From contig JADLCD010000046.1 of NCBI GenBank assembly GCA_020847395.1, positions 1 through 64,000 of the forward strand: DNA of 64,000 nucleotides, read 5' to 3'. This DNA comes from Chitinophagaceae bacterium. GTDB taxonomy: Bacteria; Bacteroidota; Bacteroidia; Chitinophagales; Chitinophagaceae. This document shows, piece after piece, positions 1-64,000 of this stretch. The notes below the pieces were generated by a model, which searched no databases, was not told where the DNA came from, and saw only the letters and a program-made list of their open reading frames with translations. Position 1 is the stretch's first letter. Each line of letters begins with the position of its first letter. Position numbers and translations under genes: made by a program.

Positions 1-285
1 AACCCGCCCGTAGGTTCTATTGAATTGAACGCATATCGCGGCGGGTGAAGCAGTCTCGTAAGCTTTGAAGAATGAGATTGCTTCGCCGCAAAGCAGCATG
101 ATATTTCAATTTCGTGTTGGCGGCTCGTAAAGACGAGCGAGAGGTTAAACTAATGTATACTTTGCTTTAGTGCCGGTTATAAAACCAAAACACTTGCGTC
201 ACTGCGAACCCGCCCGTAGGTTCTATTGAATTGAACGCATATCGCGGCGGGTGAAGCAGTCTCGTAAGCTTTGAAGAATGAGATT
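1..285. repeat. 79-bp exact direct repeat (1-79 and 207-285) in a repeat-rich intergenic region
   Basis: AACCCGCCCGTAGGTTCTATTGAATTGAACGCATATCGCGGCGGGTGAAGCAGTCTCGTAAGCTTTGAAGAATGAGATT occurs identically at both positions. Confidence 0.95.
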
Positions 286-315
286 TTTCGCAGGTGGGTG
301 GCAAAACCCGCTACC

Positions 316-334
316 GGTCGGTGTTTCACCGACC
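316..334. repeat. REP-like hairpin
   Basis: GGTCGGTG-TTT-CACCGACC, perfect 8-bp stem. Confidence 0.7.
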
Positions 335-435
335 AGAATGACGCGTATGAAGCGACAATTTGAAATGCACCCCGTTCTGCATTAGCCGGCTAATACTATA
401 CTTTAATCTGCTACCTTTATCCTATAATAAACAGT

Positions 436-1272
436 ATGATTAAAGTTGGTGATTACAACCTGCTCAAAGTGTCTCGTATCGTTGATCCCGGAGCATATTT
501 GGATGATGGCGCTGATGGTATTCTTCTTCCCAAACGGTTTATGCCACGGGATATAAAGAGAGGAGATGAGATTAATGTATTTGTGTATCACGATTCTGAG
601 GGACGATTGATTGCAACCACCCAAAAGCCTTTAGGTGTTGTTGGTGATATTGTATTATTAAAAGTGGTTTCAGAAACAGCGCATGGCGCTTTTATGGATT
701 GGGGACTGATGAAAGATATTTTCGTTCCTAAGTCGAAGCAGAAATCAAGAATGTATAAGGATGAAAAATATCTTGTAAAAATATATATAGATGAAAAGAC
801 GGGCAGGGTTGCGGCAACAGAAAAGATTGATTTCTTTTTAAGCAATGAACATTTAACGGTGAAACAAAAAGATGAGGTTGACCTGCTGGTATACCGTAAA
901 AGTGATATTGGCTATGTGGTAATCATCAATAATATGCATACCGGCGTTATACATTTCAGCGACGTATTCCGTGATCTTGAACCCGGGGAAAAACTGAAGG
1001 GATTTATAAAGTTTATTACTCCTGAAAATAAAATAGATGTTGTTCCGGGAAAAGCGGGCTATGAAAAAGTGAATGATGAAACGGCTAAAATCCTGCAACT
1101 TCTTAATGATAATAATGGTTACCTGCCTTATAATGATAAATCCGATCCCGATGATATTTATGCCTTTTTCGGCATGAGTAAAAAGACTTTTAAAATGACA
1201 TTGGGCAATTTATACAAGCAGCATAAAATCAGTTTTACCACAACGGGTATAAAGCAGGAAAATGCTGAATGA
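436..1272 (+). CDS. S1-like RNA-binding protein, CvfB family
   Basis: 278 aa ORF; repeated S1-like segments (GDIVLLKVVSETAHGAFMDWGLMKDIFVPKSKQ) and C-terminal winged-helix-like segment. Confidence 0.85.
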   Translation: MIKVGDYNLLKVSRIVDPGAYLDDGADGILLPKRFMPRDIKRGDEINVFVYHDSEGRLIATTQKPLGVVGDIVLLKVVSETAHGAFMDWGLMKDIFVPKSKQKSRMYKDEKYLVKIYIDEKTGRVAATEKIDFFLSNEHLTVKQKDEVDLLVYRKSDIGYVVIINNMHTGVIHFSDVFRDLEPGEKLKGFIKFITPENKIDVVPGKAGYEKVNDETAKILQLLNDNNGYLPYNDKSDPDDIYAFFGMSKKTFKMTLGNLYKQHKISFTTTGIKQENAE

Positions 1273-1355
1273 GGAATAAAGCGTGAAATGAAAGAAGCGA
1301 AAAGTATAAAACCGTTGGTTAATGCTATCAATAATTATATTTCAATAATGATAAA

Positions 1356-2018
1356 ATGACAATTAAAGTTATTATAACCGGTGCAACCGGAATGGTGGGC
1401 GAAGGAGTGTTGCAGGAATGTATTGCTAATCCTGAAGTTGAAAAAATATTGCTTATCAACAGGAAAACTACCGGTTATGCTCACCCTAAAATTGAAGAAA
1501 TACTCCATAGCGATTTCAACGATATTTCTTCTATAGTTGAAAAAATAAGAGGATACGATGCCTGTTATTTTTGTGCCGGTGTTTCTTCTGTAGGCATGAA
1601 GGAAGCGCAATTTACCAAACTCACTTATAACTTAACATTGAACTTTGCAAAAGTACTGGCGTCTGTTAATCCGCAAATGACGTTTTGCTATGTGTCGGGC
1701 GCAGGAACTGATAGTACGGAAAAAGGAAAACAAATGTGGGCAAGAGTAAAAGGTAAAACTGAAAACGATTTGACAAAACTGCCTTTTAAAGCCGTATATA
1801 ATTTTCGCCCGGCAATTATGAAACCTACGGCAGGTGCAAAAAATGTAAAAAGTTTTTATAAAGTTATTAATGCGCTCTTTCCGGTATTCAGAATATTCAG
1901 TCACACATTTTTTTTAACACTTGAGGAAGTGGGTAAGGCAATGATTAATGTTACACTTCATGGATATAATAGGCCTGTTCTTGAGGTAAAAGATATTTAT
2001 CAACTTTCGAAAGGCTGA
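1356..2018 (+). CDS. NAD(P)-binding Rossmann-fold / epimerase-like protein
   Basis: N-terminal MTIKVIITGATGMVGEGVLQEC nucleotide-binding motif. Confidence 0.85.
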   Translation: MTIKVIITGATGMVGEGVLQECIANPEVEKILLINRKTTGYAHPKIEEILHSDFNDISSIVEKIRGYDACYFCAGVSSVGMKEAQFTKLTYNLTLNFAKVLASVNPQMTFCYVSGAGTDSTEKGKQMWARVKGKTENDLTKLPFKAVYNFRPAIMKPTAGAKNVKSFYKVINALFPVFRIFSHTFFLTLEEVGKAMINVTLHGYNRPVLEVKDIYQLSKG

Positions 2019-2077
2019 GCATAAACTCCTGTTTATAGTAAACGTTGTTCCAAATCTCAGCATTCTGAGAAACCTGT

Positions 2078-3064
2078 TTATAACGCTCTCACTACTTCTT
2101 TCGTTATTGCATCAATATCCTGCAACTGCATACACTTAAAATGTTTTTTAGGGCAGGTTTTAGTGCCGTAATTAGAACAGGGCTGGCATTTTAAACCAGG
2201 CACTATATAATTTGTGTAGTTAGGTTTGTTGCTGCTTCCGTAATAAGGTTCCACATCTAATTCAGGAGATGTTCCGCCCCAAATGGCCAGCACTTTTTTC
2301 TGAAAAGCGCAGGCTATATATTGAAGGCCCGTATCGTGCGATACAACAAGTTTCGCCTGCCTTACAATATCAGCAGATTCGTTAAGAGAAAATTTACCAC
2401 AGGCATTATATACTTTAACCGGATCTGCAGCGGCAATGGCATCTCCTTCGGGTATATCTTCTTTGCCGCCAACTAATATTATGGGGTGTTGAATATTGCT
2501 GCACAATTGCTTCAGTTTTTCAACGGGCAGCTTTTTAGTAAAGTATGATGCGCCGATAACAATTGCTATATACCCCATACGGTGCGACATAGGCAGGTCA
2601 TCTTTTTTTATATATGCTTCAGCAGGAATAAAATAATCTAATCCTTTGCCATCATCTTTTATGCCAAGAGGCTTCAAGGTATCCAGGCTTCGTTGGGAGA
2701 TATGAATGCCTGGCATAATATTTATACTGAATTTGGTAAGCAAAAATTTTTGTATGCTCAGCTTGCGGTAACTATACCATTTTGTTTTGATATCTGTTTC
2801 AAGATATAGCCTTAACGTCCTCAGGTTTTTATGCAGGTCAATAATATAATCAAATTCTTCCTCTCTTATTGTTTTGATGGTTTGTGAAAAGTCTTTATCA
2901 AAATAATGGAATTTATCTATATAAGGATTGGCAATGCTAACAGCTTTAAATTTTTGTTTGGTGAGAAAATGCAATTCTATTCCCGGCATTTGCTGCTTTA
3001 AACAACGGATAGCGGGTGTTGTTAAAACAATATCACCTATGGAAGAAAAGCGGATGACGAGCAT
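2078..3064 (-). CDS. Glycosyltransferase family 9 (heptosyltransferase-like)
   Basis: MLVIRFSSIGDIVLTTPAIRCLK start and VVSHDTGLQYIACAFQKKVLAIWGGTSP motif; start placed at the internal Met of the 349-aa ORF. Confidence 0.85.
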   Translation of the reverse strand: MLVIRFSSIGDIVLTTPAIRCLKQQMPGIELHFLTKQKFKAVSIANPYIDKFHYFDKDFSQTIKTIREEEFDYIIDLHKNLRTLRLYLETDIKTKWYSYRKLSIQKFLLTKFSINIMPGIHISQRSLDTLKPLGIKDDGKGLDYFIPAEAYIKKDDLPMSHRMGYIAIVIGASYFTKKLPVEKLKQLCSNIQHPIILVGGKEDIPEGDAIAAADPVKVYNACGKFSLNESADIVRQAKLVVSHDTGLQYIACAFQKKVLAIWGGTSPELDVEPYYGSSNKPNYTNYIVPGLKCQPCSNYGTKTCPKKHFKCMQLQDIDAITKEVVRAL

Positions 3065-3323
3065 TTTTATTTTTTCTCTCTTAAATGCAGATCCCTTAGC
3101 GATTATTTGTTCAGGCGTTACAGGCATATTACAAGTTGCAGATTTCAGGTTGCAAGTTACAAGTTACCGGCTTTAGGCCTTGCAAATTCAACAACAGGTT
3201 TTTAGTTTAAGTACCGGAAATTTGAAATTTGAGATTTGAAATTGGAGCAAGGATTTTTAGTTTATGATTTGTGGTTATAACCCAAAACTACAAACTATAA
3301 ACTCCAAACTCATGATATACCGC

Positions 3324-4556
3324 TCACTCCACATAATTCAAGTCCTTTCCAAAAGTTTCTTTAGTAAGTATAACAGCAATAGTTCCGATTGACATGACGA
3401 TGATGGCGGTTACCCATCCACCGGTATAATAACTGCCGGTAATACCGCGCAGCCATTGAAATAAAGGAAGAATAAATATCGCCAGCATACCGCGAACCAT
3501 ATTGGGAATAGTGGTGGCAGCGGTAGCTCTTATGTTGGTACCAAATTGTTCGGCGCCCATCGTAACAAAAATAGCCCAGAAGCCCGTGCCGAAACCAAGC
3601 CCGGCGCATATCCAGTACATTTTGCTGGCAGAGCCATTCCATTGCGTGGTAAAATATAATACCATAAAAACAGCCGTGATGGCATAAAATAAAAATAATG
3701 CGTTTCTCCTGCTCTTCATCCACTGGCTTACAAAACCAACCGCAATATCACCCAATGAAATAGCAACATAGGCAAACATGATGGCTTTACCCGGATCAAT
3801 TTTTTCGGTAATGCCCATCTGTTTTCCAAACTCGCTTGAAAATGTTACCAGCACACCAATTACAAACCATGTTGGCAGCCCTATCAGTATGCCTGTAATG
3901 TATCGCCTCAACCTGTCTCCGTTTGTAAAAAACATCAATAGGTTTCCACGCTGCACATCCATTTGTTTTGCTTTGTGAAACATGCCCGATTCAAAAACGG
4001 ATATGCGTAATACGAGGAGTAATAATCCTAAACCACCTCCGATAAAATAGCAGGTGCGCCAATGAAAATTTTCTTTCATTATAAACGCCACCACAGCACC
4101 GGTAAGCCCTATACCTGCAACGAGTGAAGTGGCTATACCTCTTTTTTCTTTTGCTGTTAATTCTGAAACGAGTGTAATACCTGCGCCCAGTTCACCGGCA
4201 AGACCAATACCTGCTACAAAACGAATGAGTTTATATTGAATAACTGTTTGTACAAAACCATTGGCAATATTGGCAAGCGAGTATAGTATAATAGAGCCGA
4301 ACAATACACTCAGCCTTCCTTTTTTATCGCCCATTACACCCCATATAATACCACCAATCAGCAAGCCCCACATTTGCCAGGTAAGTATACCTTCGCCATC
4401 CGTAAGTATGGCTGCATCTGTTAATCCCATATCTTTTAAACTCGGCACACGTATAATACCAAACAGCAGCAAATCATATATATCTACAAAATATCCTAAT
4501 GCGGCTACAAGTACGGCCACATTAAAAATGGAAGCATTCGTTTTTGGCTGAGACAT
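3324..4556 (-). CDS. MFS transporter
   Basis: 410 aa, about 12 hydrophobic segments, MGDKKGRLSVLFGS MFS loop motif. Confidence 0.88.
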   Translation of the reverse strand: MSQPKTNASIFNVAVLVAALGYFVDIYDLLLFGIIRVPSLKDMGLTDAAILTDGEGILTWQMWGLLIGGIIWGVMGDKKGRLSVLFGSIILYSLANIANGFVQTVIQYKLIRFVAGIGLAGELGAGITLVSELTAKEKRGIATSLVAGIGLTGAVVAFIMKENFHWRTCYFIGGGLGLLLLVLRISVFESGMFHKAKQMDVQRGNLLMFFTNGDRLRRYITGILIGLPTWFVIGVLVTFSSEFGKQMGITEKIDPGKAIMFAYVAISLGDIAVGFVSQWMKSRRNALFLFYAITAVFMVLYFTTQWNGSASKMYWICAGLGFGTGFWAIFVTMGAEQFGTNIRATAATTIPNMVRGMLAIFILPLFQWLRGITGSYYTGGWVTAIIVMSIGTIAVILTKETFGKDLNYVE

Positions 4557-4570
4557 GAAAATGGGATTTA

Positions 4571-5536
4571 TTAGGCAGTTGTTTCTTTTTTCTTTCCAAA
4601 AAATAATTTCCAGAAAACAGGCAGGGTTGTTATTAGTACTATACCTATAACTATAGCTTCAAGATGATCTTTCAACTCAAATCCAAATTGCTTTCTTACC
4701 CATATCTGTAAAAAATGCCCGGCAAATATCATACTGATTACCCATGCCACGCAACCAACAATATTAAAGAACATGAATTTTTTTCTATCCATATTCACTA
4801 TACCTGCAACAATAGGAGCAAAGGTGCGTATAATGGGTAAGAAACGTGCAAACACTATTGCGCCGCCGCCATGTTTTTCAAAAAAATCATGTGCGTCGTG
4901 CAAATATTTTTTCTTAAAAAGAAAACGGTCTTTCCAGTGAAACATGGATGGTCCTATTTTTCTGCCAAACCAATAACCAAGTATATTACCCATTATACCC
5001 ATTAATGATACAAGGCCAACAAGCAGAAATAAATCTACCCATTCATTTTCAAAACGCTCAATGCCTATGGCTTTATAAAACTCATGCATGAGGTTGCTGC
5101 TGTAAATACCGGCAACAAATAAAAGACTATCGCCAGGTAAAAAGAACCCTACAAATAATCCTGTTTCTGCAAACACAATAAACAGCAACAGCCATAACCC
5201 TCCGTTTATTATATAAAACATTGGGTTCAGCAAATCCTTCCACGTAAATTTTTTATGCAGGCTTACTACAGGTTTGGCTGTTAATGCAGCAGCATTTGTT
5301 GAAACGCTTTCAAAACCATCGGCGCTCACTATAATGGAATCGGTACTGTGAATATTTATGTCGGAAAATCCAGATTTATCCGGACTATAGGTTGTTTCTT
5401 TTCCTGCCTGTAAAACCACAACGCTTTTTAATCCTTCTTCATACTGACTAACAAACTGAACTTTAATTCCTTCCTGCGCAATGGACATATACCCGAGAAG
5501 TAAACAAACCGCCAGGCTACTAATTCTTTTGATCAT
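4571..5536 (-). CDS. DedA-family membrane protein with N-terminal exported beta-rich extension
   Basis: DedA signature (FVGFFLPGDSLLFVAGI; FARFLPIIRTFAPIVAG) preceded by signal peptide and ~90 aa domain. Confidence 0.85.
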   Translation of the reverse strand: MIKRISSLAVCLLLGYMSIAQEGIKVQFVSQYEEGLKSVVVLQAGKETTYSPDKSGFSDINIHSTDSIIVSADGFESVSTNAAALTAKPVVSLHKKFTWKDLLNPMFYIINGGLWLLLFIVFAETGLFVGFFLPGDSLLFVAGIYSSNLMHEFYKAIGIERFENEWVDLFLLVGLVSLMGIMGNILGYWFGRKIGPSMFHWKDRFLFKKKYLHDAHDFFEKHGGGAIVFARFLPIIRTFAPIVAGIVNMDRKKFMFFNIVGCVAWVISMIFAGHFLQIWVRKQFGFELKDHLEAIVIGIVLITTLPVFWKLFFGKKKETTA

Positions 5537-5646
5537 AAGTCTTTATTAATGTGCTATTGGCCGCAAAAATGCAATTTCTATGGTAATTTGCCGCCCTTTT
5601 GGTGAGATTCTTTTAATAATAATTACTGTTTGTTAATACTTTATTA

Positions 5647-7119
5647 TCATTCTGCTTTAAAAGCCAATGCTTTCTCATCATCAAACTCACCTTCTGAGCG
5701 GGCAATTACACAACTTGCCAGTGTATTACCTATCACGTTTACAGAAGTTCTTGCCATATCCATCAACTCATCAATGCCATAAATAGCCATAATGGGCCAA
5801 AGCGGAAATTTAAAAGTGGCTGCTGTTGCAATTAATATTACCAGCGATGCCCTGGGCACTGCGGCTACGCCTTTGCTTGTAAGCATCAATGAAAGACCAA
5901 TCATAAATTGTTCGCCAAAAGTTAATGGTATGCCGGCTGCCTGTGCCACAAATACTGATGCCAGCGATAAATACAATGTTGTTCCATCTAAATTGAAAGT
6001 GTAGCCTGTTGGTATTACAAACGAAACTATTTTCCTGGGTACACCAAATTTTTCCATATTCTCCAAAGCCAGTGGCAATGCGGAATCTGAGCTTGTGGTT
6101 GCAAATGCAATGGAAGCAGGTTCTTTAACAGCCAGTATAAATTTTTTGACAGGAACTTTTGCTACAAACAAAGCAATAGGCAGTAATACTAACAGCAAAA
6201 ATGCGAACAGCGCCAGGTATAAAGTGAGTAATAAAAGGAAAAGATTTTTTAATATATCTATACCTAAATGACCAACTGTTATGGCTATGGCGGCGCCAAC
6301 ACCAAAAGGCGCGAAATACATAATAATATTGGTGAAGCGAAACATTGTTTCTGCAAGGCTTTCTGTAAATTCCAACAGCGGTTTCTTTTTTTGCTCACTA
6401 AGCAATGCAAGCGAAATGCCGAATATTACACTGAATACTACAATGGGCAATACATTTCCCTCATAAATTGATTTAATAATATTTTCCGGGAAAATATCGA
6501 GTATATGGTCCTGCCAGGTTTTACCGGGGGCATCAGGTAATTTATTAATAAGATCAGGTGAATGTGGAACCTGGGCGCTGTCTAATATGGCAATCATTTT
6601 TTCCTGCATCACTTTTTCTGATGAATGCGGCAGCTCTTTTAAAAGAGCTGGCGGTACTTTAATGCCTTCTCCTGCTTTGGTAAGATTTATAAAAACTATT
6701 CCTATAATAAGTGCGAATGTGGTAACAATTTCAAAATACAGGATAGACTTTATGCCCATACGCCCAACCTGTTTTAAATTGGAATGGCTGGCTATACCAA
6801 CCACCAGTGTTGAAAACAATAGAGGCGCAACAATTGTTTTTACAAGCCTTAAAAATATTTTGCTTAAGAACTGCAGGTTTTGTGTAAAAGCAGGAAAATC
6901 AAGCCCTAATTCAACACCAATTGCCATGGCAGCCAATATCCAGGTAGTGAGCGATTTTTTGTATAACGCAAATACAATAATGCTTGCAATTACAATCCAC
7001 CTGCATATAAATAAAAATGGGGTTGATAAGGTTATCCAATTTTCGAAATGAATAAAATGAAGTATGGCGACAATGGTGAATATTGCCAGCGATAAAAAAC
7101 CAACAGTACGTTTATTCAT
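5647..7119 (-). CDS. Dicarboxylate/amino acid:cation symporter (DAACS family)
   Basis: TGYTFNLDGTTLYLSLASVFVAQAAG and SKGVAAVPRASLVIL signatures. Confidence 0.9.
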   Translation of the reverse strand: MNKRTVGFLSLAIFTIVAILHFIHFENWITLSTPFLFICRWIVIASIIVFALYKKSLTTWILAAMAIGVELGLDFPAFTQNLQFLSKIFLRLVKTIVAPLLFSTLVVGIASHSNLKQVGRMGIKSILYFEIVTTFALIIGIVFINLTKAGEGIKVPPALLKELPHSSEKVMQEKMIAILDSAQVPHSPDLINKLPDAPGKTWQDHILDIFPENIIKSIYEGNVLPIVVFSVIFGISLALLSEQKKKPLLEFTESLAETMFRFTNIIMYFAPFGVGAAIAITVGHLGIDILKNLFLLLLTLYLALFAFLLLVLLPIALFVAKVPVKKFILAVKEPASIAFATTSSDSALPLALENMEKFGVPRKIVSFVIPTGYTFNLDGTTLYLSLASVFVAQAAGIPLTFGEQFMIGLSLMLTSKGVAAVPRASLVILIATAATFKFPLWPIMAIYGIDELMDMARTSVNVIGNTLASCVIARSEGEFDDEKALAFKAE

Positions 7120-7280
7120 ATAATAAAAGCTGGTAAAGTTTCAAAACTAACAGAAAGTTATTTCAAACGAACAATAATTGTTTTTTTTTGCTGGTCATCT
7201 GCACAAAAACATCATCTTTTCATTTGTTTTGGGCAGAAATGTTTACTTTTCAATTTCATTCATAAAAAATATAACTGCGT

Positions 7281-8924
7281 ATGAGTTTATTTGCAAAGAA
7301 ACCCCTTGCCGGACTAATTGCGGAAGCAGAAGAAACCGGTTCGCATAGTTTAAAACGTACCCTTGGTCCCTGGGCGCTTGTTGCGCTTGGTATCGGAGCA
7401 ATTATCGGAGCAGGATTATTTTCTATTACCGGGGGCGCTGCGGCTAACCAGGCAGGCCCGGCTATTACCATTTCATTTATTGTTGCTGCATTAGGATGCG
7501 CTTTTGCGGGATTGTGTTATGCGGAGTTTGCATCCATGATACCTGTAGCGGGTAGTGCATATACATACAGTTATGCTACCATGGGAGAGTTTATCGCGTG
7601 GATTATTGGTTGGGACCTTGTGTTGGAATATGCTGTGGGTGCGGCCACGGTAAGTATTAGCTGGAGCCGTTATCTTATTAAATTTTTAGAAGGATTTGAT
7701 GTGCATCTTTCGCCAGCCTTTACTGTTGGCCCGTGGGATGGCGGCATTATAAATTTACCTGCTGTTTTTATTGTGGTGTTGATGAGTTTATTATTAATTA
7801 AAGGAACGCAGGAAAGCGCAACAGTAAATGCAGTTATTGTGGCATTGAAAGTGGCCGTTGTTCTAATATTTATTTTTTTAGGATGGAAGTATATTAATAA
7901 CGATAACTATGTTCCTTATATACCTAAGAATACCGGCACTTTTGGTGAATATGGTTTCAGTGGTATAATACGGGCAGCCGCTATAGTATTTTTTGCCTAT
8001 ATAGGCTTTGATGCGGTAAGCACTGCTGCGCAGGAAGCTAAAAATCCCAGGCGGGATATGCCGATTGGGATTTTGGGTTCACTTGTAATTTGTACGGTTT
8101 TGTATTTGCTGTTTGCACATGTAATGACAGGCGTTACCAACTATACTTCTTTTAAAGGCCAGGATGGTATTGCTCCCGTAGCTGTAGCTATTGAACATAT
8201 GGGTAAACCTGATGCCGCCGGTGTAATACATCCTGATTATCCCTGGTTAAACCGGGCAATTATTGTAGCCATACTTGCGGGTTATGCTTCTGTAATATTA
8301 GTAATGTTGCTGGGGCAAAGTCGTGTATTCTTCAGTATGAGTAAGGATGGTTTGCTGCCAGGAGTATTCTCCAGGGTTCACCCAAAATTTCAAACGCCTG
8401 CACGAAGCAATTTTATGTTTATGGGCTTTGTAAGTTTGTTTGCTGCGTTTGTGCCTGCCCGTGTGGTAGGGGAGATGACAAGTATAGGAACATTATTTGC
8501 GTTTATACTGGTATGTATTGGCGTGTGGGTGATGCGGGTAAAAATGCCTGATGCTCCCCGTGCATTTAAAACACCGCTTGTTCCTGTTGTGCCGATACTG
8601 GGCGTATTTACCTGCTTTTTTATGATGGCATTTCTTCCATTGGATACATGGATACGTTTGATTGTTTGGATGATTATAGGCTTTGATGTTTATCTGTGGT
8701 ATGGCGTAAGACATAGTAATTTATCGTCTGGCTCAGCAACCACACTTTCTCAGGCAAATAAAATAGGAGGGATAACAGGATTGATATTGTCGTTAGCACT
8801 TGGCGTAATTGCATTTATTCATCACAATATTACTAATGGTGAGGATACCGGATTGTTTTATTTTTCATTGATATTTGCTGCTGTACATGCAGTATTGTAT
8901 GTATTAAGGATAATGAAAAAATAA
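7281..8924 (+). CDS. APC-family amino acid permease
   Basis: LGPWALVALGIGAIIGAGLFSITGGAAANQAGPAI motif; 547 aa polytopic. Confidence 0.92.
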   Translation: MSLFAKKPLAGLIAEAEETGSHSLKRTLGPWALVALGIGAIIGAGLFSITGGAAANQAGPAITISFIVAALGCAFAGLCYAEFASMIPVAGSAYTYSYATMGEFIAWIIGWDLVLEYAVGAATVSISWSRYLIKFLEGFDVHLSPAFTVGPWDGGIINLPAVFIVVLMSLLLIKGTQESATVNAVIVALKVAVVLIFIFLGWKYINNDNYVPYIPKNTGTFGEYGFSGIIRAAAIVFFAYIGFDAVSTAAQEAKNPRRDMPIGILGSLVICTVLYLLFAHVMTGVTNYTSFKGQDGIAPVAVAIEHMGKPDAAGVIHPDYPWLNRAIIVAILAGYASVILVMLLGQSRVFFSMSKDGLLPGVFSRVHPKFQTPARSNFMFMGFVSLFAAFVPARVVGEMTSIGTLFAFILVCIGVWVMRVKMPDAPRAFKTPLVPVVPILGVFTCFFMMAFLPLDTWIRLIVWMIIGFDVYLWYGVRHSNLSSGSATTLSQANKIGGITGLILSLALGVIAFIHHNITNGEDTGLFYFSLIFAAVHAVLYVLRIMKK

Positions 8925-9164
8925 CAATCAACAATTTTTTATTCTTCGTAAAGCGAGGGTTCTTCGCAGTTCTGCCGGTGCTTAGCCTGTGCGTTGGCTG
9001 GCGACGTTGCGGTAGGCAGAGAATCAAAGGTTGTAATTAAAACTCCTGCCATCCAAAGATGATGTGGATTTAACGAAACAGAGATGATGATAATGCCTCA
9101 TAGAGCCAGCTCACGCACAAAGGGCTTGGCGTTGAAACTCCGCGGAGAACCAAGGATTGATTGA

Positions 9165-9310
9165 GTTATGCGAGTGGTTGAAATATTGTATACTTTGCCT
9201 TGGTGCTGGTTGTAAATTTAAAACACTTTTACCGTAACTGCGATCCCGCCAGCATGAAGATTTGAATTGGATAAATGTTGCGGCGGGAGAAGCAGTCCGA
9301 AAAGATCAGG
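9165..9310. repeat. Diverged copy of the 149-283 intergenic repeat
   Basis: Shares TGTATACTTTGC.TT.GTGC.GGTT..AAA....AAAACACTT....ACTGCGA.CCCGCC...GCGGCGGG.GAAGCAGTC with 149-260. Confidence 0.7.
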
Positions 9311-9381
9311 CTGTGCTTCCCTCCCTAAAGCCTTTCTTAAGTTGATGGCTATAATGAGACGCCGACCGGTAGCGACCACTA

Positions 9382-9404
9382 CAGGCGGGTGTGTCACCCG
9401 CCTG
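9382..9404. repeat. REP-like hairpin
   Basis: CAGGCGGGTG-TGT-CACCCGCCTG, perfect 10-bp stem. Confidence 0.75.
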
Positions 9405-9471
9405 CAAAATACTAAATTACGCTTCCATCTTTCACCATAACTCTGTATATTCCCATAACTATTGTTCTGAT

Positions 9472-10671
9472 ATGCCTTTGAAAAAAATATTCTTTAGTTA
9501 TTCCAGGCAGGATGCCAGTGAGTTTTCACTGAAGCTTGCGCTTGATTTAAAAAAGCGTGGCTTTAATGTGTGGATTGATCAGCAGGATATACGCGCCGGC
9601 ACAGAATGGGACCTGGAAATTGAAAAAGCGCTGGAAACCTGCGACTGTCTTTTATTCGTAGAAACAGCAAAATCTGTTGTATCCAATAATGTGCTGGATG
9701 AAGTATATTACGCCCTCGGGCAAAACAAGAAAGTAATTCCATTGATTGTTGTAGATAGTAAAACGCCTTTTCGCATCCAGCGTATTCAGCATATAGATTT
9801 CACACAGGATTATCACGCAGGATTAAATAAACTAATACAGGAGTTGCAAAATTCCGAAACGAACATCTTTGTTGATACTCCACAAGCAGCAGCACTTCAA
9901 AAAACTTTTTTACAAAAAAATACAAAATGGCTGTTTGCCGTTGCCGCAATAATTGTTATTATAACAGCCGCGCTGTGGTATAATACGCCCCCCCGCCAAA
10001 CTTTAATTAAGGATGCCGGTAATACAAATGCTGATAAACCTGCTACAGAAGACAGTATTGAAAATGATAATACTGTTGCTGCTATTTCAACAGAAACCGT
10101 TCGTGCTGCAAAAAAGCAGGTGCCCCCGGTAAAAACTAAAACAGATATTACCGCTAATAAAAAATCCATAACTAAACCTGTAAAATCTTCAATACTTGAT
10201 CTGGCTGCACTGGGTGGCGAGTGGCGAATGAAAGCTGTTGATCTTAAAACCAAATCGTTTAATGGCTATATAAAAATTGAACCTGCTGCTGATAACAAAT
10301 TTAATATCAGGAGTGCATTGCAGTTTTTTTATATCAAACCTAAAGACACCGCCTACCTCACTATTTTCAATGCATTTGTAAACTGCGCCAATTGTGTATT
10401 GCAGGAGGAAGTTAAACTTGTTGTAGAAGATATTGCCCTGGGAACGCAGTTATATTCTATTCTTAAAAATGATGTAGATGGTGTTGGCAAAGCCGGAGAT
10501 ACTGTTATGAATAAAGGAGGTAATAAATCGATAAGAGGAGCAGCAGTATTGCAATTTAAGAATAATGCTACGGCTTTAATAAAAATATCCCGCTCCACAC
10601 CTGCTGAATTAGAAGGCAGCTTAATTGTAAAGCCGTTTGAGTATCTATTTACGTTTACAAAGGTTGATTGA
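9472..10671 (+). CDS. TIR-domain protein with transmembrane segment and C-terminal extracytoplasmic region
   Basis: KKIFFSYSRQDASEFSLKLALDLKKRGFNVWIDQQDIRAGTEWDLEIEKAL TIR motif; TM segment WLFAVAAIIVIITAALWY; start at 9472 preferred over 9391. Confidence 0.85.
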   Translation: MPLKKIFFSYSRQDASEFSLKLALDLKKRGFNVWIDQQDIRAGTEWDLEIEKALETCDCLLFVETAKSVVSNNVLDEVYYALGQNKKVIPLIVVDSKTPFRIQRIQHIDFTQDYHAGLNKLIQELQNSETNIFVDTPQAAALQKTFLQKNTKWLFAVAAIIVIITAALWYNTPPRQTLIKDAGNTNADKPATEDSIENDNTVAAISTETVRAAKKQVPPVKTKTDITANKKSITKPVKSSILDLAALGGEWRMKAVDLKTKSFNGYIKIEPAADNKFNIRSALQFFYIKPKDTAYLTIFNAFVNCANCVLQEEVKLVVEDIALGTQLYSILKNDVDGVGKAGDTVMNKGGNKSIRGAAVLQFKNNATALIKISRSTPAELEGSLIVKPFEYLFTFTKVD

Positions 10672-10756
10672 GTATAAGAGCAAACCGGAAAAGTTGTAAA
10701 AGCATCTACTCCCGTTTGCGTACAGTACACAGCCACTATTTTCTTACTTTCGCCTA

Positions 10757-11470
10757 ATGCCTAATAGTTATTTCCGGTTCAAACAGTTTACGGTTTATCA
10801 CGATCAGTGTGCTATGAAGGTATGTACAGATGCATGTATACTTGGTGCCTGGTTTGCTAAAAAAAATCCAGGTATAAGCGTAGCTTTAGATATAGGTGCC
10901 GGCTCAGGACTGCTTACACTAATGCTGGCACAAAATATTAACGGGCAGTTTCATGGCATAGAAATAGATTCGCCCTCTTTTAAACAATTGCAGGAAAATA
11001 TTGCCCGCAGCAACTGGAAAGATAAGATAACGGTATTTAACGCTGATGCCATTACTTATTTGTTCCCTGTAAAATATGATTTCATTATTGTTAATCCGCC
11101 TTTTTTTGAAACTGATTTAAAATCTCCTGATGTACACAGGAATCTGGCTATGCACAGCACGGCGCTTACGCTTGAAAGCCTGACCGGCATTATTGATAAA
11201 AATCTTACTGCCCATGGTTCGTTTGGTATATTGCTTCCCTATCACAGAACCGTTGAGTATACAGGCATTGCGCAGGAGAAAGGTTTTTTTATTGCTGAAA
11301 AATTATTGGTTAAGCAAACACCCGCGCATAATTATTTCAGGAGTATTTTGCATTTTAACCGGCACAAAACCGGCAACGTTCAAACGCATGAACTTGCAAT
11401 AAGGGATAACAATAACGCATATACGAAAGTGTTTACGGCACTCCTGAGAGACTATTATCTTTATTTATAG
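10757..11470 (+). CDS. tRNA1(Val) (adenine37-N6)-methyltransferase-like, SAM-dependent
   Basis: FRFKQFTVYHDQCAMKVCTDACILGAW and NPPFF motif. Confidence 0.85.
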   Translation: MPNSYFRFKQFTVYHDQCAMKVCTDACILGAWFAKKNPGISVALDIGAGSGLLTLMLAQNINGQFHGIEIDSPSFKQLQENIARSNWKDKITVFNADAITYLFPVKYDFIIVNPPFFETDLKSPDVHRNLAMHSTALTLESLTGIIDKNLTAHGSFGILLPYHRTVEYTGIAQEKGFFIAEKLLVKQTPAHNYFRSILHFNRHKTGNVQTHELAIRDNNNAYTKVFTALLRDYYLYL

Positions 11471-12664
11471 GCCTGCATAATTGCTAAGATAACTATAGTG
11501 AGGCGTAAGCATGCCTTTATCTGTTATAGTAGCACGCTGTATTACCGGCGAGTCGTTTTTTAAAAGCCCCTCAAGTACATATTTTATCAATTGTTCTCCA
11601 AAATATCTTGAAGCATCTCTTGGTAATTCGTTAGGCAGGTTTCCAACAGCCATTACATCAATAGAGCCGGGCAGATAAGGCGCTGTTTTTTTAAAAGTGT
11701 TCCTGTCAATACCGTATATGGGGTCTTCAATAGACTGATCACCTGCATTAATAGGTACAGATCCGCCTGCATCATCTGTAATGTCTGCAATTGTTTGAAT
11801 AATGAAATTATCATGCTGTATCATTTCTTTTTCAAAAAGCCGGGGAACATTTTTGTCCCAGAAAATACCATTCATTAAAATATCTGTTTGCGAAGCGTAA
11901 GGAAGGAAAATACTTTTATACAATTCCGGTTGTTCATGAAATTCTATCCGGCTATACTTTCCCGTCAGGTTGTTTTTATAAAGATCAGCTCCTTTTAGTT
12001 GAACATATACAGGGTAGGCAAAACGCCTTGTAAGGTATTCATCGGGTTCTACTTCATGTATGCCAACAAGGTTCATGATTTCCAGTATGCCATGTGCTAC
12101 TCTTCCTGATCCTGTTACAGCTATTTTTACGTTTGGAATACGTAAGCCAAAGTATGTATGAATCAACTCCCTGAAGCTTCTTTGTTTGTATACCCTTTCA
12201 AGATTATATAATCCTGTTCGTTTACCGTAAGCCATCAAACCATTATGTGCGCCAACTACACCTGCAAAAAAGCCAAATCCAATTATACGTTGCCCGTCGT
12301 CATGCTCCAGGCATTCATAGTCAATAAGTGTTATATTTTTTTTGATGACAGACTGCAATAAGTTCCTGTTATGTGGTTGCTCTTTTTTGGTGTGTGAGAA
12401 AAAAAGATATGTTTTGCCGCAAATCAAATCATTCACCTGTACTTCCTTTATGCCGAATAAAAAATCACATTCGCCCAGGTCTTCTTTTACTTCAACGCCT
12501 GCAGCTATATATTCTTTATCGGCAAAACACCGGTATGGTGAAGATTGCGCAATAATCTTTATTTGCTGGTTTTGTTTATGTATCCATTTGCATTGTGCAG
12601 GCGTTAAAGCCACTCTATTGTCTGCGGGAACTTTTCCTTCTCTTATTAAACCAATTTTTAGCAT
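11465..12664 (-). CDS. Alanine dehydrogenase / lysine-oxoglutarate (saccharopine) dehydrogenase-like NAD-dependent enzyme
   Basis: MLKIGLIREGKVPADNRVALTPAQC N-terminus and IAVTGSGRVAHGILEIM Rossmann motif. Confidence 0.8.
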   Translation of the reverse strand: MLKIGLIREGKVPADNRVALTPAQCKWIHKQNQQIKIIAQSSPYRCFADKEYIAAGVEVKEDLGECDFLFGIKEVQVNDLICGKTYLFFSHTKKEQPHNRNLLQSVIKKNITLIDYECLEHDDGQRIIGFGFFAGVVGAHNGLMAYGKRTGLYNLERVYKQRSFRELIHTYFGLRIPNVKIAVTGSGRVAHGILEIMNLVGIHEVEPDEYLTRRFAYPVYVQLKGADLYKNNLTGKYSRIEFHEQPELYKSIFLPYASQTDILMNGIFWDKNVPRLFEKEMIQHDNFIIQTIADITDDAGGSVPINAGDQSIEDPIYGIDRNTFKKTAPYLPGSIDVMAVGNLPNELPRDASRYFGEQLIKYVLEGLLKNDSPVIQRATITDKGMLTPHYSYLSNYAGL

Positions 12665-12766
12665 ACCTGCAAAAGTAGCAGTAAAGCGAGGAATAAGATT
12701 CTCAAAAAATTGAAATTAAAAATATGGCAATTCACATCATAAGCTGTAATATTGCACCCCATTTAT

Positions 12767-12850
12767 GCCCAGATGGCGGAATTGGTAGACGCGTCAGACT
12801 CAAAATCTGGTATTGGCAACAATGTGCAGGTTCGATTCCTGTTCTGGGCA
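12767..12850 (+). tRNA. tRNA-Leu (anticodon CAA)
   Basis: 84-nt cloverleaf: GCCCAGA...TCTGGGC acceptor, anticodon arm TCAGA-CTCAAAA-TCTGG, long variable arm, GGTTCGATTCC T-arm. Confidence 0.95.
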
Positions 12851-12855
12851 CGGCG

Positions 12856-12892
12856 AAAATCTTGTAAATCATTTATTTACAAGATTTTTTGT
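12856..12892 (+). terminator. Rho-independent terminator after tRNA-Leu
   Basis: AAAATCTTGTAAAT-CATTT-ATTTACAAGATTTT followed by T-rich tract. Confidence 0.85.
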
Positions 12893-13330
12893 TTTATGCT
12901 CGTCAATAAAAAAAGCAGGAAACATTTTCTGAAAATAATCTTGTGCTTTAGTAACCCGCGGCAAACGGGGTAGGGTAATGTTCCAGAGTTAGTGATGGAA
13001 TAATTTTGATCAGATAAATAATTGAAAATTAATAAAAGCCTATAAGGGCGGGCATAAAAGAGGTGGATGATATATCTGTCTCTTTTTATTTTAAGGCTTA
13101 TAATAGTACAAATATGCTGAATACTATAGTATTGTGTTCCAGCGTTAGTGACAGGGAAAATGTCCTCATTTTTTAAGCTGTTGATGTTTTGGCAGCGTGG
13201 TAAAGTAAAGCCCAATAGCATTACTCCGGTACAAGCGAGCGTGGCCACAGCAGCCCAATAGCAGCACTACAGCCAGGTACATAAAAATAATAGCGCACTA
13301 AAGTAGCTGCATACCTCTCAGCGTGTTACA

Positions 13331-13433
13331 ACTCCCCTCCTTTGGAGGGGCTGGGGAGAACCCAATGTTCAATAATTATACATAGTTCAGCATTGCACCG
13401 CGGTCTGTCACCCCGAGGCACGAGGGGTCTGCC
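13331..13433. repeat. Intergenic palindromic repeats (CCCCTCCTTTGGAGGGG; TGTCACCCCGAGGCACGAGGGGTCTGCC)
   Basis: Two short hairpin-forming elements in non-coding sequence, of a type often dispersed in Bacteroidetes genomes. Confidence 0.6.
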
Positions 13434-13470
13434 TGGTACCCGGTTACAAACGAACAAAGATTATTGCAAC

Positions 13471-13863
13471 CTACAACTTTACGCTTAATTCTAAACGAGC
13501 GAAAATTTGGGATACGCCCTCAGCAAAGTACATACAGAGGAACAGGCTTGGGTTTTTTATTTTGTTCATTCCATTTTTTGGGAGTTTCGCTGAAAGCAAA
13601 AACGGCATGTATGATAATTTGTTTTTTTCGTTTGTTACAGTGTAATGGGCGGCGTACGGAAATTTTTTCACTACGGCAAAACGTACCTCGTCGTATCGGA
13701 ACGACCTGGAGAAAGGATTTTTTTGTATTGCTTTAATTTCGGTTTTAAGTGTTGTTTTGAATCTTGTACCTAAACCTTTTTGTTGCCTGTTGTACCAGTC
13801 TGCAATATTTTTAATATGTTCAATGGCAGCCCTGGTGTATACAATTTTATAGGTTGGGGTCAT
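13471..13863 (-). CDS. ParE/RelE-family toxin; C-terminus frame-split
   Basis: MTPTYKIVYTRAAIEHIKNIADWYNRQQKGLGTRFKTTLKTEIKAI... ParE-like; conserved end (IIIHAVFAFSETPKKWNEQNKK) lies in the -1 frame from 13621. Confidence 0.8.
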   Translation of the reverse strand: MTPTYKIVYTRAAIEHIKNIADWYNRQQKGLGTRFKTTLKTEIKAIQKNPFSRSFRYDEVRFAVVKKFPYAAHYTVTNEKNKLSYMPFLLSAKLPKNGMNKIKNPSLFLCMYFAEGVSQIFARLELSVKL

Positions 13864-14147
13864 TGTTCATTAATTATTTTCCAGGCATCTTTTTCGTTAA
13901 TAAGCAGTTCGGGGTGTGCTTTGTATTTTTTGATACTGTTCCGTACAAACTGTTTTTGCGCTTCCGGAACATCAAAAGCCTGCTCATCGTTGAGGAGCAA
14001 ATCCGTTAATTGTTGTTTTTCTTTTTTGGGTAATGTTTTAACGAGCTCAACCAGTTGGTTAAACTGTAATGGCAGGTATATATTTGTTGTTGTGGGCATA
14101 TGCTTACGTGTTACTATTTTTTCAATAACGATAGATATAATCCTCAT
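13860..14147 (-). CDS. Cognate antitoxin-like protein upstream of ParE
   Basis: Small charged protein overlapping the toxin start by ATGA; likely start MPTTTNIYLPLQ. Confidence 0.65.
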   Translation of the reverse strand: MRIISIVIEKIVTRKHMPTTTNIYLPLQFNQLVELVKTLPKKEKQQLTDLLLNDEQAFDVPEAQKQFVRNSIKKYKAHPELLINEKDAWKIINEQ

Positions 14148-14350
14148 GCCTGGCGCAAGTCTGCTTAATGCCGGGCATCTTTCTGCAGCGTTTTATATTC
14201 CTTCCTTCATGTATTTCACTTTGCATAACGTGCTGTATTTATAACAGGTCAAATATAACATTTTTAGTATTGGCTTTTTAGGGGGAATTGGATTTATAAG
14301 GCCTATTTTTATTTCATTGCCTGTATTTTACAACTACACCTAATTAAATT

Positions 14351-14953
14351 ATGACAGAATTTTGGGAAGAAGCATTTAAAGACAAGCAGGAAATGTGGGG
14401 ATTAGAACCTGCAAAGGCTGCAGTATTGACTAAGGATTTTTTTATTGCAAATGGTTTAAAAAATATCTTAGTTCCGGGCATTGGCTATGGGCGAAACGCA
14501 CAAATATTCAGGGATAGTGGAATAACCGTAACAGGAATTGAAATTTCTAAGACGGCAATTGATATTGCTAAAAAACATTTCGGCGATAACTTAACAATTT
14601 ATCACGGTTCAGTAACTGAAATGCCTTTCGACAACAAATTGTATGACGGAATATTTTGTTACGCCTTAATTCATTTGCTGGATGAAAACGAAAGGATAAA
14701 ACTAATTACAGACTGCTATAAACAACTGGCAGAAAATGGTTATATGGTTTTTACAACCGTCACAAAAAAAGCGCATACATACGAACAAGGAACTTGCATC
14801 AGTAAAGACAGATTTGAAATGTTTGGTGGTGTTAAAATATTTTTTTACGACAAAGAAACCATACAAAAAGAATTTTGTAAAGCCGGGCTTTTGGAAGTGT
14901 CAGAAATAGATGAGCATTTTCCATTTTATTTAATAAAGTGTAAAAGGATGTGA
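14351..14953 (+). CDS. Class I SAM-dependent methyltransferase
   Basis: ILVPGIGYGRNAQIFRDSGITVTGIEIS motif I. Confidence 0.88.
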   Translation: MTEFWEEAFKDKQEMWGLEPAKAAVLTKDFFIANGLKNILVPGIGYGRNAQIFRDSGITVTGIEISKTAIDIAKKHFGDNLTIYHGSVTEMPFDNKLYDGIFCYALIHLLDENERIKLITDCYKQLAENGYMVFTTVTKKAHTYEQGTCISKDRFEMFGGVKIFFYDKETIQKEFCKAGLLEVSEIDEHFPFYLIKCKRM

Positions 14954-15014
14954 CCTGCTTTCAATTCAAGCTTACAGAACGAAGGGCCAACATACAACCC
15001 GGGTATTATTCAGG

Positions 15015-15566
15015 TTGAATATTATGAACAAAAAAATATCCAAAATAACAAACGAGTGGAAAAGGTTTAGCCATCTTTTTAACCGGCAGGAAATTCCTGC
15101 AAAGAAAATTCTTTTACATGAAGGGCAGATTTCCAAAACTGCATTCTATATAGAAAAGGGTTGCCTGCGTTCCTGGTTTAACAATAACGGGAAAGATATT
15201 ACTTTTCAATTTTTCTTTGAAGGACAAGGCGTTTCCTCTATTGAAAGTTTTATGACCAGCCAGCCTGGTTTATTTAATGTGGAAAGTATTGAGCCCTGCA
15301 TTATTCATAGCATTTCAAAAAAAGACTTTCAGTTTATTGTAGACAATTCGCCAGCTATAAAAAAGGAAATTGAGGAAAACATATTACAACGATTGTTTTT
15401 TTATCAAAAATTATTTCTGTCACGCATAAAAGACAATCCTGAAAAACGTTATAAAGAATTATTAACGCAACACCCTGAAATTTTACAGCGTATTCCGCAA
15501 CATTATATTGCATCCTATTTGGGCATTACCCCGGTATCATTAAGCAGGATAAGAAACAGGCGGTGA
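15015..15566 (+). CDS. Crp/Fnr-family transcriptional regulator
   Basis: cNMP-binding-like domain plus IPQHYIASYLGITPVSLSRIRNRR HTH. Confidence 0.85.
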   Translation: MNIMNKKISKITNEWKRFSHLFNRQEIPAKKILLHEGQISKTAFYIEKGCLRSWFNNNGKDITFQFFFEGQGVSSIESFMTSQPGLFNVESIEPCIIHSISKKDFQFIVDNSPAIKKEIEENILQRLFFYQKLFLSRIKDNPEKRYKELLTQHPEILQRIPQHYIASYLGITPVSLSRIRNRR

Positions 15567-15640
15567 TCGTATTTCTTTACAATTGTTATTGTTTAATACC
15601 CTGCTCCCTTCTCATTTTTGCAGTGACTTAATACAGTAAA

Positions 15641-16231
15641 ATGAGAACAGCAATTATATTTAACCACCCGTATGAACAAAGCTATTGTAATGCAATTTTA
15701 CAGGCAGTTACAAATGGTCTGCAAAAAGCAAATCATGAAATTGATCTTATTCATCTTGATAAAGATGGGTTTAACCCTGTAATGACAGCAGCAGATCTTA
15801 AAGCATTTAAAGATAAAAAGCCAGTTGACCCCAAAGTGATTGAATATAAGGAACGGCTTAACAAAGCAGACCATCTACTTTTTATTTTTCCTGTTTGGTG
15901 GGAACTGATGCCGGCATTGACAAAGGGTTTTATTGACAAAGTAATTTTTCCAGGTGTGGCTTATGATTATGCGCCGAAAGGTTACGGAATGATACCGCTT
16001 TTTAAAAATATAAAAAGCGTAACAGTTATCACAACCATGAATACAGCCGGTATTGTTTACCGACTTATTTTTGGAAATGCCATTAAAAAAGCAATCATGA
16101 CGGGTACATTCTGGAAAATGGGCTATAAAAACAGAAAGTGGATAAGCCTGAATATGGTAAAATTTGTATCTGATAAAAAGCGGAAAAAATGGTTAGCCAA
16201 ACTTGAAAACAGGTTTGCGGCATTGACGTAA
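15641..16231 (+). CDS. NAD(P)H-dependent oxidoreductase (flavodoxin-like fold)
   Basis: HLLFIFPVWWELMPALTKGFIDKVIFPGVAYDY signature. Confidence 0.88.
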   Translation: MRTAIIFNHPYEQSYCNAILQAVTNGLQKANHEIDLIHLDKDGFNPVMTAADLKAFKDKKPVDPKVIEYKERLNKADHLLFIFPVWWELMPALTKGFIDKVIFPGVAYDYAPKGYGMIPLFKNIKSVTVITTMNTAGIVYRLIFGNAIKKAIMTGTFWKMGYKNRKWISLNMVKFVSDKKRKKWLAKLENRFAALT

Positions 16232-16306
16232 TTAAAATACCAGTTACTTAATATTTTATTTTTGCGCATTCATATATTCCTCATTGAAAATTAAAAAATA
16301 CAAATC

Positions 16307-16801
16307 ATGCCAGATATTAACCATGCAGTACTAATAGGAGCGGCGGCAGAGCATGTGTATGCCGCTATAACAACACCTCAAGGATTATCAGCCTGGTGGA
16401 CACCCGGCACAAATGCAAAAGCTGAAACCAACACTGTTGCTCACTTTCCTTTTGGACCTGGTTACTTCAAGGAAATGATCATTACAGAACTAAAACCTTT
16501 TTCTTCAGTAAAATGGAATTGTATTAAAGGGGCTGATGAATGGGTAGGTACTAATATTTCTTTTACACTTATACCCGGTGATAAAGAAATGCTCCTGAAA
16601 TCATACCCGGAAATTTTAGGGCAGATTGAACAGTTAAAAAATGATAATGGAACACTACTGATTTTTCATCACGATGACTGGAAAGAACACACATTGATGT
16701 TTGCTGAATGCAGTTATACCTGGGGGCAATTTCTCAGAAGCCTGAAACTGTTCTGCGAAACCGGGAAAGGGAAGCCCTGGCCGCAACAACATTGTGCATA
16801 A
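16307..16801 (+). CDS. SRPBCC/AHSA1-domain protein
   Basis: AEHVYAAITTPQGLSAWWTPGT motif. Confidence 0.85.
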   Translation: MPDINHAVLIGAAAEHVYAAITTPQGLSAWWTPGTNAKAETNTVAHFPFGPGYFKEMIITELKPFSSVKWNCIKGADEWVGTNISFTLIPGDKEMLLKSYPEILGQIEQLKNDNGTLLIFHHDDWKEHTLMFAECSYTWGQFLRSLKLFCETGKGKPWPQQHCA

Positions 16802-16995
16802 CAGGTAGAGATTGGAGCGACAAAGTTTGTTATTTTGCAGATATTGACGGACACATGGATGTTTATTCCGATTATGTATTAAAAAACTGCACACCTGAAG
16901 ACTTGCCAGCTAAAACAAAGGGAATGGCAAACTTCAAAGAGGGGTGAAACAAGTTTATAACCACAAAATTCATTCATTTAAAACAAGCATAAGAA

Positions 16996-17358
16996 ATGCA
17001 AATAACTGACAAACATAATGACCGTATAGCTAAAATGATTTTTGCATCGGTTTATCCACATTATGTAACAAAAGTAGAAAGCAAAGGCAGAACCAAAGAA
17101 GAACTGCACCAGGTAATTGAATGGCTGACGGGTTTTAATGCCAAAAAACTACAAGTACTTATTGATCAGAAAGTAACTTTTGAAACATTCTTTGACAAAG
17201 CAACCTTAAACCCCAATGCTCAACTTATCACAGGAGTAATCTGCGGTTATCGGATTGAAGAAATTGAAAATCCGCTGACAAAAAAAGCAAGATATTTAGA
17301 TAAGTTGGTGGACGAATTGGCGAAAGGACGAAAAATGGAGAAGATTTTAAGAAGTTAA
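16996..17358 (+). CDS. DUF2200-family protein
   Basis: [38 protein letters not shown]. Confidence 0.85.
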
Positions 17359-17381
17359 ACCGACAACTAAACGAACAAAAT

Positions 17382-17420
17382 GCCAGCCGCTAACATCGTG
17401 AGCCGTTGGCGGTAATGTTA
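17382..17420 (+). repeat. Cassette-end (attC-like) motif A
   Basis: GCCAGCCGCTAACATCGTGAGCCGTTGGCGGTAATGTTA; CCGCTAAC/GTTGGCGG stem with one G.T pair. Confidence 0.5.
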
Positions 17421-17421
17421 C

Positions 17422-17841
17422 TCAATAAGACAGCTCATCTTTCAACTGACTTGAAATTTCTTTTAGCAGACCCTCTTTACCACGTTTGGCACGATTGACA
17501 AACTTCTTATCAACAGCACTGTTCTTGTCGTATTTTGCTGACCACATAATAACATCAACCAGCACAGGTAACAAGTGAATGCCTTTTTGTGTGAGTTTGT
17601 AAATAAACTTTGAGCCGTGTGCAGGATCCACCCTTTTAACGACAATGTTTGCCTCTTCTAATAACGCCAGCCTATCCGCAAGGACATTCGTTGCAATCTT
17701 TTCTTCAGACTGTAAAAACTCACCGTAATAGTGTTTGCCTTTAAACATTAAATCACGTACAATCAACAACGTCCACTTATCGCCAAAAATTTCCAAAGCA
17801 TAACTTATCGGGCAATCAGACCTTCTTTTTTGTTTCGCCAT
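17422..17841 (-). CDS. HxlR-family transcriptional regulator
   Basis: CPISYALEIFGDKWTLLIVRDLMFKGKHYYGEFLQSEEKIATNVLADRL. Confidence 0.92.
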   Translation of the reverse strand: MAKQKRRSDCPISYALEIFGDKWTLLIVRDLMFKGKHYYGEFLQSEEKIATNVLADRLALLEEANIVVKRVDPAHGSKFIYKLTQKGIHLLPVLVDVIMWSAKYDKNSAVDKKFVNRAKRGKEGLLKEISSQLKDELSY

Positions 17842-17941
17842 AAGGCAAAAATAAATATCTTTTAACTACTTGCAATTTACAAGTAATAATTTTATCTTTA
17901 AACTGCAAAAAAAGCAAGTATTTAAAAATTAATACAAAAAA

Positions 17942-18313
17942 ATGGCAAATGCAATTAACTGGTTTGAAATCCCGGTAACTGATTTCACAAGAGCAAAGAA
18001 GTTTTACGAAACTATTTTAGGAGTAGAAATTATGGAAATGCCTTTTCCTGGTGGTAAGTATGGTATGCTTCCAGCCGATATGCAAAACGGTGGTGTTGGG
18101 GGCGGGCTTGCACAAGGGGAAGGATTTGAACCTTCTGATAAAGGGACAATCGTTTATCTAAATGGTGGCGATGATTTAAGTGTTTCACTTTCAAAAGTGG
18201 AAAAAGCAGGTGGCAAAATCATAATGCCGAAAACTTCTATAGGCGGAAATGGCTTTATGGCACATTTTATTGATACAGAAGGCAACCGGGTTGCTCTGCA
18301 TTCAATGAAATAA
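17942..18313 (+). CDS. VOC (glyoxalase-like) protein
   Basis: INWFEIPVTDFTRAKKFYETILGVE...; FIDTEGNRVALHS. Confidence 0.92.
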   Translation: MANAINWFEIPVTDFTRAKKFYETILGVEIMEMPFPGGKYGMLPADMQNGGVGGGLAQGEGFEPSDKGTIVYLNGGDDLSVSLSKVEKAGGKIIMPKTSIGGNGFMAHFIDTEGNRVALHSMK

Positions 18314-18317
18314 CAGT

Positions 18318-18566
18318 ATGGGAAAGTTAGTAGACAAGGAAGCGACAAAAAACAAATTACTTATGACAGAAGTTTTTAAATTTTTCTCTTATATTTTTTT
18401 ATTGACCTTATGTTTTAATGGAATAATTGGCTGGGCAACTTATGACAAAAAAACTGTGACACCTAATGGCAAAACAGAGTTCAGTCATGAATTTAGAGGC
18501 ATGGAAAAAATAAATGGCGAATGGAAAATAATAAGTGCACCAGTTCATGCATTTATTCCAAAATAA
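18318..18566 (+). pseudogene. Truncated SnoaL/DUF4440-like remnant
   Basis: C-terminal half GWATYDKKTVTPNGKTEFSHEFRGMEKINGEWKIISAPVHAFIPK resembles the family; N-terminal half replaced by an unrelated hydrophobic segment. Confidence 0.5.
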
Positions 18567-18893
18567 TATTATTAAGCTTTTTATTTATTATACTCTAAAA
18601 AGTTTGACAAAAACGGCAGCCACCAACAAAAGGTCACTGTTGCGCAATCATTTTTTTCAAAACATAAACAAATAAGTTAGCCTTAACGGATAGTAAAGCC
18701 CATTTATGCTGCGTATTCTCCAGTAAAATATTAGCCCCGCCCCGGGAGAAAATTTAAAAACATTTTCATCAAGCAAATAGGCTCAAATACTCATGCCGGC
18801 ATTGAAGATTGGCAGGTACACCCCAAATTGACATTAACGCAAATAACAATTAATTTAGTTGTATTGACGCAATGCTGTTGTATCAATACAGTC

Positions 18894-18903
18894 GTTAGCG
18901 GCA
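18894..18903 (-). repeat. Inverted cassette-end core (TGCCGCTAAC on minus)
   Basis: GTTAGCGGCA; adjacent inverted repeat GTATTGA...TCAATAC (18861-18889). Confidence 0.35.
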
Positions 18904-18959
18904 ATTTTTGGACGGCCAACTATAGAGAAAATTATCGTTCATTGACAATAAAAAACGAT

Positions 18960-19287
18960 ATGCAAAAAATAATTCCAAATCTCTGGTTTAACGGCAACGC
19001 AAAAGAAGCCGCTATCCAAAAACAGAAGCTGAAGGGCTGGCTGATTTTCAGAAAGATTTTGCGGGTAAAGTTCTAACAGTAGCGTTTGAGTTTTTGGGTA
19101 TGCGATTTATTGGTATCAATGCAGGACCGTTATTTAAGTGGTGAAGAAAGTGTTTGCGGTTGGCTCAAGGAAAAATACAGATTAAGTTGACAGGTATGGC
19201 CTGATAATTGGGATAAACTCACCAAAAAATCCGGGGCATTCAACAAAATGATGGGAATGAAGAAACTGATTATTGCTGATTTCTAAA
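18960..19287 (+). pseudogene. PhnB-like VOC protein, internally deleted and stop-interrupted
   Basis: MQKIIPNLWFNGNAKEAA / YPKTEAEGLADFQKDFAGKVLTVAFEFLGMRFIGINAGPLFK / EESVCGWLKEKYRLS*QVWPDNWDKLTKKSGAFNKMMGMKKLIIADF in different frames. Confidence 0.85.
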
Positions 19288-19299
19288 GACAATTTTGTT

Positions 19300-19758
19300 A
19301 TGACAAAAAACAATTTACTAAGCATGGGCAATGTAGGCATCGTTGTAAAGTCACTTGATGATGCAATCTTGTTTTTTACAGAGCTTGGACTTAAACTCGA
19401 AGGGCGGGCAATGGTTGAAGGAGAATGGGCGGGGCGGGTAACAGGACTGGGAAATCAATCCGTAGAAATTGCAATGATGGTTACTCCAGACGGACACAGC
19501 CGACTCGAACTCTCAAGGTTCCTAAGTCCGACAATTATTGCAGACCACAGGAATGCCCCTGTAAATGCTCTCGGTTATCTTCGTGTTATGTTTGCGGTTA
19601 ACAACATTGACGAATTGGTAGCACGACTAATCAAACATGGTGCTGAGCTTGTTGGTGAGATAGTTAATTATGAGAACATTTACAGGCTTTGTTACATTCG
19701 TGGCGTTGAAGGACTTTTAATTGGAATTGCAGAAGACATATCAAAAAATAATTATTGA
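19300..19758 (+). CDS. VOC-family protein
   Basis: MGNVGIVVKSLDDAILFFTELGLKLEGRAMVEGEWAGRVTGL. Confidence 0.88.
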   Translation: MTKNNLLSMGNVGIVVKSLDDAILFFTELGLKLEGRAMVEGEWAGRVTGLGNQSVEIAMMVTPDGHSRLELSRFLSPTIIADHRNAPVNALGYLRVMFAVNNIDELVARLIKHGAELVGEIVNYENIYRLCYIRGVEGLLIGIAEDISKNNY

Positions 19759-19806
19759 AACTTACACATATAAGACACAAAAAATTAATAACTGACAAAC
19801 AAAAAA

Positions 19807-19840
19807 CTGCTGCTAACATCGTGGCAATAAGTGCGTAAAC
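19807..19840 (+). repeat. Cassette-end (attC-like) motif B
   Basis: CTGCTGCTAACATCGTGGCAATAAGTGCGTAAAC, alignable with sites A and C. Confidence 0.5.
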
Positions 19841-19861
19841 AACTTTATTCTCAAAAATATT

Positions 19862-20299
19862 ATGAAAAAGAAATCAATTGAATATGAAAATCTCTTAATG
19901 TTCGTAGGAGAATGGCAAACGACAGGAACCGTGTTAAAAGAGGGAAGCAATCCTGCGGTTGAAATAAATGGAACTGATACGTACGAGTGGTTACCTCATA
20001 ACTGTTTGCTTCATAAAGCACATGTAAGAATGGGAAGTAAAAAAGTTGAAAGTTTTGAGATCATTTATTATGATAAATTAACTGAAAAATATATTTTCCA
20101 ATCATATGATGAACCGAACAGTCAAGATAAATTACAGGGAGTACAAAATAAAGATGAGTGGCTTTTAAGCGGAAGTTCACGACGTAATCAGATTATATTT
20201 AGTAAGAACGGTGAGGTTATGAAAGGAATTTGGGAAAAATCTGATAACGGTTTTAATTGGTCAATCTGGATGAAAGTTCAACTGACAAAAATTAAATGA
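19862..20299 (+). CDS. DUF1579-like protein
   Basis: LLMFVGEWQTTGTVLKEG...DTYEWLPHNCLLHKAHVRMG. Confidence 0.75.
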   Translation: MKKKSIEYENLLMFVGEWQTTGTVLKEGSNPAVEINGTDTYEWLPHNCLLHKAHVRMGSKKVESFEIIYYDKLTEKYIFQSYDEPNSQDKLQGVQNKDEWLLSGSSRRNQIIFSKNGEVMKGIWEKSDNGFNWSIWMKVQLTKIK

Positions 20300-20778
20300 T
20301 TCAAAAAGTAAAACCAATGATTAACAATAATCTTCTTTTATTGCGCCATGAATATGCTGCTTCTTCTGAAGCAGTGTTTGATGCCTGGGCAAACCCTGAC
20401 GTTGCAAAACAATGGTTGTTCAAATCAGATAATAATGAGATACTTGGTATAACTATGGATGTAAGAAAGGGAGGAAATTTTTCTATCTTAGAATTAAACA
20501 AAGGGAAAAAAATAAATCACTTCGGTACATATCTGGAAATAAACCGGCCAAACAAATTAGTTTTTACATTAGAAGTGCCTGAACACTTTAAAGGTGTTGC
20601 AACAATTGAGATTGAAATAGTAAGCCATTACGAAAAAAGTGAACTCGTATTTACAGAAAGTGGAATTGACACAAGTAAAGTTGAAAAAAATTGGCATGAG
20701 ATGCTGGATAAATTAGAAGAAATTTTAGATAATAATACTGCCGCTAACATTGGCAGTAATGCATGCGGACAACTTTAG
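20296..20778 (+). CDS. SRPBCC/AHSA1-domain protein
   Basis: RHEYAASSEAVFDAWANPDVAKQWLF. Confidence 0.88.
   Translation: MIQKVKPMINNNLLLLRHEYAASSEAVFDAWANPDVAKQWLFKSDNNEILGITMDVRKGGNFSILELNKGKKINHFGTYLEINRPNKLVFTLEVPEHFKGVATIEIEIVSHYEKSELVFTESGIDTSKVEKNWHEMLDKLEEILDNNTAANIGSNACGQL
20738..20775 (+). repeat. Cassette-end (attC-like) motif C
   Basis: CTGCCGCTAACATTGGCAGTAATGCATGCGGACAAC; CTGCC/GGCAG stem; overlaps the 3' end of the SRPBCC ORF. Confidence 0.5.
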
Positions 20779-20971
20779 AAAATACCAACAACAAACGCAT
20801 GAACAAAGCGAAAATAATACTTGGATTTGCAATTGTTTTAATTATTCTTGTTAGTTGCAAAACACAAAATGAAATTAAAACATCCTGATGGAATGCTGAA
20901 AAAAAATCGCCCTTTTGTCCCCATATTTCAACTTCAATCGTCATTAGGGCGAACAATAAATTTTTTAAATT

Positions 20972-21611
20972 ATGGAACAGTTTTTATTAGTCTTCAGAGC
21001 AGATTATCCGAAAAGACCTTTGTTCGGAAGCGATAAGGTTAACTTCTATTTTGATTGAAAACCAATTAACAAGAACACCGCAAACAAACGCATTATTATC
21101 TTTAATGTATTTTCAGAGTTCCCGTTTAGATGCAAGGACAAACGAAAAAGGCGAAGCCGTTTTGTTGGACGATCAAAACAAAAATTTGTGGGACAAAATA
21201 CAAATTGAAAAAGGCAATTTCTATTTAATAGCTGCCTGCAATGGAAATGAAATTTCCAAATATCATTTGGAAGCAGCAATTGCCTACTGGCACACAACGC
21301 CAACCGACCAAAATAAATGGCAGCACATTTTAGAACTTTATAATCAGCTTATCCTGGTTGAATATTCGCCTATAGCAGCGTTGAACAGAATGTTTGCATT
21401 TGCCAGGGTTTATGGACACAAAAAAGCAATAGCAGAAGCCGATAAATTACAACTTCCTGAAAATAGTCACTACTACGGATTGTTGGGTTATTTATATGCG
21501 CCAACAAATATTGAGAAAGCAATTTCCTATTACGAACAAGCCATTAAATTGACAAATTCCAGGGTCGAAAAACAAACCTTAAGAATGCAGATTGAAAAAC
21601 TCAACATTTAA
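20972..21611 (+). pseudogene. YCII N-terminus abutting C-terminal part of a sigma-70-like (DUF6596-type) factor
   Basis: MEQFLLVFRADYP (YCII start) followed within ~10 nt by out-of-frame IIRKDLCSEAIRLTSILIENQLTRTPQTNALLSLMYFQSSRLDARTNEKGEAVLLDDQ...; ORF-track call 21051-21611 is the sigma fragment. Confidence 0.8.
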
Positions 21612-21988
21612 TTTGCCTGTTATGTCTTTACCGGAAGAAAAAATTGTAAAACATTTTAATTTCATCAGTTAACAGGTTTACCAAAACCTAAACATCCACT
21701 TATCAGCATAAGTTGTGCTTCCACAAAACTTCCGCCCTACATTTTTATAATGACATCATACGGATAAATTGAAAATCAGGTTCAAAAACTTATAAGAGAT
21801 TGTTTCTTTCACCCCTTAAGTATGATGCTTTTGAGCAGGCTACTTATATGTCATCTTTATATTTTTCCTCACAACAGGTTTGGTACTCGAAATAGGTACC
21901 GGTTCCAGGTAATTGATTTAGCCCGGGGAAAAGAAGATTAATTTATAAAAAATAAAAACGATATTAATATACTTATTTTTAATATAAA

Positions 21989-22004
21989 AGTATATATTTA
22001 TACT
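21989..22004. promoter_or_regulatory. Candidate operator upstream of MarR/crt operon
   Basis: AGTATA-TATT-TATACT palindrome 14 bp before the MarR start codon. Confidence 0.4.
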
Positions 22005-22017
22005 AAATTATATTAAA

Positions 22018-22689
22018 ATGAATTATTCTCTTCTAAAAGAAATAATTGATCTTATTGCACAATTTGAATTGGCTACTAAGGGTGAAAGCCGTTACCCGGG
22101 CAACAAAGAGGGATTTAAATGTTGGATAAAGGATAGCTTTCGGAACGAAGATTACAGTGTGCAGCCAAAATGGGAAGGAAAAGAAAACGGCAGAAGTCCT
22201 GAAAGTGTAATCAGTACACTTATTGTGCATATGAATCGTTATGCCAAAGCCTATTCTAAGTCAGCTATACATGGCTCAGGCTTCTCTACTCAGGATGAGT
22301 ATATATACCTGATTAACCTAAAGGCTTTTGGTGAAATGACGAAAATGGATTTGATTAAAAAAAATATACACGAAAAGCCCGTGGGTATTCAAATTATTAA
22401 CAGGCTTATTTACCAGGGTTGGATATCGCAACGGAGCTCTTCAACAGATAAGAGAAGTAAGATTATCAAAATAAATTCAAAGGGTTTGAAAGCACTTGAA
22501 CAACAAATGAACAAAATACGACAGGCAACCAGGATTGTTAGTGGCAATCTTTCATACAGCGAAAAAATAGAGCTTATCCGTTTGCTGACTAAACTTGATG
22601 ATTATCATCATCCTATTTTTTGTAAAGATCTGGCTCCTGCAGGGCTGCTTAACACTGTGATGAAGGATTATCCGATCAATAAAAATTAA
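22018..22689 (+). CDS. MarR-like winged-helix regulator
   Basis: EMTKMDLIKKNIHEKPVGIQIINRLIYQGWISQRSSSTDKRSKIIKINSKG wHTH and wing. Confidence 0.8.
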   Translation: MNYSLLKEIIDLIAQFELATKGESRYPGNKEGFKCWIKDSFRNEDYSVQPKWEGKENGRSPESVISTLIVHMNRYAKAYSKSAIHGSGFSTQDEYIYLINLKAFGEMTKMDLIKKNIHEKPVGIQIINRLIYQGWISQRSSSTDKRSKIIKINSKGLKALEQQMNKIRQATRIVSGNLSYSEKIELIRLLTKLDDYHHPIFCKDLAPAGLLNTVMKDYPINKN

Positions 22690-24183
22690 ATGAAAAAGAA
22701 AATAGCTATTATAGGCGCAGGTATTTCAGGGCTTTCCGCGGCGGCTTACTCAGCAAAGGAAGGTAATGAAGTACATGTTTTTGAAATGAATAGCAGCCCC
22801 GGCGGACGGGCACGACAATTTAAAACCGGTAACGGATACACTTTTGATATGGGCCCGAGCTGGTACTGGATGCCCGATATTATTGAGCGTTTCTTCAATG
22901 ATTTTGATTATAGCGCAAAAGATTTTTATGAGCTCGTACCACTTCATCCGCAATTTGAAATGATCTTTTCCGATGGGCGGATAGCGATGCCGAAAGACTA
23001 TGACCAACTGAAAGACCTGTTTGAAAAACTGGAGCCGGGGGCTGCCCAAAAACTGGATGCTTTTATGAAAGCTGCCCGTTACAAATACCAAACAGGTATG
23101 CTTGATTTTGTACAAAAGCCCTGTCATAGCTGGTGGGAGTTTGTGTCGCCCAAAATAGCACGCAGTGTTGTAAAGCTAAACCTGCTAACTGATTTCCGTA
23201 CTTATGTAGCCAGGTATTTTAAGCATCCCAAACTCCGGGCGCTGATGGAGTTTCCGGTTATATTTCTCGGCGCATCACCCAAAAATATCCCGGCCTTATA
23301 CAGCTTAATGAACTATGGTGGTTATGCTCTCGGAACCTGGTATCCTATGGGTGGGTTTTATGAATTGGTAAAAGCAATGCAAAGCATAGCAGAAGAATAT
23401 GGCGCGCAGTTTTATTTCAATCAAAAGGCAGAACAGATCATTGCAGAAAAAGAAAGGGTTACTGCATTAATAGTAAATGGCACAGCGCTGAAATTTGATG
23501 CGTTGATTGCATCTTCAGATTACCATCATACCGAAACCCTGCTCGAAAAACAATACAGGAATTATACGGAAAGCTACTGGCAGCAACGCACTTTTGCACC
23601 TTCCTGCCTGGTATATTATTTAGGCTTTAACAAAACCATCCCTGGTCTCAGGCATCATACACTCTTTTTTGAAAACAACCTGGATGAGCATATAGATAGT
23701 ATTTACAGGTTTAAGCAGTGGCCGAAAAAACCTTTATTCTACGCCTGCTGCCCTTCTAAAACAGACAACAGTGTTGCTCCTCCACATCATGAAAATATTT
23801 TTTTGCTGATGCCGCTGGCTACAGGTATACAGGATGATACGGACATTCGTGAAAAGTATTTGCAGGAAATGCTGGCAAGATTAGAAAAACATACGGGAAT
23901 GGCAAATCTTGCGGCTTCACTTGATTATAAAAAAAGCTACTGCGTCAGCGATTTTGTAAATGATTATAATGCTTATGGAGGCAACGCATATGGGCTTGCT
24001 AATGTACTGTCTCAAACAGCAGTATTTAAGCCATCCATCAGGAATAAAAAGTTATACAACCTGTATTATACCGGGCAGCTCACTGTTCCCGGGCCTGGTG
24101 TTCCGCCTTCCATTATATCGGGTAAAATAGCCGCAAAAGAAGTGCATAAACTAAAATTATTTCACCATGAAAAAGCTATTTGA
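22690..24183 (+). CDS. crtI: Phytoene desaturase
   Basis: MKKKIAIIGAGISGLSAAAYSAKEGNEVHVFEMNSSPGGRARQF; C-terminal YNLYYTGQLTVPGPGVPPSIISGKIAA. Confidence 0.95.
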   Translation: MKKKIAIIGAGISGLSAAAYSAKEGNEVHVFEMNSSPGGRARQFKTGNGYTFDMGPSWYWMPDIIERFFNDFDYSAKDFYELVPLHPQFEMIFSDGRIAMPKDYDQLKDLFEKLEPGAAQKLDAFMKAARYKYQTGMLDFVQKPCHSWWEFVSPKIARSVVKLNLLTDFRTYVARYFKHPKLRALMEFPVIFLGASPKNIPALYSLMNYGGYALGTWYPMGGFYELVKAMQSIAEEYGAQFYFNQKAEQIIAEKERVTALIVNGTALKFDALIASSDYHHTETLLEKQYRNYTESYWQQRTFAPSCLVYYLGFNKTIPGLRHHTLFFENNLDEHIDSIYRFKQWPKKPLFYACCPSKTDNSVAPPHHENIFLLMPLATGIQDDTDIREKYLQEMLARLEKHTGMANLAASLDYKKSYCVSDFVNDYNAYGGNAYGLANVLSQTAVFKPSIRNKKLYNLYYTGQLTVPGPGVPPSIISGKIAAKEVHKLKLFHHEKAI

Positions 24184-25003
24184 CGAATTATCATTACAGG
24201 TAAGTAAAGCCACTACGCAAAAATACAGCACCAGTTTTTCATTGGGCATACTCGCGTTAGATACTTCGGTAAGGTCTGCCATATACAGCATTTACGGCTT
24301 TGTAAGGCTGGCAGATGAGGTGGTAGACAGCTTTCACGATTATAATAAAGCAGACCTGCTGGCACAATTGACAACGCAAACACAGCAGGCATTGAACGAT
24401 GGCATATCGCTCAATCCTATTTTGCAATCTTTTCAACAAACAGTATCACGTTATAAAATAGCGCACAGTCTTATATTCCGCTTTTTACACAGCATGGAGA
24501 TGGACTTACAAAAAATAGCCTACAATTCAGATTTGTATAAAGAATATATACTGGGCTCTGCGGAGGTAGTGGGATTAATGTGTTTGAAAGTTTTTACACA
24601 CGAAAAAACTCAATTATATGAAGAGCTAAAGCCTTATGCCATGCTGCTTGGTTCAGCTTTTCAGAAGGTGAATTTTCTCAGGGATCTGAAAGATGATTAC
24701 CATATTTTGGGGCGTACCTATTTTCCTAATATTGAAATGAACATTTTTGATAAATATACTAAAGCGCAAATAGAGCAGGAGATAGCGGGTGAATTTGAAA
24801 AGGCTTTGATAGGCATTAAAAAATTGCCCGCTTCCTCCAGGTTTGGCGTATACCTGGCATATAAATATTATTTATCCTTATTCAGGAAAATAAAAAGAAC
24901 TTCTGCTGAAAAGATATTGAATAAACGTATACGCATTCCCAACGGAAAAAAATTATCTCTTGCCATGAGTAGCTATGTGCAGTATAAAATTGCGCTGATT
25001 TGA
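24167..25003 (+). CDS. crtB: Phytoene synthase
   Basis: YGFVRLADEVVDSF and FQKVNFLRDLKDDYHILGRTYFP prenyl synthase motifs. Confidence 0.95.
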   Translation: MKKLFDELSLQVSKATTQKYSTSFSLGILALDTSVRSAIYSIYGFVRLADEVVDSFHDYNKADLLAQLTTQTQQALNDGISLNPILQSFQQTVSRYKIAHSLIFRFLHSMEMDLQKIAYNSDLYKEYILGSAEVVGLMCLKVFTHEKTQLYEELKPYAMLLGSAFQKVNFLRDLKDDYHILGRTYFPNIEMNIFDKYTKAQIEQEIAGEFEKALIGIKKLPASSRFGVYLAYKYYLSLFRKIKRTSAEKILNKRIRIPNGKKLSLAMSSYVQYKIALI

Positions 25004-25039
25004 AGCCGCCGGCTAAACATCAAATTATTTAAATGTAAG

Positions 25040-25510
25040 ATGAGTATGGAGTATGTACTGAACAGGAGCCAGCAATTAAACTGCGATATAGAAACCGCCT
25101 GGAGGTTTTTTTCCTCACCATATAATCTTTCCTGCATTACACCTAAGCAAATGGGTTTTAAAGTGCTGACTCACCTGGATGATGACGCTATTTATGAAGG
25201 AATGGTTATAGACTATAAAGTATCTCCATTGCTGCATATACCCATGTACTGGAGAACCATTATAACGCAGGTGCATGTTTATAAAAGCTTTACTGATTTT
25301 CAGCAAAAGGGCCCTTATAAATACTGGAATCACTATCACGAATTTGTTGCAAATGAAAATGGGGTGTTAATGAAAGATACGGTGCATTATGCATTACCCA
25401 TGGGCTTACTCGGTAAGGTGGCGCACGCTATAGTAGTGCGCAAAAAGCTGGAGCATATTTTTAACTACCGGTATGAGGTATTGAAAAAATTATTTCCATT
25501 ACAATCCTGA
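25040..25510 (+). CDS. SRPBCC-family protein of carotenoid operon
   Basis: NCDIETAWRFFSSPYNLSCITPKQMGFKVLT; between crtB and crtZ. Confidence 0.85.
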   Translation: MSMEYVLNRSQQLNCDIETAWRFFSSPYNLSCITPKQMGFKVLTHLDDDAIYEGMVIDYKVSPLLHIPMYWRTIITQVHVYKSFTDFQQKGPYKYWNHYHEFVANENGVLMKDTVHYALPMGLLGKVAHAIVVRKKLEHIFNYRYEVLKKLFPLQS

Positions 25511-25516
25511 AGCAAG

Positions 25517-25975
25517 ATGAATGCATTTATTATACTAATCACATTTATACTGATGGAAGGCGCTACGTGGATAATTCATAAATACGTGATGCACGGCTTT
25601 TTATGGATACTGCACCGCGATCATCATGATCATAACAACAACAGCACACTCGAAAGCAATGACTGGTTCTTTGTGATCTTTGCCACACCTGCAATCACTT
25701 TAATGTATTACGGGGGAAAACAAGGTTTTAATTACCTGTTTTATACCGGGGTTGGCGTTACGCTGTATGGAATGGCTTATTTTTTTGTACATGATATTTT
25801 CATTCATCAGCGCATAAAAATATTCCGAAATACACATCACCCTTACCTGTTGGCTGTAAGGAGGGCTCACAAGCAGCACCATAAGCATACAGGTAAAACT
25901 AACGGAGAATGCTTTGGTTTTTTATGGGTTCCGGTAAAGTATTTTAAAATGTTTTTTAATAAAGAAAGAAAATGA
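25517..25975 (+). CDS. crtZ: Beta-carotene hydroxylase
   Basis: His clusters HKYVMHG, HRDHHDHNNN, HDIFIHQR, HKQHHKH. Confidence 0.92.
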   Translation: MNAFIILITFILMEGATWIIHKYVMHGFLWILHRDHHDHNNNSTLESNDWFFVIFATPAITLMYYGGKQGFNYLFYTGVGVTLYGMAYFFVHDIFIHQRIKIFRNTHHPYLLAVRRAHKQHHKHTGKTNGECFGFLWVPVKYFKMFFNKERK

Positions 25976-26682
25976 AGCCATATACTTACTTAATAGTTGA
26001 TTTTTTAGCGTTTATTGTCTGCTTCATTTTTTCTTTTAACAGGCGTGTAAAATTTTATATGCATTTTGGAGCGTTTTTGTTATCAGCCTGTACAGCAGGC
26101 ACATTTTTTATTGCGTGGGATATATGGTTTACGCACAAAGGCGTATGGTGGTTTGATGCCAGCTATACCATTGGATACACAATAGCCGGCTTACCCGTTG
26201 AAGAATGGCTTTTTTTCTTTTGCATTCCTTTTGCCTGTGTGTTCACCTATTTCTGTATTGATAAATTTTTTAACTGGAGCTGGGCTAATGCTTTTAATAA
26301 TATTATTGTTTTTGTTAGTGTTATAATATGCGCGGTTACCGCCCTGTTATATCACAACAGGTTATACAGCCTGGTAACCGCACTGGCAACTGCCGCCAGC
26401 CTGTTGTATTTGCATTTCATTGCCAAAAAGGAATGGATAGGACAGGCATCCCTCGTATTCATGGTTTTAATGCTGGGTTTTTTTCCTGTAAATGCTGTAT
26501 TAACCGGCACTGGCATATCTTCTGCTATTGTTAATTATAATACAAATGAATTGTTGGGCATTCATATGCTTACTATTCCGGTAGAGGATGCGGTATATGG
26601 GTATACGCAGTTTATGCTCAACATTTATTTTTTTAAACAATTCCAAAAAAATACTGATCGCTTAGTACAGCTTGAAAAATAA
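25972..26682 (+). CDS. Lycopene cyclase (CrtYc/d-type heterodimer-fold)
   Basis: GYTIAGLPVEEWLFFFCIPFACVF and IPVEDAVYGYTQFMLN PxEE/PxED motifs in two halves. Confidence 0.9.
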   Translation: MKPYTYLIVDFLAFIVCFIFSFNRRVKFYMHFGAFLLSACTAGTFFIAWDIWFTHKGVWWFDASYTIGYTIAGLPVEEWLFFFCIPFACVFTYFCIDKFFNWSWANAFNNIIVFVSVIICAVTALLYHNRLYSLVTALATAASLLYLHFIAKKEWIGQASLVFMVLMLGFFPVNAVLTGTGISSAIVNYNTNELLGIHMLTIPVEDAVYGYTQFMLNIYFFKQFQKNTDRLVQLEK

Positions 26683-26762
26683 GATAGTTATATCCTGGTT
26701 TGGCCTGTAAGTAAAATACCAAACCTTATCAAAAAATGATTTTACTTTTATTTATTGTCAAC

Positions 26763-27623
26763 TTACCCATTTACCACTTCTCCACCATTAGGATGAATTA
26801 CTTGGCCGGATATAAAACTGGCATCCTCGCAGGCAAGAAAAAGATATGCGGGTGCAATTTCATTGGGCATAGCGGCGCGTTCCATAGGCGAGTCGCTGCC
26901 AAATTCAGCAATTTTTGCTTTTGAGAAAGAGGAGGCTATAAGCGGCGTCCACACAGGCCCCGGCGCTACCGCATTTACCCTAATACCTTTTTTAATGAGA
27001 TTATTTGCCAAACTTCGTGTAAAAGATATAATGGCGCCTTTAGTGCTCGAATAATCCAAAAGTTTTGGGCTTCCGCGATATGCCGTTACAGAGCTGGTAT
27101 TAATAATACACGAACCTTTCTTTAAGTAACGCATTGCATATTTTGTTATCCAGAAGCAGGAAAAAAAATTGCTGTTAAAGGTTTTCATTAACTGAGCTGT
27201 CGAAATATCTTCAATACTTTTTACTTCCCAATGCAACGCGGCATTATTAATAAGAATATCAATTTTGCCGAATTTTTTAATGCACTCACCTACCAGCTTT
27301 TTACAATGCTGCTCCTTACCTAAATCACCTTTTACCAGTAAGCACGCTCTTCCCAGGTTTTCTATTTCTTTTTTGGTCTGATTGGCATCTCCCGTTGCTT
27401 TCAGATATCCAATACAAATATCAGCACCATGTTTTGCGAATAATAAGGCTACCGCTTTACCAATGCCACTGTCACCACCTGTTATAACAGCCGTTTTGTC
27501 GGCCAGTTTTTTTTCCCCCGAAGCTGTCGGATACGTTTCTGAAATCGGAGTAAGCCCCTGCTGTGAACCAGGTCTGTTTTGCTTTTGTAGTGGTCTTACT
27601 TGTTTTTTTTCATTTTTTTTCAT
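26763..27623 (-). CDS. SDR-family oxidoreductase (YghA/glucose dehydrogenase-like)
   Basis: KTAVITGGDSGIGKAVALLFAKHGADI; YSSTKGAIISFTRSLA; N-terminal extension ending PTASGEKKL. Confidence 0.92.
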   Translation of the reverse strand: MKKNEKKQVRPLQKQNRPGSQQGLTPISETYPTASGEKKLADKTAVITGGDSGIGKAVALLFAKHGADICIGYLKATGDANQTKKEIENLGRACLLVKGDLGKEQHCKKLVGECIKKFGKIDILINNAALHWEVKSIEDISTAQLMKTFNSNFFSCFWITKYAMRYLKKGSCIINTSSVTAYRGSPKLLDYSSTKGAIISFTRSLANNLIKKGIRVNAVAPGPVWTPLIASSFSKAKIAEFGSDSPMERAAMPNEIAPAYLFLACEDASFISGQVIHPNGGEVVNG

Positions 27624-27859
27624 ATCAACCACAGCACAATAACAGTACCATTGATTTATAGTTCTGCTGCTCAAACAAAAGCAGCAGTTTACGTCATCAG
27701 CCAAAGCGATGTATAGTCCATTGTAGAAAATATTGCTCAAAAAGTAGTTTCGATAACACTAAATTGATAATACCTACACTTGTGTTAAGATTTTGGAAGC
27801 ACCCGTTCAAAAAGTTGATAAATATCACTAATTAACATGGAGGAAGCAAGCATCAAAAT

Positions 27860-27885
27860 AATAAAAGTATTTAATTACTTTTATT
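27860..27885. promoter_or_regulatory. Palindromic candidate operator upstream of hemerythrin gene
   Basis: AATAAAAGTA-TTTAAT-TACTTTTATT, perfect 10-bp arms. Confidence 0.6.
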
Positions 27886-27933
27886 TAAAAATAATATATA
27901 CTTTTGCTGAACTAAATCCTTAAATCTTATTCT

Positions 27934-28803
27934 ATGTATACAGCAACAGAAAATATCCTTGACGTAACCCAACTGGAGCCAAAACAAAAACATCTCACCA
28001 TTTTTATACGTTTTGATGAGTTGACCGAGGGTGAAACCTTAACGGTACATAACGATCACGACCCTAAGCCACTGTATTATCAATTGCTTGCTGAAAGAGG
28101 CGATTTTTTTACATGGCAATACCTGGAACAGGGGCCGCAATGGTGGATCGTAAAAATTACAAAACGTGTTTCAGGCTTTAATAACGAAACCCTGGGACAG
28201 ATTGCCGCTAAAAATTTACGCAAGGCAGAGGTTGAACAGGAATTACGAAAGGTGGATACAATGCTATCCTCCCGCCGGGTTCCATATGCTGACTGGAGCC
28301 TGGATTTTTTAGTGGATTATATCATAAACACGCATCATAGCTACATAAGAAAGATATTGCCTGATATATTTTTGTATGCGCAAAAAGTAATAAAGGTTCA
28401 TGGCAAAGAACACCCTGAGTTAATACGCATTCATCAACTGTTGGGTGAAATAAACACAGAATTAATAACTCACCTGCTTATAGAAGAAAATGTATTGTTT
28501 CCGCATATTAAGGCATTGATAGTGGAGGATTATAAACAGTCGTTATCAACAGGCGACTGGGGATTGGTGGAAGGTCATATATATACGCGGAAAGGAGAAC
28601 ATAAACTGATTGGAAAAAAACTGGAAGAAATCAGGCAGCTTTCCCTGAATTATATATTGCCCCAAGATGCCTGCGCCAGTTACACGTTACTTTACAGTAT
28701 GCTGCAGGAATTTGAGGAAGATATGCATTTGCATATACACCTCGAACATAATATACTGTTTCCCGGTGCAATAGCAGTAGAAAAACAATCTAAAACAATT
28801 TAA
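27934..28803 (+). CDS. DUF2249 + hemerythrin HHE-domain protein (RIC-like)
   Basis: FIRFDELTEGETLTVHNDHDPKPLYYQL; YIINTHHSYIRKILPDI..., LHIHLEHNILFPGA. Confidence 0.9.
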   Translation: MYTATENILDVTQLEPKQKHLTIFIRFDELTEGETLTVHNDHDPKPLYYQLLAERGDFFTWQYLEQGPQWWIVKITKRVSGFNNETLGQIAAKNLRKAEVEQELRKVDTMLSSRRVPYADWSLDFLVDYIINTHHSYIRKILPDIFLYAQKVIKVHGKEHPELIRIHQLLGEINTELITHLLIEENVLFPHIKALIVEDYKQSLSTGDWGLVEGHIYTRKGEHKLIGKKLEEIRQLSLNYILPQDACASYTLLYSMLQEFEEDMHLHIHLEHNILFPGAIAVEKQSKTI

Positions 28804-28839
28804 TAATTAATAGAAAAACCCGTCCTGTGAGAAAAGTAT

Positions 28840-28910
28840 CAGGCTGTTGTCTCATTTCTTTTAAGCCATAATGTCTGAAAATGGATAGCTGTAAAATGAG
28901 ACAATGCCTG
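28840..28910. repeat. Long inverted repeat downstream of hemerythrin gene
   Basis: CAGGCTGTTGTCTCATTT ... AAAATGAGACAATGCCTG. Confidence 0.75.
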
Positions 28911-29058
28911 AACTAAGTTTTTGTTACGAAGAAGGCTGGAATACTTTTTTTTAAATAGTTGCAGTACCAGGTTATTCAGAAAATGTGAAAATTCTCTAAT
29001 TTGGATAGTATGGTTATCAAATTCAAAAAAATGCGAAAAACTTTTAAACCCCTGATAA

Positions 29059-29490
29059 ATGCTTAGCCTTACCTGCAAAACCGCTATCAAGGCCGTGATA
29101 TACCTTGCAACAAAAAGTAAAACGGGTAAAAAATCCGGTATAATAGAAATCTCAGACTTTATTAATGCCAGCGAACATACGGTTGGAAAAATTCTGCAAA
29201 CCCTGGTTAAGGAAAATATAATCAATAGCGCCAAAGGACCAACCGGCGGTTTTTATATATCAGCAAAACAAAAGAACCAGGCAATGATTAAAATTATTAA
29301 TGCCATTGATGGACAAAAGGCTTTTGATGAATGTGGACTAGGGTTAAGCAAATGTTCGGCAACGCATCCGTGCCCCATACATACAGATTACCAGGTGATA
29401 AAAAATCAATTTAAAACAATGTGCCAGCAAAAAAAGATTGATGATTTATGCAACACGGTAAGCCAGGGATTGGCATACCTGATGGGTTAA
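29059..29490 (+). CDS. Rrf2-family regulator with Cys cluster
   Basis: MLSLTCKTAIKAVIYLA; AKGPTGGFYIS; CGLGLSKCSATHPCPIH. Confidence 0.92.
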   Translation: MLSLTCKTAIKAVIYLATKSKTGKKSGIIEISDFINASEHTVGKILQTLVKENIINSAKGPTGGFYISAKQKNQAMIKIINAIDGQKAFDECGLGLSKCSATHPCPIHTDYQVIKNQFKTMCQQKKIDDLCNTVSQGLAYLMG

Positions 29491-29738
29491 AGAAACATTG
29501 TAAACCTGGCTGGTACCACAAACCGGATCGCTTCAGCATTCTTACTTACTTTACTTGTTAGCTACTTTCTTAAATGTGATTCTTATTTATTACTGTTATG
29601 ATGCCTGTTTAAAATTATTGGTTTCTACCAATTCATGATTTATTGATTATTGCCGGCAACTATACATATTATAAACACAGCATATCTAATTTTTATGAAG
29701 TGGCAAAGTTTTAGTTACAATAGTTTAAAATAATAATT

Positions 29739-30074
29739 ATGAAAGAGAGTAACAAAATCCAATTGATAGAATTACTTAATAAATGCACAAGGGTATGCAA
29801 CTTTTGCTTCAACGCCTGTATGAATGAAACAGACACAAAAAAACTGGTAGCATGTATCAGGTTGGATCTGGATTGTGCGGAAATATGTAAAACTGTAGCG
29901 ACACTAATTGAAAGAGGTTCAGAAAATTTGAATATTATCCTGCCTGCCTGCGCTACCATTTGCAGTGAATGTGCTGATGAATGCGAAAAACATGCGCACA
30001 TGGAACATTGCCGAATATGTGCTGAAGTGTGCAAGCAATGCGCCGGGCTGTGTAAACAATTAGAGATTGTATAA
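29739..30074 (+). CDS. Four-helix-bundle Cys-rich (DUF326/Csp-like) copper-binding protein
   Basis: CTRVCNFCFNACMNE...CATICSECADECEKHAHMEHCRICAEVCKQCAGLC. Confidence 0.9.
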   Translation: MKESNKIQLIELLNKCTRVCNFCFNACMNETDTKKLVACIRLDLDCAEICKTVATLIERGSENLNIILPACATICSECADECEKHAHMEHCRICAEVCKQCAGLCKQLEIV

Positions 30075-30207
30075 AAGTAGTTTTCTTACGCAAAAAGTAT
30101 AGCCTGGATGTACAGGTACTTCTGAATTTAGTACAACATGTCGGGCATGATTTTTATTCTTTGATAACATGATACGCATTCTCTACAACTGCAATAAAAT
30201 AGTAATT

Positions 30208-30702
30208 ATGAAAACAAAGAATATAAAAACAGGTATTGCTGATGCTGCAATAGACAAGGAGCATCTTAAGCCAAATGAAGGAATAATTGAGCTGCCGGAT
30301 GTAAAAGACATACCTGGTCAGGAGCATATACATGTTGCTCCGTTAGGCGAGCTGGCAGATACAACCATTTCTTCTGACGATGAAGAAGGCAAGAGCATAT
30401 TTGATAGTGATGAAGACGAGCAGGCAGAAAACAATGTAACTTCCGAAGAGGAAAGGGCTTTGAAGGATGCTGCAGAAAAAACACCTGGCATCAGGGATGA
30501 GGATAACCTGGAGTCCGCTATGCCTGACCAGCGTGACGAAGATGGAGAACTGCTGAATGAAAGAACAAATTTTAGCGGCAGTGACCTCGATGTGCCTGGC
30601 AGCGAACAAGACGATGCTGATGAAGAAATAGGGGAAGAAGATGAAGAAAATAATGCTTACAGTCTTGACAATGAAGACGAGGATGAGAGCATTTCAAAAT
30701 AA
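30208..30702 (+). CDS. Acidic low-complexity hypothetical protein
   Basis: D/E-rich ORF; start at internal Met MKTKNIKTGIADAAID preferred. Confidence 0.6.
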   Translation: MKTKNIKTGIADAAIDKEHLKPNEGIIELPDVKDIPGQEHIHVAPLGELADTTISSDDEEGKSIFDSDEDEQAENNVTSEEERALKDAAEKTPGIRDEDNLESAMPDQRDEDGELLNERTNFSGSDLDVPGSEQDDADEEIGEEDEENNAYSLDNEDEDESISK

Positions 30703-30722
30703 TTATGGAGTTGAAAGTATGC

Positions 30723-30868
30723 ATGCATCAGGGTGCATTGCAAATTGTCGCATTGGGCTTCATGTGGGCAGTGAAGACGCTGCCCACGGCAGGCGCTCTG
30801 GCTGGTGCCTGCCTGTCCGGTAGGCAGGTCTCACGAGCCAGCGACAATTTACAATGCACCCCATGCAT
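30723..30868. repeat. ~146-bp palindromic (MITE/REP-cluster-like) element
   Basis: Near-perfect ~29-bp terminal inverted repeats ATGCATcaGGGTGCATTGcAAATTGTCGC / GCGACAATTTaCAATGCACCCcATGCAT plus internal hairpins GTGGGCAG..CTGCCCAC and CCTGCCT..AGGCAGG. Confidence 0.85.
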
Positions 30869-31017
30869 CATTATAAAAAATTAATGGGAAACATTTTACC
30901 TGTTCTATGAAAATCAATGGGCTTATCGGGGAGAATATTACTACCTGCAATTATGAGATACCCGGTAAAAAGATTTATGATGCAACCTGGCATAATATTT
31001 TCAATTAGTATACTGTA

Positions 31018-31103
31018 GTTTCTTATGGGGTGGTTTGGTAAAACAAATCTGAGATCACACTCCTTGTACCTGATCTGGGTAATTCCAGCGTAGGAAAAGA
31101 AAC
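31018..31103 (+). ncRNA. TPP riboswitch (THI element) aptamer
   Basis: GGGGTGGTTTGGTAAAACAAATCTGAGATCACACTCCTTGTACCTGATCTGGGTAATTCCAGCGTAGGAA core closed by P1 GTTTCTT/AAGAAAC. Confidence 0.92.
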
Positions 31104-31108
31104 GACGG

Positions 31109-31137
31109 AGCTTCGGGTAAAACCGAAGCTTTTTTTA
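31109..31137 (+). terminator. Intrinsic terminator immediately after TPP aptamer
   Basis: AGCTTCGG-GTAAAA-CCGAAGCT followed by T-run. Confidence 0.9.
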
Positions 31138-31514
31138 TAAGGAATAATTTAATGGTTTTTAGCTTTGTAAACATCCATTGAACTTTCGCAAAACTATCCC
31201 CGGCAACGCGGGTAGGTATTAAATGCACATACTGAGGAATATCATCCTGAAATAAATTATATGCCACCATTTCAAAAAAATGAAACGCATGGATTTTTAC
31301 GCTACGATTTTTTATTATCCAGCTATTGGGAAAAGAGCCGCTATATAAGGATGTATCTCAATTAAATAATTCCGTAACGCTAATTTTCATTATTGCTTTA
31401 TCCTGTCTTTGATTTTTTTCAATACATAGTGTGTAGTAACACCGCTTCACGAAATTTTATTTCAGTTGTTTATGGCAAGGGAATTGAAGATTAAACAGAA
31501 GTAAAAACTAAGCG

Positions 31515-31988
31515 ATGGACAAAACAAATTTTGGAGGGTTTCATATTTCAAGTCCTGTTTTTAGCAACGGGGGAGCTATTCCAGCCAGGTATACATGCGA
31601 GGGCGAAGGCGTAAACCCTCCGCTTAACACCAGCAATATTCCTGAAGGTACTCAAACACTGGCGTTGATTGTAGAAGATCCCGATGCACCTGGTGGTACA
31701 TATGACCATTGGATTGTTTGGGATATTGAACCGGGCATGGCAATAAAAGAAAACTCGAATCCAGGAATATCAGGTACAAACTCATCCGGCAAAACCGGCT
31801 ATCATCCACCCTGCCCGCCTGCGGGAAGTCATCGCTATTATTTTCATATGTATGCATTAAACATTAAGCCGGATATACCGGCAGGTGAAACTAAAGAAAA
31901 GTTGCTGCAGGTTATACAGCCTTATATTATTGCAGAGGCAGTAATAATGAGTACATATGAAAAGCAAACCCTTGATTCTGAAGTCTGA
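31515..31988 (+). CDS. YbhB/YbcL (PEBP/Raf kinase inhibitor-like) protein
   Basis: ALIVEDPDAPGGTYDHWIVWDIEP; GYHPPCPPAGSHRYYFHMYAL. Confidence 0.93.
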   Translation: MDKTNFGGFHISSPVFSNGGAIPARYTCEGEGVNPPLNTSNIPEGTQTLALIVEDPDAPGGTYDHWIVWDIEPGMAIKENSNPGISGTNSSGKTGYHPPCPPAGSHRYYFHMYALNIKPDIPAGETKEKLLQVIQPYIIAEAVIMSTYEKQTLDSEV

Positions 31989-32061
31989 ACACACATTGAA
32001 CATTTATTGTTTTGATATTATGCATGTAATGCTGAATAATTTTTAACCAAATCGAAAAATC

Positions 32062-32646
32062 ATGAAGACAATTTTTTTCCCTTTACTGACAGGATGTATG
32101 CTTATGCTTAGCAGTAGTATTAAGGCACAGATTCAACAAGGAAATGTAATGGTTGGAGGCAATATTTCGGATATGAGTTTCAACCTCGACAACGGCGGAG
32201 GATTTAGCATGAGCCTGACCCCTAAAGCCGGCTGGTTTATCCGCAATAATCTTGCGTTGGGTGCTTATATCGATTTCGGATTAACTGCAGCAAAAGGCAT
32301 TCGGCCATCCATCAGTTACGGTGTTGGCGCTTTGGGAAGATATTACATTAATGACCCTACTATTAATGTACTCCGGAAAACAAGATTTTTCGGAGAAGCC
32401 ACATTGGGTATTGAAGGCTTTAACCCGTCTGCCGGAGATAACACTAATGGACTAGGCATAAGTGCCGGACCTGGTATTGCCTATTTCGTTACTCCAAATA
32501 TCGGGCTGGAAGGATTAATAAAATACAGGGGTATTGTAGGTTTTGGATCCAGTCCTGCTTCCAGCAATCTTGTTTTTGGCCTGGGCTTTCAAATTTACCT
32601 GTCACGTGAAAAAGTGGAGCGGGAATTAAAAGGAAATGCTAATTAA
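32062..32646 (+). CDS. Outer-membrane beta-barrel protein
   Basis: Signal peptide; alternating barrel strands; terminal LVFGLGFQIYLS. Confidence 0.75.
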   Translation: MKTIFFPLLTGCMLMLSSSIKAQIQQGNVMVGGNISDMSFNLDNGGGFSMSLTPKAGWFIRNNLALGAYIDFGLTAAKGIRPSISYGVGALGRYYINDPTINVLRKTRFFGEATLGIEGFNPSAGDNTNGLGISAGPGIAYFVTPNIGLEGLIKYRGIVGFGSSPASSNLVFGLGFQIYLSREKVERELKGNAN

Positions 32647-32657
32647 AAATCGTGTCA

Positions 32658-32823
32658 GAAGAAGTCACAAAAGGAACAAAATCGCTTTGAGAACCTTTGT
32701 GAACCCTTTGCGGAACTTGGTGCTGTAACACAAAAAACGCGAAGAAGTCACAAAAGACACAAAATCGCTTTGAGAACCTTTGTGAACCCTTTGCGGAACT
32801 TAGTGCTGTAACACACAAAACAC
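32658..32823. repeat. 83-bp tandem duplication
   Basis: GAAGAAGTCACAAAAG..ACAAAATCGCTTTGAGAACCTTTGTGAACCCTTTGCGGAACTT.GTGCTGTAACAC repeated at 32658 and 32741. Confidence 0.9.
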
Positions 32824-32996
32824 AAAAACATTTCTTGTTGATTTAATAACATTCCAGTATAAATGAAGCAGGTATGGCAAAAGCTAAAAAAGCAGTGTTG
32901 AAAAAATGGTCTGCAACTGAAAGAAAAACAACAGCTTTTCGGTCGGCAATGTCTATGCTTAGTTTTTACATTATCTGCAATTAAATTTTCACTAAA

Positions 32997-33203
32997 ATGA
33001 TAAGCATGAACTACAGGCATATACCTCCTAAAAAGAAAAAACATCGGTCAACAAAAACTAAAAGTACAAAATCAGAAAATGTTTTAACCCAGTCTTCCGG
33101 AAAAAGTTGGGGTGAAGATATTGTTACCAATATACCTCAGCATATTCTGAATGAGGAACAACAGAAGATCATCGTTAACCGGCAGGAGCAACACACAGAT
33201 TAA
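32997..33203 (+). CDS. Small basic hypothetical protein
   Basis: 68 aa ORF MISMNYRHIPPKKKKHRSTKTKS... Confidence 0.4.
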   Translation: MISMNYRHIPPKKKKHRSTKTKSTKSENVLTQSSGKSWGEDIVTNIPQHILNEEQQKIIVNRQEQHTD

Positions 33204-33300
33204 AGTTATACATGTATGCTGTAACAAACATTGCAAGTGCATATTTTAATCAGCATAGTATAACCGCTCATTAAATAATTCACCATATAAAACATACACT

Positions 33301-33612
33301 ATGGCAAAATATTCAAAAAAAGCAGGTCAGAAAGTTGAAAAAGCAATGCATGAAAAGAAGAAAGGCTCATTAAAATCCGGCAGTGGAAAAAAAGTTAAAA
33401 GCAAAAAACAGGCAATTGCAATCGGGTTATCAGAGGCACGGAAGGAAGGTGCGCAAGTGCCTAAAAAAGCCGCCAAAAAAAGAGGAAGGCCGGCTAAAAA
33501 ATCTGTAACTAAAAAAGGGACAGGCGCGGCGAAGAAATCCGCTCCTAAAAAGGGGACAAATAAAGCTAAAAAATCAACTGCAAAAAAAGCAGGCAGAAAG
33601 CGATCGCTATAG
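33301..33612 (+). CDS. DUF6496-type / histone H1-like Lys-rich protein
   Basis: MAKYSKKAGQKVEKAMHEKKKGSLKSGSGKKVKSKKQAIAIGLSEARKEGAQVP plus PAKKxxxKK tail. Confidence 0.85.
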   Translation: MAKYSKKAGQKVEKAMHEKKKGSLKSGSGKKVKSKKQAIAIGLSEARKEGAQVPKKAAKKRGRPAKKSVTKKGTGAAKKSAPKKGTNKAKKSTAKKAGRKRSL

Positions 33613-33871
33613 AGGAAAGCTTTAACGGAGAAAATTATACTCAGTTTTTATATCACCCTTAACGGCGATTGAACAACCGGAAAAATCGCCGGCTGTTTGT
33701 GAATGTTGGTGGCATAAGATTTTAGGGGGGGTAGAGTATAAAAGAATCGACGATTGAGGAAGTTTTTACGCGGTTATTTTTCTGTTGTATAATTTGCCTG
33801 GAATTTTTAAGATGCTGCGTTAATTAAGTTGGGTATTTCTGTTTAAAGCATATAAAGAAACAATAACAATC

Positions 33872-34066
33872 ATGAAAAAAACAACCATTTATACGGGGTT
33901 AGTTATATTTCTTTTAACGCTTTTATCCGGATGTATGAAACATCAATGTTACGAGTGTACTGATCAACAGGGAACCAGGGTGGCCGAAGGATGTGATAAG
34001 ACCCGTGAGGAGGTTAATAATCTGGAATCTGCTCATAACTGGAATTGCGTTATACTTTCCGACTAA
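33872..34066 (+). CDS. Small Cys-containing lipoprotein
   Basis: LLTLLSGC lipobox then CYECTDQQG. Confidence 0.6.
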   Translation: MKKTTIYTGLVIFLLTLLSGCMKHQCYECTDQQGTRVAEGCDKTREEVNNLESAHNWNCVILSD

Positions 34067-34096
34067 AAGCAGCATTTAATTTGTATACTTAAAATT

Positions 34097-34261
34097 ATGA
34101 ACAGCGGAATTACAGGCAATGGCTTATATATAGCTATTGTTGTTTTATTTACCATATACTTTATGGCTTTTCCATTTTCTTCGCCCCCGGTATGGATACA
34201 TCTTGCGGGCATTGCAGGTGTTGTACTTTTTATACTCAGAATCGCCAGGGGAGATGATTAA
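34097..34261 (+). CDS. Small two-TM protein, lmo0937-like
   Basis: MNSGITGNGLYIAIVVLFTIYFMAFPFSSPPVWIHLAGIAGVVLFILRIARGDD (below the ORF track cutoff). Confidence 0.6.
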   Translation: MNSGITGNGLYIAIVVLFTIYFMAFPFSSPPVWIHLAGIAGVVLFILRIARGDD

Positions 34262-34323
34262 CAAAATAAAATTTTTTTGCGGGCACAGGCGCCGGCAGCT
34301 TACCAGTAATCGTATTGCATGTT

Positions 34324-34539
34324 TTAATTGGAATGATGAGGCCTGCCGAAGCTACCTGATCCTGCAGACCCTAATATCTTAAGGATTTTTCTTCCATCGG
34401 AGCTTTCTTCAGTAAGCACCTTTGTAATAAACTCACGACTTCTCCAGGGATATTGTCTTTGCAGGTAATCTACATGTTTTTTAAGCTTTATCTCCGGATC
34501 CTGGATCATTGCTTTTTTACTTTTTTTCTTTGCTTGCAT
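34324..34539 (-). CDS. Hypothetical small protein
   Basis: 71 aa ORF with Lys-rich start. Confidence 0.45.
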   Translation of the reverse strand: MQAKKKSKKAMIQDPEIKLKKHVDYLQRQYPWRSREFITKVLTEESSDGRKILKILGSAGSGSFGRPHHSN

Positions 34540-34590
34540 ATATCAGTGTATTTTAAAATACCCAACTACAATTCTGATGCCATGAGCCTG

Positions 34591-35010
34591 TCATTGCATT
34601 TTTGTTTTACACCACCCGGACTTCAACCGGTCGCTTATTGCTTTTTCCAAAGGCTTGGGTATAACAGATACTTCCTCATCAAGCGCCTTTAAAGAATGAG
34701 CCTGTTCATCCCAGGTATAAATATGATCCGCAGCATCGTTAATATTAATGATGAGCCTTTTGTAATTGTTTATCATAACAGGGGTTACTTTAACATCATA
34801 ATCTATATTGTCAACAGTAATGTTCAATAATTGTGGCTCTTGCATGATTGATGTTTTAATATACTCCTTTCTTTTGCGGCTGTCGGGGCTTCCTTTATTG
34901 TCAGGGGTTTTTGCTTTACTTTTAAATAACGGATCCTGGTTCGGCAGAAATTTGTTCATACATTTTTTCTTTACCGGAACAAACAACATGCCCGGTTTGC
35001 TTGCTGCCAC
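34591..35010 (-). CDS. Hypothetical protein (probable start at internal Met, MQEPQLLNITVDNIDYDVKV)
   Basis: ORF with globular-looking C-terminal 85 aa. Confidence 0.5.
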   Translation of the reverse strand: MAASKPGMLFVPVKKKCMNKFLPNQDPLFKSKAKTPDNKGSPDSRKRKEYIKTSIMQEPQLLNITVDNIDYDVKVTPVMINNYKRLIININDAADHIYTWDEQAHSLKALDEEVSVIPKPLEKAISDRLKSGWCKTKMQ

Positions 35011-35063
35011 TATATCTAATGCAGTTATCTGTTCTACCGGGATACGCTCAAAACAGATGCTTT

Positions 35064-35417
35064 ATGAAAAAAATTATTATTGTAGATGATGATCCCGCTA
35101 TACAGAATGCCTTTAGCTTAATATTCGATCCGTTATTATACATGGTAACTGTTTACTCCACTGCTGCTCCTATACTTAACGGTGAGTATGATCTGCCCGA
35201 CATATATATTCTGGATAAGCAGCTTTCCGGAGTTAATGGTTTAGATCTGTGCATCTATCTTAAGTCGGGGGCCGCCACTAAACATATCCCGGTTGTAATG
35301 ATATCTGCCAGCCCTGATATAACCCGGTTAGCAGAATATGCCGGTGCTGCTGCTGCTTTGGAGAAACCTTTTAGAATGAAAAGGCTTCGCGAAATTGTTT
35401 TGGAATATTTGCAATGA
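35064..35417 (+). CDS. Single-domain response regulator
   Basis: MKKIIIVDDDPAIQNAF...YILDKQLSG...VVMISAS...LEKPF. Confidence 0.9.
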   Translation: MKKIIIVDDDPAIQNAFSLIFDPLLYMVTVYSTAAPILNGEYDLPDIYILDKQLSGVNGLDLCIYLKSGAATKHIPVVMISASPDITRLAEYAGAAAALEKPFRMKRLREIVLEYLQ

Positions 35418-35566
35418 ACATGTGTATTATCCAGTCAATATATTTTTCCCTGAAAATATTTATATAAACAATCTGCGCAGGCGGGAAATACTATGCTCAT
35501 CAGGCTTAAGCCGGGAATCGCATGGCATCAGGATTGCTTCATCCTTATCAAACAAAATATATTATT

Positions 35567-35989
35567 ATGAAACAAAAATTTTTATTGTGCCTCGGTATAG
35601 GAGCAGCACTGTGTACAAGTTCGGCTATAGCGCAGGTTAACCCGCAAACACAAAAAGGTCAGCCCGGTGACCAACAGCAGAGATATCTTGATATTACAAC
35701 AGGCCGGCCCATTGATCTGCGATATAATGCCAGGGAGAATACGATGTATGACAGGAGCACCAACAAACCTGTTGATTTCTTTATTAACAAAAGGGGAGAT
35801 ACAATTTCTTCCAGGGGTTTTTATGTTGTTAACAATTACCTCGTGCGGGATAATGATACCTATCGTGTAGATACGGGCAAAGTGAGGATGAGAGGACAAA
35901 AATTGTGGGGAATTCAATCAGATAAGGAACTGGACAGGGATAAAAACTGGAAGCAATACAGGAATGTAAAAGATAGTATTCAAAGATGA
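35567..35989 (+). CDS. Exported hypothetical protein
   Basis: Signal peptide MKQKFLLCLGIGAALCTSSAIAQ. Confidence 0.65.
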   Translation: MKQKFLLCLGIGAALCTSSAIAQVNPQTQKGQPGDQQQRYLDITTGRPIDLRYNARENTMYDRSTNKPVDFFINKRGDTISSRGFYVVNNYLVRDNDTYRVDTGKVRMRGQKLWGIQSDKELDRDKNWKQYRNVKDSIQR

Positions 35990-36105
35990 ATATCTCTTAA
36001 AAAAGTAACGGCGTATGTACAGGCAAGTTGAGGATGTATCAAAAATAGAGGATGGGTTTAAGGTCGCATAAAGATCGCCTGTCTCCATCAGGTACTCGAA
36101 TAATA

Positions 36106-36142
36106 AGAGGCTGACTCATACTTTGAGGCAGCCTCTTTTTTT
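36106..36142 (+). terminator. Intrinsic terminator
   Basis: AGAGGCTG ... CAGCCTCT followed by T-run. Confidence 0.75.
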
Positions 36143-36216
36143 GTGCTTGATAATACACTTCATCGTTAAAGCAATAGCAAAAACTTTATTGCTTTTGCTT
36201 AAATTACGTAGCATCA

Positions 36217-36522
36217 TCACTCACTAAAAGGTTCTGAGTAAGTCATTGCACATCTTTTAAGTACCGGAGCCAAACGGTTTGTGATCTGGTTAAAAAGCTC
36301 AGGATATTTTAGCTGCATACCATCTGCTTCTTCCCACACTGCATTTTGATATATCAGCATAATCTCATTCTCTATACCGGTTATTTTTTGCTCCAGGTAT
36401 ACTATTACGATATTTTTTATCGCTCTTAAATCATAAATAACTCTTCCTTTAATAATAACATCTTTGTAAATAATATGAATTATCATAAAAACCCTCCTTT
36501 CATTAATAATATAATGGCACAT
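36217..36522 (-). CDS. Hypothetical protein
   Basis: 101 aa ORF, no recognised family. Confidence 0.4.
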   Translation of the reverse strand: MCHYIINERRVFMIIHIIYKDVIIKGRVIYDLRAIKNIVIVYLEQKITGIENEIMLIYQNAVWEEADGMQLKYPELFNQITNRLAPVLKRCAMTYSEPFSE

Positions 36523-36780
36523 CTTCCAGGATAAACATCAAAGGATACTGGTGCATTGCAGCTACAGGCACACGCATTAATATACCTGTTACCTGGTGCA
36601 AATACAATAACATTAAAGTAATTGGAAACGCTGAATGGTATGTAATATCAAATGCAGAAGTAAGCGCATTCGTTTTATAAATATACTGCATTTTATCATT
36701 GTTTAGTTTAATTTTTATAATAATTATTGTACCAATGAAGTTGGAACGTTGTTTGCGGCTTAGGGAAATAAACGATATTC

Positions 36781-37935
36781 ATGACCGGGAAAGAGGCTTC
36801 GTTGAGCTATCCGCTTGCAGAAATGCTTAATGACGCAAGTATTGACAGGGTGGCTGCTATAGATGCAGAATGGAGAATCATAGCATGGAATAAATCTTCA
36901 GAAATAATTTCGGGGTTAAACAAAACCATGGTAATAGGTAAATTCATCACAGATGTATTTACTGATCTGCATGCTGATGAGGAAATGCTGGAAGCGATAC
37001 AGGCGGCCCTAAAAGGGTATAAAACTTTTGTGCCTGCTTCTGCCGCGTTTTCCCATAGAAGTTACTATGAATGCCATTTTATTCCTTTGCATAATAGTGA
37101 TAACATAATTGTAGGAGTAATGCATTTAATGCATGATGTTTCGCACCGCATAAAAACCGAGCAGCAACTTTTAAGATTAAACAACCGTCTTCAAACAAAA
37201 AATGCGCAATTGCAAAAGGCTGCTTCAGAGCTGTCAACCTACACTTTTATCACTTCTCATGATATTAAAGCGCCCCTTATGCAGATATATCTTTCTCTGG
37301 AGCATATAATAAGAGTGGAGGGTGCAAATTTATCAAACAGCAGTAAAGCCGGCTTTAGAAAAATGCAGAGCTCGCTGAACCGGATGCGGTTATTGCTGGA
37401 TGATATTACAAAGCTTTCAGAGTTGAATAGCCCTTTGCAGGAAAAGCAGGAAACAGATCTTAACCATATACTTGAACGGGTTAAAAAAAATCTCCGGCAC
37501 AGATTGAATGGTAATGAAGCAACGATAATGTCAGAAGAATTACCGACGTATTATGGATACCCTGAGTTACTGTTCCAGTTATTTTTTCAGATTATTGATA
37601 ATGCTTTTAAATTCCGGGATCCATCAGTTAAGCCTGTTTTACATATTGTGTATAAGCTTACCGCCAAACCGGTAACTGTGAGCAACATACCTGCCAACCA
37701 TACAGAATACCTGCAAATTTCATTTACCGATAATGGCATTGGCTTCGATACAGGCAAGGTTGATGTAATGTTTGAATTATTTGGAAGATTGCATGCTCCG
37801 GGTACATTCCCCGGTTCAGGCATAGGGCTGACCATCTGCAAAAAAATTGTGGATATTCATGAAGGTTTCATAACTGTTGATTCTACTATAAGAAAGGGTT
37901 CCGCTTTTCATGTGTTTTTGCCGGCAAACATGTAA
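36781..37935 (+). CDS. PAS-domain sensor histidine kinase
   Basis: HDIKAPLMQIYLSLEHI H-box; DNAFKF N-box; FTDNGIGF; GSGIGLTICKKIV. Confidence 0.9.
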   Translation: MTGKEASLSYPLAEMLNDASIDRVAAIDAEWRIIAWNKSSEIISGLNKTMVIGKFITDVFTDLHADEEMLEAIQAALKGYKTFVPASAAFSHRSYYECHFIPLHNSDNIIVGVMHLMHDVSHRIKTEQQLLRLNNRLQTKNAQLQKAASELSTYTFITSHDIKAPLMQIYLSLEHIIRVEGANLSNSSKAGFRKMQSSLNRMRLLLDDITKLSELNSPLQEKQETDLNHILERVKKNLRHRLNGNEATIMSEELPTYYGYPELLFQLFFQIIDNAFKFRDPSVKPVLHIVYKLTAKPVTVSNIPANHTEYLQISFTDNGIGFDTGKVDVMFELFGRLHAPGTFPGSGIGLTICKKIVDIHEGFITVDSTIRKGSAFHVFLPANM

Positions 37936-38294
37936 ATTTCATATGGTAATGAGTATTGTTTGCAACGTTGTTGTATGCATTAACCTTTGCTCATCCCTCA
38001 TGCCAAGACATATTTTAAATACGAAAAATTGAAATGCACCCCGGGAAAAGAATACCCGGATAGAGATATACAGGATGTTTATAGCAACCAGTTTGTTAAG
38101 AAGACTGCATTCTATTAATTTTATGAAAATGGTTTGATTTATTTTAATCGGTTGTTAAAAAACAAAACATATTATAAAACGGCACAGGCTTGTTAACCTT
38201 GAAAGAATAATCTGAATCTATCGCCCTCACTCAAAACCTTAAGAAAGAATCTTGAAGTCCTGCCCCGACTTTTTATTTCATTAAATACTGTATT

Positions 38295-41200
38295 ATGTAC
38301 ACCGAGGAAAATAAGCCGGGGCAGCATGGTACACCCCAAAACACAGAAGGCGAAACGAATAACTACAGCCAGTTGTACAAGCAGCTTGCCGAACAAGCTG
38401 CAGAACTGCAAGCAATATTAGACAGCTCCTTTTATGTGATGCAGGCATTCAAAGCCGTTAGAAATGGAGACGGCAAAATCATTGACTTCACGTGGCTTTT
38501 TGTAAATAAAAGATGGAAAGAACTTTACGGCGGCGAAATGAAAGGCAAAAGTATGTTACAGGAAAATCCTGCTGTAATTGAGACGGGGCTGTTTGAAAAG
38601 TTTGTGCATGTTACAGAAACAGGCATCCCGGCAGAATTTGATCATTATTATCATCACGAGCAGTTTGATGCCTGGTTTCATCAAACGCATGCAAAGCTGG
38701 GTGATGGATTTTTGTTAACAGCAATTGATATTACAGAGAGCAAAAAAGTTCAGGAAGAAGTGCTGCGCCTTAAAAATGAAATTGCACAAAGAGCAACTGA
38801 TAAATATTATTCACTTTTTAATTCCATTGATCAAGGCTTCTGCATTATTGAATTGCTGTTTGATGAAAATGGAAAGGCGGTGGATTATCGTTGGTTGGAA
38901 GCCAACCCTAAGTATGAAAAACATTCCGGGATAAAAAATCCTATTGGCAAATTGGGAAGCGAAATTATTCCTGCTACTGAGAGTTATTGGCTTGAAAACT
39001 ATGATAAAGTCTTAAAAACAGGCAAGACATCCCGTTTCGAAAATTGGCACGAAGCAACGGATCGTTGGTATCAAACCCAGGCGTCTCGTATTGGTGATGG
39101 TAATAGCAGGCAAATTGCAATTGTTTTCGATGACATCACCGAACGCAAGCGCCGTGAACAACAACAGGAGTTTCTGCTACAATTCTCGGATAATCTTCGT
39201 GCAGAGCGAACAGCAGATGCAGTAGCTAACAAAGCACTCGAAATGCTTATTGAATATTTGCGGATAGATCGCAGTTATATGGTTTCTTATAATTTAGATA
39301 AAAACATTGCATTACTCGATTATCAAATTGGCAATGAAACGGTGCCGCCTTTGCCGGATACGTTTGACCTTTCTCATTACCCCGAAGCGTACAAAGCTGT
39401 ATTAGACCAGACCGTTGTTATAGAAGATGATTTTGAAAGACAAAACTTATCAGCAACAGAAAAGCAAAACAGTGCCAGGTTAGGCATGCGTGCAATGGTG
39501 GCTGCAACCGTACGTAAAGCTGAGCATAAGCCGCTTTGGTCAATGGTGGCTATCAGCTCAACGCCTCGTTGTTGGACACCAGATGAAGTACAATTGGTTG
39601 AACAAGTAGCCGAACGCACATGGACTGCAATTGAAAGAGCAAAAGCAGAAGAAGCATTAAAGCAAAGCGAAGAAAAATACCGCTCTCTGTTTGATTCAAT
39701 TGACGAAGGCTTTGTTGTACTTGAAATAATTTATAATGAACCCGGTGAGCCGTTTGATATTCGTTATATTGAAACCAATAAAGTATTTAAGCGTCAAACC
39801 GGACTGGATAGCTGGGACGGCAAAACGGTACTTGAATTGTTTCCAAATATTGAACCCGAGTGGCTGGCATTCTACAGCAATGTTGCCCGTACCGGTGAGG
39901 CGGCGAGGATGGAATATCACCTCGGTGAAACAGACCATTGGTATACATCTTTTGCATCTTCTATTGGCGGCCCGGGCAGCCCGCTTGTTGCCGTGGTGTT
40001 TGATGACATTACCGAACGCAAACAGTTAGAGGAACGACAAAAATTTTTATTAAAATTAACCGATACCCTGCGACCGCTTGCCAATCCATTGCAAATACAA
40101 GCTGCTGCTGCCGATTTATTAGGCGCCAGCCTCCATGTAAATCTTTGCCACTATGCTAAAACAGATGGGAGCTTTGTTCAGATTTACCATAGTTATGCTG
40201 ACGGGTTGCCCGCCAGTACGGGAAAATTTCCTTTGCTGAATTTGCAAAACGGGTTGCCACAGGGAAAGATGCAGTTGTGCAATGATATAGCAACCTGCCA
40301 ATGTGTATCGGAAAATGAACGTGCAGCATTGAAATTGGCTAACATTGGCGCATTTGTGGCTGTGCCATTGGTAAAAAATGGAAAATGGGTAGCCACTTTG
40401 GCGGTACACAGTATTAAGCCAAGGCAATGGAAAGAACATGAAATTGGTTTGATAAAAGAAGCTGCAGAACGAACCTGGGCGGCAGTTGAAAGGGCTAAAG
40501 TAGAAGAAGCACTTATACAATCAGAACATCGTTTGCGTAAAGCGAAAGAGCAGCTTGGCCTAAGCATTGAAGCAGGAAAAATAGGCTTATGGCATTGGGA
40601 TGTAAAAAAAGATGTGCTGCAATGGAACAAAGAGCAGGAAGCTCTTTACGGCCTGAAAGAAGGAGAGTTTAAGGGAGGCGTAAATGATTTTTTAAAATTC
40701 AAATACGAAGAAGATAAAGTAGAAATACTCACGCTGGATAAAGTGGTGGCTATGCAACAGGCGGATTATGCAGAAGAATTTCGCATCAGGAGAAAAGACG
40801 GAGAAATAAGATGGATACATTCCCGATCAAAAAAATGGACTAATGACAAAGGTGAAATTGAATACATCACCGGCATCAACATGGATATAACCCGTGAGAA
40901 AAAAGCGGAAGAAGCGCTGCGCCAAAGCGAGCAGCAATTAAGGGTATTATTAAAACAAAAAGACGAGTTTATCGGCATTGCCAGCCATGAGCTCAAAACA
41001 CCGGTTACTTCAATGCTGGTTTATGCAGATATTGTGCAGGAGGCCTTAAAGGAAAGCGGCAATTATGAACAAGCGGAACTGCTGGGGCGCCTGAGTAACC
41101 AGATTGACCGGCTTAGCTCCCTGATCAATCACCTCCTGGATACGACTAAAATATCCGAGGGGCGGCTTAAGCTCGAGATAGAACCTGTTGATATCAACAC

Positions 41201-41633
41201 ACTGATCCGTCAACGGATGGAGGAGATTGGGCGTACAACGCGTCATGGCTTCAAATTTGAAGAGCATTCATTACCGGTTGTAATGGTAGATAAGGAGCGC
41301 ATGGGGCAAGTGCTTACCAACCTGCTTTCTAATGCTATCAAGTATTCACCAAATACATCAGTCATTACAATAAAAAGTCAGCAGGTGCATGATTATATTG
41401 AGGTCAGCGTTGAAGATCATGGTTATGGAATTTCTGAAGAAGATCAACAAAAGATCTTTGACCGTTTTTACCGGGTTACTGCCAATAAAATGGATAGTTT
41501 TCCTGGTATGGGGTTGGGGCTCTATATCACAGCTCAGATTATTCACCAGCACGGCGGTACGCTGCAGGTAAAAAGTATTTTGGGGCAAGGTTCAATTTTT
41601 TCATTCAGGCTACCTGTAAAATCTATAAAATGA
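38295..41633 (+). CDS. Multi-PAS/GAF sensor histidine kinase (1112 aa)
   Basis: Duplicated PAS-GAF modules; ASHELKTPVTSMLVYADI; NLLSNAIKYSP; GMGLGLYIT. Confidence 0.93.
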   Translation: MYTEENKPGQHGTPQNTEGETNNYSQLYKQLAEQAAELQAILDSSFYVMQAFKAVRNGDGKIIDFTWLFVNKRWKELYGGEMKGKSMLQENPAVIETGLFEKFVHVTETGIPAEFDHYYHHEQFDAWFHQTHAKLGDGFLLTAIDITESKKVQEEVLRLKNEIAQRATDKYYSLFNSIDQGFCIIELLFDENGKAVDYRWLEANPKYEKHSGIKNPIGKLGSEIIPATESYWLENYDKVLKTGKTSRFENWHEATDRWYQTQASRIGDGNSRQIAIVFDDITERKRREQQQEFLLQFSDNLRAERTADAVANKALEMLIEYLRIDRSYMVSYNLDKNIALLDYQIGNETVPPLPDTFDLSHYPEAYKAVLDQTVVIEDDFERQNLSATEKQNSARLGMRAMVAATVRKAEHKPLWSMVAISSTPRCWTPDEVQLVEQVAERTWTAIERAKAEEALKQSEEKYRSLFDSIDEGFVVLEIIYNEPGEPFDIRYIETNKVFKRQTGLDSWDGKTVLELFPNIEPEWLAFYSNVARTGEAARMEYHLGETDHWYTSFASSIGGPGSPLVAVVFDDITERKQLEERQKFLLKLTDTLRPLANPLQIQAAAADLLGASLHVNLCHYAKTDGSFVQIYHSYADGLPASTGKFPLLNLQNGLPQGKMQLCNDIATCQCVSENERAALKLANIGAFVAVPLVKNGKWVATLAVHSIKPRQWKEHEIGLIKEAAERTWAAVERAKVEEALIQSEHRLRKAKEQLGLSIEAGKIGLWHWDVKKDVLQWNKEQEALYGLKEGEFKGGVNDFLKFKYEEDKVEILTLDKVVAMQQADYAEEFRIRRKDGEIRWIHSRSKKWTNDKGEIEYITGINMDITREKKAEEALRQSEQQLRVLLKQKDEFIGIASHELKTPVTSMLVYADIVQEALKESGNYEQAELLGRLSNQIDRLSSLINHLLDTTKISEGRLKLEIEPVDINTLIRQRMEEIGRTTRHGFKFEEHSLPVVMVDKERMGQVLTNLLSNAIKYSPNTSVITIKSQQVHDYIEVSVEDHGYGISEEDQQKIFDRFYRVTANKMDSFPGMGLGLYITAQIIHQHGGTLQVKSILGQGSIFSFRLPVKSIK

Positions 41634-41980
41634 AACAAATAATGCTACTGGAAGATGATAAGGACATTTGTGATGCGGTAATTCTCTCCTTAAGCACATT
41701 GCAGTACCAGGTTAATTGCTTTGCTGACGACGCACAACTATCAGACGGATCAGCAGAGCCGCCGGACCTTTTTATCATTGATAAAAACCTGTCTGGAAAA
41801 GACGGTGTTGACATTTGCCGTTTTCTTAAAGCTCATGCTAAATATAAACACTTGCCTGTACTTCTTATGTCTGCAGATCCTGACACACACACACTTGCTC
41901 TTTTGGCCGGAGCCAATGGTGCAATTATTAAACCGTTTAGAGTAAAAACACTAAAAGAAGCGATAGCCAATTATATATAG
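41630..41980 (+). CDS. Single-domain response regulator, translationally coupled to kinase
   Basis: IMLLEDDKDICDAV...FIIDKNLSG...LLMSAD...IKPF; ATGA overlap. Confidence 0.92.
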   Translation: MKQIMLLEDDKDICDAVILSLSTLQYQVNCFADDAQLSDGSAEPPDLFIIDKNLSGKDGVDICRFLKAHAKYKHLPVLLMSADPDTHTLALLAGANGAIIKPFRVKTLKEAIANYI

Positions 41981-42072
41981 TAATTCACCAACGCTGCTAT
42001 GGAAGATGGAATCCGCTATATAAGAGGAAGCCGGTATCGGAATGTGAACCGGCTTCTGGTAGAAGTAATGCT

Positions 42073-42639
42073 TTAAACTTCAGATTCCTGCTCTGCTTCC
42101 CAATTGATCTTGCTTTTAGCAATATCAGTAAGGCTCTGATCAGTTTGCTTTTCTTCTTCCAGCGTTTTTGCTAAAATAGCAACAGCATCTTCTAATCCCA
42201 GTGTTTGTGCCAGCGATACAAGCCCGCCGTAAGTGGCTATTTCATAATGTTCAACCTTTTGTGCGGCCATAATAATACCTACGTCCCGCGTCATTGTGCC
42301 ATCTTCGGTCTCTTCAATAATAGATTCACCCTCTTTGGTAAGTCCTTCCATTGCTTCACATTTTTTAGCCTGTGCCTTTTTGCCAATAATTTCAAATACT
42401 TCTTCAAGCCGGGAAACGTGCTCCTCGGTTTGCGTAAGATGTTCTTCAATAGCTGTCTGCAACTCTTCAGTAGTAGCTGCCTTCTTCATTTTGGGCAATG
42501 CTTTGGTTAAATGTTTTTCAGCCCAATAAATATCTTTTAGGGCATCTTCAAAATATTTTTCTAATTGTGTGTTGCCTTGCCCTGCACCGGATTTCTTTGA
42601 CATCTGTTTGTTTGATGTTGCTTTTTTTGTTGTTGCCAT
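42073..42639 (-). CDS. DUF892 (YciE/YciF-like) ferritin-fold protein
   Basis: YFEDALKDIYWAEKHLTKALPKMKKAATTEELQTAIEEHLTQTEEHVSRLEEVFE. Confidence 0.93.
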   Translation of the reverse strand: MATTKKATSNKQMSKKSGAGQGNTQLEKYFEDALKDIYWAEKHLTKALPKMKKAATTEELQTAIEEHLTQTEEHVSRLEEVFEIIGKKAQAKKCEAMEGLTKEGESIIEETEDGTMTRDVGIIMAAQKVEHYEIATYGGLVSLAQTLGLEDAVAILAKTLEEEKQTDQSLTDIAKSKINWEAEQESEV

Positions 42640-42709
42640 AAATTATGTTTTGTACTATAGAAATAAAAAACAGTGCCAGTATTGGTATGTATTTAGTAAC
42701 ATAGATTAT

Positions 42710-43369
42710 GTGATAAAATTTTTACGTAATAATGCCCTGTCTGTTTTTTTTCTGCTGTTATTTATAGTTTGTATAGCAGGTCAGTTTTTTACCGGCTTTG
42801 CAGAACATAATAAAGAACGAAAAGATGACGGTATGCCGGAATTAAGTATGCCGGAATATATACAGTCAGGGCATTTTATCCAGGCAACTTTCGAAAATTG
42901 GGAAAGCGAATTTCTGCAGATGGCTTTGTTTGTTGTAATAACAATATGGCTGAAGCAAAAAGGTTCATCTGAATCAAAATCACTCAACGATAAGGAGGCA
43001 GTAGACAGGGAACCGGATCCGCAAAGAAAAGATGCGCCTTATGCTGTAAGAAAAGGCGGATGGTTATTGGTAATTTATAAACATTCTCTAACCTTAGCAT
43101 TGTTATTACTGTTTATTATTTCGTTTATTATTCACTTTTACGGTAGCCTTAAAGATGAAAATGAACAACTATTGTTAAAAGGAAAGCCCCTGCAAAGTAT
43201 CGGAAAATACATGCTCGACAGTCGCTTCTGGTTTGAATCTTTTCAGAACTGGCAGAGTGAATTTCTCTCTGTATTTGCAATTGTTGTGTTATCAATTTTC
43301 CTGCGTCAGAAAGGATCGCCGCAATCAAAACCTGTTGACGCACCAAATGCAGGCACCGGTGGAGAATAG
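42710..43369 (+). CDS. DUF6766-like membrane protein
   Basis: Two similar halves each ending FxNWxSEFLxxxxxVVxxIxLxQKGSxxSK; GTG start at 42710 proposed. Confidence 0.7.
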   Translation: MIKFLRNNALSVFFLLLFIVCIAGQFFTGFAEHNKERKDDGMPELSMPEYIQSGHFIQATFENWESEFLQMALFVVITIWLKQKGSSESKSLNDKEAVDREPDPQRKDAPYAVRKGGWLLVIYKHSLTLALLLLFIISFIIHFYGSLKDENEQLLLKGKPLQSIGKYMLDSRFWFESFQNWQSEFLSVFAIVVLSIFLRQKGSPQSKPVDAPNAGTGGE

Positions 43370-43443
43370 GCTGCATTCAAAGCGTTTTTGTGGAGGCATG
43401 CAATTTGAATGCTACTTTAATTATTCACTATAATTTGTTATGT

Positions 43444-43929
43444 ATGCTTAAGACGCCACGTCGCACAAATTACCCCGGCATAATCAGCAAGATCAGTGAA
43501 CTGATATATACTTTGCAAAGAGAAAAGCAAAAGTACGATACGGCGGTTGCGTTTATAAACCACCGGCAGCTAAGAGATACTATCCATTATCTTGCGCAGG
43601 AAAATAACCATTATGCGTGTGAGCTGCAGTCTCAGCTATATATGATGGGCGCTCCGGTTAACGAAGCGTCTGTAAAGGTGCTTGAGATGGCGAATGAACA
43701 GATTTTACCCGCTGATACCGGGATTGACATTCAAAACAGGGAAGTTATGATCCACCAGTGTTGTGATAGCGAAAAGAAAATGATTGCCGCTTACAGGAGT
43801 ATCTTAAATGAACCAATGCTTCCGGAAGATATCCGGAGGGTACTGCGTTACCAGCTGAACGGAGTATTGTATGCATTTTTACAATTGAAATTAGTATGCA
43901 GCACGCTCACATTTCCGGCAGCGAGATAA
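43444..43929 (+). CDS. DUF2383-like ferritin-fold protein
   Basis: Helical protein; NHYACELQSQLYMMGAPV and EKKMIAAYRSILNEPMLPEDIRRVLRYQ. Confidence 0.65.
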   Translation: MLKTPRRTNYPGIISKISELIYTLQREKQKYDTAVAFINHRQLRDTIHYLAQENNHYACELQSQLYMMGAPVNEASVKVLEMANEQILPADTGIDIQNREVMIHQCCDSEKKMIAAYRSILNEPMLPEDIRRVLRYQLNGVLYAFLQLKLVCSTLTFPAAR

Positions 43930-44323
43930 AATGACCATCTTTTTACCTGCCAGAAATATATTTTCACACGCACGGGCAGGGCATTCCGTTGATCGTTGGG
44001 AATTTTCTTTCCCGAAACGCGTAAATATTTTATTAAGCTTCACCCGTAATTCTACATATCCGGACCCCTGGTACTATTGGCTTTCATTCTGTAATTGGTG
44101 TTATATTAAACATGAGATGGCACACTTGCCAACCGGCGGGCAGGCGATAAATATGAGCATCTCACACATTTCCCGTTTCATTTCTCACAAAGAAATATGA
44201 CAAATGATTTTTAACATAACAGTAGTGATCTTATATATCTGCAGAAAGATTCAGAACGACGATGAAGAACGGCCGATTATTTGTACAAGTGTTATGTATC
44301 GTGAACATTCAAATTAAATTTCT

Positions 44324-44479
44324 ATGGGTAATTTACTTTATGTCATTGCTGTCCTCCTGGTAACAGGTTGGGCAATAGGTTTTTGGGGTTATGCTGCCGG
44401 TAGCATTATTCACCTGTTCGTGGTCATAGCCATCATACTGGTATTATTACGCATTATCGGAGGATCATCCAAAGCATAA
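44324..44479 (+). CDS. lmo0937-family small membrane protein
   Basis: MGNLLYVIAVLLVTGWAIGFWGYAAGSIIHLFVVIAIILVLLRIIGGSSKA. Confidence 0.85.
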   Translation: MGNLLYVIAVLLVTGWAIGFWGYAAGSIIHLFVVIAIILVLLRIIGGSSKA

Positions 44480-44517
44480 AAAAAGAAAAAAAAATTAAAG
44501 CATTTAAATTTTAAAAT

Positions 44518-45081
44518 ATGAAAACATACATCGTTACCGGTGCAATAATATCGCTTATTGCATGTAATAGCAATACATCTGATCCGGTTGAAAAAGCAGA
44601 TTCGACCAACGAAGCAAAACAGGAAACTGTTTCTGATATTTCAAAAACAAAAGAAAATACAAGTAATTTTCTTCTAAAAGCTGCAGACGGTGGCCTGGCT
44701 GAAGTTGCAGCAGGAAAAATAGGTGAAGAAAAAGCTACGCGAAAGGCAGTTAAAGACTTTGCAAGCCAGATGGTAAAAGATCATACTGCCGTTAATGATG
44801 AAGTAAAAACGCTTGCTTCACAGTTAAATATAACATTGCCTGGTGCTTTTGGTGAAGATCATCAAAAAAATATAATTGATCTTGGTGGCAAAAAAGCAAA
44901 AGATTTTGACAAAGATTTTATGGACATGATGGTAACAGATCATAAAAAAACAATAGATCTTTTCAGAGATGCAAGTGATGATGATATAAATGCAGATGTA
45001 AAATCTTTTATTATTGCTACAATTCCAAAGCTTGAAGCACATCTTGCAAAAGCAGATTCCCTTCAAAAATCTTTTAAGTAA
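44518..45081 (+). CDS. DUF4142-family lipoprotein
   Basis: LIAC lipobox; FLLKAADGGLAEVAAGKIGEEKATRKAVKDFASQMVKDHTAVNDE. Confidence 0.9.
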   Translation: MKTYIVTGAIISLIACNSNTSDPVEKADSTNEAKQETVSDISKTKENTSNFLLKAADGGLAEVAAGKIGEEKATRKAVKDFASQMVKDHTAVNDEVKTLASQLNITLPGAFGEDHQKNIIDLGGKKAKDFDKDFMDMMVTDHKKTIDLFRDASDDDINADVKSFIIATIPKLEAHLAKADSLQKSFK

Positions 45082-45091
45082 TTTCATTGAT

Positions 45092-45346
45092 ATGGTTCTT
45101 CCGTATTATTTAAATATTAATTTCAAAGGAAGAAGTATTTCTGCCAGGGCCAGGATTTTAAATGCAGATGGCAGCAAAGTTTATGAGGTGATTTTTCCCA
45201 CCGACGAGAAAATTACTCTCCACAGTGTTCCTAATACAGCCGGAGGTAGAATATGGAAAGATCTTCTTGGAAATTCAAATGAATTTTATCAATTATTGGG
45301 TAATGCCATTGAGCAACAGAATGAACTGAATTCGGACTTGTTCTAA
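45092..45346 (+). CDS. Hypothetical protein
   Basis: 84 aa ORF MVLPYYLNINFKGRSISARARILNADGSKVYEV. Confidence 0.55.
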   Translation: MVLPYYLNINFKGRSISARARILNADGSKVYEVIFPTDEKITLHSVPNTAGGRIWKDLLGNSNEFYQLLGNAIEQQNELNSDLF

Positions 45347-45439
45347 ACACAAGGCATCGTTAATGAAAGTCACGATGCCTCTAAAACAATGGTAAGTGGT
45401 TTTTATTCACACTCACGAAAAGAGACATTGCTTTTAACA

Positions 45440-46396
45440 TCATGCCGTTTGCCCGTAATCTTCAATAAATATTTCCTGGTGCCGGCTTACATTGTGCAGG
45501 ATCAGCCTGTCAATATCAAGCGAAAGATATTCCTGAATGCTTTTGCGGAGCGCATATATATCTGAATAAACAGGTATTGCATGCATTACCTCGCCGGGCA
45601 ATATATTTTCTGATGCCTCATCAAACTGTTCCACCCTGGCATAATTGGCCAGTTTTTCTGCAGGCAACACATTGGAGCGCCACTGGTCGTATGCCTCCTG
45701 CTGTGCTTCACTTTTATTTCTTGCATAAGAAAAAGCAAATTGCAGGTACACCGGTTTACCGGTTCCGCCGTTTGAACGGAACAGTGCAATTTTTTTAGCC
45801 ACCGCACCTGTTTCACCCGCAGTGGTGAGCAAGCCGTCGGCCCATCCTGCAGACCATATGGTTGTTTCATCAGTTATAGCAGCACAGAGCAGTAATGGCT
45901 GTTGGGGTGGTAACGTATATAGCTTTGCATTTTTTACATGTACATGCCCGTTAAAGCTTACTTCTTCCGCGCCCAATAATTTTTTAATGATATGATAGCA
46001 CTCCAGCAGCCGTTCATTGCGCTGCGCTTTAGGCAACCAGGGGTCGCCGGTAATGCTTTCATTAATGGCTTCACCACTCCCAAGCTCTATATTGAACCGC
46101 CCCGGAAACATTTCAGCAAGTGTAGCTGTTGCCTGGGCAACAATGGCAGGATGTAAGCGCTGGCCCGGCGCACAAACCATGCTGAACGGAAGCTGTGTTG
46201 CCTGCATGGCTGCTGCAATCCAGCTCAAAGTGAAACCACTTTGCCCCTGCCGTCTGCTCCAGGGATGAAAATGATCTGAAGAATGAATGCCCCCAAACCC
46301 CGCCTGCTCGGCCAGTTGAACCAGCCTCAGTAAATGTGATGGAGAAAATTGTTCGTGAGAACTATGATAACAAATCAAAGGCATACTATTTTTCAT
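45440..46396 (-). CDS. LLM-class (luciferase-like) oxidoreductase
   Basis: FSPSHLLRLVQLAEQAGFGGIHSSDHFHPW; ATATLAEMFPGRFNIELGSGEA. Confidence 0.88.
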   Translation of the reverse strand: MKNSMPLICYHSSHEQFSPSHLLRLVQLAEQAGFGGIHSSDHFHPWSRRQGQSGFTLSWIAAAMQATQLPFSMVCAPGQRLHPAIVAQATATLAEMFPGRFNIELGSGEAINESITGDPWLPKAQRNERLLECYHIIKKLLGAEEVSFNGHVHVKNAKLYTLPPQQPLLLCAAITDETTIWSAGWADGLLTTAGETGAVAKKIALFRSNGGTGKPVYLQFAFSYARNKSEAQQEAYDQWRSNVLPAEKLANYARVEQFDEASENILPGEVMHAIPVYSDIYALRKSIQEYLSLDIDRLILHNVSRHQEIFIEDYGQTA

Positions 46397-47861
46397 TAGA
46401 TTCTTTCAACAACCACACCGCAATTTTCCCTTCTTCAACAGTAAACAAACCTTGTCCTGTATCATTCAAAATAATTTCATTTGGCTGGTTGCCCAATACA
46501 TTGAACATGGTTTTACGGGAATGCTTTTCTCCCATGCACATTGTTTTTTCCCCGCCATTTCCGTTAGAGATCAATACTGCGCAACCGCTATATGGATCAT
46601 CAGCGCCCGAACGTGTCCATCCGACAATATGAGCGTCATCAAAATAGTCTGTCTGTGCGCCATATGCTTTATATGCACGTACCTTCATCAGCGTTTCAAG
46701 CTCTGCAGTTGGCGGAATTTCAACATTGCCGCTGCTGCCGTTTTTACCATCTGTATAAACAGCACCATATAATGCAGTGTAAAAAACGCATGGAATTCCC
46801 TGCTCCCTCAGCAGCACCATAGCGTATGCATGGGGTTTAAACCATGCATCCACCCATGATTCCAGCGATTGAAGCGGCTGTGTATCATGGTTGTCAACAA
46901 ATGTAATTGCCAGCTCCGGCCGGGTTTTCACCAACGTATTATCAAAGATGGCGCGCAGGTCAAATTCCTTTCCCTCACGGGATGCTTTATGAAAATTGAA
47001 ATGAAGCGGCACATCAAAAAGTTGTATCATGCCCGAAGTCGCGTCTATATATGCAAGTAATGCAGTAAGGTCAGCTTTCCAGTATTCACCTATGCAAAAA
47101 AAATTTTTATGAAGACTTTCCTGCAGAAAATGCAGCCATTCGGGATAGAAATCAATATTGATATGCTTAACAGCATCCAGCCGAAAACCATCTATACCCG
47201 TGGTTTCCACATACCATTTTCCCCACTTCTTTAATTCTTCCCGCACTGCAGGATTGCGGAACTCAATGTCACACCCCATCAGGTAATCATAATTGCCAAA
47301 TTCTTCTTCCATCACCTTATCCCATTCACCATTGGCATGTTCGTTTAATATCAAATAAATACCATCATCTCCGCTTACGCCTGTAAAGCTGTGCCAGTTC
47401 CACACATAATCTGAATACATGTTGTTGCGCCCGGGGAAGGTAAACCGCGTATCGGCGATTATTTTTTTCTCATCACCGGTTTTCTCATTACGGTTGTCTT
47501 CTTTTACCAGTATAACGGGCATCTCTTCCTTCTCATCCGCACCTATTTTGTGATTTAATACAATATCTGCCAGTACCTGCATCTTTTTTTCATGTATGGT
47601 ATTGATGCAGTCAATATACTCCTGCTTTGTTCCATACTTCGTTCTTACGGTTCCCTTTTGATCAAACTCACCGAGATCATACAGGTCGTATACCGCATAG
47701 CCGGGTTCTTCTGTTCCCTGTGCTGACTTGTATGCAGGCGGCAGCCATACATGTGTAATACCAAGGTCTGCCAGGTGCTGCGCTTGTTCTTTTGCGTGAT
47801 TCCACAAATTTTGTTCTGCAGGAAAATACCAGTGAAAAAACTGGAAGATGGTTACATTCAT
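46386..47861 (-). CDS. Alpha-amylase (GH13, cytoplasmic type)
   Basis: HVWLPPAYKS; IDGFRLDAVKHI; TFVDNHDTQP; start placed at MNVTIFQFFHWY. Confidence 0.93.
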   Translation of the reverse strand: MNVTIFQFFHWYFPAEQNLWNHAKEQAQHLADLGITHVWLPPAYKSAQGTEEPGYAVYDLYDLGEFDQKGTVRTKYGTKQEYIDCINTIHEKKMQVLADIVLNHKIGADEKEEMPVILVKEDNRNEKTGDEKKIIADTRFTFPGRNNMYSDYVWNWHSFTGVSGDDGIYLILNEHANGEWDKVMEEEFGNYDYLMGCDIEFRNPAVREELKKWGKWYVETTGIDGFRLDAVKHINIDFYPEWLHFLQESLHKNFFCIGEYWKADLTALLAYIDATSGMIQLFDVPLHFNFHKASREGKEFDLRAIFDNTLVKTRPELAITFVDNHDTQPLQSLESWVDAWFKPHAYAMVLLREQGIPCVFYTALYGAVYTDGKNGSSGNVEIPPTAELETLMKVRAYKAYGAQTDYFDDAHIVGWTRSGADDPYSGCAVLISNGNGGEKTMCMGEKHSRKTMFNVLGNQPNEIILNDTGQGLFTVEEGKIAVWLLKESNEK

Positions 47862-48190
47862 ATTCAAAAAAATAATTTCATCAATATTGTTAATCCCGCC
47901 TTTGATAGTAATGCCTTTATCAGGGAAGATATTATGCAAGGTGTACGGCTCTCTGCATTAACGGAGGATATAGACGAGATAGAAAAAATTTATATTGAAA
48001 GAAATGGTAGATAAGCATTGTAAAAAGCAAAGAGGAAGGAATAAGCGATGAAAAGAAAAGCCGGCACGCGCAACCACTTACGTGAACAAAAAAACTCCTG
48101 TCCTTAAACCTGGAATATGAAATGTAAGACGTGAAGGTTTCTCTCACGCCTACATTTCAACAACCCCCTATAATTTGGTTTGACATGTCA

Positions 48191-48814
48191 TTATGCTGTT
48201 TGGTTCCAGGAATATTTTTTTTCTTCCTCGGCTTCAATATTTATAAAAGATTCAGCCACATCCGTAAGCAGTAAATCTGTTTCTTCTTCTTCCCGTAATG
48301 TCTTTTCCAATAAATCGGCTGCTTTTTCACGCTCCATCGTTAAGGCAAGCTGTAAAAGCCCGCCATAGGTTGCTATTTCATAATGTTCAATTTTTTGCGC
48401 GGCAATTATTAAGGCAGCATCCCTTGTCATTGTTCCGGATTGCGTTTCATTAATGATGGTTTTTGCTTCACGAATCAGACCTTCTATTGCTTCGCATTTT
48501 TTTCCTTCAGGTTCTTTTTCCAGTGACTGGAATACTTTTTCAAGCCGTTTAACATGTCGCTCTGTTTGTTTTGCATGCGTATCAAAAGCATCTTCAAGCT
48601 CTTCAGTAGAGGTAGCTTCTTTCATTTCCACCAATGCTTTTGTTAACTGCTGTTCCGCATAATAAATATCTTTTAACTGGTCAATAAAAAACTTCTCCAG
48701 CAAAGACGAATTGTTATTTTGGTTTGAAGTGTTTTCTTTTTGCTCGCTTGTTGCTGACTGCTTCGCAGATGCCATGCCGGTATTCGTTTGCGGACTCTTT
48801 TGCTTTGTTGCCAT
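48191..48814 (-). CDS. DUF892 (YciE/YciF-like) ferritin-fold protein
   Basis: Paralogue of 42073-42639 ORF: FFIDQLKDIYYAEQQLTKALVEMKEATSTEELEDAF. Confidence 0.93.
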   Translation of the reverse strand: MATKQKSPQTNTGMASAKQSATSEQKENTSNQNNNSSLLEKFFIDQLKDIYYAEQQLTKALVEMKEATSTEELEDAFDTHAKQTERHVKRLEKVFQSLEKEPEGKKCEAIEGLIREAKTIINETQSGTMTRDAALIIAAQKIEHYEIATYGGLLQLALTMEREKAADLLEKTLREEEETDLLLTDVAESFINIEAEEEKKYSWNQTA

Positions 48815-48901
48815 TTTTTAAATTTTTTTTGGGTTATCATATAACATTACAGGCATTATGCCTGTAATGTTATTTACGTAGATTCAGCCTTTTGTTTCTG
48901 T

Positions 48902-49702
48902 TTATCTTGAAGAAGAACGGCTTCTTCCGCGGCTGCTGCCGGAACGGGAGCCGGATCTGTTGTTTCCGCTGCGAGACCTTGAACCGCTGTTGCCACCGCG
49001 TGAACCTGAGCTGCTCCTCCTGCTTCCGTTTGATCCGGAACCTGAAGTGCTACTACCTCCGCCATGAGAAGCCTTACCACCTTTACGGGCTATACGTCTT
49101 ACTTCTTCTCTTGGCATAGCTGCAAAACCTCTGCGGCCGGAACGTGATCCTGATCCTGATCTGCTTTTGCCTGAACTACTTCTGCTTCTTCCTGAACTAT
49201 TATTTCTGCCTGAGCTCCTGCTTCTTCCGCTTCTTCCCCTTCCACCGCCGTGAGAGGCCTCACCACCTTTGCGGGCTATCCGGCGCACTTCATCCCGCGG
49301 CATTGAAGCAAATCCTCGCCCTGATCCGGAACGCCTGCTTCCAAATCCTCCACGTGAACGGCCGGATGAGCTTCCGCGATCATCTTCTTCATACTCATCC
49401 TCTTCGCCTTCGTCCTCATCATAGTCTTCATCATAATCATCCTCATTGCTTGCATAAGCGCCACTATATTCGTCCTCATCATCATCGTCCTCGTCTTCAT
49501 CATAGTCATCATCGTCCTCATCTTCATCTTCATATCTTGCGGATGTTTCATAATCATCATCTTCATCATCTTCATAATCTTCATCATCATCGTAATCCTC
49601 TTCATACTGTGAACTATTTGTACGGCCCAGTGAGCTTTGGTTTCGCCCCCTATTTGAATTGCTGCGCGGGTTACCTTGCCCTAATCTCCTTGTTTGTACC
49701 AT
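48902..49702 (-). CDS. KGG-motif (stress-induced, Con-10-like) repeat protein with D/E- and R/S/G-rich tracts
   Basis: Two copies of RGFAxMPRxEVRRIARKGGxASHGGG embedded in low-complexity sequence. Confidence 0.85.
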   Translation of the reverse strand: MVQTRRLGQGNPRSNSNRGRNQSSLGRTNSSQYEEDYDDDEDYEDDEDDDYETSARYEDEDEDDDDYDEDEDDDDEDEYSGAYASNEDDYDEDYDEDEGEEDEYEEDDRGSSSGRSRGGFGSRRSGSGRGFASMPRDEVRRIARKGGEASHGGGRGRSGRSRSSGRNNSSGRSRSSSGKSRSGSGSRSGRRGFAAMPREEVRRIARKGGKASHGGGSSTSGSGSNGSRRSSSGSRGGNSGSRSRSGNNRSGSRSGSSRGRSRSSSR

Positions 49703-49948
49703 AAATTTTAATTTTTAAATGAATTAAATAAAGCAATTGTCATGTGTAACAATTACAAAAGAAGCGCCATGGCGTTTTCAAGGCTATATAAGATTTTATG
49801 AATTAATTATGCGGTTCTAATTGCAGGCTTAGTGTACTTACTTCCACATTTAGCTGGTGGCAATTGATTTGTACAGCCGTTTTTATCGTACATATTATTT
49901 CCGGAGTTGAAGTTTGATTGATAACCTGGTACCATTGTAGGTTTGCAA

Positions 49949-51469
49949 TTATTCGATATTTACTTTTTCCAAATCCCTGCCTGCCGGCCCTGTAATAACT
50001 TTACCATCTACATCATACCTCGCCCCATGGCAGGGACAGTCCCACGACCGTTCAGCCACATTCCATTGTACATCGCATTTTAAATGTGTACATACCGGGT
50101 GCACCATATGTATATTATGCTGAGCATCCTTAAAAACGGCTAATTTGTGGTGTTCATATTTTACTAATCTTCCTTCCTCTGCAGCTATACCGGATAATAC
50201 TTCCAGCTTTTCAGCAGGAAGCAGCTTGCCAAGGAACTGCTTCACAACATCAGCATTATGCTGTACGAAATTGGTGAAGCCTGCTATCGGCTTGATCCTG
50301 CCGGGGTCAAATAATTTTTGATAGTCAGTATCCTGTCCCGTGAGTATTCTACTCAATGTTAAGGCAGCAACGTTGCTGTAGATCATTCCATTACCACCAA
50401 AGCCGGTAGCCACATATATACCGGATGTGCTTCCCGGCAACTGGCCTATATACGGCAATCCATCCACCAGCTCAAAATATTGTGATGACCACCTGTTGGT
50501 AATCTCTGCCACCTGGAAATATTTACGGATATGGCTTTCCAAATGTTCAAAACATTTTTCTGTATTCTCTTCATGTCCTGTTTTATGATCCTTTCCGCCC
50601 GCTATTAAATAATTTTCTCCATCAATAACCTGTGAACGATAATAATAATAAGGGTCGTACATATCATAACACAGGTCTTCAGGATAATTGTTGTTACTTA
50701 AACGAACTGCCATTGCATAGCTTCTGTATGGCATGCAGCGTAGGTGTAATAAATTTACGCCGGGAGGAATATGTGTTGCATAGATGAGATACCGGCAGGT
50801 AAATGCATCCGTGCCTGTACTAACGTTTAAAGGAGCTGTTTCTTCCACTGCTGTAACACGGGTATGCTGTAAAATAATTCCACCGGCCTTTTCAAATTCA
50901 CCGGCAATGGCATACAGGTAACGGATAGGGTTGAACTTAGCCTGCCCGTGTACCCGAGCAGCGGTCGTAAATTCAGCCGGAATGGGAATTTTTTCTACAA
51001 ATTCCATAGGCACACCTGCAACATTTGTACTGTCTGCTATTTGCTGCAATTCCTTATCCTGGCTTTCGTTTTGTGCAAATAAATATGCATCAGCTTCTAC
51101 GAAGTTGCATGCAATAGCATATTCCCTGATATTTTTCCTGATCAGGTTAATGGCTTCAACTGCTGCACTGGCCACCAATCGGGCATTATCTTCACCAAAA
51201 TTTTTCTTTATGGTGCTATAAGGCGTATCGAGCAATGTATTCAGGTGGGCAGTAGTGCCTCCTGTGGTACCAAACCCGATATTCCTGGCTTCAATAAGAA
51301 GGCAACGCATTCCTGCCTTTTGCAAAAGCAGTCCGGTGCTTATTCCTGTAATTCCACCACCGGCAATAATGATATCAAATTCTTTTTTCAGCGTGCCCGT
51401 ATGCAACGATTGGTACGGCTCCGAAGTTGATTGCCATATGCTCGTGGTAAATCCATCCCTGTTAAACAT
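49949..51469 (-). CDS. FAD-dependent oxidoreductase with C-terminal Rieske [2Fe-2S] domain
   Basis: DIIIAGGGITGISTGLLLQKAG; CTHLKCDVQWN...WDCPCHGARYD. Confidence 0.93.
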   Translation of the reverse strand: MFNRDGFTTSIWQSTSEPYQSLHTGTLKKEFDIIIAGGGITGISTGLLLQKAGMRCLLIEARNIGFGTTGGTTAHLNTLLDTPYSTIKKNFGEDNARLVASAAVEAINLIRKNIREYAIACNFVEADAYLFAQNESQDKELQQIADSTNVAGVPMEFVEKIPIPAEFTTAARVHGQAKFNPIRYLYAIAGEFEKAGGIILQHTRVTAVEETAPLNVSTGTDAFTCRYLIYATHIPPGVNLLHLRCMPYRSYAMAVRLSNNNYPEDLCYDMYDPYYYYRSQVIDGENYLIAGGKDHKTGHEENTEKCFEHLESHIRKYFQVAEITNRWSSQYFELVDGLPYIGQLPGSTSGIYVATGFGGNGMIYSNVAALTLSRILTGQDTDYQKLFDPGRIKPIAGFTNFVQHNADVVKQFLGKLLPAEKLEVLSGIAAEEGRLVKYEHHKLAVFKDAQHNIHMVHPVCTHLKCDVQWNVAERSWDCPCHGARYDVDGKVITGPAGRDLEKVNIE

Positions 51470-51555
51470 AATTTTTTCATTTACAAAATCAAAGCCTGTG
51501 CCACGTGTTTTTTATGTTTATAGTTTCAGGTTTCTGGTTTATAGTTGGCACACGA

Positions 51556-52365
51556 TCAACCTTTCTGAAAGAGCGGCGCAAGCGCTTTTGCGAGGTGTTG
51601 TATAACATCATGGCGGGCTTTAAGAAAATTTTCAGGATCGCTGCCATCAACCCAGCACCATATCTCTACTTTGATTTTGTCACCGGTAAAGTCAGTAAAA
51701 TATATTTCCGGCTCAATATGATTAATAGCAGGCACACCGCTTAATGCATTTCGTATTGTATTCAATATATTATTGGTATCGGGAATTGTATCAACAGAGA
51801 ATGCAATTTCAATACGCCGTTTTTCACTGAGCGTATAATTGGTGATGGGCTTTTGAAAAATATCCTTGTTCGGAATAGTGACCTGCAAGCCACCTGTGGT
51901 TCTGATAATAGTTGATCGCAGGTGAACCACCTCAACGGTACCGGTAAATCCATTGGTTTCAACAACATGACCTGTGTCGAAAGGCTTTCTGAAAATGATA
52001 AAAATGCCGGATATGAAATTAGCCGTGAGATCCTGGAATGCAAAGCCAAGTGCCAGGCCTATTATGCCCGCTCCTGCAAGCAAAGTGGTTACAGCTTTTT
52101 CAAGGTGCATTAACTCAAGGCTTATAAAAAAACCAACTAATAAGAGCACTATGTAAATAATGGTAGAAAAAAGATCGCTTATTGTGGGCTTTTCAGACAT
52201 TTTCAGAAACATCCTGGAAAAAAAACGCCGTAGAAACCTTGCTGCAAAAAAGAAAATAAGAAACACCAGGATGGCAAGTACCAGGTTAGGAAGCAGCTTT
52301 ACAAATGCCACAGCCCAGTTAAATAATTTTTGCTTTATTAAAGCTATCCAGTGGCCGAGATCCAT
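51556..52365 (-). CDS. MscS-family mechanosensitive channel
   Basis: LLAGAGIIGLALGFAFQDLTANFISGIFIIFRKPFDTGHVV. Confidence 0.95.
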   Translation of the reverse strand: MDLGHWIALIKQKLFNWAVAFVKLLPNLVLAILVFLIFFFAARFLRRFFSRMFLKMSEKPTISDLFSTIIYIVLLLVGFFISLELMHLEKAVTTLLAGAGIIGLALGFAFQDLTANFISGIFIIFRKPFDTGHVVETNGFTGTVEVVHLRSTIIRTTGGLQVTIPNKDIFQKPITNYTLSEKRRIEIAFSVDTIPDTNNILNTIRNALSGVPAINHIEPEIYFTDFTGDKIKVEIWCWVDGSDPENFLKARHDVIQHLAKALAPLFQKG

Positions 52366-52808
52366 ACATATATATTAAATGACTATGATTGCATGTTATC
52401 TTTTTTGCAGTAAAACAAGCCCTCTATGATTAACGATGCTTTCCTTATAAAGTAAACGAGCGTATCAAAATTGTGCCAGTTATATTCCTTATAATTGTTC
52501 AGTGCCCTTGTAAAAAGAGAATAATTAATTGTTAACAGGTAACAGCCGAAGGTATTTTATATCGCTTAAATTCCACAATCGCTGCGTATTAAATTGCACA
52601 CCGTGTAGAACTTTCCGGTTGGTAGTATCAGGCATTCGCAACCGTATGAAAGAGCATGCATAAGCGCACTGCATGTTTCCATATATTTTATTGGCGCATC
52701 AACTGCAGACAATAAACATATCATAAAAAATATCAGGGAAAACACGGGTTGCCTACTGGCACGGATGGCTTGGTATTTGTACTTCACATTGGCTTAATAA
52801 GACAATCC

Positions 52809-54260
52809 ATGCTGAATCAACATCAGTCTATAGGACAACACCTGACGATTAATCCCAAGCAGATTGCGCAGCTCGCGGTATTTCAGCTTGACACGCTTAA
52901 CCTGAAGCAGCGAATAGAATATGAGATAGAAGAAAATCCTTTTTTAGATAAAACAGACAATGCGGTTGAAGAGGAGGCGAAGCGTTCCGTAAATGAAGCG
53001 CTTGAGGAATGGCAGAGCTGGGAAGATTTTTATAATAATGATTATACAGATCGGCACCAGTATTTTGTAGACTCAAATGGATTTGAAGAACAATGGTATC
53101 TTTCCGATAATGAAATACAAGGTGATTACCGCACCGATTTAAAACAACAACTAAAGTACATAAAGCTTACACCGATATATTACAACCTGGGTTGTTTTAT
53201 TCTTGATTCCTGCAATGATAAAGGATATCTTGAACTTGATATTACAACACTGGCTGACGATTTTTCTTTTAAAAACTCGTGCTGTATTACTGAAGATGAT
53301 GTACGTAATGTAATTGCACATGTTCAACAATTAGAGCCATTAGGCGTTGCTTCATCTGGCATACTCGAATATTATCTTTTGCAGGTCTCTCAAAAAGGTA
53401 AAAAAAATATTCCTGGAGGTACTTTATATGTTTTGAACCATCACTTTACTGATCTGCAAAGAGGCAGGTGGAAAGAAATTAATCAATCCATTGCAAAAAA
53501 TAATTTTTCTCTTACAGCTATTCTTGGTTTTTTATCCAGGTTGAGAAAGGCGCCGGTTGATACAGAGATCACTTCATTGGCCTATATCATACCCGATTTT
53601 ATATTATCGTTTGAAGGCGATAATTTAAAAGTTGGCTTGAATAAGACTATGGCATCATCAATAAAAATTAACAGCAGCTATGCCGAAGAACATGTCTTCT
53701 CATCAGGGGTAAGTAATCAAAATGAAAAAATATATTTGAGGCAGAAATACCAGCAGGCGCAATGGTTTGTCGAAGCCATCCGGTTAAGAGAAAAGCACCT
53801 GTTACAAATAATGCATTGTATTGTGCTATTACAGCAGGAATATTTCTGCTCAGGCTGCGAAATTGATCTTAAGCCTATGTTGATGAAGCATATTGTTGAT
53901 AAAACTGGTCTTAATATTTCTGTTGTTTCAAGACTAATTTCTAATAAACATATTGCTACTCCCTTCGGCACCGTCAGTTTGAAAAGCTTATTTTCAGAAG
54001 GTGTGCCTACAACAACCGGGGAAGCAAAGAGTAGTGCTATAGTAGAGCTTGCTATTAAAAATATTGTAAAAGATGAAGATAAAGCCCGGCCTTTTACAGA
54101 TAAGCAGATCACTACATTGTTGCGCAACCAGGGATATATGATAGCAAGAAGAACCGTTACCAAATACCGGGAACGGATGGGGCTTCCCGTTTGTAAGGTA
54201 AGAGAACAAACTGCCAAAGGAAAAACTTCAATTGATAATGAGGATATTATTTTAGTATAG
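52809..54260 (+). CDS. rpoN: RNA polymerase sigma-54 factor (divergent)
   Basis: QLAVFQLDTLNLKQRIEYEIEENPFLD N-terminus; ARRTVTKYRERMGLP RpoN box. Confidence 0.88.
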   Translation: MLNQHQSIGQHLTINPKQIAQLAVFQLDTLNLKQRIEYEIEENPFLDKTDNAVEEEAKRSVNEALEEWQSWEDFYNNDYTDRHQYFVDSNGFEEQWYLSDNEIQGDYRTDLKQQLKYIKLTPIYYNLGCFILDSCNDKGYLELDITTLADDFSFKNSCCITEDDVRNVIAHVQQLEPLGVASSGILEYYLLQVSQKGKKNIPGGTLYVLNHHFTDLQRGRWKEINQSIAKNNFSLTAILGFLSRLRKAPVDTEITSLAYIIPDFILSFEGDNLKVGLNKTMASSIKINSSYAEEHVFSSGVSNQNEKIYLRQKYQQAQWFVEAIRLREKHLLQIMHCIVLLQQEYFCSGCEIDLKPMLMKHIVDKTGLNISVVSRLISNKHIATPFGTVSLKSLFSEGVPTTTGEAKSSAIVELAIKNIVKDEDKARPFTDKQITTLLRNQGYMIARRTVTKYRERMGLPVCKVREQTAKGKTSIDNEDIILV

Positions 54261-54329
54261 GGTGATGAGTTTGGAGGTTGTAAACATGAATTTTGCAGAC
54301 CTTTTTATTACTACTGTTGTGTCAATCAA

Positions 54330-54506
54330 ATGATGTATATGCCTGAAGTACCTTCAATCGTAATCCTTAAAGAGCTTGCAAATCCTTTTGCAGGCAAAAA
54401 AGTGCCCTGCATACGCTGCCATGGGCCGATTCTTAAAGAATATTTTGGCCGTACCAACCGGCGAACATTTTTTTGCCCGCTTTGCCAGAAACGTTATGGA
54501 GCATAG
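54330..54506 (+). pseudogene. Internally deleted Fpg/Nei-family DNA glycosylase remnant
   Basis: MPEVPSIVILKELANPFAGKKV (N-terminal PE start) fused to VPCIRCHGPILKEYFGRTNRRTFFCPLCQKRYGA (C-terminal zinc finger), middle absent. Confidence 0.75.
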
Positions 54507-54685
54507 GCAGGCTTTACCTTTTTGGGGAACTTAATGGTTTTCCTTTTCCTGAAGAAGGATCTGCATCTACCTGTTTTCCCTTTTGATGATGGCTTTTGCA
54601 TAAAAGTAAAATTTAAGATGAATGAATATGTTTACTGCAAATCAGATACCACCAATAATTAAAAATAGAAAATTGAGTTGTCTTA

Positions 54686-56140
54686 TCATCGTTTACGTAT
54701 TTTTTCAATAATGCTTTGGTGAAAACTTAAAATCTGGCCAATGATAAAGTAATCTTTAACAGAGTTCTTAATATTGCCAAGTAATATGCGTGCTGCGTGG
54801 CTTTGTTCCACTTCTCCTTTTTCTCTCACTCTAATGAGCAAGTTCAATGATATGAGCGCTATAATAGCTCCAATCATAAAAAGAAAATTCCATTGGTGTA
54901 AATTGATCAGGTAAATATTTTTTTCTGCAACAGGACCCATCCACTGTACTCTTACATTCAAAGAGCGGTTAGCAAAAAAATCAACCAGCAATCCTCCTGC
55001 TATGGGCGCGATTGCGGAAAATACAGCGGTCACAATATTTCTGGCAGATAAATATATAATAGCCTCAGTAGATGGAGACAGTTTTAAGCTGATGTTAGTA
55101 AGGGAAAGATTTATTCCAGCATTTGCCATGCCCATGCACACATGTATTAGGAATAAAAGTAAATAATTAATAAGCGCATTCTGATTAAGTCCTACAAAAC
55201 ACCAGGCAACCAGGCAAAGCATATACAAGGGGCCGCCCAGGGCAATGATATTTTTATTGCTGAACCGATCTGCATATTTTCCCCAAATTCTTATGGTCAG
55301 AATACTGAAAACCTGGCTTATGGTTGTCAATATAAGTATAAAAGAAAGCGATAATCCTACTGATTTCAACATGAAAACTGTAAAAAAAGGATTCGCAATA
55401 TTAACAGCAAAAAGCCATAGGGAATTAAAAGAAAGCAGGTGCCTGAAATTAATATCTTTTAGTGGCTTACGAAGCAGTGCAAAAATATTTTCATTTGAAA
55501 CCATTGTTATATGCTCTGGTGATCTGCTCATATATATAGCTCCGGCAATACCTACCATACCAGCCACAATGAACATACAGCCAAAAGTTTTTTGTTCAAA
55601 ATAGGGGTATTCTTTTTTTATATGATCCATCAGAAAAGCTACGCTGAGCCCAAGTATAACATTAAGCATCTGCATATAACTGCTTCGTTTGGAAAAATAG
55701 GTACCAAGCCGGGAAACAGGAACCAGGTCTTTAACCCATGCATTCCATATAGGACCGGATATGGAGCCAAATGCGTAGTAAAAAAAAAGCATTGTAATCA
55801 ATATATTGAAAGATAATTTCTCTAACGTTAGCGCTAATAAGCCAAGAATAAAGAGAGGAATACGTGCAGTAACCGATAAACTCACACATAGCAGTTTTTT
55901 GCTCCGTATCTTCCTGCATAACCAGATAGAAGTGAGCTGTAATAAATTAGTTGCAGTTGGAACACTGGCCAGTAAACCTATTTCTAAGTTGTTAGCTCCT
56001 GCAAGCAATGCCATTGCAACTAAGAAAGTTCCACCCGTAAGTGTTGTCATTATTTCAGAGGCAATTCCGTCAACGATCATAACTTTCATTCCCCTCTCAA
56101 TTTCCGCTTCGCTTAATACAGGCTTTGGCTTCCAGTTCAT
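54686..56140 (-). CDS. MFS transporter
   Basis: 484 aa polytopic protein with MFS-like halves. Confidence 0.8.
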   Translation of the reverse strand: MNWKPKPVLSEAEIERGMKVMIVDGIASEIMTTLTGGTFLVAMALLAGANNLEIGLLASVPTATNLLQLTSIWLCRKIRSKKLLCVSLSVTARIPLFILGLLALTLEKLSFNILITMLFFYYAFGSISGPIWNAWVKDLVPVSRLGTYFSKRSSYMQMLNVILGLSVAFLMDHIKKEYPYFEQKTFGCMFIVAGMVGIAGAIYMSRSPEHITMVSNENIFALLRKPLKDINFRHLLSFNSLWLFAVNIANPFFTVFMLKSVGLSLSFILILTTISQVFSILTIRIWGKYADRFSNKNIIALGGPLYMLCLVAWCFVGLNQNALINYLLLFLIHVCMGMANAGINLSLTNISLKLSPSTEAIIYLSARNIVTAVFSAIAPIAGGLLVDFFANRSLNVRVQWMGPVAEKNIYLINLHQWNFLFMIGAIIALISLNLLIRVREKGEVEQSHAARILLGNIKNSVKDYFIIGQILSFHQSIIEKIRKR

Positions 56141-56444
56141 TTTTTTACATTTTGACGTATCTCCTGATATGATTTATATCCTAAAAAAATGATGCCACAT
56201 CATAATAGATTTACAATCCCTGTATGTTTTCGTTGAATATCTTTTCTTAGCTGTTCAAAGTTTTGATGGTAGTGCTAAAAGAACAGGTTGAAAAAGAAAT
56301 GCGGCAAACACTTGTTTATACCGGAAAATAAAATGATGCTTAGGTAGATCAATGAAGCAGCAAGGCTAATATACATCCTGAACGTGGGTTCTGGCGAAAA
56401 TAAAAACAGGACAAGTGGAAATAATTCCAGCTTGTCCTGTAAAG

Positions 56445-56518
56445 TCGGGAGGACAGGATTCGAACCTGCGACCCCCTGGTCCCAAACCAGGTATTCTACC
56501 GGGCTGAACTACCTCCCG
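56445..56518 (-). tRNA. tRNA-Pro (anticodon TGG)
   Basis: Minus-strand CGGGAGGTAGTTCAGCCCGGTAGAATACCTGGTTTGGGACCAGGGGGTCGCAGGTTCGAATCCTGTCCTCCCGA cloverleaf. Confidence 0.96.
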
Positions 56519-56759
56519 AACCTAAAGGGTGGCAAAGGTAATGGAATGAATATTAATTGCCAAACAGATATTAAATTCTCCGATAAAAAAATTCCGGCAA
56601 AATGCTCTCACAAAAGAATCTTCTTCAGTATTCAAAGCATGAATTTGTAAAAAAGTATTTTCATCTTTCAATAACCATCCACAACTTTGCAGGTAATGGC
56701 ATTATCATTGAACAGCCATATCGATACATAAATCATATTACTTATTTAAGCGCAGTATT

Positions 56760-57062
56760 ATGTCATCATTAAATATTAATATACCCCATAGCCTCCCAAA
56801 GGAAGAAGCTTTGTTAAGAATAAAAGGATTATTGCAGCAGGTGAAAGAGGAGCAGGCGAATATTGTTTCAAATGTTAAAGAAAACTGGGAGGGAGATAAA
56901 GGAGCATTTTCTTTTTCTGCAATGGGTTTTGACCTTTCAGGTTTGATAGATGTAAAAGATGATGGAGTGGATATAAATGCCGACCTGCCATTTGCTGTAT
57001 CATTGTTTAAGGGAAAGATAAAAGAGGTGATTACAGAAAAGGCAACACAATTATTGGCGTAA
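56760..57062 (+). CDS. Polyhydroxyalkanoate-system-like protein
   Basis: INIPHSLPKEEALLRIKGLLQQVK...WEGDKGAFSFSAMGFDLSGLIDV. Confidence 0.75.
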   Translation: MSSLNINIPHSLPKEEALLRIKGLLQQVKEEQANIVSNVKENWEGDKGAFSFSAMGFDLSGLIDVKDDGVDINADLPFAVSLFKGKIKEVITEKATQLLA

Positions 57063-57121
57063 AGGTTTATGTAAAACAAGCCCTGAAAAGCCGGGTAGTA
57101 TGTAAAGCATATACAGATGAA

Positions 57122-57778
57122 ATGATGAAACCCAGAGTAAAAATATGTTGTATCAGCAGTGTTGATGAAGCAATGCTTGCCATACAATACGGCGCATCAG
57201 CTTTGGGGCTGGTTGGTAAGATGCCGAGCGGCCCGGGCATAATTGATGATGCGTTGATACATGAAATTGCAAAAAAAGTTCCTCCGCCTGTATCAACATT
57301 CCTGCTTACCAGCGAAACAAAAGCCGATGCAATAATCAATCACTATAAAAGGGTGCATACTTCTACCATTCAGATAGTAGATGCGCTGGAAGAAAAGCAG
57401 TACGACCTGTTGCGGAAGGAACTGCTGCATGTAAAGCTTGTGCAGGTGATACATGTTATTGATGACAATTCGGTTAAAGAGGCTGTTGAAATTGCTGCGT
57501 ATGTTGATGCGATACTGCTCGACAGCGGTAATCCCAATTTAGCTGTGAAAGAGCTGGGAGGCACAGGCAGAACACATAACTGGGATTTGAGCAAAAAAAT
57601 AAGAGAAGCTATCCGCATTCCTTTATTCCTGGCCGGTGGTTTACATAAGGATAACATAAAGCAGGCCATAGAATATGTTGAACCTTTTGGCGTAGACTTA
57701 TGCAGCGGTGTAAGAACAAATGGCAGGCTTGATGAACAAAAGCTCAGTGATTTCTTCCGTGAGATTTCAGAATTATAG
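57122..57778 (+). CDS. Phosphoribosylanthranilate isomerase-like (TrpF family)
   Basis: KICCISSVDEAMLAIQYGASALGLV; LLDSG..GGTGRTHNW; FLAGGLHKDNI; GVDLCSGVRTNG. Confidence 0.85.
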   Translation: MMKPRVKICCISSVDEAMLAIQYGASALGLVGKMPSGPGIIDDALIHEIAKKVPPPVSTFLLTSETKADAIINHYKRVHTSTIQIVDALEEKQYDLLRKELLHVKLVQVIHVIDDNSVKEAVEIAAYVDAILLDSGNPNLAVKELGGTGRTHNWDLSKKIREAIRIPLFLAGGLHKDNIKQAIEYVEPFGVDLCSGVRTNGRLDEQKLSDFFREISEL

Positions 57779-58057
57779 ACTCTTTAACCAAATCTTTAAT
57801 AAAAGGGATTTTTGATGATCATGGATATAAAACAAGCTTCTGTAATAAGCACATTTTTATAACTGTATCAAAACCGTACACTTTGTGTATCGGTAGCGTA
57901 CGAAAATAAAGCGCTGTTTCCTGATAAAAAGCTGGTTTTCAATAGTGTTTCATTCTGGCACATCATTCCTTTATAAATGGCTGTTTCAGTATTGATTTTG
58001 CCTTCCGGCATGAGCCGGGAGGTTTTTATAAGAAAGCAGTATAATAGTTTTGATAAA

Positions 58058-59308
58058 ATGGACAGAGTAATACAAAAGAAAAAATGGAGTACAAAGCGGA
58101 TACTTACCATTGTTGGTATCGCGGCTATCATCGGATTAATAGGAGCAAGTTATTATTTCACTTCAGGCAAGCCTAAGCTTAATGTTGATACTGAGCGGAT
58201 AACCGTAAGCGAAGTTAAGCAGGGCGTTTTCCAGGAAACCATTCCTGTAAATGGTGTTGTACTTCCGCTTACCAGTATTTATCTTGATGCACAGGAAGGC
58301 GGCAGGGTAGAGGAGAAGTTTGTGGAAGATGGTACCATCATGAAAAAAGGACAACCTATTCTCCGGCTTTCCAATACAGATCTTTTAATGACATTAATGA
58401 GCCAGCAGAATACCGTGTACAACACACTTACGCAAATGCAGATCAACAACAATAATGCTTTGCAGAACACGGTATCAAAGCTTAACCAGATGGCCGATGT
58501 GGAAAGCCAGCTAAAAGAATCGGAACGTTTATATAATCTTAATAAAGATTTGTATGAGCAGAAAGTAATCGGCTCGCAGGAGTTTAAGCAATCAGAAATC
58601 AATTATAATTACCTGCTCGACAAAAAGATGTTAACAGAGCGCATACTTGAGCAGGATTCTCTTTCAAGGCTGCAACAGTCGAAGCAGGATAAACAATCAT
58701 ATGCTGGCTCACAGCAGGCATTAAATATTATGCAGAAAAAAGTAGGCGACCTGATTGTACGTGCACCGGTTGACGGGCAGTTAACATCGCTTGATGCTGA
58801 AATAGGTGAAAATAAAAATAAAGGACAAAGGCTTGGACAAATAGATGTGTTGAGTGGGTTTAAAGTAAGGGTTGATGTAGATGAACATTACATCTCCCGT
58901 ATTTACCCCGGGCAAAAAGGGCGCTTTACTTTTGCTGATTCAACGTATGAGCTTGAGATCAAGAAAGTATTTACGCAGGTTACCAATGGTCGTTTCCAGG
59001 TAGATATGGAATTTACCGGCAAAGTGCCTAAAGGTATTCGCCGCGGACAAACATTGCAAACCCTGCTTGCATTAAGCGAAGAAAGAAAAGCATTGCTTTT
59101 ACCGCGCGGAGGATTTTTTCAGCAAACAGGCGGCAACTGGATATTTAAAGTTTCTGAAGACGGCAGCAGGGCATACAGAGTGAACATTGTATTGGGTAAT
59201 CAAAACCAGGATTACTATGAAGTAACTGAAGGATTAAACCCCGGTGATAAAGTAATAACAAGCAGCTATGAAAATTATGTAAATATGCAGGAGTTGATTT
59301 TGAAGTAG
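58058..59308 (+). CDS. HlyD/RND-type efflux periplasmic adaptor
   Basis: N-terminal TM, lipoyl-like halves and coiled-coil; ETIPVNGVVLPLTSIYLDAQEGGRVEE. Confidence 0.88.
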   Translation: MDRVIQKKKWSTKRILTIVGIAAIIGLIGASYYFTSGKPKLNVDTERITVSEVKQGVFQETIPVNGVVLPLTSIYLDAQEGGRVEEKFVEDGTIMKKGQPILRLSNTDLLMTLMSQQNTVYNTLTQMQINNNNALQNTVSKLNQMADVESQLKESERLYNLNKDLYEQKVIGSQEFKQSEINYNYLLDKKMLTERILEQDSLSRLQQSKQDKQSYAGSQQALNIMQKKVGDLIVRAPVDGQLTSLDAEIGENKNKGQRLGQIDVLSGFKVRVDVDEHYISRIYPGQKGRFTFADSTYELEIKKVFTQVTNGRFQVDMEFTGKVPKGIRRGQTLQTLLALSEERKALLLPRGGFFQQTGGNWIFKVSEDGSRAYRVNIVLGNQNQDYYEVTEGLNPGDKVITSSYENYVNMQELILK

Positions 59309-59441
59309 GGTAGAGAGCGGTGAGCCAGGGGCTATGAGCTATCAGCAGTCAGTGTCTTTTTGTCTCACAGTCCATAGCCAACAGCTCATTGCCCCTGTAA
59401 CTTTTTAAAAACTATTTCGTATATAATAAAATACATCATCA

Positions 59442-60119
59442 ATGATTAAGATTAAAGACCTTGAAAAGATATATCGCACAGAAGAAGTGGAGACGGTAGC
59501 GCTAAATAAACTTTCTTTTGAAGTAAAAGATGGTGAATTTGTAGCAGTGATGGGGCCTTCAGGTTGTGGAAAATCAACTTTGCTTAATATACTTGGCTTG
59601 CTTGATGATCCTGATGCCGGCAGCTTTTTGTTTAATGGCATTGAAGTAGCCCATTTCAATGAACGTAAAAGAGCTGACCTGCGTAAACATAATATCGGCT
59701 TCGTATTTCAGAGCTTTAATCTTATTGATGAACTGACAGTATTTGAGAACGTGGAATTGCCGTTAATATATACCGGCGTAAAATCTGCCGATCGTAAAAA
59801 AAGAGTAGAAGAAGTGCTGGATAAGGTTCAGATTATGCACAGGCGCAATCACTATCCGCAGCAATTATCAGGAGGCCAGCAGCAGCGTGTGGCTGTAGCC
59901 CGTGCAGTGGTAAATAATCCTAAATTAATTCTTGCGGATGAGCCTACAGGTAATTTGGATAGCAGCAATGGTAATGAAGTAATGCAGATGCTTACCGATT
60001 TGAATGAGCAGGGAACGACTATTATTATGGTTACACACTCCGAGCATGATTCAAGGTATAGCCACCGCATCATTCGCATGCTGGATGGGCAAACGGTAAC
60101 GGAGAATATATTGGTGTAG
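59442..60119 (+). CDS. ABC transporter ATPase (MacB/LolD type)
   Basis: MGPSGCGKSTLLNILG; QLSGGQQQRVAVARAVVNNPKLILADEPTGNLD. Confidence 0.97.
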   Translation: MIKIKDLEKIYRTEEVETVALNKLSFEVKDGEFVAVMGPSGCGKSTLLNILGLLDDPDAGSFLFNGIEVAHFNERKRADLRKHNIGFVFQSFNLIDELTVFENVELPLIYTGVKSADRKKRVEEVLDKVQIMHRRNHYPQQLSGGQQQRVAVARAVVNNPKLILADEPTGNLDSSNGNEVMQMLTDLNEQGTTIIMVTHSEHDSRYSHRIIRMLDGQTVTENILV

Positions 60120-60439
60120 CAGCCTCTCCCGGCCTCTCCAAAGGAGAGGAGACCTAAGCACAGGGGCCCGCTTTTCGAAGAAGCTGATTATAGCTAAGGA
60201 TGTTGAGCATAAAAGTGAGGAAATGAATTTGAAAATGATTTAAACTTTTGAACCACCAAGGCACAAAGCACACAAAGTTACACAAAGCGCTGTGGTAAAG
60301 GCAAGTCAGGGTTTATCCTAAAGTTGATGTGGTAGGTATACTGTTTGGAAATATTCTGCAGCACCGCTCCCTCTCCGTTGTAAGGAGAGGGAGAAGGAGG
60401 GAGAGGCTTAGATTCTTTTAAAAATATTAAACAAAACAT

Positions 60440-60661
60440 ATGACAAAGCAATTTCAAACCAAAATGCAACAAATCACCATGTTAATCGCGTTGCTTATAT
60501 TGGTGATTGTTATTGCTCAAAAAGTATCGGCGGGCACCTGCACCGCAAGCCGGTATGAAGTAATGCAATGTGATGAAAATACATCAACGGAAATAGTAGA
60601 TATATCTTCTACAGTAAGCGATTTACCCTGGAGTCCGTTTATTGCTTTTCTAACCCGTTAA
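60440..60661 (+). CDS. Small exported hypothetical protein in ABC locus
   Basis: 73 aa with hydrophobic segment and two Cys after it. Confidence 0.4.
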   Translation: MTKQFQTKMQQITMLIALLILVIVIAQKVSAGTCTASRYEVMQCDENTSTEIVDISSTVSDLPWSPFIAFLTR

Positions 60662-60689
60662 GAAGGCATCCGCTTTCCTTTAGTATAAT

Positions 60690-63116
60690 ATGTTCAGGAA
60701 TTATCTGAAAATTGCAATCAGGAATTTGATGAAATATCGTTTTATTTCATTCATAAACCTGTTTGGGCTTACTATCGGACTTACCTGTTGCCTGCTTATT
60801 ACAACCTATATATTAAATGAGCTCAGTTACGATAAATGGAATACCAAAGCTGAAAATATTTATCGTGTAACCAGGACTTTTAAAAATACCAATGGCAATA
60901 TCGCACTTAAGCTCAGTAGTATATCTCCACCTTTTGGATATTATTTTCCCACTGAATTCCCGGAAATACAAAAAATGACGCGGCTGTTGGAAAATGGGCC
61001 GATACCTACACGCTACAAGGATAAAATTTTTAACGAAAAGGGTTTGTATTTCGCGGATGAAAACCTGTTTGATGTATTTTCTCTGAAAATCATCAGGGGT
61101 AATGCTAAAAAAGCATTGGAAGCACCTTTTTCTGTTATGATGACGGAAGAAACAGCCAAAAAGTATTTTGGAGATGAAGATCCTATTAATAAAGTTATAA
61201 GGTTTAACAGCCAGTTTGATGCTAAAGTAAACGGCATTTATAAATCTTTTCCGTCTAACTCACATATGCACCCAGAAATGCTGGTATCCTTTAACACGCT
61301 TAAGGATTCAACTGTATATGGAGAAAATGGTTTACGCACCAATTGGGGTAACAATTCTTTTTTCACTTATTTATTATTGCCGCCGCGTTATAATGCCGCT
61401 AATCTTGAGCGCAGGTTTCCTGCCTTTATTGATAAGCACATGGCTGATGAATACAAAGGATATAAACCTTCATCACTAACTACCCTTGGGTTACAAAAGC
61501 TCACAGATATCCATCTTTATTCACATACCGATTACGAAGCTGAGCCAAACGGCGATATCAGCCGGGTATATATTTTTTCGGCAATTGCATTATTCATTTT
61601 GCTGATCGCCTGTATAAATTATATGAATTTATCTACGGCCCGTTCAACACTTCGCGCAAAAGAAATCGGGATACGTAAAGTAATAGGAGCGGGAAAAAAA
61701 GAATTGATATTCCAGTTCCTGAGCGAATCAGTACTTATTTGCATTGTTGCAGCCGCAATTGCATTATTACTTACCTGGGCTGCTATACCCGGGCTTAACA
61801 GGTTATCCGGCCAGCAGCTTTCTTTTCAAACATTACTGGGAAAAAGGATTTTAATACCCTTGTTATTTACGCCATTTATCGTAGGCATTATTTCAGGTAT
61901 ATATCCAGCTTTGTTTATGTCATCTTTTCAGCCTGTTAAAACATTAAAAGGATTATTTAAAGCAGGAGGTGCGGGTATTTCATTTCGTAAAGTATTGGTT
62001 GTATCACAGTTTGCTATAAGTATTATTTTGATCATTACAACTGTTATCGTGTTTCAGCAATTGCATTATATGCAAACAAAATCCCTGGGCTTTGATAAAG
62101 ACCGCGTGTTAACGATAAATTATACCAATGAAGTAAGCAAACAATATGAGGCTTTCAGAACGCAGCTATTGCAGAATGCATCTTTTAAAGATATTACCCG
62201 TTCTTCAAGGATACCTACCGGCCGTTTATTGGATAATATGGGTGCATCGGTAATGAATGGAGATTCACTGCAGCCGGTAGTAAGCGATATTAAGTACGTA
62301 AGCTGCGACTATGATTTCATCAATACCTTCGGCATATCACTGGCGGCAGGCAGATTTTTTTCAAGAGATTATGGAACAGATACAATGAATTATGTGATTA
62401 ATCAATCTGCCGTAAAAGCCATTGGCTGGAAAACAGACCAGGAAGCAATAGGAAAAGATTTTAAATATGGCGGTAACCGCGGGCATATTGTTGGTGTGAT
62501 CAGAGATTTTCATTTTGAATCGATGCACCAGGCTATTGTGCCGGTTGTTTTAATTATGCCTCCCCCTTCTGCTCCTTATTTCAATAATATATCCATTAAA
62601 ATAAGCGGTAATAATACTGCCGCTGCTTTACAGGCATTGGAGCATAAGTGGAAGCAATTTTTCCCGGAAACGCCTTACGAGTATACTTTTCTCGATGAAA
62701 ACTTTGACAGGTTATATGAAGCGGAACAAAGGCAGGCAAACATTTTTACATCTTTCGCATGTATCGCAATATTCATTGCCTGTCTTGGTTTGTTTGGTTT
62801 ATCAGCATTCGCTATATCGCAAAGAATAAAAGAAATAGGTGTCAGAAAAGTATTGGGTGCAAGTACTAACGCTTTAGTGGTTTTGCTGGCAAAAGATTTT
62901 ATGAAGCTTGTTGCAATAGCGGCTGTTGTTGCATTTCCGGTAGCATGGTATGCAATGAATAACTGGCTCAGGGATTTTGCTTACCGTGTAAATATTCACT
63001 GGTGGGTTTTTGTTATTGCCGGTTTAATTGCTGCTTTAATAGCATTTGCAACAGTGAGTTTTCAGGCAATAAAGGCGGCGTTGGCAAATCCGGTGAAGAG
63101 CTTGAGGACGGAGTGA
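60690..63116 (+). CDS. ABC transporter permease (MacB/FtsX type)
   Basis: FINLFGLTIGLTCCLLI; ARSTLRAKEIGIRKVIGAGKKELIFQFLSES; QRIKEIGVRKVLGAS. Confidence 0.95.
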   Translation: MFRNYLKIAIRNLMKYRFISFINLFGLTIGLTCCLLITTYILNELSYDKWNTKAENIYRVTRTFKNTNGNIALKLSSISPPFGYYFPTEFPEIQKMTRLLENGPIPTRYKDKIFNEKGLYFADENLFDVFSLKIIRGNAKKALEAPFSVMMTEETAKKYFGDEDPINKVIRFNSQFDAKVNGIYKSFPSNSHMHPEMLVSFNTLKDSTVYGENGLRTNWGNNSFFTYLLLPPRYNAANLERRFPAFIDKHMADEYKGYKPSSLTTLGLQKLTDIHLYSHTDYEAEPNGDISRVYIFSAIALFILLIACINYMNLSTARSTLRAKEIGIRKVIGAGKKELIFQFLSESVLICIVAAAIALLLTWAAIPGLNRLSGQQLSFQTLLGKRILIPLLFTPFIVGIISGIYPALFMSSFQPVKTLKGLFKAGGAGISFRKVLVVSQFAISIILIITTVIVFQQLHYMQTKSLGFDKDRVLTINYTNEVSKQYEAFRTQLLQNASFKDITRSSRIPTGRLLDNMGASVMNGDSLQPVVSDIKYVSCDYDFINTFGISLAAGRFFSRDYGTDTMNYVINQSAVKAIGWKTDQEAIGKDFKYGGNRGHIVGVIRDFHFESMHQAIVPVVLIMPPPSAPYFNNISIKISGNNTAAALQALEHKWKQFFPETPYEYTFLDENFDRLYEAEQRQANIFTSFACIAIFIACLGLFGLSAFAISQRIKEIGVRKVLGASTNALVVLLAKDFMKLVAIAAVVAFPVAWYAMNNWLRDFAYRVNIHWWVFVIAGLIAALIAFATVSFQAIKAALANPVKSLRTE

Positions 63117-63117
63117 G

Positions 63118-63255
63118 GTAATTTGAAAATTTGAAAATGTGGAAATTTGAAAATTTGAAAATGTGGAAATGTGAAAGTGTGAAAATGTGGAAATGTGAAA
63201 GTGTGGAAATGTAAATACCTGAAAGCTGATTGCTGAAAGCTGATTGCTGATAGCT
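63118..63255. repeat. Low-complexity tandem repeats between permease genes
   Basis: Reiterated TTTGAAAA / TGTGGAAA units, then CTGAAAGCTGATTG repeats. Confidence 0.85.
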
Positions 63256-63283
63256 CGGAGCCGACAACCCAAAGCTTACAACT

Positions 63284-64000
63284 ATGTTTAAAAACTATTT
63301 CAAAATGGCATGGAAAAATTTATGGCGGGATAAATTTTATGCCGGAATCAATCTGTTTGGATTATCAATAGCAACAGCAGTATTTCTGCTGATAATAAAT
63401 TATGTATATTTTGAACGTAGTTACGAAAACATCCACTCAAATGCAAAGAATATCTGCCGGGTTACGTTAGATCTTTTTAAGGGATCGGAATATGTTACAA
63501 CCGATTGTGAAACCTATCCTCCACTTGGTCCGGTTTTAAAGGAAAAGATGCCCGAAGTGGTGGATTATGTTCGTATGCAGAACTTAGGCACTATTGAATT
63601 AACCGATGGAAATAAAGCATTTATCGCTGAAAAAAATTATGCGGCGGATCCGGCTTTATTCACAGTTTTTAGTTATAGCTTATTGTATGGCGATAAGCGA
63701 ACCGTTTTGTCGAAGCCCGGGGATATGGTTGTTACCGAAACCGTTGCCAAAAAAATTTTTGGTAAAACAAATGTATTAGGTAAAACCTTAAAAATGCGTG
63801 GAGAGCCTTTTATAGTCACAGGAATAGCGAAGGATGTTCCGGAAAATACACATCTCAAATTTGATTTTCTTATTTCCTTTAATACTTTACAAAAATGGGG
63901 GTGGGATTTAAATTCATGGGGTGGAAATAATAATTACCTGTATGTTCAAATGATGCCTGGCTATAATTTGAGCGCCTTTAACCAAAAACTAAAAGAATTT
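63284..64000 (+). CDS. ABC transporter permease (MacB/FtsX type), truncated by window end
   Basis: MFKNYFKMAWKNLWRDKFYAGINLFGLSIATAVFLLIINYVYFERSYE; open to window end. Confidence 0.9.
   Translation, partial: MFKNYFKMAWKNLWRDKFYAGINLFGLSIATAVFLLIINYVYFERSYENIHSNAKNICRVTLDLFKGSEYVTTDCETYPPLGPVLKEKMPEVVDYVRMQNLGTIELTDGNKAFIAEKNYAADPALFTVFSYSLLYGDKRTVLSKPGDMVVTETVAKKIFGKTNVLGKTLKMRGEPFIVTGIAKDVPENTHLKFDFLISFNTLQKWGWDLNSWGGNNNYLYVQMMPGYNLSAFNQKLKEF

Follow-up and report, generated by a model that had tools for sequence, protein, structure and literature searches.

The 64-kb stretch of Chitinophagaceae DNA analyzed here (the window, 64,000 nt) carries a TPP aptamer set between a predicted promoter and a predicted terminator of its own, and here it is proposed that this element is probably, if with some reservation, a separately transcribed TPP-binding small RNA of a sigma54-like stress regulon. 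The existence and structure of the promoter-aptamer-terminator unit are strongly supported at the level of prediction, and its transcription as a discrete RNA that binds TPP is very likely; beyond this, we infer that the RNA would act in trans on targets, with TPP occupancy setting its activity. By sequence and predicted structure, the window element is one member of a family found in Chitinophagaceae and a few other Bacteroidota. The features concerned are the following:

30988 to 31003, forward strand: predicted sigma54-like promoter, with a -24-like TGGCAT (30988-30993) and a -12-like TTTTCA (30998-31003)
31015 to 31136, forward strand: predicted small RNA of about 122 nt, from the promoter geometry and the terminator
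31018 to 31103, forward strand: TPP aptamer (RF00059), P1 to P1, with P1 and P4/5 covarying in relatives
31109 to 31136, forward strand: intrinsic terminator, AGCTTCGG-GTAAAA-CCGAAGCT followed by a T-run, from folding and pair covariation
52749 to 54260, forward strand: complete RpoN (sigma54), with the Pfam domains AID, CBD and DBD all matched

The aptamer lies where the original prediction had placed a THI element with a closed P1. Positions 31016-31113 (+) match Rfam RF00059 over its full length (1-105/105) with 53.2 bits and an E-value of 1.9e-9, which is 1.1 bits below the gathering score of 54.3, and because of this difference a default Rfam scan overlooks the window aptamer. The closed P1 has 7 bp (GTTTCTT 31018-31024 / AAGAAAC 31097-31103), and the core, with CTGAGA at 31049-31054 and ACCTGATCTGGGTAATTCCAGCGTAGG at 31068-31094, retains the TPP contacts (CTGAGA and the pyrophosphate sensor). 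The terminator that had been described directly after the aptamer is likewise present, its stem being formed by AGCTTCGG (31109-31116) and CCGAAGCT (31123-31130) with a T-run to 31136, at 3-5 nt from P1. The folded stretch has a z of -4.1 against shuffles, none of 200 shuffles being equally stable. A 22-codon ORF within the RNA (ATGGGGTGG...) was rejected as a candidate, not being kept in the sequences of relatives, and nothing in Pfam matches the 71-aa ORF that overlies the element on the minus strand. An inverted repeat (30731-30861) with 21-nt arms, 95% complementary and 89 nt apart, lies between the upstream gene and the element and is possibly a MITE-like insertion.

An aptamer followed at once by a terminator, but by no thi gene, was found in the same-genus relatives G002, G004, G006 and G007, and the next gene runs in the opposite direction at the G002, G004, G006 and G003 copies. 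The G003 copy (L037) is decayed, with the promoter, the 5' strand of P1 and the 5' strand of P2 gone and the 3' half and terminator kept, and it adjoins the same convergent gene as the intact G006 copy. The window and four relatives served to build the covariance model R1, with which 399 genomes of Chitinophagaceae were searched; about 8 kb were fetched around the best places, and 62 matches were aligned, representing 57 genomes and 28 genera of the family. At low scores R1 and the class-wide model R2 also match canonical TPP aptamers, and most class-level matches had no promoter and were set aside; the R2 search outside the family returned mainly canonical TPP aptamers, with promoter matrix scores of at most 8, and four loci (L172, L174, L175 and L181) with scores of 13 to 19. 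A pattern scan for the promoter plus half of the aptamer, with no terminator in the pattern, gave 22 hits in 85,462 species genomes, 19 of them real and three (L203, L209 and L211) rejected as chance. All 19 real hits are in Bacteroidota (Chitinophaga species, Pseudoflavitalea, Dyadobacter sp. LHD-138 and MAGs), and in all of them a closing P1 is followed by a terminator hairpin, the T-run being weak in L219; about half are new relative to the earlier set. Two copies lie about 5.2 kb apart in G251 (L080), and G074 has three. The copies of genus g95 (L084, L090, L091, L099-L101 and L104) have a long insertion, of about 30-45 nt, in the P3 arm of the aptamer, and G031 has five TPP aptamers, one of which (L049) precedes a terminator beyond which lies a convergent gene. 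The patchy occurrence within the genus, together with the one decayed copy, indicates that the element is dispensable in some lineages.

Judging by its pattern of base changes, the element is under selection as an aptamer plus terminator. In the 62-sequence alignment, compensatory change on both sides was seen in at least one sequence for 30 of the 36 pairs, and compensatory cells numbered 380 as against 93 in shuffles, counts that lean towards the structure because the alignment was fitted to the model; sliding the pair partners by 1-3 columns destroys the signal. P1 is 95% paired and every one of its pairs covaries, as do all 11 pairs of the terminator (97.8% of cells paired). CTGAGA is present in 68 of 68 copies, and the pyrophosphate-sensor residues are near invariant.

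This conservation bears on the relic reading, offered in the original prediction for a thi operon and extended here to a transporter, in which the loss or relocation of such genes would have left the aptamer stranded. ThiC is indeed missing from the genome of origin, and the decayed copy in G003 would suit such a history; against it stand the purifying selection on P1, core and terminator over 28 genera, where these parts and the promoter are intact at unrelated sites, and a promoter unlike that of canonical TPP leaders. The loci of the relatives have thi genes only at L136 and L137, which are thiC leaders with canonical TPP riboswitches and were excluded. Absent from 62 of 80 relatives tested, ThiC is encoded elsewhere in the genome in 15 of 40 carriers of the RNA as against 3 of 40 non-carriers (uncorrected for kinship), and since carriers so often keep it, the RNA is more than a leftover of a lost biosynthetic pathway; a relic is regarded as highly improbable. 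Apart from the window element, the genome of origin has a single TPP aptamer (68.7 bits); it lies 84 nt 5' of an ORF of 787 aa that, by its N-terminal sequence, looks like a TonB-dependent receptor.

The window element has the best predicted promoter site of the 64 kb (20.4 bits; the window was left out when the matrix was trained), and the start predicted from it, at about 31015, is immediately 5' of P1. The promoter consensus among copies is YTGGCAY-R-N-T-rich-A, and the pyrimidine-purine pair 25/26 nt past its first G falls at the start of P1. A strict form of the motif precedes 45 of 68 copies; of the 17 canonical TPP aptamers none has it, and among random 80-mers from the same loci it occurs in 1.2%. 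A GGCA occurs within 70 nt upstream in 58 of the 68 copies examined. Ten copies are without the GGCA motif: four (L130, L131, L136 and L137) were set aside as canonical-like and without promoter, L127 has the promoter motif with one base changed, and the others are the G003 copy, L096, L119, L129 and L103. At L096, L119 and L129, and perhaps L103, the aptamer and terminator lie just 3' of a gene that has a sigma54-like promoter itself (a DUF4142-like gene in the first three), and since the motif precedes the gene directly upstream, the element at these four loci would be part of a 3' UTR, one able to bind a ligand.

Compared with the published sigma54 consensus, TGGCAC-N5-7-TTGCT (PMC12316311), the GG, the CA and the spacing are conserved, and the GC of the -12 half is mostly replaced by T/C. 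Because the -24 half and the spacing fit and the -12 half is T-rich, the promoter is termed sigma54-like and sigma54 dependence is not claimed. The RpoN encoded in the window is a candidate for the factor that would read the promoter of the element; there are two matches to Sigma54_DBD in the genome of origin, and rpoN is present in 392 of 399 genomes of the family. With a predicted promoter and a predicted terminator of its own, the element has the organization of a gene for a trans-acting small RNA.

A predicted promoter of this type also precedes the DUF892 gene of the window, and the features concerned are:

42662 to 42681, reverse strand: predicted promoter of the same type, immediately 5' of the DUF892 gene; at 19.9 bits it ranks second in the window
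42073 to 42639, reverse strand: DUF892 gene (PF05974, E 3.2e-55)
26763 to 56140: island of genes for SDR, DUF2249-hemerythrin, Rrf2, DUF326, PEBP, DUF6496, two DUF892, DUF6766, DUF2383, DUF4142, KGG and MscS

In the whole window, 22 promoter sites were found, as against 5.8 expected from mononucleotide shuffles. Within about 4 kb, 32 of the 62 copies have stress-type families as neighbors (DUF892, DUF4142, KGG, DUF6496, UspA, DUF326 and Ku, among others), whereas none of the 13 canonical TPP loci that made up a small control does. Within the copy loci, promoter matrix sites lie about 20-26 nt before the starts of stress-type genes, among them homologues of DUF892, Ku, DUF326 and DUF4142. When a one-mismatch motif was used to look for the regulon genome-wide, the result was rejected as too noisy (83 sites against 55 in the reversed control); the sites inspected were mostly inside genes, whereas the analysis of the orphan loci was clean by contrast. 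The island of the window is dense in stress-type genes and has the complete RpoN inside it, and two tandem 83-nt direct repeats, 94% alike, lie at 32658-32823, 3' of an outer-membrane protein gene. An even chance is given here to the wider proposal that these small RNAs form a family of their own, acting in trans under the control of TPP, which, as part of a sigma54-like stress regulon, would report vitamin B1 status under stress in Bacteroidota, the natural riboswitch aptamer having been fully divorced from cis control.

The next plus-strand ORF after the window element (31515-31988) encodes a PEBP (PF01161, E 2.1e-35) and starts 378 nt past the T-run, with no thi gene between the two, in agreement with the earlier description of a PEBP-like gene about 380 bp away that is neither a thi gene nor a transporter. 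Control of this gene or of OMP genes in cis, which had been suggested as well, found no backing, as the PEBP is not a conserved neighbor, many of the next genes are convergent, and an antiterminator was not seen. More generally, TPP might promote termination in an attenuator, and at low TPP transcription would continue into the following gene, in antisense where that gene is convergent. Consistent with this, 39 of the 62 first downstream genes are co-directional (gene calls being crude), some of them starting within 60 nt, and 9 of 60 copies have a possible antiterminator pairing (>0.5). However, the remaining 23 are convergent, the 62 genes belong to 51 unrelated groups with at most three members each, so that no conserved co-directional target such as a cis-acting TPP riboswitch has was found among them, and in the window the next gene is distant. 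In folding, the terminator forms with a probability of 0.95, and pairing of its 5' half with the aptamer, with the 3' half withheld, has a median of 0.02 compared with 0.09 for shuffled tails (Wilcoxon p 0.22), the values for the window copy being 0.06 and 0.18. Mutually exclusive terminator and antiterminator structures were not detected beyond shuffles in the folding of these 60 copies, and given this and the terminator probability, a ligand-controlled attenuator is unlikely for most copies; as an account of the element it is judged quite unlikely, and residual cis action may persist in some copies.

In the preferred reading as a free-standing TPP-binding small RNA, the sigma54-like promoter would start transcription at P1, the transcript would fold into an intact TPP aptamer, and the constitutive terminator would end it after about 122 nt. 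Without TPP, P1 would open and free its pyrimidine-rich 5' strand (GUUUCUU in the window), a best guess and the weakest step; the freed strand would pair with purine-rich mRNA leaders, and bound TPP would lock it away. Because the RNA is compact, with a linker of 3 nt and a terminator loop of 6 nt, P1 is the most plausible ligand-controlled seed. Its strand bias, pyrimidine-rich on the 5' side and purine-rich on the 3' side, lends this little weight, because the strands of canonical P1 helices look similar by eye.

No conserved exposed seed outside the aptamer was found among the copies, an absence that counts against the pairing model and would fit two other modes of action. As a TPP sponge or reserve, an abundant stress-induced aptamer RNA would bind TPP without pairing to mRNA, either lowering free TPP, with derepression of the canonical TPP riboswitches as a result, or holding a pool of it in bound form. 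The conserved parts are promoter, aptamer and terminator only, as a sponge would need, and the canonical TPP riboswitches of the same genomes would feel a change in free TPP; but the RNA would have to reach a copy number comparable with that of free TPP, and we know of no natural precedent for a TPP sponge RNA, so this reading is considered unlikely. Alternatively, the RNA could hold or release a regulatory protein according to TPP, as Rli55 does with EutV in a B12-dependent manner, a riboswitch-controlled precedent (PMC8079631); no conserved extra motif offers itself as a protein site, and such sequestration is very unlikely. For the free-standing small RNA, the stand-alone RNA put forward in the original prediction holds up as a sequence prediction, as a gene with a binding-competent aptamer, and the "responsive" or "regulatory" part of that claim stays conditional on the mechanism outlined above.

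Most of the riboswitch RNAs known to act in trans are by-products of riboswitches that work in cis. With the TPP riboswitch (THI element, RF00059) the element shares the aptamer fold, CTGAGA, the pyrophosphate-sensor core and P1 closure; it differs in that no thiamine gene is adjacent, a switching platform is not detectable, the terminator is predicted to be constitutive, and the promoter is of a different type. SreA and SreB of Listeria are terminated SAM riboswitch RNAs that act in trans on mRNA (PMC8079631), and the product of the element would likewise be an aptamer-terminator RNA, its trans action being presumed by us; SreA, however, is in the first place a cis riboswitch of a downstream operon, whereas the element is free-standing, has no cis target and would have TPP as ligand. 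In Rli55/EutX and AspocR, a B12 riboswitch is tied to a non-coding RNA (PMC8079631), and the aptamer is thus, as here, coupled to a non-coding RNA and not to an mRNA, but the riboswitch there decides the making of a longer functional RNA, whereas the RNA of the element ends right after the aptamer. Barrick and Breaker (2007) had remarked on functional-looking aptamers away from cognate genes, perhaps governing trans-acting RNAs or only recently orphaned (PMC2258182); that remark was general, and the present case is one defined, conserved family, described together with its promoter, its terminator, its distribution and the context of its regulon. Three gene-linked TPP riboswitches have been reported in B. 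thetaiotaomicron (PMC7366714). For Bacteroidota, the open-licence literature yielded no account of stand-alone TPP RNAs, an absence that is not proof, and a TPP-sensing small RNA of this family seems not to have been described previously.

The label "TPP riboswitch" on such matches implies a downstream target that is absent, and the named carriers in Chitinophaga, Pseudoflavitalea and Dyadobacter make the small RNA testable. If the proposal is true, natural aptamers can become free-standing ligand-sensing RNAs, and vitamin B1 status would be linked to the stress physiology of Bacteroidota, a phylum with many members that have no ThiC.
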